A stretch of DNA of 34,568 bases, taken from positions 1 to 34,568 of IMG/VR virus record IMGVR_UViG_3300050120_000450; one strand, given 5' to 3'. A program made the position numbers and the translations under genes. Under the pieces are notes generated by a model. It was not told the origin of the DNA, ran no database searches, and saw only the letters and a list, made by a program, of their open reading frames with translations. Positions 1 through 34,568 of the stretch are shown here, in pieces (position 1 is the first letter of the stretch; each line of letters begins with the position of its first letter). The DNA is from a virus.

Positions 1-1035
1 ATGGCAACAATTTCAAAAAGAGGCACATCTTGGTTTGTGCAAATACGGCGTAAGGGGCATAAGTCTATCAGTAAGTCGCTCCCGACCAAGGGGCTGGCGC
101 AAGAATGGGCGCGCAAGATTGAACGCGAGATAGATACCCAGGATTTTCAGGATGGCCGGGCTATATCCAGCACCACCGTATCGGATCTGATCGATCGTTA
201 CTCTAGGGAAATGCAAAATACTAAGCCGTTTGGTAGGAACAAGCGCGCTGTCCTTGAATCCCTAAAGCAACACCTAGGCATGCGAACCATCCCCGAAATC
301 ACCTCAGAAATCATCCTAGAGCATGTTAAAACGCGCCAACTGGATAAACCAAATGGAGACCCGGGTGCCGGGGGGGTAACCATTTCAGTAGAACTCACTT
401 ATCTAGGTGCTGTTTTTAAGGCCGCAAAGCAGCTTTGGAAATTACCGATCGATACCGACGCAATATCCGCCGCAAGAACAAGCATGAGGTACCAGGGCCT
501 TCAGATGAAGTCCAAAGAGCGCACCCGCAGACCAACCGAAGAGGAAATAAAAAGGCTATGCGCCTTCTTCGCCGCCAAGGGTTCGCGTCAAAAAGTTCCA
601 ATGCCGGATTTAATTAGGTTTGCTATCGCCACTGCAATGCGCCTCGGCGAAATCATCAATCTGCAATGGAGCGACTTGAACGAAAGCGACCGCACCATAA
701 TCATCAGAAATCGAAAGCATCCCCAACAAAAGCAAGGAAACGATCAAGAGGTTCCCTTACTGGGAGATGCGTTTTCAATTATTGAGAAGCAGCCAAAAGG
801 AGAGGATCAACGCATTTTCCCAGTCGCTGATGGCACAGTCAGCAGTATTTTTCCAAGGGCATGCGCGGCATTAGGAATACTTGATTTGCGCTTTCATGAT
901 CTCCGGCATGAAGGGGTATCTCGGCTATTCGAACAAGGCTATCGAATTGAGCAAGTCGCCGTGGTGTCTGGTCATCGCGATTGGAAAATGCTCGCACGCT
1001 ATACGCAAATAAGAGCAAAAGATTTGCATCGATAA
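1..1035 (+). CDS. int: Phage tyrosine recombinase (integrase)
   Basis: This 344-residue protein is a site-specific tyrosine recombinase that should integrate and excise the phage genome at its attachment site. The N-terminal ~65 residues look like an arm-binding domain, followed by a core-binding domain (about 60-165) and a catalytic domain. The catalytic residues are visible: R214 (in AMRLGE), H299 and R302 (in HDLRHEG), H325 (in SGHRDW) and the nucleophile Y334 (in ARYTQ). The ATG is the first base of the window, so its ribosome binding site cannot be seen. It stands alone, more than 28 kb from the repressor, unlike P2 where int lies beside the C gene. The attachment site is probably outside the window. 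Confidence 0.95.
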   Translation: MATISKRGTSWFVQIRRKGHKSISKSLPTKGLAQEWARKIEREIDTQDFQDGRAISSTTVSDLIDRYSREMQNTKPFGRNKRAVLESLKQHLGMRTIPEITSEIILEHVKTRQLDKPNGDPGAGGVTISVELTYLGAVFKAAKQLWKLPIDTDAISAARTSMRYQGLQMKSKERTRRPTEEEIKRLCAFFAAKGSRQKVPMPDLIRFAIATAMRLGEIINLQWSDLNESDRTIIIRNRKHPQQKQGNDQEVPLLGDAFSIIEKQPKGEDQRIFPVADGTVSSIFPRACAALGILDLRFHDLRHEGVSRLFEQGYRIEQVAVVSGHRDWKMLARYTQIRAKDLHR

Positions 1036-1119
1036 TTGTCGAGGTTATGCGCCCCTGGTCGTTCGTGATTCGATCTGTATCCCTAAGGATTCCAATGAAC
1101 CGCTATTAAATATTTGTCG

Positions 1120-1686
1120 TTACGGCTTTGCCGCCATCAGAGCAAAATCAACGCCAAGGAAAATTACACTTGCGGCAGCAAGAACTAAGCATGCCTGTAT
1201 AAGAACAAGTACGGTTTGAACCTGCGATATCCTTGCTACCATTCGGCTGGCCGCAGCCAAATCCCCTCCCCTGACTTTTTCCATCATACGTCTACTCAAC
1301 CATCGCGCCCACGGGGGCATACCTCTGCTGTACTCGGTCAAGAATGTAGGCAAGTCAATCATTTTTCCTTGAGCCAGCATCGCCTCGGTTATCGATGATG
1401 CAACGCTTCCAGCTTGGGCAGAGGCGGATACCATCGCAGCAAGAAAACGGGCAATAATTCCAAAGAACAAACTCAGTAAAAGTAGAAGCAGAGATCGTTT
1501 AACGTTTAAAAGAGCAACGAAATCGCCGATCTTATCGAGGTTGGCAATTAGTAGAGAAAATGCGGCGCCTACACCGGCCATAAGCCAGCCAGAAAATTCG
1601 TTCATAGACTTGTTAATTGTCGAAGCCACTTCGGTTAATACACGTGCGGCTAAAAGTCGAGTGTGAATATGCAAATCATTTGCCAT
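1120..1686 (-). CDS. Unrecognised accessory membrane protein, 188 aa
   Basis: I do not recognise the family. Three hydrophobic segments are visible: about residues 33-50, 64-86 and 155-180. Between the second and third is a polar stretch rich in Arg and Met that includes PPWARWLSRRMMEKVRGG. The start ATG at 1686 is preceded on the minus strand by an AAGGGG-type ribosome binding site, which supports a real gene. It is convergent with int and divergent from the small gene at 1855. Its position between int and the cos-like site is where P2 phages often carry lysogenic-conversion cargo. A role in the host membrane or in exclusion is only a guess. Confidence 0.6.
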   Translation of the reverse strand: MANDLHIHTRLLAARVLTEVASTINKSMNEFSGWLMAGVGAAFSLLIANLDKIGDFVALLNVKRSLLLLLLSLFFGIIARFLAAMVSASAQAGSVASSITEAMLAQGKMIDLPTFLTEYSRGMPPWARWLSRRMMEKVRGGDLAAASRMVARISQVQTVLVLIQACLVLAAASVIFLGVDFALMAAKP

Positions 1687-1802
1687 GGAATACCCCTTTT
1701 AAGCCCTAGCTTCGATTTCAAATTAAAACAAGTGTGAAAGCTCTCAAACCTAGGACTTTATTGTCTTTTGAACAATACAGCAAACTAGATATAGTTGAAA
1801 AC

Positions 1803-1817
1803 AGTGTCAAAAACACT
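1803..1817. promoter_or_regulatory. Small inverted repeat upstream of DUF2188-like gene
   Basis: AGTGT and ACACT flank a 5-base CAAAA spacer, about 40 bases before the start of the downstream gene. It may be an operator or a leader hairpin. The repeat is short and could be chance. Confidence 0.25.
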
Positions 1818-1854
1818 ATGTGTAGTAATTACATTAACTCGATTTGGAGGATTT

Positions 1855-2061
1855 ATGTCCGATAAAAATCTGTATGTAGAACAGCGCGCACAAGGCGACT
1901 ACGCTGTGAGGCGTCAAAATTCAGAGCGCGCAAGCGCTGTGGCCCCAACTCAGCGTGAAGCAATCGAACGAGCTCGTGAATTGAATCCTGGGGGTAGCCC
2001 TTCAGTAGAACGTGTTCGTAACACGTCGAAAGGCAAGCCGGACCAATGGCGAAAGGCTTGA
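1855..2061 (+). CDS. DUF2188-like small protein, 68 aa
   Basis: A small soluble protein. The N-terminal half has the pattern of DUF2188 proteins: a short strand with a DYAVRRQNSERAS core, then PTQREAIERARELNPGG, a helix with the typical EA-x-ERARE sequence. The function of DUF2188 proteins is unknown. The start is fixed by a strong GGAGG at 1846-1850, four bases before ATG 1855. The frame is open upstream only from a TTG with no binding site. A stem-loop at 2068-2096 follows the stop codon. Probably a small cargo gene with its own promoter. Confidence 0.65.
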   Translation: MSDKNLYVEQRAQGDYAVRRQNSERASAVAPTQREAIERARELNPGGSPSVERVRNTSKGKPDQWRKA

Positions 2062-2067
2062 TTCAAA

Positions 2068-2100
2068 AGGCGATGGCTCCTAAAAATGCCTCGCCTCTTT
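2068..2100 (+). terminator. Probable rho-independent terminator after the DUF2188-like gene
   Basis: AGGCGA-T-GGC pairs with GCC-TCGCCT around a 10-base loop, with one bulged base, and is followed by CTTT. It lies 7 bases after the stop codon at 2061. The U tract is short, so efficiency may be modest. Confidence 0.45.
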
Positions 2101-2149
2101 AAGTGTTATTTGCTTTGATGTACCCACAAGAAACAAAACGAAATACGGG

Positions 2150-2482
2150 TCATCGCTCATCGCTCGACATTGCCTTGCCAATTCGCTCCGCATGCTCATT
2201 TGCCGCTGCCGCAACAGCTAACACCCCTTTCTTTTTTGCACTATCCCCGAGAATTTGAGCCCGCTCGGTTTCTTCGCGAGATGCGCGCGCCTGATAAGCG
2301 GCAATCAAAACTGCAAAAGAAATTGCAGCCACAGAGCCAACCGCCTGGAACCAGGCCGCAGCCGTCTGCCCTTCCGATGATGGAATTCGATATGCGAGAT
2401 ATAGCGAAAGCGCTGTGAGAGCCAAACAAGATAGAACTGCTACAGCAAGTTGTAATGCCAGCTTTAGGGTCGACGTGCCCAT
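2150..2482 (-). CDS. Unrecognised small membrane protein, 110 aa
   Basis: Two hydrophobic segments are visible near the N-terminus: residues about 6-32 (LKLALQLAVAVLSCLALTAL) and 42-62 (AWFQAVGSVAAISFAVLIAA). A charged cytoplasmic-type tail with SREETERAQ and an Ala-rich helix follows. I chose ATG 2482 because a GAGGA ribosome binding site lies five bases upstream on the minus strand; a TTG four codons earlier has no such support. The layout (TM, short loop, TM, coiled-coil-like tail) is common in phage and host envelope proteins of unknown role. It ends the accessory block to the left of the cos-like region. Confidence 0.6.
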   Translation of the reverse strand: MGTSTLKLALQLAVAVLSCLALTALSLYLAYRIPSSEGQTAAAWFQAVGSVAAISFAVLIAAYQARASREETERAQILGDSAKKKGVLAVAAAANEHAERIGKAMSSDER

Positions 2483-2674
2483 GCTTGTCCTCAAGGTAGG
2501 CGGGTGTGCGCAACGATAGTATATGACCTGCGTCCAACCATTCCTGGAAAATAGGCTCTAGCTGCGTCAAAACGCGTCAGTATCGAATCCAGCCGGACGC
2601 TCCGCCCAGCAAGCTAGGTTTGAGCTTTGACGATTGGCACTTATTTGAGTCAAAAGCAACCAATTTAACCCCCA

Positions 2675-2700
2675 GGCGTGGCGGGGGGATGACTGCGCGC
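2675..2700 (+). other. Candidate cos site (P2/186-type cohesive end)
   Basis: The sequence GGCGTGGCGGGG followed by GGATG and ACTGCGCGC aligns with the P2 left end as I recall it (GGCGAGGCGGGG, AAAGC, ACTGCGCGC), matching about 21 of 26 bases. The recalled 186 end also has GGCGTGGCGGGG. It lies in a non-coding gap. Its orientation relative to the minus-strand gpQ and gpP genes and plus-strand gpO is the same as in P2. The likely 19-base cohesive end is 2675-2693. The terminase subunits gpP and gpM would cut here. The comparison sequences are from memory. Confidence 0.65.
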
Positions 2701-2870
2701 CGCAATAGGAAGTTGATAATATTCTGCGCAGGTGCACAATATATTGAACATGCAATGCGAGGCGACAACGCAAGCGATTTCACGCAGTTCTGGTTTGTGC
2801 CTGGTCGAGGGGAGCTGTGACTACACAATAAGATCAAGGTCCAATAGCACGACGTAAGCGATAGGCAAAA

Positions 2871-2895
2871 TAAAGGCCGCTAGAAGCGGCCTTTA
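2871..2895 (-). terminator. Rho-independent terminator after hicB
   Basis: An 11-bp perfect stem (TAAAGGCCGCT paired with AGCGGCCTTTA) has a three-base loop. On the minus strand it is followed by a T-rich run (TTTATTTT). It lies 19 bases after the hicB stop codon and could work in both directions. Confidence 0.85.
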
Positions 2896-2914
2896 TAGGA
2901 TCAATTGAATTGGA

Positions 2915-3331
2915 CTATGCGACGTTCAAAGATAGATTTTTTCCCAGCGCACGGAATGCATCAGCCAACGTATCAATTTTGGTCGCGTGATGTAGATCAA
3001 CGATACGGTTCACATCTTGCGGACGTGTTCCTAACCGACGTGCCAACTCCGCGGGTTTAACTTTTTGGGCCAACATCTCATTAAGCAATAACACCTTTGC
3101 CATAATGCTAGGGGGAAGCTCGATTGACTCTTGATCTCGTTTTACTTTACTAGGCATCGGAACACTTCGTCCATCCTCAAAATAAAACTCCATCGCTGTT
3201 TCAAGTGCGTCACGCGCCATCTCTAGCGCCTCTTCTCGGGTCGGGCCAGATGTTAGCGCTTCGGGTATATCAACGAACTTAACCATCCATCCGTCGCCAT
3301 CTGCGATCAACTTTACCGGGTAATTCAACAT
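2915..3331 (-). CDS. hicB: HicB antitoxin with C-terminal DNA-binding domain
   Basis: At 138 residues this matches the length and architecture of E. coli HicB. Residues 1-65 form the degenerate RNase H-like fold (YPVKL, then VKFVDIPEALTSG, EALEMARDALETAMEFYFEDGR) that blocks the HicA toxin. Residues about 85-138 form a helix-turn-helix (KVKPAELARRLGTRPQDVNR, LHHATKID) that binds the hic promoter. An AAGGAAA site precedes ATG 3331. It should neutralise HicA and repress transcription. Unusually it is not directly behind hicA: 248 bases with a terminator and tandem repeats lie between them, so it probably has its own promoter. Confidence 0.93.
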   Translation of the reverse strand: MLNYPVKLIADGDGWMVKFVDIPEALTSGPTREEALEMARDALETAMEFYFEDGRSVPMPSKVKRDQESIELPPSIMAKVLLLNEMLAQKVKPAELARRLGTRPQDVNRIVDLHHATKIDTLADAFRALGKNLSLNVA

Positions 3332-3416
3332 GAAAATTTCCTTGTGCTTATTCTTATATTTAGTTGCATTTATATAAATTATTTAGATTATTAAATTTTA
3401 TGAGTTGGTTTAAAAA

Positions 3417-3469
3417 TATTAAAAGATTGAAAAGTATTAAAAGATTGAAAAATTTTAAAAGATAAAATT
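3417..3469. repeat. AT-rich 18-bp tandem repeat between hicA and hicB
   Basis: Two copies of TATTAAAAGATTGAAAA(G/A), at 3417-3434 and 3435-3452, are followed by a degenerate third copy, TTTTAAAAGATAAAATT. The repeats lie about 85-140 bases upstream of the hicB start on the minus strand. They may be an operator array, a curved upstream element or simple slippage. Confidence 0.6.
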
Positions 3470-3542
3470 ATTGGGTTCTTGATTTTTATATGTGCGGCAA
3501 TAGCCAACTATGAATATTCACTCAAAATAATTGAATGTAATA

Positions 3543-3572
3543 TAGAGAAAAGCCCGGCGGGACTTTTCTCTA
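3543..3572 (-). terminator. Terminator immediately downstream of hicA
   Basis: TAGAGAAAAG pairs with CTTTTCTCTA and is extended by CCC/GGG with one bulged A, giving a stem of about 13 bp. It starts 8 bases after the hicA stop codon. The A/T-rich outer stem supplies the T tract in either direction. It should separate hicA transcription from hicB. Confidence 0.65.
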
Positions 3573-3579
3573 TTCCTTG

Positions 3580-3756
3580 CTATTTAATACCCAACTGTTT
3601 CAATATTTCTTTCCGAAGCGCCTCACCAATTTCATGACTGGGATGCCTCGGCAATGTGGTCTGCTGGCCGTTCAGATACACCTTCAAATGCTTCTTGCCC
3701 TGCTTAAAGTTTGCACCACGATCAGCGAGAATCCGACGGAACTCGCTCTGTTTCAA
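3580..3756 (-). CDS. hicA: HicA mRNA-interferase toxin
   Basis: HicA is a small dsRBD-fold ribonuclease that cleaves mRNA and tmRNA and arrests growth. The 58-residue product starting at TTG 3756 aligns end to end with E. coli HicA: KQSEFRRIL, GKKHLKVYLNG and the active-site LPRHPSHEIG with the catalytic His, then LRKEILKQLGIK. The TTG start is supported by a GAGGGG site five bases upstream and by exact family length; the longer frame upstream encodes an implausible hydrophobic extension. A sigma70-like promoter lies just upstream. It pairs with HicB at 2915-3331. Confidence 0.92.
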   Translation of the reverse strand: MKQSEFRRILADRGANFKQGKKHLKVYLNGQQTTLPRHPSHEIGEALRKEILKQLGIK

Positions 3757-3789
3757 TATGTCCCCTCTTTCCTGCGTTAAGGTGAAAAG

Positions 3790-3818
3790 AGTATAAACAT
3801 AAATGCTTATTAAAACAA
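3790..3818 (-). promoter_or_regulatory. Candidate sigma70 promoter for hicA
   Basis: On the minus strand, TTGTTT (3818-3813) and TATACT (3795-3790) are separated by exactly 17 bases. This puts the transcription start near 3783, about 27 bases before the TTG start. The region is very AT-rich and contains partial GTATAAAC inverted copies that might be HicB sites. Confidence 0.6.
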
Positions 3819-3842
3819 GGAAAATATAAACAATTTCGTTTA

Positions 3843-4055
3843 TTATACACAACCTCGGATTTTTCCTATCCGCTCGTGTCTTTCATAGTCGTTCCGACAG
3901 TCAACATTGCAAAACAGTTCGGTGTCACACACGAATTCTTCGCAAAAATGACATTGACTCATACGCCGCATTGCCGGACGGGAACGTGTTTGATAAATCG
4001 CCGCCTGCAAATCCAGATCAATCTGCGACTGCGCGCGGTCTGCGATATCGCTCAT
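3843..4055 (-). CDS. Small zinc-ribbon protein coupled to the portal gene
   Basis: A 70-residue protein. Its N-terminal MSDIADRAQSQIDLDL helix resembles the start of TraR/DksA-type phage proteins. It is followed by a zinc ribbon with C35-x2-C38 and C49-x3-C53 as the probable metal ligands; C43 and C69 are extra. The start ATG overlaps the portal stop codon (ATGA at 4052-4055), so it is probably translated by coupling as the last gene of the P-Q operon. I cannot assign a role. A DksA/TraR-like effect on RNA polymerase is possible, but the cysteine spacing is closer to a short zinc ribbon. Confidence 0.7.
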   Translation of the reverse strand: MSDIADRAQSQIDLDLQAAIYQTRSRPAMRRMSQCHFCEEFVCDTELFCNVDCRNDYERHERIGKIRGCV

Positions 4056-5107
4056 ACTGCCTCCCCCGTCCCAGTACCCAGCTCATAAGGCACAAACCGC
4101 ATCACCTCTTCACCCAGCCATTCATTCAACGCCCGAAATTGCGATTGCAACGGCAGCAATTCATTTCGCGCGAATACCCTGGCGATAGGCTCAACCGCGC
4201 CGAAACCGCCGGTGTTGTTCGGCAAAACACCCATCAGTCCCGGCGGCACGCGGTGTGCGGCCAGCAAGTCATCGCGGGTCACGCCTTTGATATTAAAAAA
4301 TTCATCTTTGGCCGCGACTTCCGAGACGGGCAGTATCTGTATGCCGTCTTTCTTTCCGCCAGGCGCGTACATGAAGACATTCCGAAAATTACCCGGCCCC
4401 TTACTGCTACGCAACGCCTCCCGTAACGTGTCGACGTCCTTCGTGTTTTGCGCAGCGTCGGTCATATACAAAATGAAACCGGCATGCGATCCATTTTTGT
4501 AATACTTGCGACGGAACAACGTAGCGGCTTCATTAAGCCAGGCCGACTGCAACGCACTCAAATACTGCGGCAAACCATAAATCTCCTGATTGACATCAGG
4601 GTCCATCAAATGAAAAACGCTTCCCGGCGCAAACCGGTATTCGTCCTGCCAGCCGCGCAGAAAGAAAAACACCCCATCCTTACCTCGCCGCGTGTACTTC
4701 GCCAGGGACGGCACCAGATCCAGCGTCACGCCGCTACGGCTGGAACGCCGCTCAAGATACGCATTGCCAAAGGTCAGGAAGTCCAAAGAAAAGCGCTTGA
4801 ACGCTGCGCTCGATAACGACTTATGCGGCACAAACGTGGACGTCAAAATATTCGATTTAAAGTGGATCGCACTTGCATGATGCACGCTGGAATTAAACGA
4901 TTTCGCCAGTCCCGCTAAACTGACGGGCGGCTCATACCAACGCCCATTGAACCAACACTCCATGCTATCGATCAGCTCATTGGCATCGAGCACCGGCGTC
5001 GGGTCACCGAACGAAAACGCCTCGAATGGCTGCTGCTCGGCGCGCGCCGAGACATTCGCCATCGGCGCCGTACACGCCGGCATGTGCCGTGACCGCTTAT
5101 TCTTCAT
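4052..5107 (-). CDS. Q: Portal protein gpQ
   Basis: A 351-residue portal protein of the P2 gpQ/PBSX portal family (P2 gpQ is 344 residues). It forms the dodecameric ring at the capsid vertex through which DNA is packaged and to which the head-completion proteins attach. Family features include FSFGDPTPVLD near the N-terminus, SILTSTFVPH-like and FLTFGNAYLERR in the first third, YKNGSHAGFILYMTD, and the DDLLAAHRVPPGLMG helix near residue 290. The ATG overlaps the terminase stop as ATGA. The order P then Q on the minus strand is the P2 left-arm arrangement. Confidence 0.95.
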   Translation of the reverse strand: MKNKRSRHMPACTAPMANVSARAEQQPFEAFSFGDPTPVLDANELIDSMECWFNGRWYEPPVSLAGLAKSFNSSVHHASAIHFKSNILTSTFVPHKSLSSAAFKRFSLDFLTFGNAYLERRSSRSGVTLDLVPSLAKYTRRGKDGVFFFLRGWQDEYRFAPGSVFHLMDPDVNQEIYGLPQYLSALQSAWLNEAATLFRRKYYKNGSHAGFILYMTDAAQNTKDVDTLREALRSSKGPGNFRNVFMYAPGGKKDGIQILPVSEVAAKDEFFNIKGVTRDDLLAAHRVPPGLMGVLPNNTGGFGAVEPIARVFARNELLPLQSQFRALNEWLGEEVMRFVPYELGTGTGEAV

Positions 5108-6900
5108 GATGTAAAAATCTCCATAAATGATTGATTTGCTTCATTACTGCCCTCGATCGGTTCGCGATCGAGCGCATGCATACAGGCCCAAGCCAGATCG
5201 GCATGCCCTGCTTCGTCGCTGCGAGTGGCGTCATATGTCGCCTGCCGGCCGCTGGCCGTAAGCGTCTTTCTGATCGACATGAAGGCCTGGGCGATTTCGA
5301 TCCAACCCGCATCGAATTCCAGACGGCCTTTGCTGATAATGTTTTTGGCGTTCAACACCATTCGCGTTTTAACTTCAACGGAATATTGAATTGCGGTGGC
5401 GGCGGGGAAAAACTGCCGTACTTTCGGGAAAACGCCGATGCCCATACCCGTGACGTCAATACCGATATATTCCACATTGAAACGGACCGTCATCTGCCGA
5501 ATCGCCTCCGCCTGGGCATCGAAATCCATGCCGCGCCACTGATGGCGCTCAAGAATTCGAAACTTGCCGCCGGCCACGACTGGCGGCGCGATCACAACGC
5601 ATCCGGCGCTATCGCCAGTCAGCGAGGGGTCGTAACCGATCCACACCGCGCGGGTGCCAAAAGGCCGTGCGGCGAATGGCTTGTAATCATCCCAGTCCAC
5701 CCAAGAATCGACCATGCAGCGCTGTAACTCGGCCAGGGGGAATATCGACGCCGTATCGTCGATAAAATTGCACATGAGCAGATTTTCGAATTGATCTGGG
5801 CTGTATTCAAAATTGCGCAGCTCATCGATATCGAATAGATCGCAGCCACCCGCTTCGGCGTCCATGATCGTGACGATCTGGCGCCAAATCTTATCTTCGC
5901 CAGTAAAGCCGGAATTCAAGCGCCGATGGCTGACATCGATGCTGATCTGGTCAGCCTTGGCCCGGCGTTTATTGAACGCATCGCCGGTCCAGAACGGATA
6001 CGCCTGATGCGTGATCGATGACGGCGTAGAAAAATAGGTTTTGCGCCACTGCTTGTGCAACGCCATACCGGACGCAACCTTATTGAGTTCCGTAAAGTTG
6101 TGCGTCCAAAAAAATTCGTCGAAATAGAAATTGCCGTGATAACCCTGTGCCGTCCGTGCGTTCGTACCAAGGAAATACAGGTGCGCGCCGTTCGGCAAGA
6201 CAATGGGATCGCCGGACAAATCAATCCCCGCCGTCTCTTTCGCAAATTGAATGATGTACTGCTTGAACACGTGTGCTTGCGACTTCGAAGCGGACAAAAA
6301 AATCTGATTGCGGCCAGTCTTGATCGCATCGGCCAATGCTTCCCTGGCGAAGTACCAGGTCGCGCCGATCTGCCGCGATTTCAAAATCATCCGCGTGCGC
6401 TGATCGCTGTTGCGATACCAAACTTTCTGGTAGTCGAATAGCGACTCTTGAAAAGCATCGAGAAGCTGTGTCTGCTGCTCCTCGCTGAAATCGTTCCGCA
6501 ACGGTTTCTTCTTCGGCCCAGCATTTCGGTTAGCCAGCTTCGGATTAAGATCAACCTCATTGCCTCCGGGTGCCTCATATCGACGCACCCGCGCCATCTG
6601 CACCATCTGCCGCGTCAATAAGTCGATTTCCTTGAAGTCGCCCCCGGTCTTCTGATCCTTGCCAATCAACATCACCAGCCGCGCTTCCAGCGCAGTCTCT
6701 ACTTTGTCGATCCGCTGCGCCGTATCCCAGCCATCACGCGCCCGCCAGCTATTGACCGTGCTGCGCTTAATCCGCAATTGCCGGGCGATAGACGACACCC
6801 GCCATCCGCTGAAATACATCGTTTTAGCGACACGGCGCGGCTCCAGGTCTGCGGTCTTATCGACCGCGACGGCAACAGATTCAATGGCGGATTCATGCAT
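5104..6900 (-). CDS. P: Terminase large subunit (ATPase) gpP
   Basis: This is the packaging motor. From ATG 6900 it is 598 residues, close to P2 gpP (590). It has an N-terminal helix-turn-helix (about 33-52, WRVSSIARQLRIKRSTVNSW), a Walker A-like loop SRQIGATW (175-182) and a Walker B FYFDE (258-262). The C-terminal RNase H-like nuclease domain carries probable metal-binding acids D424 (IGYDPS), D482 (GIDVTG) and D568 (GHADLAWA). The frame stays open upstream to an ATG at 7005 with a weak site. I prefer 6900 because of length, the HTH position and the regulatory dyad at 6976-6996. Transcription diverges from gpO. Confidence 0.93.
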   Translation of the reverse strand: MHESAIESVAVAVDKTADLEPRRVAKTMYFSGWRVSSIARQLRIKRSTVNSWRARDGWDTAQRIDKVETALEARLVMLIGKDQKTGGDFKEIDLLTRQMVQMARVRRYEAPGGNEVDLNPKLANRNAGPKKKPLRNDFSEEQQTQLLDAFQESLFDYQKVWYRNSDQRTRMILKSRQIGATWYFAREALADAIKTGRNQIFLSASKSQAHVFKQYIIQFAKETAGIDLSGDPIVLPNGAHLYFLGTNARTAQGYHGNFYFDEFFWTHNFTELNKVASGMALHKQWRKTYFSTPSSITHQAYPFWTGDAFNKRRAKADQISIDVSHRRLNSGFTGEDKIWRQIVTIMDAEAGGCDLFDIDELRNFEYSPDQFENLLMCNFIDDTASIFPLAELQRCMVDSWVDWDDYKPFAARPFGTRAVWIGYDPSLTGDSAGCVVIAPPVVAGGKFRILERHQWRGMDFDAQAEAIRQMTVRFNVEYIGIDVTGMGIGVFPKVRQFFPAATAIQYSVEVKTRMVLNAKNIISKGRLEFDAGWIEIAQAFMSIRKTLTASGRQATYDATRSDEAGHADLAWACMHALDREPIEGSNEANQSFMEIFTS

Positions 6901-6975
6901 GCCGCAAGCGTATGCGTCGCGCGCGCGTAATAGGCAATAGCGAGGGACGCTATCAGCCTTATCAACCCCTTCCTC

Positions 6976-6996
6976 GTTGAGTCCGCGCGCAGCAAA
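6976..6996. promoter_or_regulatory. GTTG-N13-CAA dyad between P and O (candidate Ogr site)
   Basis: GTTG (6976-6979) and CAAA (6993-6996) are separated by 13 bases in the divergent P/O region. The same arrangement, GTTG-N13-CAAC, lies upstream of gpV. In P2, Ogr/Delta binds a dyad (TGT-N12-ACA) centred near -55 of late promoters. A start 55 bases from the centre would fall about 30 bases before ATG 6900 of gpP. The assignment is inferred. Confidence 0.35.
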
Positions 6997-7056
6997 GTCG
7001 ACCATAACGACTTCAAGACAGAAGCCCCTTTTCAAAAATACGGAGCGCACAAAACC

Positions 7057-7887
7057 ATGCCAAGACCATTGAAATTTTTCCGCGTCGCCGTCGAAGGCGC
7101 TACGTGCGACGGCCGCACGATTGAACGCGCCGCGATTGAGCAAATGGCGGATTCATACGATCCCAACGTGTACGGCGCGCGGATCTGGTTAGAACATATT
7201 CGCGGCACCCTGGCCGACAGCCCATTCCGAGCCTATGGCGACATCACAGCATTGAAAGCCAGCGAAGTGGACATGCCAGGCGGAAAAAAACTGGCCCTGT
7301 TCGCGGAAATCGACCCGACGCCGGATCTGATCGCCATGACCAAAGCCCGGCAAAAAATCTATTCCAGCTTAGAGATCAACCCAAAATTCGCAGACACCGG
7401 CCTTCCCTATCTCGCCGGACTTGGCGTGACCGACTCCCCGGCCAGCCTGGGAACCGAAATCCTAAAATTTGCCGCACAGTCCAAAAACGGCAATCCGTTT
7501 GCTGCCCGCAAAGCAGATCCCGGCAACCTGTACTCCGAAGCCGTCGAAGTGGAATTCTCATTCGACGAAACAGAAACCGAACCCGAGGTAACAAAATTGT
7601 CCACCGTCGTCAAAAAAATGATCGAGAAATTCAAATCTAAAAAAGTGGGAGACGACGAACGTTTTTCCGATATCACAGAGGCAGTTGAAACCTTAATTAA
7701 CCACGTCGCAGACCAGGAAGAAAAATTCAGTGGCGCAAAACTGGCGATCGACGAACTGCATACGGCGCTTGAGATCGTTACCGCAGATTTCACCGAGTTC
7801 AAGGAAAAAATCGACACAGAAGACAGAAGTCAACAAACACGGCCGGCCGCCACCGGCGGCGATGGCGAACAACAAACCGACTTCTAA
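7057..7887 (+). CDS. O: Capsid scaffolding protein and protease gpO
   Basis: gpO is both the internal scaffold and the maturation protease of the P2-type capsid. This 276-residue protein has an N-terminal serine protease domain with a probable triad of D18 (CDGR), H47 (WLEHIRG) and S103 or S104 (YSSLEIN), matching the P2 arrangement. The C-terminal half (about 195-265) is acidic and helical, as expected of a scaffold: VKKMIEKFKSKK, then a coiled-coil-like stretch with LAIDELHTALEIV. GGAG at 7042-7045 lies upstream of the ATG. It is divergent from gpP and followed by the capsid gene 58 bases later. Confidence 0.95.
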   Translation: MPRPLKFFRVAVEGATCDGRTIERAAIEQMADSYDPNVYGARIWLEHIRGTLADSPFRAYGDITALKASEVDMPGGKKLALFAEIDPTPDLIAMTKARQKIYSSLEINPKFADTGLPYLAGLGVTDSPASLGTEILKFAAQSKNGNPFAARKADPGNLYSEAVEVEFSFDETETEPEVTKLSTVVKKMIEKFKSKKVGDDERFSDITEAVETLINHVADQEEKFSGAKLAIDELHTALEIVTADFTEFKEKIDTEDRSQQTRPAATGGDGEQQTDF

Positions 7888-7945
7888 ACCTCACCACATT
7901 GCCGCTCAAACCGGCCACCTTTTTACCCTATTGGAGAGTTCCGAT

Positions 7946-8950
7946 ATGCAAAAGCATACCCGCGTCGCCTTTGACAAATATACCGCCCGCATCGGCCAAC
8001 TGAACGACACCGCCAGCATCTCTCACACATTCAGTGTCGATCCATCCGTTCAACAGAAAATCGAGAACAAAATTCAGGAATCCAGCGAATTTCTCACCAA
8101 GATCAACATCATTGGCGTCACCGACCAGGAAGGCGAAAAACTCGGCCTCGGAATCTCCGGCCCGATTGCCAGCCGGACCAACACCACAAAGACACAGCGC
8201 GCTACCCGCAACCTGAGCGGTGTAGATGGCCGTAAGTATCGTTGCGAGAAAACGGATTTCGACACGCATATCAACTATGCGATGCTGGACGCCTGGGCGA
8301 AGTTCCCCGATTTCCAGACGCGCATCGCCAATGCAATCCTGACTCGCCAGGCACTTGATCGCATGGTGATCGGCTTCCACGGCACCAGCGTAGCGGCGGC
8401 GACAAATATTTTGACGTCGCCGATGCTCCAGGACGTAAACAAAGGTTGGCTGCAGCATTTCCGCGAAGAGGCACCAGAACGCGTTCTGCATGAAGACGAG
8501 GAAGGCAGCGGCAAAGTCAGGATCGGCGGAAAGGGCATTTACATGAATCTGGACGCTGCCGTCGCCGACGCCATCAACATGCTCGATCCTTGGTATCAAG
8601 AAGACACCGGCCTGGTTGCCATCGTCGGTCGCAAACTGCTCAACGACAAATATTTCCCGTTGATCAACACCAAACAATCGCCGACGGAAACGCTGGCAAG
8701 CGACATCATCGTCAGCCAGAAACGGATCGGTGGCCTGCCGGCAGTGCGCGTTCCCTATTTTCCTGACAACGCCATCCTCATCACGCGATTCGACAACCTG
8801 TCGATCTATTTCCAGGAAGGTGCGCGCCGGCGCCGGGTGGTCGATGAAGCCAAGAGCGATCGTATCGAAAACTACGAATCGTCCAACGATGCGTATGTCA
8901 TCGAAGATCTCGGCCTGGGCGCCGTCATCGAAAACATCGAGCTGGTCTGA
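7946..8950 (+). CDS. N: Major capsid protein gpN
   Basis: A 334-residue major capsid protein of the P2 gpN family (HK97-like fold). N-terminal features include YTARIGQLND, VDPSVQQKIENKIQESSEFL and INIIGVTDQEGEKLGLG. Later motifs include RKYRCEKTDFDTHINYAMLD, GFHGTSVA and the C-terminal IYFQEGARRRRV, ENYESSNDAYVIED. The start at 7946 is set by the GGAGAG site at 7933-7938 and family length; the frame is open upstream into gpO but without support. gpO removes the N-terminal segment of its P2 homologue during maturation. The stop codon overlaps the start of gpM (TGATG). Confidence 0.96.
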   Translation: MQKHTRVAFDKYTARIGQLNDTASISHTFSVDPSVQQKIENKIQESSEFLTKINIIGVTDQEGEKLGLGISGPIASRTNTTKTQRATRNLSGVDGRKYRCEKTDFDTHINYAMLDAWAKFPDFQTRIANAILTRQALDRMVIGFHGTSVAAATNILTSPMLQDVNKGWLQHFREEAPERVLHEDEEGSGKVRIGGKGIYMNLDAAVADAINMLDPWYQEDTGLVAIVGRKLLNDKYFPLINTKQSPTETLASDIIVSQKRIGGLPAVRVPYFPDNAILITRFDNLSIYFQEGARRRRVVDEAKSDRIENYESSNDAYVIEDLGLGAVIENIELV

Positions 8951-9663
8951 TGACAAACGTATCCCCTGCCATGCGCCATCAAGCCCGCCTCGTCTCGGCA
9001 CGGGCAGCCGCGATAGCATCACCAGGCGAATCCACGCGGGGCAGCGCGTACGAACTCATGCTCTACAAGTTGGCCGACGACAGGCGTCGCCTAAAGCAAA
9101 TCCAGTCCATCCAGAAAAAAATCGAGGTCAAAGCAACCATGCTGCCCGAATATCGCGATTGGATCGATGGCGTCCTGAGCGCCGGCAACGGCGCCCAGGA
9201 CGATGTAGTCGCCTCGCTCCTGGTCTGGCATATCGATGTCGGCGACTACGAGCGCGCGCTCGAAATCGCCGAGTACGCAGTCAAACACAAGCTAACCCTG
9301 CCCGACCAGTACAGCCGGGATATCCCGACCATGCTGATCGACGAATTCTCCGTCGCCTATCTCAACGGCCCGCTGTTCACCGATCCCGAAAAGGCCATCG
9401 CCATCCTTGACCGGATAGAAGCCATGACGCAGAACGCCGATACGCCCGATCAAGCCAAGGCGAAACTGCACAAAGCGATCGGCTACGCGCTAATTGCGAC
9501 CGTCGACAAAGCCGATCCGGTAGAAATCACCCTCAATCAGCGGGCCAGTGCCTCACGCGCCAGCATGCATTTCGCGCAAGCACTTGGCCTGTTTGAACAC
9601 GTCGGCGTAAAAAAAGACATCGAACGGCTGGATCGACGCCTGAAAAAGGCCGCAGCCGCTTAA
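8950..9663 (+). CDS. M: Terminase small subunit gpM
   Basis: A 237-residue protein of the P2 gpM family (P2: 247 residues), the cos-recognising subunit described as the endonuclease partner of gpP. The N-terminal third is basic (MRHQARLVSARAAA, LADDRRRLKQIQSIQKK). The middle and C-terminal parts are helical, with LVWHIDVGDYERALEIAEYAV characteristic of the family. The ATG overlaps the capsid stop codon, so the two are translationally coupled. It should act with gpP on the cos-like site at 2675. Confidence 0.93.
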   Translation: MTNVSPAMRHQARLVSARAAAIASPGESTRGSAYELMLYKLADDRRRLKQIQSIQKKIEVKATMLPEYRDWIDGVLSAGNGAQDDVVASLLVWHIDVGDYERALEIAEYAVKHKLTLPDQYSRDIPTMLIDEFSVAYLNGPLFTDPEKAIAILDRIEAMTQNADTPDQAKAKLHKAIGYALIATVDKADPVEITLNQRASASRASMHFAQALGLFEHVGVKKDIERLDRRLKKAAAA

Positions 9664-9758
9664 ATCGAGCACCCCACGGCGCACGGCGGCGCGGGCTGAT
9701 TATTGGCAACTCGCTAAACATGACACCCGCCCACCGCCGTTTTTTTTGAGAGAGTCCC

Positions 9759-10256
9759 ATGAGCTTTATCGCAATAGCACCGTCATCCGCGAATCGGGGC
9801 GCCAACGCGCCCGAGCCAGTGATTATCGAAAACGATGGCTGGTTTCCCGATATCAATCTGACGCATATGCGCGACGCAATGCGTCTGGACGGCACAGTGA
9901 CCGACCCGCGCCTCGCACAAGCAGTCGTCGAAGCCATGCTCAACATCAACAACGAACTCGCCGAATGGAAGGTCGTGCAGGCCATCGAAAACGCCCATGC
10001 AACACTCGCTAACGTACCGGCCAGCACCATCAACCGCGAAAGCACCCTGCTCATCCATTACCGCCGCGCCGTCTACAGCACAGCCAAGGCCGATCTAGCC
10101 GAGCGCTACCGAGATTTCGACACCACCGCCTCATCGTTGGCCGACAAAAAAAGCATGGATGCGCTGAACGATATGCCGTCGGATCAACGCCGTAACGCCA
10201 CCTGGGCGGTGATGGACATCCTCGGACGCCCGCATTCAACGGTAGAACTCATCTGA
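9759..10256 (+). CDS. L: Head completion/stabilisation protein gpL
   Basis: A 165-residue protein of the P2 gpL family (P2: 169 residues), which joins the packaged head and prepares it for tail attachment. Family features are the N-terminal WFPDINLTHMRDAMRLDGTV and the C-terminal RNATWAVMDILGRPHSTVELI. A GAGAGAG site lies upstream of ATG 9759. The 95-base gap after gpM shows no further gene. The stop overlaps the gpX start (TGATG). Confidence 0.94.
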   Translation: MSFIAIAPSSANRGANAPEPVIIENDGWFPDINLTHMRDAMRLDGTVTDPRLAQAVVEAMLNINNELAEWKVVQAIENAHATLANVPASTINRESTLLIHYRRAVYSTAKADLAERYRDFDTTASSLADKKSMDALNDMPSDQRRNATWAVMDILGRPHSTVELI

Positions 10257-10465
10257 TGCAAGTGCGCGCACAACAGGGCGACACCGTTGACTTGCTTTGC
10301 TGGCGTCATCTCGGCGCCACCAGCGAAGTGGTCGAACAAGTGTTTGAAATGAACCCCGACATTGCGCAATTCGGGCCGATCCTGCCGCATGGACAATTAG
10401 TCACCCTGCCGGACACCGTTCCAACCGCCACCAAACAAAACCAGCCCCTGCAACTTTGGGACTAA
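10256..10465 (+). CDS. X: Tail protein gpX (LysM-like)
   Basis: At 69 residues this matches P2 gpX (67). gpX is a small LysM-fold tail protein needed for tail assembly. The body runs AQQGDTVDLLCWRHLG through VFEMNPDIAQFGPILPHGQLVTLP, the usual LysM-like repeat. It is translationally coupled to gpL through the overlapping TGATG. The lysis genes follow. Confidence 0.9.
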   Translation: MQVRAQQGDTVDLLCWRHLGATSEVVEQVFEMNPDIAQFGPILPHGQLVTLPDTVPTATKQNQPLQLWD

Positions 10466-10500
10466 CGACAGACTAAAACGATAACCCAACCAGGTGAAAA

Positions 10501-10746
10501 ATGACGCTCAACGTAGAAAGCTTTTTTGATCAAACCGTTCGCCTCACGCCCCCGGCAGCCGTCGCGGTAGCCAACAAAATCAGCGACAACGTTCCGATAA
10601 TAATCAATTGGGTCACGCTGTTCTACGTGTCCGTCTTGCTAACACACAAACTGTGGACCATTTTTAAGGACTGGCGCGAAGGCCGTTTGCGCATCCGACC
10701 GGTGGCCGTCGAAAAGCGACACAAGACCGACCGGACGTCGGAATGA
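10501..10746 (+). CDS. Putative holin, one membrane segment
   Basis: An 81-residue protein with an amphipathic N-terminus, one clear hydrophobic segment (about residues 32-50, PIIINWVTLFYVSVLLT) and a strongly basic tail (KDWREGRLRIRPVAVEKRHK). Holins pierce the inner membrane and time lysis. Position, size and the ATGA overlap with the endolysin support this role. It does not look like P2 gpY, which has three membrane segments. It could instead be an accessory lysis membrane protein, but no second holin candidate is visible. Confidence 0.7.
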   Translation: MTLNVESFFDQTVRLTPPAAVAVANKISDNVPIIINWVTLFYVSVLLTHKLWTIFKDWREGRLRIRPVAVEKRHKTDRTSE

Positions 10747-11240
10747 ACATCAATCACCGCATAGTGATCGCGGCCCTGACCTTTTCCGCAGCCGGCCTGG
10801 TCGGGCTAGCGGTCGATGAAGGTTATACCGCAACCGCCATACCGGACCCGGTACACGGCACCCGAACGCCCACAATCGGTTTCGGCATGACCGAAGGCGT
10901 CAAAATGGGAGACGTCACCACGCCAGTCGCTGCCCTGCAACGCAAACTCGCCTACCTGCAAAAGGGCGAAAAAGCGTTTAAGGCGTGCGTGCATATACCG
11001 CTGCATCAGGAAGAATTCGACATCTACACGAACCTGTATTACAGCATCGGCCCAAGGCGATTCTGCAAAAGCACTCTCGTTAAATACCTCAACGCCCAAC
11101 AATACAAAGCCGCCTGCAACCAAATCCTCGCATTCAAATATGCCGGGAAAATCGACTGCTCAAGCCCTGGCAATAAACACTGCCGCGGCCTCTGGCTTCG
11201 CCGGCTGAAGCTTCACAAACAATGCATGGCCGCACAGTGA
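10743..11240 (+). CDS. Endolysin, lysozyme-type (GH24) with SAR-like N-terminus
   Basis: A 165-residue T4-lysozyme-family muramidase that cleaves the peptidoglycan glycan chain. E26 (in DEG) and D35, nine residues apart as in T4 lysozyme, are the probable catalytic acids, followed by the family TIGFGMTEG loop. Residues about 7-24 (IVIAALTFSAAGLVGLAV) are weakly hydrophobic and end next to the active site, as in signal-arrest-release endolysins of P21 and P1 type. If so, it is exported by Sec and activated when the membrane collapses. The Cys-rich C-terminal part (CSSPGNKHC) is typical. It overlaps the holin by four bases. Confidence 0.92.
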   Translation: MNINHRIVIAALTFSAAGLVGLAVDEGYTATAIPDPVHGTRTPTIGFGMTEGVKMGDVTTPVAALQRKLAYLQKGEKAFKACVHIPLHQEEFDIYTNLYYSIGPRRFCKSTLVKYLNAQQYKAACNQILAFKYAGKIDCSSPGNKHCRGLWLRRLKLHKQCMAAQ

Positions 11241-11737
11241 AGTTCTTCGACCCTCGTTTTATCTTGGCGCTGATTTTCTTCGCATTCTCCGCCTACTTTC
11301 TAGGCAATTTCACGGTGTCCAAGGCATATAAGGCGCGCGAAAAAGCCAACAGCCAAGCGGCAAAGGCAGCCCTTGATGCCGCAAACGAACGCATCCATGA
11401 ATTGGAGCTGGCGGGAAAGACCATCGTCGACAGCCGTTTGCAATCCCTCAAACAGGAACTGAAAAATGAAAAATCACGTCATAAACGTTTTATTGCTGGG
11501 GTGCGTAGCGGCGCTATTCGCCTGTCAATCCCGATTGCGGCTTGTCCAGCCGAACTGGGCGCAGATTCCGCCACTGCCGGCGGAAGTGGGAACGAAACGC
11601 GCGCCGAACTTAAACCGGAGACTGCGTCAACTCTTGACGCCATTACCGTCGACGGCGACGACGCAATCCGCACCCTGAATTCTTGCATCGACATCTACAA
11701 CCGCATCCGGGAAAAATACAATGTACAAGGCAGATAG
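11222..11737 (+). CDS. Rz: Inner-membrane spanin Rz
   Basis: A 171-residue i-spanin. It has an N-terminal membrane anchor (about residues 11-28, FILALIFFAFSAYFLGNF) followed by a periplasmic coiled coil (about 32-90, SKAYKAREKANSQAAKAAL and onward) and the family's C-terminal CIDIYNRIREKYN. It bridges to Rz1 across the periplasm to fuse the membranes at the end of lysis. It overlaps the endolysin by 19 bases and gpR by 17. A second gene, Rz1, is embedded in another frame at 11466-11678. Confidence 0.88.
   Translation: MHGRTVKFFDPRFILALIFFAFSAYFLGNFTVSKAYKAREKANSQAAKAALDAANERIHELELAGKTIVDSRLQSLKQELKNEKSRHKRFIAGVRSGAIRLSIPIAACPAELGADSATAGGSGNETRAELKPETASTLDAITVDGDDAIRTLNSCIDIYNRIREKYNVQGR
11466..11678 (+). 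CDS. Rz1: Outer-membrane lipoprotein spanin Rz1 (nested in Rz)
   Basis: This 70-residue lipoprotein is nested entirely within Rz in a different frame, the classical Rz/Rz1 arrangement. It has a basic MKNH start, a hydrophobic core (VINVLLLGCVAALF) and candidate lipobox cysteines C20 (LFAC, more likely from length) and C13 (LLGC). A Pro-rich region follows (PNWAQIPPLPAEV), then an Arg-rich tail. It should be anchored in the outer membrane and pair with Rz. Confidence 0.8.
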   Translation: MKNHVINVLLLGCVAALFACQSRLRLVQPNWAQIPPLPAEVGTKRAPNLNRRLRQLLTPLPSTATTQSAP

Positions 11738-12206
11738 CCTACGCGAACACCTGGTGCACGCCAATCCGACCATGCGCCAAAACCCTGAAACTTTGCACAC
11801 GTTCATTGACGAAGGTAGCATTCGGGCGACCGGCACCAAATCACTGTCCTTCGAGTACAACTATCGCTTCAACATCATCATCACCGACTACCCAGGCGAC
11901 GAAGATGCCATCATCGTGCCGATCCTCGCATGGATCAAGGTGCATCAAAGCGATCTTCTGGATGGTGGCGAACTGCACAAAGGCGGTCTTATCTTCGAAG
12001 TCGATTTCAACAATGCCGCATCGATCGACTTCTCGATCAAGCTGCAACTGACGGAGCGCGTGATTGTTAAAAATGACAAACAAGGCCGGCTCGACATTAG
12101 CCATCCGGACGAGCTGCAGCCCACACCGGCTTACCATGCGCCATTCTGGACACTCTATAACCGCGACAACCTGATGGCGGAATGGCACATGCCGGACGCC
12201 GTATGA
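11721..12206 (+). CDS. R: Tail completion protein gpR
   Basis: A 161-residue protein of the P2 gpR family (P2: 155). With gpS it completes the tail end that joins the head. Family features are the N-terminal KADSLREHLVHANP, SIRATGTKSLSFEYNYRFNIIITDYPGDED and the C-terminal APFWTLYNRDNLMAEW. The start overlaps the 3' end of Rz. The stop overlaps the start of gpS as ATGA. Confidence 0.94.
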   Translation: MYKADSLREHLVHANPTMRQNPETLHTFIDEGSIRATGTKSLSFEYNYRFNIIITDYPGDEDAIIVPILAWIKVHQSDLLDGGELHKGGLIFEVDFNNAASIDFSIKLQLTERVIVKNDKQGRLDISHPDELQPTPAYHAPFWTLYNRDNLMAEWHMPDAV

Positions 12207-12670
12207 GCAACGATCTACAAGTATTTGAACAATGGGTAGCAGGCTTGCTACTCAAACTGGGACCGGGCCAACGCACCACCATCAACCGCCGCGTGGCGCA
12301 GGATTTGCGTCGCGGCCAAGCCAAACGCATTGCCTCCCAACACAATCCGGATGGTTCTGAATACACCCCGCGCAAAACCCGCCAAAAACTCCGCAGCAAG
12401 ATAGGACGCATCAAGCGCCAGCGCGCCGCCATGTTCGAAAGAATCCGCCTGCAAAAAAATCTAAAAGTAGAATCCAATGCCAACGGAATCGGCGTGGGAT
12501 TTATCGGCCGCGTTGCCCGAATCGCTCGCACACACCAAGAGGGATTATCCGAAAAGGTATCGAAAAATGGACCGGAACATCATTACGTCTCCCGCCAACT
12601 ACTGGGGCTCAGCGCAGCCGACCGGGATCTGATCCGCGAGTCGCTGTTACGCCACATTTCGGATCTTTAA
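12203..12670 (+). CDS. S: Tail completion/virion morphogenesis protein gpS
   Basis: A 155-residue, very basic protein of the P2 gpS family (P2: 150). Family landmarks are the N-terminal FEQWVAGLLLKLGPGQR, the region KRIASQHNPDGSEYTPRK, then GFIGRVARIARTHQEG and the C-terminal LLGLSAADRDLIRESLLRHI. I chose ATG 12203 over an upstream alternative because it forms the ATGA coupling with gpR and gives the family length. Confidence 0.92.
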   Translation: MSNDLQVFEQWVAGLLLKLGPGQRTTINRRVAQDLRRGQAKRIASQHNPDGSEYTPRKTRQKLRSKIGRIKRQRAAMFERIRLQKNLKVESNANGIGVGFIGRVARIARTHQEGLSEKVSKNGPEHHYVSRQLLGLSAADRDLIRESLLRHISDL

Positions 12671-12671
12671 A

Positions 12672-12692
12672 GTTGTCACCACCCATAGCAAC
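12672..12692. promoter_or_regulatory. GTTG-N13-CAAC dyad upstream of gpV (candidate Ogr site)
   Basis: GTTG (12672-12675) and CAAC (12689-12692) are perfect inverted half sites with a 13-base spacer in the 68-base gap before gpV. The same dyad occurs between P and O. In P2 a late promoter (PV) lies at this place and is activated by Ogr. The dyad centre is only about 57 bases from ATG 12739, so a start at -55 from it would leave almost no leader. Confidence 0.35.
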
Positions 12693-12738
12693 CCGTCATT
12701 AGGTGCACGCGTACGCGAGGTGCTTCAAGATTCGAAGC

Positions 12739-13437
12739 ATGACCGCAGACATCGCAGAACTTACCCGCTTACTCAACAACCTGATCCGCATCGGCACCAT
12801 CGCCGAAATCGATTATGTTGCAGTCCGCGCGCGCGTGCGGCTAGGGCCAACCCTGTTATCGGACTGGCGTCCCTGGGCGGCGCAACGCGCCGGCAACGCA
12901 CAGACATGGTGGGCGCCATCAAAAGGGGAGCCGATCGTCTTTCTTTCCCCTGGTGGCGATCTAGCGCGCGGTGTCATCACACAATCACTCTATTCCGAGG
13001 CAGCGCCGGCACCATCTCATAGCCCGAACGTCAGCCGCACTAACTATCCTGATGGCGCTTACGTGCAATACGATCACGGCAACCACGCGATGGAGGCTAT
13101 CTTGCCCGCCGACAGCAGCGCTACGCTGACCGCAGATTCCATCACCGTGAATGCAAGCACCGTTACAGCCAATGCACAAAAGATTACCTGTAACGCCCCC
13201 GACACCACCTGTACGGGCGACCTGACCGTCGGTGGCAATTTAGCGGTGGCCGGTAGCAGCGCATTGAACGGCGGAGCGAACGTAAAGGCTGGCAAGAGCG
13301 GCAAAGCAATGCACGTCGACGGTGTGATCGAGGCCACAAAGGACGTCATCGCCAACGGCAAGAGCGGATTCGGTCACACACATGACGTGTTCGGAGTCGG
13401 AGCACCTACATCAACACCGAAAGCCGTGTCGCCATGA
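12739..13437 (+). CDS. V: Baseplate spike protein gpV
   Basis: A 232-residue tail spike of the P2 gpV family (P2: 211). The trimer forms the central needle that pierces the outer membrane. An N-terminal OB-fold-like part (ELTRLLNNLIRIGTIAEID) is followed by a repetitive beta-helix (about 130-200, Thr/Ala/Asn-rich). The C-terminal tip motif GFGHTHDVFG has H213-x-H215, resembling the metal-binding HxH at the P2 spike apex. ATG 12739 fits the family N-terminus; an upstream alternative adds an atypical extension. The stop overlaps gpW as ATGA. Confidence 0.93.
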   Translation: MTADIAELTRLLNNLIRIGTIAEIDYVAVRARVRLGPTLLSDWRPWAAQRAGNAQTWWAPSKGEPIVFLSPGGDLARGVITQSLYSEAAPAPSHSPNVSRTNYPDGAYVQYDHGNHAMEAILPADSSATLTADSITVNASTVTANAQKITCNAPDTTCTGDLTVGGNLAVAGSSALNGGANVKAGKSGKAMHVDGVIEATKDVIANGKSGFGHTHDVFGVGAPTSTPKAVSP

Positions 13438-13769
13438 TCGGCATGAACGCAAACACTGGCCGCTGGATATCCGGCATCGATCACCTGGTGCAATCCATCG
13501 GCGACGTTCTGATGACGCCTATCGGGCTGCGCATTGAGCGCCGTCCCTACGGCTGCGAGGTCACCGAACTAATCGATCAACCGCTCAACGCGACAAACCG
13601 CCTACGCATCTATGCAGCGTCGGCGCACGCCTTGATGACATGGGAACCACGCATCATCCTGACCGCCATGCAACTGGAAATTGCGGCCGACGGGACATCG
13701 ACGATGGTCATGAATGCCTCTGCCGGCAGTGGCGAATTGCAGTTGTTCGTACCGATAAGAAACGTATGA
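13434..13769 (+). CDS. W: Baseplate wedge protein gpW (gp25-like)
   Basis: A 111-residue protein of the gpW/gp25 family (P2: 115), a T4 gp25-like baseplate wedge component that nucleates sheath polymerisation. Family signatures are the N-terminal GMNANTGRWISGIDHLVQSIGDVLMTP and RIERRPYGCEV. It is coupled to gpV and gpJ by four-base ATGA overlaps at both ends. Confidence 0.95.
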   Translation: MIGMNANTGRWISGIDHLVQSIGDVLMTPIGLRIERRPYGCEVTELIDQPLNATNRLRIYAASAHALMTWEPRIILTAMQLEIAADGTSTMVMNASAGSGELQLFVPIRNV

Positions 13770-14683
13770 GCAGCCCAATCGATCTCTCACGCCTGCCCGC
13801 ACCGGACATCATTGAGGCACTGGACTACGAGCAAATCTTCGCCGAACGCAAAGCATCCCTGCTTGCACTGACGCCCGCAGATCGGCGCGCCGAAGTCGAA
13901 TTAACGATGACGCTCGAATCCGAACCACTGACCATCCAATTGCAAGAAAGCGCCTACCGCGAACTGGTCCTGCGCAACCGGATCAACGACGCCGCGCGCG
14001 CCATGATGTTGGCGTTCGCCAGAGGATCGGATCAGGAACAAATCGGCGCCAACTTCAACACCAAACGCCTGGTGATCACAGAGGCCGACAACTCGGCAAG
14101 TCCACCAATAGCCGAGGTTCTGGAAGAAGAAGATGCCTATCAGCTCCGCATTCAAGAAGCATTTGACGGCCTGTCCGTAGCCGGTCCAGGTGCAGCTTAC
14201 GAAATGCTTGCACGCGGCGCCAGCGGAAAAGTAAGAGACGCAAGATGCGTCAGCCCCGCGCCGTGCGAAATCGTCATCTACGTACTATCCACGGAAGGCG
14301 ATGGAACGGCCGACCAAGCGCTACTTGATACGGTGTCGGATGCCCTTAGCCCCGAGGAGGTCCGACCTCTCGGAGATATGGTGACAGTCGTCAGTGCCGA
14401 AATCATCAACTATGAAATCGATGCCGTGATTGCGGTCAGCCATGGACCTGAATCCGAAATTGTCAGCGATGCGGCCATTGAAAAAGTGACCACAGGGTCC
14501 AAGCACCGGCGCGCTCTCGGCCGCAGCATTTATCGCTCTAAGCTAGATTCCGAGCTGCACGTTGAGGGAGTCCGCCACGCTATCGTCCATCAACCCGCCG
14601 ACAACATCCTCCTAACCAAAGGCCAAGCGGCACGCTGTACAGCGATCAACATTTCCGTGGTTGTAGAAGACGACGATGACTAA
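13766..14683 (+). CDS. J: Baseplate assembly protein gpJ
   Basis: A 305-residue baseplate protein of the P2 gpJ family (P2: 302), homologous to the T4 gp6/Mu gp47 wedge. Features include the N-terminal DLSRLPAPDIIEALDYEQIFAER, RMLAFA-type helix ARAMMLAFARGSDQEQIGAN and the C-terminal GVRHAIVHQPADNI. It forms the baseplate ring around the spike with gpW and gpI. ATG 13766 is chosen from the ATGA overlap with gpW. Confidence 0.95.
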   Translation: MSSPIDLSRLPAPDIIEALDYEQIFAERKASLLALTPADRRAEVELTMTLESEPLTIQLQESAYRELVLRNRINDAARAMMLAFARGSDQEQIGANFNTKRLVITEADNSASPPIAEVLEEEDAYQLRIQEAFDGLSVAGPGAAYEMLARGASGKVRDARCVSPAPCEIVIYVLSTEGDGTADQALLDTVSDALSPEEVRPLGDMVTVVSAEIINYEIDAVIAVSHGPESEIVSDAAIEKVTTGSKHRRALGRSIYRSKLDSELHVEGVRHAIVHQPADNILLTKGQAARCTAINISVVVEDDDD

Positions 14684-15302
14684 CAGCCTTACTCTGCTGC
14701 CGCCGAAGACGACTGCCTTGCAACGGGCGATTGCCCTGGCTTGCGCGCCACTTGGCGATATCCCCGTTCCCATCCGTAAGCTGATGAATCCCGATGAATG
14801 CCCTGTGGCGTTTCTTCCGCATCTGGCCTGGGCGTTTTCCGTCGATCGTTGGGATGACACCTGGCCGGAATCGACCAAGCGCGCGGCCATTAAAGCGTCG
14901 TACTTCATTCATCGCCACAAAGGTACCGTGGCGGCGGTGCGTCGCGTGACAGAGACTGTGGGCCGGCTGGTCAACCTTACCGAATGGTGGCAAACGGAAC
15001 CCAAAGGCCCGCGCGGCACATTTTCTTTGGAAATAAGCGTCTCCGAAGCCGGCATCAGCGAACACATGTTCCTGGAAATGGAGCGCCTGATCGAAGACGC
15101 CAAGCCAAAGAGCCGCCACATCAGCAACCTGGAAATCAGCCTACACACAACCCTTAACGCATATTTCGCCGTCGCTGTCTGCGATGGTGATTACCTCGAT
15201 ACCTATCCCTGGAAAAACAAAGATATCGACGTCATCATCACTTCGCATTCTGCGATTCGTGAGCATTGCATCGATTCGATGGAGATCTATCCACATGATT
15301 AA
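14676..15302 (+). CDS. I: Baseplate/tail protein gpI
   Basis: A 208-residue protein of the P2 gpI family (P2: 176), a baseplate component that links the wedge to the tail fibre. Family features are SLTLLPPKTTALQRAIA near the start, FLPHLAWAFSVDRWDDTWPE at about 45-65 and KGTVAAVRRVTE. The start overlaps the end of gpJ by eight bases, and the stop overlaps the gpH start. Confidence 0.93.
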   Translation: MTNSLTLLPPKTTALQRAIALACAPLGDIPVPIRKLMNPDECPVAFLPHLAWAFSVDRWDDTWPESTKRAAIKASYFIHRHKGTVAAVRRVTETVGRLVNLTEWWQTEPKGPRGTFSLEISVSEAGISEHMFLEMERLIEDAKPKSRHISNLEISLHTTLNAYFAVAVCDGDYLDTYPWKNKDIDVIITSHSAIREHCIDSMEIYPHD

Positions 15303-16368
15303 CGAAACTTCGAACTTCGGCGGATTCATCACGAATTTCGGAACCACCAAACAAGCAAGGCTAGCCGCTATCGGCAAGACGTGGTTGATCACGCACATGC
15401 TGATCGGCGACGCTCACAATGGCGCCGATCCCGTACCGGACCCCGAACAATCAGGCCTGATCAATATGCGCCATCGCGCGCAACTCAATCAGCTATATGT
15501 CGCACCGGAAAATCCCAATGTGCTGATCGCAGAGCTGGCATTACCGCCAGAAGTTGGCGGCTGGTGGATCCGCGAACTGGGGCTGGAGGATGAGGATGGT
15601 GATTTCATCGCTGTCGCTAACTGCGCACCGAGTTACAAACCATTACTTGCCCAGGGCGCGGGGCGAACCCAGGTCGTGCGCATCCATATCATCGCAGCCA
15701 ATACAGGCAACATCGCGCTCAAAATCGATCCGGCACTCGTCCTTGCCACGCGTGATTACCTTGAACGATACGCGGCTAAATTACGCCATCAACACGATGC
15801 AGGCGATATCAATAGCGGCGAACTGGAATCGGAGCGCATTCCAAAATTAGCGTTAACGAAAGTAATAGGGCTCAACAGTGCCCTGAAAAGTAAGGCTGAT
15901 AAAACGCTGGTCGCGGAGAGTATTTCCAACCTACAGAAAGCGGTCGAAATTGGCCTCGCTACAAAAGCAATTGCACGCGCAGTCGACAAGCAGTTCGCCG
16001 ATCTAACGAAGCAAATTGCTACGCAATTAAGTACCAAGGTCAATGGCGCCATGACCATGCGTTGGGTGGGAAGTCCATTCCAACCATCATGGCTGCTAGG
16101 CGGCAACGATCCGCAATCGATCACCGTATATAACCCAGCTTATTTCAGCGTTCAGCACGCTGATACCGCACGCGAGGCGACGATCGCTACCAGCCTGGGC
16201 GGCCAAGCGCTTGCGGAGGGCGTCATCGGTGCTTATTGCCTCAACAAAAATCACACCTGGTCCGAACGCGGTGGTGCCTGGGCATTACGTGGCTGGACTT
16301 ACGACTGGGGAACCGGCCAGGATGGAAACATCGGGACCCGTACCTGCTTATGGCAAAGGATTGGCTAA
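15295..16368 (+). CDS. H: Short tail fibre protein gpH
   Basis: A 357-residue tail fibre, much shorter than P2 gpH (669). Residues 1-160 are the conserved baseplate-attachment domain (FGGFITNFGTTKQARLAA, WLITHMLIGD, ELALPPEVGGWWIRELGLED). Residues about 175-255 form a helical or coiled shaft (NSGELESERIPKLAL, LQKAVEIG). The C-terminal ~80 residues (HTWSERGGAWALRGWTYDWG through RTCLWQRIG) are Trp-rich and probably bind the receptor. The shaft repeats of P2 are missing. It overlaps gpI by eight bases and abuts its assembly chaperone gene. Confidence 0.9.
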   Translation: MINETSNFGGFITNFGTTKQARLAAIGKTWLITHMLIGDAHNGADPVPDPEQSGLINMRHRAQLNQLYVAPENPNVLIAELALPPEVGGWWIRELGLEDEDGDFIAVANCAPSYKPLLAQGAGRTQVVRIHIIAANTGNIALKIDPALVLATRDYLERYAAKLRHQHDAGDINSGELESERIPKLALTKVIGLNSALKSKADKTLVAESISNLQKAVEIGLATKAIARAVDKQFADLTKQIATQLSTKVNGAMTMRWVGSPFQPSWLLGGNDPQSITVYNPAYFSVQHADTAREATIATSLGGQALAEGVIGAYCLNKNHTWSERGGAWALRGWTYDWGTGQDGNIGTRTCLWQRIG

Positions 16369-16857
16369 ATGAAAGAATTAGAACCTACGTCGACTGAGCT
16401 GGACATCGGTTCCTCGCCGCTTTCGCAGCCCGAAGCAACCGAGGTATATCTGCAAGTAAGACACCCCTTCCGTAAAGGCGAAAACATCCTCTGCGAAGTC
16501 GAACTTACCTCTATGCCCGGCCGCTTCGTCGCATTTCTTGCCACACCAGACGATCCAGAAATGCACGGACGTGAGATCCACGCCCGCTGCCTGGCCGGCG
16601 AATTCGGCGAAATCCCGGACTATGTCGACAGCGACAGCGAATGCATTGCCAACGCCTCGCAAAAAGCCGCCCATTTGCTACAGCAAGCAAATACAAAAAT
16701 CGCACCGCTGCAAGACCTGGTCGATATCGAACAAGCAAATGCCGAAACCATTGCGGCGCTCAAGGTCTGGAAGAGGTTCCGAGTGGACCTGAATAGGATC
16801 GATCAGCAACCGGGCTACCCCCGCGACATCGCTTGGCCGGCTATTCCACAGACCTAA
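16369..16857 (+). CDS. G: Tail fibre assembly chaperone (gpG-like)
   Basis: A 162-residue protein that starts directly after the fibre stop codon. The C-terminal third has the phage tail-fibre assembly signature: LVDIEQANAETIAALKVWKR, then VDLNRIDQQPGYP and a final WPAIPQT. These proteins are chaperones that fold and attach the fibre, and are usually specific to the adjacent fibre gene. The N-terminal ~100 residues are divergent. Confidence 0.85.
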   Translation: MKELEPTSTELDIGSSPLSQPEATEVYLQVRHPFRKGENILCEVELTSMPGRFVAFLATPDDPEMHGREIHARCLAGEFGEIPDYVDSDSECIANASQKAAHLLQQANTKIAPLQDLVDIEQANAETIAALKVWKRFRVDLNRIDQQPGYPRDIAWPAIPQT

Positions 16858-16885
16858 CCGCAATCACATTTCATAAGGACACACC

Positions 16886-18391
16886 ATGTCAACCGGCTAT
16901 CACCACGGCGTTCGCGTCTTCGAAATCAACGAAGGCTCCCGTCCGATCCGTACCGTCTCCACCGCCGTCATCGGCTTAATCGCCACCGCTCCAGACGCCG
17001 CCCCCGAAGTCAAAGCTTCTTTGCCCCTTGGAAACGTCACCTTCACAAGCAAACTGAGCGGCATCAAAGGCAATCTATCGACCGTTCACCTGCGCAATCC
17101 CAGCACATTGATCAGTGCAGAGAACAATAGTCAGCTCTCCATTTCAGTCAAAAATCACGCCATCTTGATCAACCTCGCAACCGACGATGACGGCGTGGTG
17201 ACAACAACCGAAACAGAAATGGTCGCCGCAGTAAATGCAAGTCCAGCCGCATCGGCACTTGTCCAGGCTACCGGCGCCGGTCCAGATCCCGTCATCGGGC
17301 TATTCAAGCCCGCAGCTTTGTCCGGCGGTGCCGACGAACCTTTCCCGCTCAATACGCCGGTGCTGGTGACCAACGTTGTCGCCGCCCAAGGCAAGGCCGG
17401 CGCGACAGGCACACTGCGCCGTGTACTGGAAGCCATCGCATCCCAAACAAAGCCGTTCACGGTTGTCGTTCGCGTGGCGGAAGGCAAAGACGAAGCGGAA
17501 ACCACAAGTAATGTCATCGGCGGCGTAACGTCCTCTGGAAAATATACCGGCCTCAATGCATTGCTGGTGGCGCAAAGCAAACTCGGCATCAAGCCCCGCA
17601 TATTAGGTGCACCGTTTCTCGATACGCCGGCCGTGACGAATGCCATGGTGGCGATCGCGCAGCGACTGCGCAGTTTCGTCTACGCTTCCTGCCACGGCGC
17701 GCAAACAAAAGAAGAAGCACAGCTCTATCGCAAACAGTTCGGCCAACGCGAATTGATGTTGATCTGGCCCGATTTCATCACTTGGGACAAAGCGATCAAT
17801 GCCGAGTCCACCATTTCCTCCGTCGCCTACGCCCTCGGCCTGCGCGCCAAAACAGATGAAGAGATCGGCTGGCACAAAACCATCTCCAATCTGGTCGTCA
17901 ATGGCCCGACCGGTATCAGCCGCGACGTCTATTGGGATTTGCAAGACACTGCAACAGATGCCGATCTGCTCAACAGCCATGAAATCACAACGTTGATCAA
18001 CAATGGCGGCTTCCGCTTCTGGGGTTCGCGTACCTGCGAAATTCCCGAGTTTTTCTTCTTCGAAAATTACACCCGCACGTCGCAAGTACTGGCCGATACC
18101 ATCGCGGAGGCCCATTCCAGCTATGCAGACAAAGCGCTGCATCCGTCACTGGTACGGGACATGCTGGAAAGCATCAACGCGAAATTTCGCGAAATGGTCA
18201 CGGTCGGCTACCTGATCGGCGCGTCCGCATGGTACGACGAAGCCTTCAACAACAAAGAGTCGTTGAAAGCCGGAAAACTGATCATCGACTATGACTACAC
18301 GCCCGTGCCACCACTGGAAGATTTGATGTTCCAGCAACGCATCACCGACCGCTACCTGGCCGACTTCGCCGCCAACATCACCGGCCAATAA
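16886..18391 (+). CDS. FI: Tail sheath protein gpFI with inserted domain
   Basis: This is the contractile sheath subunit. The P2 core is clear: residues 1-40 (YHHGVRVFEINEGSRPI, VSTAVIGLIATAPDA), then 152-501 (FPLNTPVLVTN, KPRILGAPFLD, RELMLIWPDFITWD, FRFWGSRTC, LIIDYDYTPVPPLEDL, ITDRYLADF). Between them is an extra ~110-residue block (about 41-151). Without it the protein would be ~391 residues, as in P2 (396). The block (VTFTSKLSGIKGNLSTVHL, then SISVKNHAILINLATDDDGV, TEMVAAVNASPAASALV, LSGGAD) looks like a beta-sandwich decoration domain found in various phage tail proteins. It probably projects from the sheath surface. Confidence 0.95.
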   Translation: MSTGYHHGVRVFEINEGSRPIRTVSTAVIGLIATAPDAAPEVKASLPLGNVTFTSKLSGIKGNLSTVHLRNPSTLISAENNSQLSISVKNHAILINLATDDDGVVTTTETEMVAAVNASPAASALVQATGAGPDPVIGLFKPAALSGGADEPFPLNTPVLVTNVVAAQGKAGATGTLRRVLEAIASQTKPFTVVVRVAEGKDEAETTSNVIGGVTSSGKYTGLNALLVAQSKLGIKPRILGAPFLDTPAVTNAMVAIAQRLRSFVYASCHGAQTKEEAQLYRKQFGQRELMLIWPDFITWDKAINAESTISSVAYALGLRAKTDEEIGWHKTISNLVVNGPTGISRDVYWDLQDTATDADLLNSHEITTLINNGGFRFWGSRTCEIPEFFFFENYTRTSQVLADTIAEAHSSYADKALHPSLVRDMLESINAKFREMVTVGYLIGASAWYDEAFNNKESLKAGKLIIDYDYTPVPPLEDLMFQQRITDRYLADFAANITGQ

Positions 18392-18428
18392 ATCCGATAC
18401 CGAAACCATCGCAATACAGGAGCACTAA

Positions 18429-18938
18429 ATGGGATTGCCCGCAAAACTCAAGGATTTCAATATATTTAACGACGGTAACTCGTACATGGGAAAGGTAACG
18501 GAAGTCACGCTTCCGAAACTCACGCGCAAGGTCGAAGAGTACATCGCCGCCGGCATGAGCGGCCCCATCAGCATCGATCTTCATCAAGAAGCGATCGCGC
18601 TGGAATGGACTGCCGGCGGACTCATTGTCGACGCCATCAGACAATGGGCCGCCGGCACCCACAACGCCGTACAGCTCCGATTCACCGGTGCCTATCAAAG
18701 CGATGACGATCCCGCAGCGACCACAGTCGAAATCGTCTTGCGCGGCCGTCACACAGAACTGGACATGGGCACCGCAAAAAAAGGCGGCGACACCGAACAG
18801 AAATACAAGACAGCATGCAGCTACTACAAGCTGACAGTGGCCGGCGAAGAATTGATTGAATTCGATTTCCTTGCCGGCATCGAGAAAATCGGCGGCGTCG
18901 ATCGTCGCGCTTCGATCATGAAGGCCATCGGCCTGTAA
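18429..18938 (+). CDS. FII: Tail tube protein gpFII
   Basis: A 169-residue protein of the P2 gpFII family (P2: 172), which polymerises into the inner tail tube. Features are the N-terminal GLPAKLKDFNIFNDGNSYMG, EVTLPKLTRKVEEYIAAGMSGPI and the C-terminal YKTACSYYKLTVAGEELIEFD. It follows the sheath gene by 37 bases with an AGGAG site, as in the P2 F operon. Confidence 0.95.
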   Translation: MGLPAKLKDFNIFNDGNSYMGKVTEVTLPKLTRKVEEYIAAGMSGPISIDLHQEAIALEWTAGGLIVDAIRQWAAGTHNAVQLRFTGAYQSDDDPAATTVEIVLRGRHTELDMGTAKKGGDTEQKYKTACSYYKLTVAGEELIEFDFLAGIEKIGGVDRRASIMKAIGL

Positions 18939-18991
18939 GCAACAGATTGCACAACACCACACGCATTCACAGACCTCAAAAAGGATAGAGC

Positions 18992-19363
18992 ATGAAAACG
19001 CAAGATACCGCCCCAACCGTCGGCGCCACGGCCAATATCACCGATGCCGCGCAATCGCGCATGACGAAAGATTTCAGCGACCTCATCACGCTGGACAAGC
19101 CGGTCGAGCGAGGCAATACCAAAATCGACAGCATCACCCTACGCCGGCCGGGATCGGGCGAACTGCGCGGCGTGTCATTGATGGATTTGGCACAGGTCAG
19201 TGTCACCGCATTGATGACCGTCCTGCCGCGCATCACCATTCCTTCCCTCACAGCCCAGGAAGTCGCCCGTCTCGATCCGGCCGACATGATGCAACTCGGC
19301 ATCGAGGTGGCCTCTTTTTTGGCGACGAGAGCCGAACTGAGCAGGGCATTCCCGACCTCGTAG
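18992..19363 (+). CDS. E: Tail protein gpE (tape-measure chaperone)
   Basis: A 123-residue protein of the P2 gpE family. It is needed for tail assembly as a chaperone for the tape measure. Features are ITLDKPVERGNTKIDSITLRRP and GELRGVSLMDLAQVSV. As in P2, a T TTT TTG slippery sequence (19315-19321) lies near the 3' end, so a fraction of ribosomes should shift -1 and make a longer E+E' protein, analogous to lambda G/GT. The zero-frame product ends at 19363. Confidence 0.92.
   Translation: MKTQDTAPTVGATANITDAAQSRMTKDFSDLITLDKPVERGNTKIDSITLRRPGSGELRGVSLMDLAQVSVTALMTVLPRITIPSLTAQEVARLDPADMMQLGIEVASFLATRAELSRAFPTS
19315..19321 (+). promoter_or_regulatory. Programmed -1 frameshift site (T TTT TTG)
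   Basis: The heptamer T TTT TTG is in the correct phase for gene E (codons TTT TTG preceded by the last T of TCT). It is the same slippery sequence reported for P2 E/E'. The -1 frame continues with GDESRTEQGIPDLVEDAMAD, typical E' sequence. Confidence 0.85.
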
Positions 19364-19487
19364 AAGACGCCATGGCCGATATCGCGAGCGTATTCCATTG
19401 GGAACCGTCCGCGATGGATAAATTTTCATTAAAAACGAATTGATGGCCTGGCGTGAACGCGCCCGGCAGCGTAGCGGAGCGGAATAA
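19322..19487 (+). CDS. E': gpE' extension with an internal frame break
   Basis: After the -1 shift, the frame reads GIPDLVEDAMADIASVFHWEPSAMDKFSLKTN and stops at TGA 19441-19443. The conserved E' ending is present but in the next -1 frame: ELMAWRERARQRSGAE, stopping at 19485-19487 directly before the tape measure start. The break lies at a run of five A (19431-19435). One extra A, loss of two, or a second -1 slip on the A run would rejoin the parts. It could be a real mutation, a sequencing error or a second slippery site. The P2 homologue suggests the C-terminal end is normally present. Confidence 0.75.
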
Positions 19488-22148
19488 ATGTCGGATCGAG
19501 AACTGAAGCTGCGGGTGGTGTTCGATATGATGGACAAAATCACCAAGCCGATGAAAGCGATCGCCGGCGAATCGGCCGTGCTTGGCAAAGCCGTCAAAGC
19601 AACCAGCGATCGCCTTCACGATTTAAACAGCCAACAGCGAAAAGCCGGTCGATTCTATGAAATGCACAAAGGGCTGCAACAAACCAGACGTGATTTTTCT
19701 GCGGCACAAAAGACCGTCGACGATCTGGCCCGCACTCTCGCAAAAACAGAAAAACCAACCCGCGCATTGACGCGCGAATTCAGCGCTGCAAAGAAAGCGG
19801 CCGCAGCCTTATCCAAAAAGAGCGCCGCGCAGCGCGTCAAGATGCAGTTTCTACGCACGGAATTGCATGCAGTGGGTATCGACACCGCCGTATTTCGCTC
19901 TGCACAGGCCCGCCTTAAAGACAGCATTGCGCTAACCAATACAGAACTGGTGAATCAACAAAAGCGCCTTGCAAGCCTGGGCGCCGTACACCACGCGTAT
20001 CAAAATAGAGTCAGCCGAGCCCAGCAGCATGCGAATAAAGCCCGCCGCACCGCCGGCCACGTCACCAATGGCGGCGTGCATGCCACCGTTGCCGGCGGCG
20101 CCATGTCGCTCCCGCTAATTGCCGGCGTAAACGAAGCCAAGCAATACCAGACGGAATCCGCGCGAATCACAGCGCTCGGACTCGGCCAAAAGGTCAGCGC
20201 CGACGCTGTGGCCTACGCCAGAAGCATGAAAACCTACGGCACCAGCCACAATGAAAACCTTGAGCTGGTGCGAGACAGCATGTCGATTTTCGGAGACCTG
20301 CCGCACGCGAAAATAGTCGCGCCCACATTGGCAAAAATGAAATTCGGCAACAAGGCCATGTACGGCGAAGCGTCCGGCGAAGAGAATGAACACGCGTTCA
20401 TCGATCTGCTGAAAGTCATCGAACAGCGCGGCGGTACCGCCAGCCCGGAAGCATTCAGCCGCCAGGCCAACATGGTGCAAAAGGTCATCTCCGCCACCGG
20501 TGGCCGCGTCGGATCCAGCGAATGGCTGAACCTCCTCAAAACCGGCGGCATCGCTGCCAAAATCATGGACGACAAGTCCTTCTACTATCAGATGGAACCG
20601 CTGGTACAGGAAGTCGGCGGCAACCGCGCCGGCACCGCACTCATGTCCGGCTATTCCAACCTTTATCAGGGCCGCACCACCAAACGCGCAGTTCAAAACC
20701 TGGACAAACTAGGGCTGATCGGCGACCGCAGCAAAGTGCAAAACGACAAGGTTGGCCAGGTATCCACGCTCGGCCCTGGTGCATTGCTCGGCAGCGACAT
20801 CTTCCGGCGCAGCCAATTCGAATGGATGGAAAAAATCCTGTTGCCGCAACTGGCGAAAAACGGCATCACCGATTCAAAACAGATTGAAGACACCATTGGC
20901 GGATTGTTCTCCACGCGCACCGCCGGCAATCAATTTTTAGATTTCTATCGCCAGCGCGTACAGATCCGTAAAAACGCCAAACTCAACACGGGCGCTTACG
21001 ACATTGAGCAGATCAATACCCTCGGCCAGAGACAGGTCAGCGGCAAAGAACTCCAGGCAAAGGCCCGCGCGGCGGATTTGAAGCTGACGACAGGCGAAAA
21101 AACGAACCCTTTGTACGATAAGGCGCTGGATAAGGCATCGAATGCCATGGAGAAGCTGAACGGCTTCATGGAGCGCAATCCGAAGACCGCAAAAATCATG
21201 CTCGTGACTGTTGCTTCCCTGGCTGCCCTGCTGTTGATAATCGGCCCGCTGATGCTAGGAATTGCCTCGATGGTCGGCCCCTATGCCTTGCTTTACGTGG
21301 CCTTTGCCAAAATGGGCGTTCAGGGCGGCGTATTGACGCCGATTATCCGGGGCCTTGGGTCGGCACTGACGATGGCTGGCAGGGCAGTCCTCTGGATAGG
21401 GCGGGCGCTGCTTATGAATCCTATCGGACTCGCGATAACCGGTATCGCAGTGGCGGCCTTTCTCATTTACAAATATTGGGAGCCAATCAAGGGATTTTTC
21501 TTCGGACTTTTGGCGCAAGTCCACGCTGCCTTTTCCGGCGGTATCTCAGGTATAGCGGCACTGATCCTGAATTGGTCCCCGCTCGGCCTGTTCTATCGGG
21601 CGTTCGCCGGCGTGCTGGGCTGGTTTGGCATCACGCTACCGGCCAAATTCTCCACGTTCGGCATGAATATCATGCACGGCCTGGTCAACGGTATCACCGG
21701 CGCACTGGGGTGGGTCAAGACCACAGTGATGGACGCCGGTGCAAGCGTCATCGGCTGGTTTAAAGAAAAGCTCGGCATTCATAGCCCCAGCCAGGTATTT
21801 GCGGCCCTAGGAGATTTCACCATGCAAGGCCTGACCGTGGGCCTGCGACGCGGCGAGAGCGGCCCGCTGGCGCATGTTGCGGGCATGGCAAAGCGCATGG
21901 CCGTGCTGGGCGCCGGCATCACCATCAGCGCCACAAGCCTACCGGCTTCCGCATTCGACACCCGGCCACCGATCGGCGCGCGCGGCATCAGCGCGGTATA
22001 CGACAGCCACGACACCTATCAAATTCACATCACCGCCGCACCAGGCATGGACGCCCAAGCCATTGCCCGCGCCATATCGGCGGAACTAGACCGCCGCGAC
22101 CGTGAAAAAGCCGCACGCCGCCGTTCCTCCCTATCCGACTTCGACTAA
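19488..22148 (+). CDS. T: Tail tape measure protein gpT
   Basis: An 886-residue tape measure (P2: 815), which sets tail length and is ejected during infection. The N-terminal ~200 residues are coiled-coil (repeated Lys/Ala/Gln heptads). A globular part follows with AKQYQTESARITALGLG and FGDLPHAKIVAPTLAKMKFGNKAMYG. The second half has hydrophobic segments at about 567-600, 633-665 and 670-715, expected to enter the host membrane. The C-terminal region carries the amphipathic LGIHSPSQVFAALGDFTMQGL motif. It starts one base after the E' stop. Confidence 0.95.
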   Translation: MSDRELKLRVVFDMMDKITKPMKAIAGESAVLGKAVKATSDRLHDLNSQQRKAGRFYEMHKGLQQTRRDFSAAQKTVDDLARTLAKTEKPTRALTREFSAAKKAAAALSKKSAAQRVKMQFLRTELHAVGIDTAVFRSAQARLKDSIALTNTELVNQQKRLASLGAVHHAYQNRVSRAQQHANKARRTAGHVTNGGVHATVAGGAMSLPLIAGVNEAKQYQTESARITALGLGQKVSADAVAYARSMKTYGTSHNENLELVRDSMSIFGDLPHAKIVAPTLAKMKFGNKAMYGEASGEENEHAFIDLLKVIEQRGGTASPEAFSRQANMVQKVISATGGRVGSSEWLNLLKTGGIAAKIMDDKSFYYQMEPLVQEVGGNRAGTALMSGYSNLYQGRTTKRAVQNLDKLGLIGDRSKVQNDKVGQVSTLGPGALLGSDIFRRSQFEWMEKILLPQLAKNGITDSKQIEDTIGGLFSTRTAGNQFLDFYRQRVQIRKNAKLNTGAYDIEQINTLGQRQVSGKELQAKARAADLKLTTGEKTNPLYDKALDKASNAMEKLNGFMERNPKTAKIMLVTVASLAALLLIIGPLMLGIASMVGPYALLYVAFAKMGVQGGVLTPIIRGLGSALTMAGRAVLWIGRALLMNPIGLAITGIAVAAFLIYKYWEPIKGFFFGLLAQVHAAFSGGISGIAALILNWSPLGLFYRAFAGVLGWFGITLPAKFSTFGMNIMHGLVNGITGALGWVKTTVMDAGASVIGWFKEKLGIHSPSQVFAALGDFTMQGLTVGLRRGESGPLAHVAGMAKRMAVLGAGITISATSLPASAFDTRPPIGARGISAVYDSHDTYQIHITAAPGMDAQAIARAISAELDRRDREKAARRRSSLSDFD

Positions 22149-22159
22149 GGATTTTCACT

Positions 22160-22738
22160 ATGATGATGGCCCTTGGCATGTTCATATTCAGCCTGCCAAC
22201 CCTCGCGTACCAGGAACTGCAACGACAAACCAATTGGAAGCATCCCAGCACGCCCCGCGTCGGCACGCGTGACGCGCACCAATACACTGGCCCGGGCGAT
22301 GACACCATTACCTTGTCCGGCTGGATCGCGCCGGAGCTGACCGGCACCGCGTTCTCACTGGACGCCTTGCGCCTTATGGCGGACACCGGCAAAGCGTGGA
22401 TATTGATTCAGGGAACCGGCCGCATCTACGGCACCTGGATCATTACCGACATGACCGAGGAAAAGACCATCCTCGACCACGACGGCAGTCCTCGCAAGAT
22501 CGAGTTTTCGATCAACCTGAAACGTACCGACGCCGGCATGGTGTCGATCCTGGGTGACATCGGCGCATTGAAGAGCATGGCGAGTCTGGAAGCATTGACG
22601 AACAAGGTCGGCACGTCCGTCGACGGCGCGATCAGCAGCGTGGTCGGCGGCGCCGTTGGCCGGCTGGACGGCGTTGTCAGCGGCGTTACCGACAAGATCG
22701 GCGGCGTGGTATCCAGCGTGACGGACGCATTCAAATGA
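22160..22738 (+). CDS. U: Tail protein gpU
   Basis: A 192-residue tail component of the P2 gpU family (P2: 159). Features are MFIFSLPTLAYQELQRQT near the start, GPGDDTITLSGWIAPELTGT and KIEFSINLKRTDA. The C-terminal ~45 residues are a Gly/Val/Ser-rich extension (AISSVVGGAVGRLDGVVSGV onward) that P2 seems not to have. An AAGGA site at 22147-22151 supports the start. The stop overlaps gpD by ATGA. Confidence 0.93.
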   Translation: MMMALGMFIFSLPTLAYQELQRQTNWKHPSTPRVGTRDAHQYTGPGDDTITLSGWIAPELTGTAFSLDALRLMADTGKAWILIQGTGRIYGTWIITDMTEEKTILDHDGSPRKIEFSINLKRTDAGMVSILGDIGALKSMASLEALTNKVGTSVDGAISSVVGGAVGRLDGVVSGVTDKIGGVVSSVTDAFK

Positions 22739-23985
22739 GCCATCCCATACCCGCATTCAAAATTACCCTGGATGAACGCGACTTGACCGAAACAATCCGG
22801 CCGCGCCTGGTCAGCCTGACCCTCACCGAACATCGCAATGACGATAGCGATGAATGCGATATTGTGATCGATGACACTGACGGCATGGTTGCACTGCCGC
22901 CGAAGGGCGCGCAGATCAATGTGCATATAGGGTGGAAACAAACCGGACTGGTCGATAAAGGCACCTTCACCGTTAGCGACGTGGCCCATTCCGGGCCTCC
23001 CGACGTGATCACGCTACGCGCCAGATCGGCAAACCTGATCGACGCCTTCAAACAGCAACGGGAACACAACTTTCACGACACCACGCTAGGCGAGTGCATC
23101 GCGCTGATTGCCGCGCGCAACGGGCTGATATCCGGCATCTCGCCCCTGCTGCGCGATATCGAGGTGAAGCATATCGACCAGACACATGAAAGCGACGCGT
23201 CCTTTTTGCGTCGTCTCGGCAGAAAATACGACGCCGTGGCGACCGTCAAAAACGGACGGCTACTGTTTATTCCCATCAACGAAAGCACCACCAGCAGCGG
23301 CAAAGCATTGCCGCTGATCACCATCACGCGCGCCAAAGGCGATCAACACAGTTACCAAAGCACGGAAGCGGACGCATACAGTGGTGTAAGAGCGTTCTGG
23401 CACGACGAACGATATTCCCGGCGCCGCAGCATCATCGCCGGCCAGACTGGCAACAGCAAGCGCCTACGCACCGTCTATGCAACCGAACTTGATGCGCGCA
23501 CCGCCGCCGTCGCTGAATGGCAGCGCATTCAACGCGGGCTTGCGACGTTCGATATGACATTGGCGTTAGGCGACCCGCGTGTAATGCCGCAATCGCCGGT
23601 GCAGGTATGCGGCTTCAAACCGCAGATTGATGCGACTGAATGGTTGGCTGTCACCGTTGGGCACAATATATCTGCAACTGGCTTCAATTCTCGAATTCAA
23701 TTCGAAACGAAAACCGAACCGGCCGAGGCGGAGCGGGAAGTGGAAACGGATCCTGATGAAGGAATCACCGGTGTGATCGCGAAATGGAAAGATGTCGTGA
23801 GTAAAAAAGCCGGCGAAGAACTAGCCGGCACGAGCGATATGCTGAAGACAATCACGCATATTTATACCACTAGGCAACATGCGAAGCGTGCGGTGAAAGA
23901 GATGTGGGGGCAGATTGTAGAGGTTCGGAACATCATCGCGGAAAATAGCGATAAGCCTTCTGTTAAAGACGAGAAGCTGGTCTGA
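22735..23985 (+). CDS. D: Tail/baseplate hub protein gpD
   Basis: A 416-residue protein of the P2 gpD family (P2: 387), the gp27-like hub that connects the spike to the tail tube. Features are HPIPAFKITLDERDLTETIRPR, DECDIVIDDTDG, DKGTFTVSDVAHSGPPD and DQTHESDASFLRRLGRKYD. It ends the late tail operon. The final ~80 residues after the conserved core are charged and variable. The D gene marks the end of the conserved structural block; cargo genes follow. Confidence 0.94.
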   Translation: MSHPIPAFKITLDERDLTETIRPRLVSLTLTEHRNDDSDECDIVIDDTDGMVALPPKGAQINVHIGWKQTGLVDKGTFTVSDVAHSGPPDVITLRARSANLIDAFKQQREHNFHDTTLGECIALIAARNGLISGISPLLRDIEVKHIDQTHESDASFLRRLGRKYDAVATVKNGRLLFIPINESTTSSGKALPLITITRAKGDQHSYQSTEADAYSGVRAFWHDERYSRRRSIIAGQTGNSKRLRTVYATELDARTAAVAEWQRIQRGLATFDMTLALGDPRVMPQSPVQVCGFKPQIDATEWLAVTVGHNISATGFNSRIQFETKTEPAEAEREVETDPDEGITGVIAKWKDVVSKKAGEELAGTSDMLKTITHIYTTRQHAKRAVKEMWGQIVEVRNIIAENSDKPSVKDEKLV

Positions 23986-23990
23986 TATTA

Positions 23991-24004
23991 TTTGGTTAAC
24001 CAAA
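23991..24004. promoter_or_regulatory. Perfect 14-bp palindrome downstream of gpD
   Basis: TTTGGTTAACCAAA is perfectly symmetric, has no loop and lies 27 bases before the start of the 320-residue gene. Lacking a loop, it is more like a protein-binding operator than a terminator. The following A run may extend it. Confidence 0.4.
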
Positions 24005-24030
24005 AAAATCAAAAATGAGACATCCCGACC

Positions 24031-24993
24031 ATGCCCAGACTACTACTACATCAAAACGGAGTTTTGCGGCACCTTGCGTCCGTCAATGTAACGAATGACG
24101 GGTCTATCGTACTCAATTTAGTTCGCGAAGGAATTAGCGATAGCGGCTTTGTTTCGTCGCCTCATGAAAATGGTCTAGGCCCCCTTGAAGTGCGCCAATT
24201 TTCTCAACAGAAGACAAAATCGATCTCCATTCATACTAGCGGGCGAGTTAATTATCATTTTGACAGAGCCGAACCGCGCTACCTCCCCTGCTTACTTGAT
24301 CTAGATGCTCCTGTTGTCATCATCCTGTATTCGATACCTGCTGTAAAACACCTCGATCAGGTCGTCTCGCATCGCAAGGACGATCACGTCATCGAAGTAC
24401 CACAGGAACAAACGGAGAGAATTCATTTCACGTTCCAGGTATTACCCGCTGTGTTGCCTGCTCAGACCGGCGAAATTGGGCGCTTCGGTGTCGAGGGACT
24501 CTATGCGCTCTCATGGAGTGCCAGCGCGGAGGACATCAGCATGAGAATGGTCGGCGCACCGGAAGAAGTATTCACAACGCTCCGTCCAGGGGACGGACTA
24601 CCCAACCAGGCCATTTCTGAGGAGGTAGTTTTTCTTCGTTTCAAACGGGCAATGTACGCGAACGACGTGATTTCAGCTGTGAAGATGGCACCGAATAGAG
24701 ATGAAATCACCGCCCAACAAATCGAGGCGGCAATTGAGGCAGGGCCAGGAATATATCCCCCAAATTCGGAAGGCGTGTGGACCGTTCTCGCAATCGTTCC
24801 TATGCGTATCGCTCCACGCCTCGATATCGATTTTGAAGATTCTCGATATAAAGCTGAGGTGATCGAATATAAGCCCGGTGATACCCGGCTCTCAACCGTG
24901 CGCGTCCGATTCAAGGTCTTCGATGATAAAGAGAAAAAGTATGTGAAGGAGCGAGTCGCTATTAAAATGCTCTCACTTAACGCTGAGCTTTGA
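24031..24993 (+). CDS. Unrecognised 320-aa cargo protein
   Basis: I do not recognise this protein. It is soluble and predicted to be rich in beta strands, with few long helices. Visible stretches include QQKTKSISIHTSGRVNYHFD (about 69-88), VIILYSIPAVKHLDQVV and a C-terminal VRFKVFDDKEKKYVKERVAI. Sequence composition is plain and no membrane segments or Cys clusters are seen. It lies in the same orientation as the tail operon, directly after gpD, and might be cotranscribed with it, but a palindrome separates the two. No strong ribosome binding site precedes ATG 24031, which lowers confidence in the exact start. A conversion or defence role is inferred only from location. Confidence 0.6.
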   Translation: MPRLLLHQNGVLRHLASVNVTNDGSIVLNLVREGISDSGFVSSPHENGLGPLEVRQFSQQKTKSISIHTSGRVNYHFDRAEPRYLPCLLDLDAPVVIILYSIPAVKHLDQVVSHRKDDHVIEVPQEQTERIHFTFQVLPAVLPAQTGEIGRFGVEGLYALSWSASAEDISMRMVGAPEEVFTTLRPGDGLPNQAISEEVVFLRFKRAMYANDVISAVKMAPNRDEITAQQIEAAIEAGPGIYPPNSEGVWTVLAIVPMRIAPRLDIDFEDSRYKAEVIEYKPGDTRLSTVRVRFKVFDDKEKKYVKERVAIKMLSLNAEL

Positions 24994-25073
24994 TGATCAC
25001 ACCTTGATCGCAATGCCAATATTTTTTCGAAAATAGAAGAGGCGATTTTTAAGTATTTTTAAATCAAGAACAA

Positions 25074-25910
25074 ATGAACACTAGAAAATATGGGCATTAC
25101 ACATCTCAGTTAGGTCTTATGGGAATCGTTACCCAGAAAAAACTTTGGGCGACTAATATCAATTTCCTCAATGATGCGCACGAGTTTCTGCATGCGATCC
25201 AACTTATTAAGGATTTAATAAAGGAATCAAGTAAAAATTTTCCCACTGACCGATCGGGTTATTCGACATATCGCTCATTTATAGAAAAGGTGGAAGATGA
25301 ACTGAGTAAACTTGAGAAAAATGTTTCAGAAACTATTTTTACGATGTCATTTTCTGAAAAAACAGATCTATTGAGTCAATGGCGTGGCTATTGCCCTGCC
25401 AATAATGGATTTTGTCTTGTTTTTAATTTGGATGAGATTTTTCAAGCAATCAAATCAAAGTATCCAAATTCTTATCTAAAAGATTGCGTCTACAAAAATG
25501 CAGACAAACAAAAGGAGTTAAGAACCATTTTGAATACTCATTGGCACCGATACTCCGCCAAACATTCGCCCCGAGAAAAGGTAAAAGTATTAAACGATTT
25601 ATCTAAAGCAATAATGTTGCTAGCGTCTTACTTCAAACATCCTTCATTTTCGGAGGAGGCCGAAAGAAGAATCATAATTAATCTTGAAAATTCGAAAGAT
25701 TCAAATTTGAAATTTCGAGAAGGAAAATTTACTTTAATTCCGTATCTTGAACTTGACATACCAATCGGAGATTTAAAGAAAGTTTATCTTGGGCCGACGG
25801 CCAACACCGAACTTGCGAAACGCGCGGCGCAAATGTTCTTAAAAAACAACCTAAGTAATTCCAAAGTGCTCACCATCACAGTTTCCAAAACACCTTATCG
25901 CCCATGGTAA
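25074..25910 (+). CDS. DUF2971-like cargo protein
   Basis: A 278-residue soluble protein with the typical DUF2971 pattern: an N-terminal LWATNINFLNDAHEF (about 24-38), FTMSFSEKTDLLSQWRGY (89-106), GFCLVFN (112-118), a helical middle with KHPSFSEEAERRII (about 188-201) and VYLGPT (237-242). The molecular function of the family is not established. Members occur as single cargo genes and in defence islands, and some have been proposed as abortive-infection components. The codon use is more AT-rich than the tail genes, suggesting recent acquisition. It converges with the minus-strand ATPase operon. Confidence 0.75.
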   Translation: MNTRKYGHYTSQLGLMGIVTQKKLWATNINFLNDAHEFLHAIQLIKDLIKESSKNFPTDRSGYSTYRSFIEKVEDELSKLEKNVSETIFTMSFSEKTDLLSQWRGYCPANNGFCLVFNLDEIFQAIKSKYPNSYLKDCVYKNADKQKELRTILNTHWHRYSAKHSPREKVKVLNDLSKAIMLLASYFKHPSFSEEAERRIIINLENSKDSNLKFREGKFTLIPYLELDIPIGDLKKVYLGPTANTELAKRAAQMFLKNNLSNSKVLTITVSKTPYRPW

Positions 25911-25973
25911 CTCTGCCGCAACGTTCGGGACATTTTTCGATCCAGGCTCTATAGGCTGATTCAAGGATGCTGG

Positions 25974-26471
25974 CTATTTAGCGGCATCGGCAAGTTGTTT
26001 CAGCTCGCCATCTTGTTTTAATTTTTCAGCAGCAGAAATCTTCAGCTTGTCCTGAAATGCCTGAAATTCGTCAAACCAAAATGGAAACACCACTACATAA
26101 GAAATGCAGATCGAGAACAACCAACCGATCACCAATGATTCGACGTGGAAATTTTTGATCAAGGTAGTCCCTGCGATAAGCCAAATCATCAATGAACAAA
26201 TGAAAGTGATAGCGGTCATTCTCCAAATACGCCGCCTTATATTGGCAAATCGCAAATCAAGGTTGTCCAATGCTCTTGAGCTCAGCACATCCATGTTGGT
26301 CAAGCTGGCCATTTTTTGAATAAAAATTAAATCTAGTCCCCATAGAAAAGTGATCACGGTCGCCAAATAGCGTAAGTTTTCGGATTTAAATATAGCAGGC
26401 AAAACGTATGAACCAGCCCAAAACAGAGCCGGCACAATCAACCAGATAGCTATACGAATTAGCCTAATCAC
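25974..26471 (-). CDS. Four-helix membrane protein of the ATPase operon
   Basis: A 165-residue protein with four hydrophobic segments at about 7-28, 35-52, 85-105 and 112-132, and a charged helical C-terminus (AEKLKQDGELKQLADAAK). It has no recognisable enzymatic motif. The GTG start at 26471 lies two bases after the stop codon of the 332-residue gene, so the pair is co-translated. It is the third gene of a minus-strand operon headed by an OLD-like ATPase. Small membrane proteins in such operons often act as membrane-disrupting effectors, but this is inferred. Confidence 0.7.
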   Translation of the reverse strand: MIRLIRIAIWLIVPALFWAGSYVLPAIFKSENLRYLATVITFLWGLDLIFIQKMASLTNMDVLSSRALDNLDLRFANIRRRIWRMTAITFICSLMIWLIAGTTLIKNFHVESLVIGWLFSICISYVVVFPFWFDEFQAFQDKLKISAAEKLKQDGELKQLADAAK

Positions 26472-26473
26472 AA

Positions 26474-27472
26474 TTATCCCGGACTAATAATTCCATTTTT
26501 TAACTGTTCATGTAACCACGAATGCATTTCTGAATATAGATCATCTTCTTTGGGTAGCCCCTTATCATCCACAGCAATTTCAATTGCACTCGATATTTTC
26601 AAATCTTTCCCGTAGACAACACTATTATCCCCTAATAGCAATTTAGTCTGATCTTCGTCAATATCGCGCAATGCGATGCCGAGGTTATCAAGCAGTTTGA
26701 TCGAGTTTTCCGCCTGAGAGCGTTGGCGCTTCGGATATCGAATTTCAATCCATACCTCTAGATTGCTATCAAATTGAGCATCTTCAAGTCCCAACTTCTC
26801 AAAACTGTCACTGTCCTTGAGCATCCCTTTCAATAGATTGACTATTTCGCCAACAGGTTTAAATTTCGTTACCCCCGTTCCTAATTTAAGGCTATCTGGC
26901 GCAGCAGATTCTGACATCAACGGCCTGCCAATCGAGACGCTTTTGACGTGGGACTTTCTAATTTTTGTTTTAGTTGCAGGCTGAGGTTCATCTTTCAACA
27001 CAAAGCCATCTTGAGCGCCCAATATATTACTTTTGGTACGAATCAACCAGGCAAGATGTTGTTCTAATGCGGACGCTCTCAGCGCTACGCTCTGAAGGAT
27101 GACGACGTGATTTTTGTACAATCCAAAATACAAAACACCCGGAACATATTGCTGTTGCACTTTATTAATCACGGGCGGGCTGACTGCGCTTAGGGCTAAA
27201 TTTTTCGCCGTTGGATTATCGCTAATCACGGTCTGAAAACTTCCTCGCTCAAATACGACAAGTTGCCCAAACAAAAACCCTTTACTCTCGACGTACCGAC
27301 TGATTACCCGCAGCTCCTTCGCATCAGCCCCAAGTGTTTCCAATCGATCTTGGACATACACATGTTTAGATAATGCATCTGCGGCCATCTGCTGCAGCGT
27401 CCGCTTTTGAGGAGAGTTGAATTCAGCTTTTCTGTAATAGATTTTTCTTTTTGCGGTGTTCGTTTTTGCCAA
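26474..27472 (-). CDS. Unrecognised 332-aa middle protein of the ATPase operon
   Basis: I do not recognise the family. It is soluble and looks two-domained: residues 1-150 (with VLYFGLYKNHVVILQS at 113-128 and a following helix ASALEQHLAWLIRT), a Lys/Pro-rich linker, and a C-terminal alpha/beta part (about 205-332) with LEVWIEIRYPKR. The TTG start at 27472 is supported by a GGAGA site eight bases upstream. It lies 69 bases after the ATPase gene and two bases before the membrane-protein gene. Its size and place suggest a partner or sensor for the ATPase. Confidence 0.7.
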   Translation of the reverse strand: MAKTNTAKRKIYYRKAEFNSPQKRTLQQMAADALSKHVYVQDRLETLGADAKELRVISRYVESKGFLFGQLVVFERGSFQTVISDNPTAKNLALSAVSPPVINKVQQQYVPGVLYFGLYKNHVVILQSVALRASALEQHLAWLIRTKSNILGAQDGFVLKDEPQPATKTKIRKSHVKSVSIGRPLMSESAAPDSLKLGTGVTKFKPVGEIVNLLKGMLKDSDSFEKLGLEDAQFDSNLEVWIEIRYPKRQRSQAENSIKLLDNLGIALRDIDEDQTKLLLGDNSVVYGKDLKISSAIEIAVDDKGLPKEDDLYSEMHSWLHEQLKNGIISPG

Positions 27473-27541
27473 GTCGTTCTCCGTTATTTATATTCGCGGG
27501 TACCACTTTGATTAATTCCGCTGTTATCAAAACAATTTCGA

Positions 27542-29011
27542 TCAATCTTTCAATAGTGCTGATACCCTCTCTGCAAGTGCATTACAAAATTCTGGATTGT
27601 TGCGAACCCATAGTGCTAGGAAGGCTCCCCGGACGATTGCTTCAGGAACAAAATTAATTTTCACCCCAAGCTGAGTGAATAATAGATGCGGATCTCGGTT
27701 TGTACGCGCCACCTCCTCTATTGCGCCTTGGACCAATGGTTGACTTTCAGGAGGCCTTTGACAGGAAACGGTCAAGATCGCGATATCTGTTGCTAAACGA
27801 TCTCGTATTGACTCAAAAATCGACAACTCGGGCTGTTTTCCTGGCAAACGCATAACCCCAACGGATAAGTCATCTTGCTGCGACGAATCGCCATCGATTA
27901 TGCACAACGATTTAAAGTTGATAGCAGGATTATTCATGTGACCTCGGTGCGTCATCACAGCATTGCCATCTCCATTCACCGCGTGTATTTCAACCTGATC
28001 GTAATCAACACCGAGCTTCTCGCGAAGTATGCTGTCGACCCATGATTTGGCAAACTCATCCTCAAGAAAAATAACTAATTTTTTATCTACTCGACCAGAT
28101 ACTGCTCGCAATGCTTCCACCGACAACCGCCCTTGTTTCAATTTTCCATTGATGCTTGCCCAGATCGCCTCGCCAGGCAATGGTGACAATGCATAGTCAC
28201 TATGGGTAGTGAAAATTGTCTGAATAGCTCTACGAGACGCGACATCTATTAAGTATTCAACCATTCTTCGTGTTGCGATCGGATGCAGTCCGTTTTCAAT
28301 TTCTTCAATCAGAATTAAACTATTTTGTGGTGCCCGCTCAATTCGAGTGATCATACGAATAATCGATGACTCGCCAGCCCCAAAATGAAACTCTGAAAAC
28401 TTGCTATCGCCAGCATGACCAACCAAAAACGTATCTCCAGCTCCGTAGTTTGTCACTCTGTATTCCGCTACCGACTTTCCTAAAATATGCTCAACCTGTT
28501 TGGCTACTTCGGCATTAAGTGGTTCAAGCGCTGCAGTATGCTTATACGTGGATCGCATCAATTGCTTGTATCTGGCTTTCTCTCCGGCGGGGACGGTGCG
28601 CTCGATTCCAAAAAATAAAACGACTCGGTCTAGCACGTCTGCACGCACCCATTTCGTGCGTCTAAAACTAGACGTGCGTTTCGTTAATTGCTTTGGATTT
28701 GCTGTCTTGTCGATGATCTCGTATTCTACTTTCCAACCGGACATCGACTCATCTCCGACCGTACTTTTCGGGAAGAAAAATCCCGGCTTCACCGGCTTAT
28801 AAGCGCAACCAGCGACCCCGAGCACTGAAGATTTACCGCTACCGTTCGGCCCAATGAGCGCAGTTACCGGAAACTCAAAAGTTATATCTTCTTGCGAAAA
28901 ACCTCGGATTTTCTCGATACTTGCCTTGAACAAATATTTTCCATAATCATGGCGCCGGACCTTTTCCAAAAGTTGGGTTTTTTCTGAGTCTCGTATTTCG
29001 CTCTTTTGCAT
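27542..29011 (-). CDS. OLD-like ABC ATPase with TOPRIM-like C-terminus
   Basis: A 489-residue protein. The N-terminal ABC-type ATPase has Walker A GPNGSGKSS (54-62), the signature FHFGAGESS (208-216), Walker B LILIEEIE (232-239) and the switch TTHS (H270). The C-terminal ~180 residues look like a TOPRIM nuclease: E317 in VIFLEDE and a DxD at 373-375 in IIDGDS. This is the plan of overcoming-lysogenization-defect (OLD) family nucleases and of ATPases in the Gabija, PARIS and retron-Eco8 defence systems. No GajB helicase is present. The first gene of a three-gene operon, it is preceded by dyad-symmetric DNA. A DNA- or tRNA-cleaving defence role is inferred. Confidence 0.85.
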   Translation of the reverse strand: MQKSEIRDSEKTQLLEKVRRHDYGKYLFKASIEKIRGFSQEDITFEFPVTALIGPNGSGKSSVLGVAGCAYKPVKPGFFFPKSTVGDESMSGWKVEYEIIDKTANPKQLTKRTSSFRRTKWVRADVLDRVVLFFGIERTVPAGEKARYKQLMRSTYKHTAALEPLNAEVAKQVEHILGKSVAEYRVTNYGAGDTFLVGHAGDSKFSEFHFGAGESSIIRMITRIERAPQNSLILIEEIENGLHPIATRRMVEYLIDVASRRAIQTIFTTHSDYALSPLPGEAIWASINGKLKQGRLSVEALRAVSGRVDKKLVIFLEDEFAKSWVDSILREKLGVDYDQVEIHAVNGDGNAVMTHRGHMNNPAINFKSLCIIDGDSSQQDDLSVGVMRLPGKQPELSIFESIRDRLATDIAILTVSCQRPPESQPLVQGAIEEVARTNRDPHLLFTQLGVKINFVPEAIVRGAFLALWVRNNPEFCNALAERVSALLKD

Positions 29012-29330
29012 AAGTCGCTTTCTTTTTATTGTGCCGTGTCAGAACGGCTTGTTATGAGGTCACTGGTCAGCGACCTCTTAGCTTTGATCTTTTTCTATGC
29101 AAGCCAAGCGCCGTACACGGTGGTGGAACGTACGGTTTGCAATCCGAGATCGATGTCACTGCTGGCGGCTTGCATATCCTCTTTACCATCTCTATTTTTT
29201 GAGCAACATTCCCATCGACATGAAAGCACGTATTCAACGATGTTGAATACCGATTAAATTTTGCGCCATTTCTTGAACCACTCTTCCCATCAAGCTTAAA
29301 CATCGATAAGAAGAATTCGATAAATTTACG
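29012..29330. promoter_or_regulatory. Regulatory gap upstream of the ATPase operon
   Basis: No gene is supported in this 319-base stretch. It holds an imperfect 22-bp palindrome at 29056-29077 (GAGGTC...GACCTC; nine of eleven pairs match) and the inverted repeat CCGTAC-N13-GTACGG at 29111-29135. Both lie in front of the minus-strand ATPase gene and behind the repressor gene. No confident promoter can be placed. Confidence 0.4.
29056..29077. promoter_or_regulatory. Operator-like 22-bp palindrome before the ATPase gene
   Basis: GAGGTCACTGGTCAGCGACCTC has nine of eleven symmetric pairs. Its near edge lies 45 bases upstream of the ATPase start codon, a usual distance for an operator or promoter-proximal site. 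It does not resemble the CGGTC half sites of the immunity region, so a different regulator is likely. Confidence 0.45.
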
Positions 29331-29750
29331 TTATGGCTTTTTTTTCGTTGTGCGTATGTTCAGGTTCAGCGGCGCTTTTACCGTTTGGTTGCCGTGAACC
29401 ACCTGCCCAACGTCCCCTTGATATTTGGTTGTTGTTTTCGCTGGCATCGACAAACCGTCGATTAAAGCATGTACGCCCTTCCTCGCTCGCAAATCCAAAT
29501 TCCGATATTCCGTAACTAGCGCTTCTTCGTCCTTGCTGAGCTGCATAGCCGAGATCTGTCCTGTAAGTAGATACAGGACATTAACTCCAGCCTCGGCCAA
29601 TGCTTCTAGGTACGAAGAATCTGGCTTACGCGAACCGTTTTCATAGTTCATTTGTGTATCGCGCGTCACTCCGCCAATTACAGCAAATTTTTGCTGACTC
29701 AACCCTAGCTTCTTGCGCTCATCGCGAAGCCGATCCTTAAATTCACTCAT
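29331..29750 (-). CDS. C: XRE-family repressor (immunity repressor)
   Basis: From ATG 29750 the protein is 139 residues. It has an N-terminal helix-turn-helix of the XRE/Cro class (FKDRLRDERKKLGLSQQKFAVIGGVTRDTQMNYENG, about residues 3-38). An oligomerisation-type tail follows (LVTEYRNLDLRARKGVHALIDGL). There is no LexA-like Ala-Gly cleavage site or Ser/Lys protease domain, so like P2 C it is probably not RecA-cleaved. I prefer ATG 29750 over an ATG at 29819 because the operator half-site 29751-29760 abuts it and the promoter region lies just beyond. It diverges from the early operon and should hold lysogeny. Confidence 0.8.
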   Translation of the reverse strand: MSEFKDRLRDERKKLGLSQQKFAVIGGVTRDTQMNYENGSRKPDSSYLEALAEAGVNVLYLLTGQISAMQLSKDEEALVTEYRNLDLRARKGVHALIDGLSMPAKTTTKYQGDVGQVVHGNQTVKAPLNLNIRTTKKKP

Positions 29751-29798
29751 TTGACCGCATATTTTATGTTTGACATGCGGCCAATCGACCGCTATATT
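29751..29798 (+). promoter_or_regulatory. Early promoter with repressor operators
   Basis: TTGACA (29770-29775), a 17-base spacer and TATATT (29793-29798) form a near-consensus sigma70 promoter facing the early genes. Three half-site-like copies lie around it: TTGACCGCAT (29751-29760), its near-perfect inverse ATGCGGCCAA (29775-29784) and TCGACCGCTAT (29785-29795). The last two cover the spacer and the first is adjacent to the repressor start. This fits repression of the early operon and autoregulation by the divergent repressor. Confidence 0.75.
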
Positions 29799-29835
29799 TA
29801 TGCCATTGCTACGTGACATCTACAAATAATACCTT

Positions 29836-30033
29836 ATGACCTACACCGCCCCTATCCAGCGCACGCGCCGTAACGCGCTATCCCAGCCAATGCCGATTCG
29901 GCTACTGCCGGACGAAGTTGCCAAAGCCGAAAAATTCGCCGCGATGGAAATGCGTTCTCGCGCCTCGTTCATTCGGATTATTTTTTTGCGCGGCCTGGAA
30001 GCCTACGAAGCAGATCTTCTCGCCAACGCTTAA
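29836..30033 (+). CDS. Small ribbon-helix-helix-like protein (cox position)
   Basis: A 65-residue basic protein. Residues about 19-56 (MPIRLLPDEVAKAEKFAAME, then RASFIRIIFLRGLEAY) fit a ribbon-helix-helix DNA-binding fold: a short strand followed by two helices. It is the first gene behind the early promoter, the place of P2 cox, which represses C transcription and helps excision. I cannot show that it has that role. No strong ribosome binding site is seen, so it may be translated from a short leader near the start site at about 29805. Confidence 0.65.
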   Translation: MTYTAPIQRTRRNALSQPMPIRLLPDEVAKAEKFAAMEMRSRASFIRIIFLRGLEAYEADLLANA

Positions 30034-30491
30034 CGATCGAGGAAACTAGTGTTTATTCCCACTTTTTCCACCAGCATGCGCGCGCCGGCAACGAAGACTT
30101 CGCGCGCAACGCTTTTCAGTGTTTCAGTCGCACCCGATTTTGCAGCAGTAGAAAGGCGCATACCCAGTGGAACGTTCACTTTTAGGCTTTCGGGCGCTGC
30201 ATCAAGAATGCTCAGGCTTTTACTCGTTAGCGTTGCTTCAAAAAAAGTGTCCATGCTACTACCGGAATATCGCAAATACCCCTCGGCACCAAGCCAATTA
30301 ACCAAGCCAATAAAGATTTTTGCATCGCCGTTAAATTTGTACAGATGCAATCCCCGAGAATCTCGGGTAACCGGAATACCGTCAACAAAATCCTCTACGG
30401 CCAAATTTACTGTTGCAGGGAATTTTTCATAGAGCGCCGCAAGTATTTTTCCCGTCATTTCATTGAATTTATCAAGATTGGAGTTCGTCAT
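30030..30491 (-). CDS. Unrecognised 153-aa antisense gene in the early region
   Basis: I do not recognise the family. Residues about 1-90 have winged-helix-like spacing (NLDKFNEMTGKILAALYEKFP, then WLGAEGYLRYSG, ATLTSKSLSILDAAP). The C-terminal third (about 100-150) is amphipathic and helical (TAAKSGATETLKSVAREVFV). No membrane segment is seen. It runs against the early operon, overlaps the end of the first gene by four bases, and its ATG shares a CATG (30489-30492) with the divergent gene at 30490. Its ribosome binding site (TAGGTAG) lies in that gene. It may be expressed in the lysogen, as a superinfection or regulatory factor. Confidence 0.6.
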   Translation of the reverse strand: MTNSNLDKFNEMTGKILAALYEKFPATVNLAVEDFVDGIPVTRDSRGLHLYKFNGDAKIFIGLVNWLGAEGYLRYSGSSMDTFFEATLTSKSLSILDAAPESLKVNVPLGMRLSTAAKSGATETLKSVAREVFVAGARMLVEKVGINTSFLDR

Positions 30492-30738
30492 GTATCGCTA
30501 CCTAGTTGAATTTGTAAAACCCGAAAATGTCCCCCTTGAAGGGGAAACTGCCGGTTTAGTCGCAGATCAAGTTTGCCGACAGATATTTGGATATTCCGAT
30601 GCAAAGCACTCAGCCATTTGGTGGTCTGAATTATTTGTTCACGCGCCGCTGAAAGATGTCGCCGTTGCGCTGAGCCAAATTATCAATCCGAGAGATTTCA
30701 AAACACATCCCATAGCGGTGGATGCAACCGCTAAATAA
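30490..30738 (+). CDS. Unrecognised small early protein, 82 aa
   Basis: A small soluble protein of unknown family. It starts at ATG 30490, supported by a TGGAG site about eight bases upstream. The start overlaps the divergent gene's start codon. The sequence is mixed alpha/beta (MYRYLVEFVKPENVPLEGET, SAIWWSELFVHAPLKDVAVA). It belongs to the early operon by orientation and lies 67 bases before the next gene. Confidence 0.6.
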   Translation: MYRYLVEFVKPENVPLEGETAGLVADQVCRQIFGYSDAKHSAIWWSELFVHAPLKDVAVALSQIINPRDFKTHPIAVDATAK

Positions 30739-30805
30739 ATTAATCGTAGCCGGACCAGCTAGCGACCGGTGGTCATACCTTTTTAAAATCTCTACAGGAC
30801 GTCCC

Positions 30806-31027
30806 ATGTATCCAGATGCAAAACGAATCCGAAATAACCGCATCATGGTGCGCCTGGACGATTACGAACATAGCCTGGTAACCGCACTTGCCAATTACCA
30901 AGGCAATGCTTTGGCGACCGTTATTCGTCAGTTGATCATGCATGAAGCCGCCGCCGTACTTTTGAATGATGCAGTCAGCTTACCGCGTCAGGCGGCACAA
31001 ACGAAGATGACAATAAGCAGCTTTTAA
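30806..31027 (+). CDS. Small ribbon-helix-helix-like early protein, 73 aa
   Basis: I chose ATG 30806 because an AGGAC site lies upstream and the product then starts with the conserved-looking YPDAKRIRNNRIMVRLDDYE. This is followed by a helix-turn-helix-like stretch (HSLVTALANYQGNALATVIRQLIMHEA), a pattern of ribbon-helix-helix proteins. It is the third gene of the early operon. It may be a DNA-binding regulator, or one of the many small early phage proteins of unknown effect. Confidence 0.6.
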   Translation: MYPDAKRIRNNRIMVRLDDYEHSLVTALANYQGNALATVIRQLIMHEAAAVLLNDAVSLPRQAAQTKMTISSF

Positions 31028-31039
31028 GCTGCTCAAAAC

Positions 31040-31234
31040 ATGCGCGATATTCCAATCACATTCAGTCCCGAAGATTTGACGCTGTTGGCGCGTGTTCGGC
31101 AACAGCAAGGATTAGCCAGCGATGATCAAGCCGCAGAGTGGCTTATCAAGTCCAGCCTGCGCAAAAGCGCGATGAACCTTAGCGGCCGCGGCCGTGCCCT
31201 CTATGACGTTGATAGGAAACCCACATGCGAGTAA
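31040..31234 (+). CDS. Small early protein, 64 aa, RHH-like
   Basis: A 64-residue protein with DIPITFSPEDLTLLARVRQQ, then SDDQAAEWLIKSSLRKSA, resembling a ribbon-helix-helix or a related small helical fold. It lies 12 bases behind the previous gene and its stop codon overlaps the start of the Ogr-like gene, so the two are translated together. No further evidence of function is visible. Confidence 0.55.
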   Translation: MRDIPITFSPEDLTLLARVRQQQGLASDDQAAEWLIKSSLRKSAMNLSGRGRALYDVDRKPTCE

Positions 31235-31485
31235 TCGGTATGCCCTGCCCCCATTGCGAATCGGCCGTGCGCGCCGTCAAAAGCCGCCCCATGTCCAATG
31301 TGTTCAAGGAAATCACCTACGTGTGCCAGAACTACGAATGTGGTCATGTATTCGTCGCCGGCCTGGAGGTGCTGCGCACGTTGTCGCTCTCGTCGATACC
31401 GAATGATGCGGTACGCATTCCGATGTCGCAGCATGCCCGTAAAGCGGCCGTGAATCAGTTGTTGCTCAACCTGACAGCGGCGTAA
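31225..31485 (+). CDS. ogr: Ogr/Delta-type late gene activator (zinc finger)
   Basis: An 86-residue protein of the P2 Ogr/P4 Delta family. The zinc-binding pattern C8-x2-C11 ... C34-x4-C39 matches the family's CPxC-N22-CxxxxC. Ogr recruits RNA polymerase alpha subunit to late promoters. The sequence (PCPHCESAVRAVKSRPMSNV, TYVCQNYECGHVF) is typical. An AGGAAA site precedes ATG 31225. Unlike P2, where ogr lies behind gpD, it is at the end of the early operon here, so early transcription should switch on late genes. Confidence 0.93.
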   Translation: MRVIGMPCPHCESAVRAVKSRPMSNVFKEITYVCQNYECGHVFVAGLEVLRTLSLSSIPNDAVRIPMSQHARKAAVNQLLLNLTAA

Positions 31486-31520
31486 TCATCATGTTTTTTA
31501 TTCCCATCCTAGCCCCGCCT

Positions 31521-31537
31521 TAACGCCCTCGGCGTTA
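31521..31537. terminator. Weak stem-loop after ogr
   Basis: TAACGCC and GGCGTTA pair around a three-base CTC loop, 36 bases after the ogr stop. There is no U tract, so it may be only a pause or mRNA-stabilising hairpin. Confidence 0.3.
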
Positions 31538-31633
31538 CCCAATTTATCAACATCCTGCGGCGCCCTTCATAAGGCGTGCAGGACTCACTCATCCTAAAGA
31601 AAGTGATCTATGGATTCAATATCTTCAACCGCT

Positions 31634-31915
31634 TCAAGTCGGGCCAAAAATAGCGTCGTAACCATCTACGGGATCGGTCGCATGTTCCAGTTCGTCGACC
31701 AGGTCCAGCTCTCTCAACTTCACGATGGTGTTCATAAAATCGCCCAATCCGGTGATGCCGATAACGCGGTAAATCTGGCGCTGCTCGTTACGGATGCCGA
31801 TGATCATTCTTTCTTTTCGGACGGCGCGCATATCGATGACCTTCGTATTAAGCGATTTGACGAGGTCGACATCAAACTTGCTGGGGGCAATTGCAGAGTA
31901 AAGCGCGGTTTCCAT
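31634..31915 (-). CDS. Unrecognised 93-aa minus-strand protein
   Basis: A 93-residue soluble protein with METALYSAIAPSKFDVDLVK, KERMIIGIRNEQRQIYRVI and a final DGYDAIFGPT. I do not recognise the family. A good TTGGAGA site lies just upstream of ATG 31915 on the minus strand, which makes this frame more credible than the longer opposing plus-strand frame. It is isolated between the early operon and the gpA operon, with three TACGCA-type repeats behind its promoter side. Confidence 0.6.
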   Translation of the reverse strand: METALYSAIAPSKFDVDLVKSLNTKVIDMRAVRKERMIIGIRNEQRQIYRVIGITGLGDFMNTIVKLRELDLVDELEHATDPVDGYDAIFGPT

Positions 31916-31954
31916 CAGTTCTCCAAATTAGTTTCAAATTTTGCATCAAGCAGC

Positions 31955-31988
31955 TACGCAAACTTGTACGCAAAAAAGTATATGCGTA
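31955..31988. repeat. TACGCA repeats upstream of the 93-aa gene
   Basis: TACGCA occurs at 31955-31960 and 31967-31972, 12 bases apart, and its inverse TGCGTA at 31983-31988. The spacing suggests protein-binding sites in the divergent control region between the minus-strand gene and the gpA operon. TTGTAC (31965-31970), a 17-base spacer and TAAGAG on the plus strand may be part of a weak promoter here. Confidence 0.4.
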
Positions 31989-32100
31989 AGAGCTACATCC
32001 AACACCCTATCGCCAGCGCAACCTAGTAGCCATAACAGGGCAATGATTTCGGGCGCGACTGCCAAGTCGCTCCTCGGGCATTCGAATTTAGGAGAAATAC

Positions 32101-32301
32101 TTGAGAACGCATTCTGTATTTTGGCGGGACGTGCTTGTTACTTCTTTGCGCAACATCGGCGCAGGGGAACAAATGCTGAAACAAAAATCCATCAGAGAGC
32201 GGTGGCCGCAGTTCTGCATTGTCGCGGAGGGTATTAAGGCAACACGGCAGCGCGCCGGGGATGTCATTCATTTGCTTGGCGGGATGGACGCGCAATGGTG
32301 A
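32101..32301 (+). CDS. Unrecognised 66-aa protein, TTG start
   Basis: A 66-residue protein. The TTG start at 32101 is supported by a GGAG six bases upstream (32091-32094); no ATG in frame has such support. The sequence (VFWRDVLVTSLRNIGAGEQM, then RERWPQFCIVAEGIKATRQR) is basic and unrecognised. It heads the operon leading into gpA and overlaps the next small gene by seven bases. Confidence 0.55.
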   Translation: MRTHSVFWRDVLVTSLRNIGAGEQMLKQKSIRERWPQFCIVAEGIKATRQRAGDVIHLLGGMDAQW

Positions 32302-32414
32302 GGCTGGTGCGCACGCTTCGCCGTATAGCTAGATTCCTCGCTACCGATGTGGTCTGCGTATTGGTGCTGCTGGCGCCAGTATTGCTGTCGTCGCTCGGAT
32401 ACGTGAAGGGCTGA
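32295..32414 (+). CDS. 39-aa single-pass membrane peptide
   Basis: A short frame from ATG 32295 to TGA 32412-32414. The product begins with a basic segment (MVRLVRTLRRIARFLATD) and continues with a hydrophobic segment (about residues 19-33, VVCVLVLLAPVLLSS) and GYVKG. It overlaps the preceding gene by seven bases and is followed two bases later by the next gene, so translation is tightly linked. The role is unknown; small membrane peptides upstream of gpA are plausible lysis or replication-attachment factors. Confidence 0.5.
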   Translation: MVRLVRTLRRIARFLATDVVCVLVLLAPVLLSSLGYVKG

Positions 32415-32416
32415 CG

Positions 32417-32776
32417 ATGGCGGTCTCGCAGATCACCGATCATCTATCGTTTAGGCCGGCAACCGAAATCATTCGGGAATGGGAGCAGATGCCGGCATCG
32501 TTACCTGGCTGCCCTGCGGCACTGAGCGCCCTTGCCGAAGCTAAGGCGTCGATACGGCCGCCCGTGGTGCCCGATGTTCGTAAGCGGCTTCTGACGGCGC
32601 AGGCATGGGGTGTTAGTCCTCGCGGTGCACGTCGCAATGTTCTGCGTGCCGCCGGGCTCAATCCGCAGCGCTGGGAAAATCCAATCCATTCGTTTACGGA
32701 TGCAGAGCGGATCGCGCTTCGGGCTGCGGCATCGAGCGCTATCCGCATGTACGAAAGGATGCTCAATGCAATCTAA
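32417..32776 (+). CDS. Unrecognised 119-aa protein upstream of gpA
   Basis: A 119-residue basic, mostly helical protein (RPATEIIREWEQMPASLPGC, RKRLLTAQAWGVSPRGARRN, RIALRAAASSAIRMYERML). I do not recognise a family, but a small helical protein at this place is common in related betaproteobacterial P2-like prophages from general recollection. It overlaps gpA by 11 bases. It could be a replication cofactor, the position P2 uses for B in part, but no motif supports this. Confidence 0.6.
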   Translation: MAVSQITDHLSFRPATEIIREWEQMPASLPGCPAALSALAEAKASIRPPVVPDVRKRLLTAQAWGVSPRGARRNVLRAAGLNPQRWENPIHSFTDAERIALRAAASSAIRMYERMLNAI

Positions 32777-34568
32777 ACGTATCGAACTTCCTGCGCACAA
32801 GCGCCATATATTCTTTCTGCAATCGGAACGTTTTGCGCCGGAGCTCAATAACCTGCCCCATAAATGGCGTAGCCGCGTTATCCGACAGGCGCAGCAGAAA
32901 ATGGCCTGGTCATGCTGGTGGAAAATTTACGAAAAAATTGCGATCGATTTCGTTCGCGATTTCGTAGCGCGCTATGTGCCGGCCGGCACCGATTTGTCTC
33001 AGAGCGATAGCGATATTGTCAGCGGCGCCAAAAAAGCAGCCAGCACCATCGCAAGGTTGCTTTCGCTGTCGACGTCTGGCAAACATACGATGCAAATTAT
33101 CAACAGAGAGTGTGCAGACTATGGCGTCAGCGCGCCGGCTTTAAATAGTGCTTCCGCAATTATCGCCCGCGTGATCGATCCACGATGGTGGCGCCGGCAA
33201 CTGCGCTGCAAGGTGAAGCGTGCTTTTGAGGCCGGCAATATTAAATTGGGCTATGTGCGCTATCGAGGTGAACCGTATGCGAGTACGGAATGTGTGCTGT
33301 CGCGCTTGGCGCAAAACAGGCGCAATACTGCGGCGTTGGAATCGACGATTCTAGAAAACGAGAATGGTCAGCAATTCAGCGTCGCCGAACTGGCGGAGAA
33401 AACCACGGCAAATAAAGCCATTCGGCGCGGAGAACTGATGCTGCGCATCAATGGCTTCGAAGCGGTGGCGAAGGAGGCGGGAGATCAGGGCTTGTTTATT
33501 ACCTGGACGTGCCCTTCCCGTTTTCACGCGATCAGGCATGACGGGACAGAAAATCCGAACTACGACGGCTCTACGCCACGCGAGGCGAATCAATACCTTG
33601 GCAAGGTCACCTCGCTATGCCGGGCGGCGCTTGCGCGGCGTGGGATAGGGTTATATGGCTTTCGCATCGCCGAACCGCATCACGATGCTTGTCCGCATTG
33701 GCATTTGTTGATGTTTGTGCGGCCAACGGAAAAATATAAGTCGCATCACGTCCGGGATATCGCAACGCGCACGATTCGGCTGATGAAGCGGTATGCCTGG
33801 CGCGCCGATCGTGGCGAACCTGGAGCGTTTGCGCGGCGGCTGGATGCAAAGCGGATCGACTGGAAGATTGGTAGTGCCACCGGGTATCTGATTAAGTACG
33901 TTGCCAAGAATATCGACGGTGTTGCCGAGCATAAGACGATTGAGGGGTATACGGTCGTCACCGACATGGCGGGTGATGTTGAGCTGGTGCCGTCTGCGCG
34001 TGTCGAGGCTTGGGCGTCTTGTTGGGGTATTCGCCAGTTCCAGCAATGGGGTGGCGCGCCGGTGACGGTTTGGCGAGAGCTACGGCGGGTCGAAGCCGAT
34101 ATGGTGCAGCACGCGCCGGAATCGATGCAGCGCGCCTGGGACGCTGTTCAAAAGATAGAAGGTGAAAAGCGCGCTTGCTGGGCGAGTTATCTGAAAGCGC
34201 AAGGCGGCGCGCTGGTGCCTCGCAAAGAGCTGGTCATAACGCTGGCGAAAGACGAGAAGACGGTGATTGGGCGGTATGGTGAAACGGTCCGTGTTACGCC
34301 GTATGGCGTGCGCTGTGCGCATTTAACCGGGGTTGTGTTTAAGTCGGTGCGCCATACGTGGACGCCGATCAGCATCACAAGCGATGGCGCCGGGGGTGGT
34401 TTTCCTTGGACTCGTGTAAATAACTGTACGCAGCCGGATTTCGATTATCGATCGAAACCGGTGTTTTCGATCGAGCCGGAGCTTGATGATCTGGCGAAAA
34501 CCGATGTTATCCGGGCCTGGGCGGCGGTGAATGCCTGTCCTTTTCCCAGGATTGTTTTATCCCATTAA
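32766..34568 (+). CDS. A: Replication initiator gpA (rolling-circle endonuclease)
   Basis: A 600-residue initiator of the P2 gpA family (P2: 761), a HUH endonuclease that nicks the origin and becomes linked to the 5' end for rolling-circle replication. The HUH motif is H311-W-H313 in CPHWHLLMF, followed by the two-tyrosine motif Y374-L-I-K-Y378 in GYLIKYVAKNID, matching the P2 YxxxY pair. The start ATG 32766 follows an AAGGA site; an upstream alternative is not supported. It is shorter than P2 gpA, mainly in the C-terminus. The P2 origin lies inside A, so the origin here probably does too. The stop codon is the window's last base. Confidence 0.93.
   Translation: MQSKRIELPAHKRHIFFLQSERFAPELNNLPHKWRSRVIRQAQQKMAWSCWWKIYEKIAIDFVRDFVARYVPAGTDLSQSDSDIVSGAKKAASTIARLLSLSTSGKHTMQIINRECADYGVSAPALNSASAIIARVIDPRWWRRQLRCKVKRAFEAGNIKLGYVRYRGEPYASTECVLSRLAQNRRNTAALESTILENENGQQFSVAELAEKTTANKAIRRGELMLRINGFEAVAKEAGDQGLFITWTCPSRFHAIRHDGTENPNYDGSTPREANQYLGKVTSLCRAALARRGIGLYGFRIAEPHHDACPHWHLLMFVRPTEKYKSHHVRDIATRTIRLMKRYAWRADRGEPGAFARRLDAKRIDWKIGSATGYLIKYVAKNIDGVAEHKTIEGYTVVTDMAGDVELVPSARVEAWASCWGIRQFQQWGGAPVTVWRELRRVEADMVQHAPESMQRAWDAVQKIEGEKRACWASYLKAQGGALVPRKELVITLAKDEKTVIGRYGETVRVTPYGVRCAHLTGVVFKSVRHTWTPISITSDGAGGGFPWTRVNNCTQPDFDYRSKPVFSIEPELDDLAKTDVIRAWAAVNACPFPRIVLSH

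Follow-up and report, generated by a model that had tools for sequence, protein, structure and literature searches.

A second frame break near the end of a P2-type tail chaperone gene

Does the tail assembly chaperone gene of this phage carry two programmed frameshifts, or one programmed frameshift and one damaged reading frame? The window (the whole stretch of DNA that was analysed, 34568 bases of a virus record) holds a P2-type gene E with a -1 slip heptamer, and the E' frame entered at this heptamer stops early, with its conserved ending in yet another frame (Table 1). We favour, with a probability of about 0.93, an ordinary P2-type E/E+E' locus that has acquired a private frame change near the end of E', and not a second programmed slip. 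This private and apparently recent change consists of two extra nucleotides between two fixed landmarks near the E' end. It would stem either from a real mutation of the provirus, probably an inactivating one (about even odds), or from an error in sequencing or assembly (slightly less).

Table 1. Features of the E/E' locus and its neighbours (window coordinates)
Feature	Position	Strand	Description and evidence
Tube gene FII	upstream neighbour of E		PF04985
Gene E	18992..19363	+	tail assembly chaperone, 123 aa; PF10109 Phage_TAC_7, E 7.5e-14
T TTT TTG	19315..19321	+	-1 programmed frameshift heptamer; in E phase, near end of E
E' extension	19318..19443	+	-1 frame, to premature TGA at 19441-19443; PF06528 positions 1-21, E 8.7e-10
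Five-A run	19431..19435	+	likeliest break point; HW-to-W(RE) interval 47 nt versus 45 in relatives scored
Severed conserved ending	19437..19487	+	ELMAWRERARQRSGAE and stop, in next frame; PF06528 positions 21-37, E 8e-07
Gene T	19488..22148	+	tail tape measure, intact, 886 aa; phrog_28, E 5.6e-86, residues 1-884

Layout of the window and the first slip site

The first base of the window is the ATG of an integrase gene and base 34568 belongs to the stop codon of a gpA-like replication gene. The gene order is P2-like (portal, terminase, scaffold, capsid, lysis, baseplate, sheath, tube, E, T, U and D), and profile searches of the window mostly cover the core genes over most of their length with family matches. 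Because the record begins and ends exactly on genes, it suggests a P2-like provirus cut back to gene boundaries, and the record probably lacks the attachment sites.

The window also carries genes of other kinds. An AAA ATPase of 489 aa at 27542-29011 (-) matches the PADLOC candidate anti-phage family HEC-04 almost end to end (E 9.3e-216). Next to it, the product of 26474-27472 (-), of 332 aa, has matches to phrog_3482 and to related families whose function is unknown, and none to PADLOC or Pfam models. Together the two genes may form a defence cargo near the immunity region. A DUF2971 protein at 25074-25910 (+; PF11185, E 1.8e-12) weakly matches the candidate defence family PDC-S31 (E 6.1e-07), and a HicB-like antitoxin or regulator is encoded at 2915-3331 (-; phrog_497, E 2.5e-38). 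Directly after gene D lies an open reading frame of 320 aa at 24031-24993 (+) that has no PHROGs match and no Pfam match at E 0.01, with only DUF4258 at E 0.21.

Gene E sits between the tube gene FII and the tape measure gene T, an arrangement as in P2-like phages. PF10109 is found in E and is followed by the GpE domain PF06528 in the -1 frame, with the tube and tape measure genes on either side. The slip heptamer alone is frequent in the window (19 seen on both strands versus 12.6 expected); what is informative about it is its phase and its conservation, not its mere presence. We scored it in 177 distinct relatives, with loci L001, L212, L213, L217 and L218 excluded beforehand; 36 further loci gave no row, owing to the narrow motif or to unoriented genome loci being read on one strand only. 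In 176/177 of these relatives, T TTT TTN has the same phase with respect to E' and lies 70-140 nt upstream of the HW landmark. The versions are TTTTTTG (146 relatives), TTTTTTC (19), TTTTTTT (7) and TTTTTTA (4), with none in the one remaining. The RNA fold downstream of the site in the window is unremarkable (z +1.68).

Judged by phase, domains and neighbours, the first slip is the known P2-type E/E+E' programmed -1 frameshift in an ordinary locus. E+E', the rarer of the tail-assembly chaperones, would be made by a fraction of ribosomes that slip at T TTT TTG, and we infer that such slipping also takes place in this phage.

The split GpE domain and its relatives

The -1 frame does not stay open through the conserved GpE ending: it runs into the premature TGA, and the ending lies in another frame. 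PF06528 (Phage_P2_GpE, 37 positions) is divided accordingly, with residues 19-39 of the E' frame matching profile positions 1-21 and residues 5-21 of the next frame matching positions 21-37. The frame break is beyond chance because it cuts a single GpE domain in two at profile position 21. The frame that holds the ending, 19422-19487, encodes IFIKNELMAWRERARQRSGAE, and its stop TAA at 19485-19487 is immediately followed by the gpT ATG at 19488. As written, the slipped product ends in ...FSLKTN and has lost the conserved last 16 residues; such a truncated E' would presumably be defective.

Between HW and W(RE), the window has a longer interval than every relative scored (Table 1). Set against these relatives, it has gained two nucleotides net at the break rather than lost one. 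The break most probably lies in the A run, because the E' frame still agrees with relatives at F-S-L, for which the counterparts near the break are F-T-I in locus L199 and F-S-L in locus L004. An earlier note on this DNA had described an in-phase P2-type T TTT TTG, an E' frame that stops at 19441-19443 and a conserved ending in the next frame directly before gpT, and each of these observations holds up. The note had also placed the break at the five A, and this stands as the likeliest place, with TTTT at 19423-19426 as an alternative that is just conceivable.

Relatives were collected in several ways. Searches with the tube protein gave 17 loci and 2 loci, and E' alignments gave 80 loci each for two queries. 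The A1 query ranked matches by full-length E', which biases it to intact endings. The A2 query ended before the break and is free of this bias; its viral loci are the best 80 of at least 563 matches. Genome searches matched 44 of 392 genomes in the family of G001, the Herbaspirillum frisingense genome that contains locus L022, and 27 of 398 in its phylum. The A2 family loci cover 30 of the 60 matches listed, and all 29 phylum matches have loci. An E' match was present in 242 of the 245 loci (the other three are L021, and L212 and L217, for which E' was not fetched), giving 213 distinct E' sequences with the window included.

All 212 distinct relatives scored keep one frame across the break position with a constant 15-residue spacing, leaving the window as the sole interrupted row; the check reaches the second landmark, not each later residue, and part of the 212 are close kin and hence not independent. 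The 15 residues from HW to the next W were counted by script in 191 relatives. The script misread 21 rows, in which HW is replaced by GW or HC, the second W by F, or a W occurs within the spacer; read by eye, all 21 have 15 residues and are uninterrupted up to the second landmark. A narrower motif scan gave the 15-residue spacing in 183/184 sequences, the exception being the window. It found no motif in L021, L147 and L172, of which L147 and L172 are intact with GW for HW. The earlier note had named relatives with a different C-terminus as evidence that would count against its reading; the endings that we inspected have a similar C-terminus in one frame.

On present sequence data, the second break is private to the window among the relatives scored. 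A break common to the whole lineage is possible, because no near relative was found: megablast of window positions 7000-29000 against phages and plasmids gave no match, in collections that may lack records very close to the window. A search of viral contigs with E as the query gave five pattern matches, none confirmed as a relative. A gapped DNA pattern around the break returned no stretches from viral contigs, the window itself likewise not being returned.

The severed ending remains conserved over the codons compared. Mean amino acid identity to 193 relatives is 79% over the 14 codons after the break versus 70% over the 24 before, and in 160 of these 193 the similarity after the break is at least that before. 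Among codon differences, 1044 synonymous stand against 570 nonsynonymous beyond the break, and 1321 against 1391 ahead of it. L202, L203, L129 and others encode an identical ending peptide, with only synonymous differences in the 14 codons compared. Selection has probably maintained the ending peptide until recently, or still does; its DNA just before the gpT start may in part be kept for gpT ribosome binding. Conservation of the severed ending points to a lesion that is either recent or artefactual, and if it is real we infer a recent origin.

Mutation, error or further decoding

We compared the window with 1683 open reading frames of at least 60 codons from 11 relative loci, of which 573 had matches. 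Only 18 matched in more than one frame, and five of them are the E' break. Of the other 13, judged by coordinates, 11 lie antisense to genes of the window and 2 span the FI/FII junction as off-frame shadows. No second broken gene was found among the window genes with homologues in the 11 loci, to which the scan is limited, and breaks near gene ends would escape it.

An error of sequencing or assembly at the A run would account for a break that maps to a homopolymer, in the sole broken gene of the scan, with an ending that has not decayed. It would account less well for the two-nucleotide offset from relatives, as the most typical sequencing errors at homopolymers do not add two nucleotides to a short run. 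The coding strand of 28 window genes (25,095 nt, E included) also has 58 runs of at least five A, 40 of exactly five and 18 longer, and no other break was detected, which again speaks against error. A real, recent mutation truncating E+E' in a provirus would fit the two-nucleotide gain more readily. It would also suit a record that spans from an integrase ATG to a gpA-like stop like a gene-trimmed provirus; proviruses lose lytic genes. Against mutation, the scanned genes with homologues have no further sign of decay. A recent mutation or a sequence error, isolated in either case, would fit about equally well.

The earlier note had proposed a homopolymer error, an inactivating indel or a second -1 slip within one gene. 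The first two fit everything seen, and the third is unsupported. If ribosomes made another programmed -1 slip at the A run, the E' frame would be joined to the conserved ending and the gene read in three frames, and the frame order does run E, E', ending as -1 then -1. Conservation of the ending persists in the window, by inspection the P-site AAA can re-pair to AAA, and a single break in an otherwise intact provirus would also be expected of extra decoding confined to a lineage. However, the break occurs in 0 of the 212 distinct relatives scored, and the slip would produce a 16-residue spacer in place of their invariant 15. The heptamer is also non-canonical: by inspection, A AAA ACG has no A-site re-pairing and is not of the X XXY YYZ type. 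The downstream fold does not stand out (z +0.60), with 145 of 200 shuffled sequences folding as well or better, although a stimulatory structure is common but not required for a -1 site and P2's own site has none. We consider a second programmed slip very improbable.

Further copies of the motif point the same way. An identical in-phase A_AAA_ACG lies within gpT at about 21098, and the gene is single-frame on both sides of it. This copy argues against strong slipping at the motif, but not against low-level or trace slipping. Another A_AAA_ACG at the very start of the 26474-27472 open reading frame carries less weight, the true start being uncertain. It would take a highly unlikely course of events for the chaperone gene of this lineage to be read in all three frames, with a second -1 slip rescuing a recent indel and giving three chaperone lengths.

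The TGATG at 19441-19445, in which the TGA overlaps an ATG in the frame of the ending, could in principle allow stop-start coupling, where translation restarts and makes a separate 14-residue peptide, MAWRERARQRSGAE. By eye, no Shine-Dalgarno-like stretch is evident just upstream, and relatives scored have the second landmark within E' itself. To our knowledge, a free 14-residue peptide has no precedent in this family. We regard such coupling as extremely improbable. A direct +1 route from E into the frame of the ending was rejected: a stop keeps that frame closed until 19422, and E already ends at 19363.

Transcriptional slippage at the break was also rejected, the run of five A being below the lengths of more than 7 A or more than 8 T to which the available part of PMC3711429 links such slippage. 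The same part suggests slippage for dnaX genes with 7 to 9 A as well, and reports 10% shifting measured with a 7-A cassette. Multiple shifts in one gene have been described elsewhere: the portion of PMC5009743 consulted mentions certain retroviruses with two -1 shifts, a Euplotes gene with at least two shifts and mitochondrial genes with ten or more, and that portion names no phage gene with multiple shifts. Among the papers listed by our literature search, none concerns a second slip in a tail chaperone gene.

Significance and comparison with known systems

The first slip site is one more case of a known and widely conserved decoding event. Under the preferred reading of a private mutation or error, the second break matters only as a caution, in that an isolated indel at a homopolymer can mimic recoding. 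The constant 15-residue GpE spacing offers a quick test to tell a lesion from a real frameshift site. A double slip, if true, would make this an unusual phage gene read in three frames.

The E/E+E' programmed -1 frameshift of phage P2 was reportedly described by Christie et al. in 2002. The excerpted text of PMC3091744 places the P2 -1 shift at TTTTTTG, describes the site as apparently conserved in KS5, KS14 and KL3, and predicts no downstream hairpin. As far as that text goes, the window resembles P2 in its T TTT TTG, its -1 shift, the location of the site beside the tape measure gene and its E and GpE domains, and no downstream hairpin is expected at its first site. It is unlike P2 in having the E' frame broken near its end. 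The Burkholderia phages KS14, KL3, Carl1 and FLC10 share the gene order and the E/E+E' layout, which in their case is annotated as a joined CDS, but their E' is uninterrupted (KS14 scored to the second landmark). The Herbaspirillum prophages (L022 and L023) are similar to the window in the tube (62% identical) and the tape measure (57% identical), whereas their E' is intact, with endings ...LADLMKWRERARVRSGAE.
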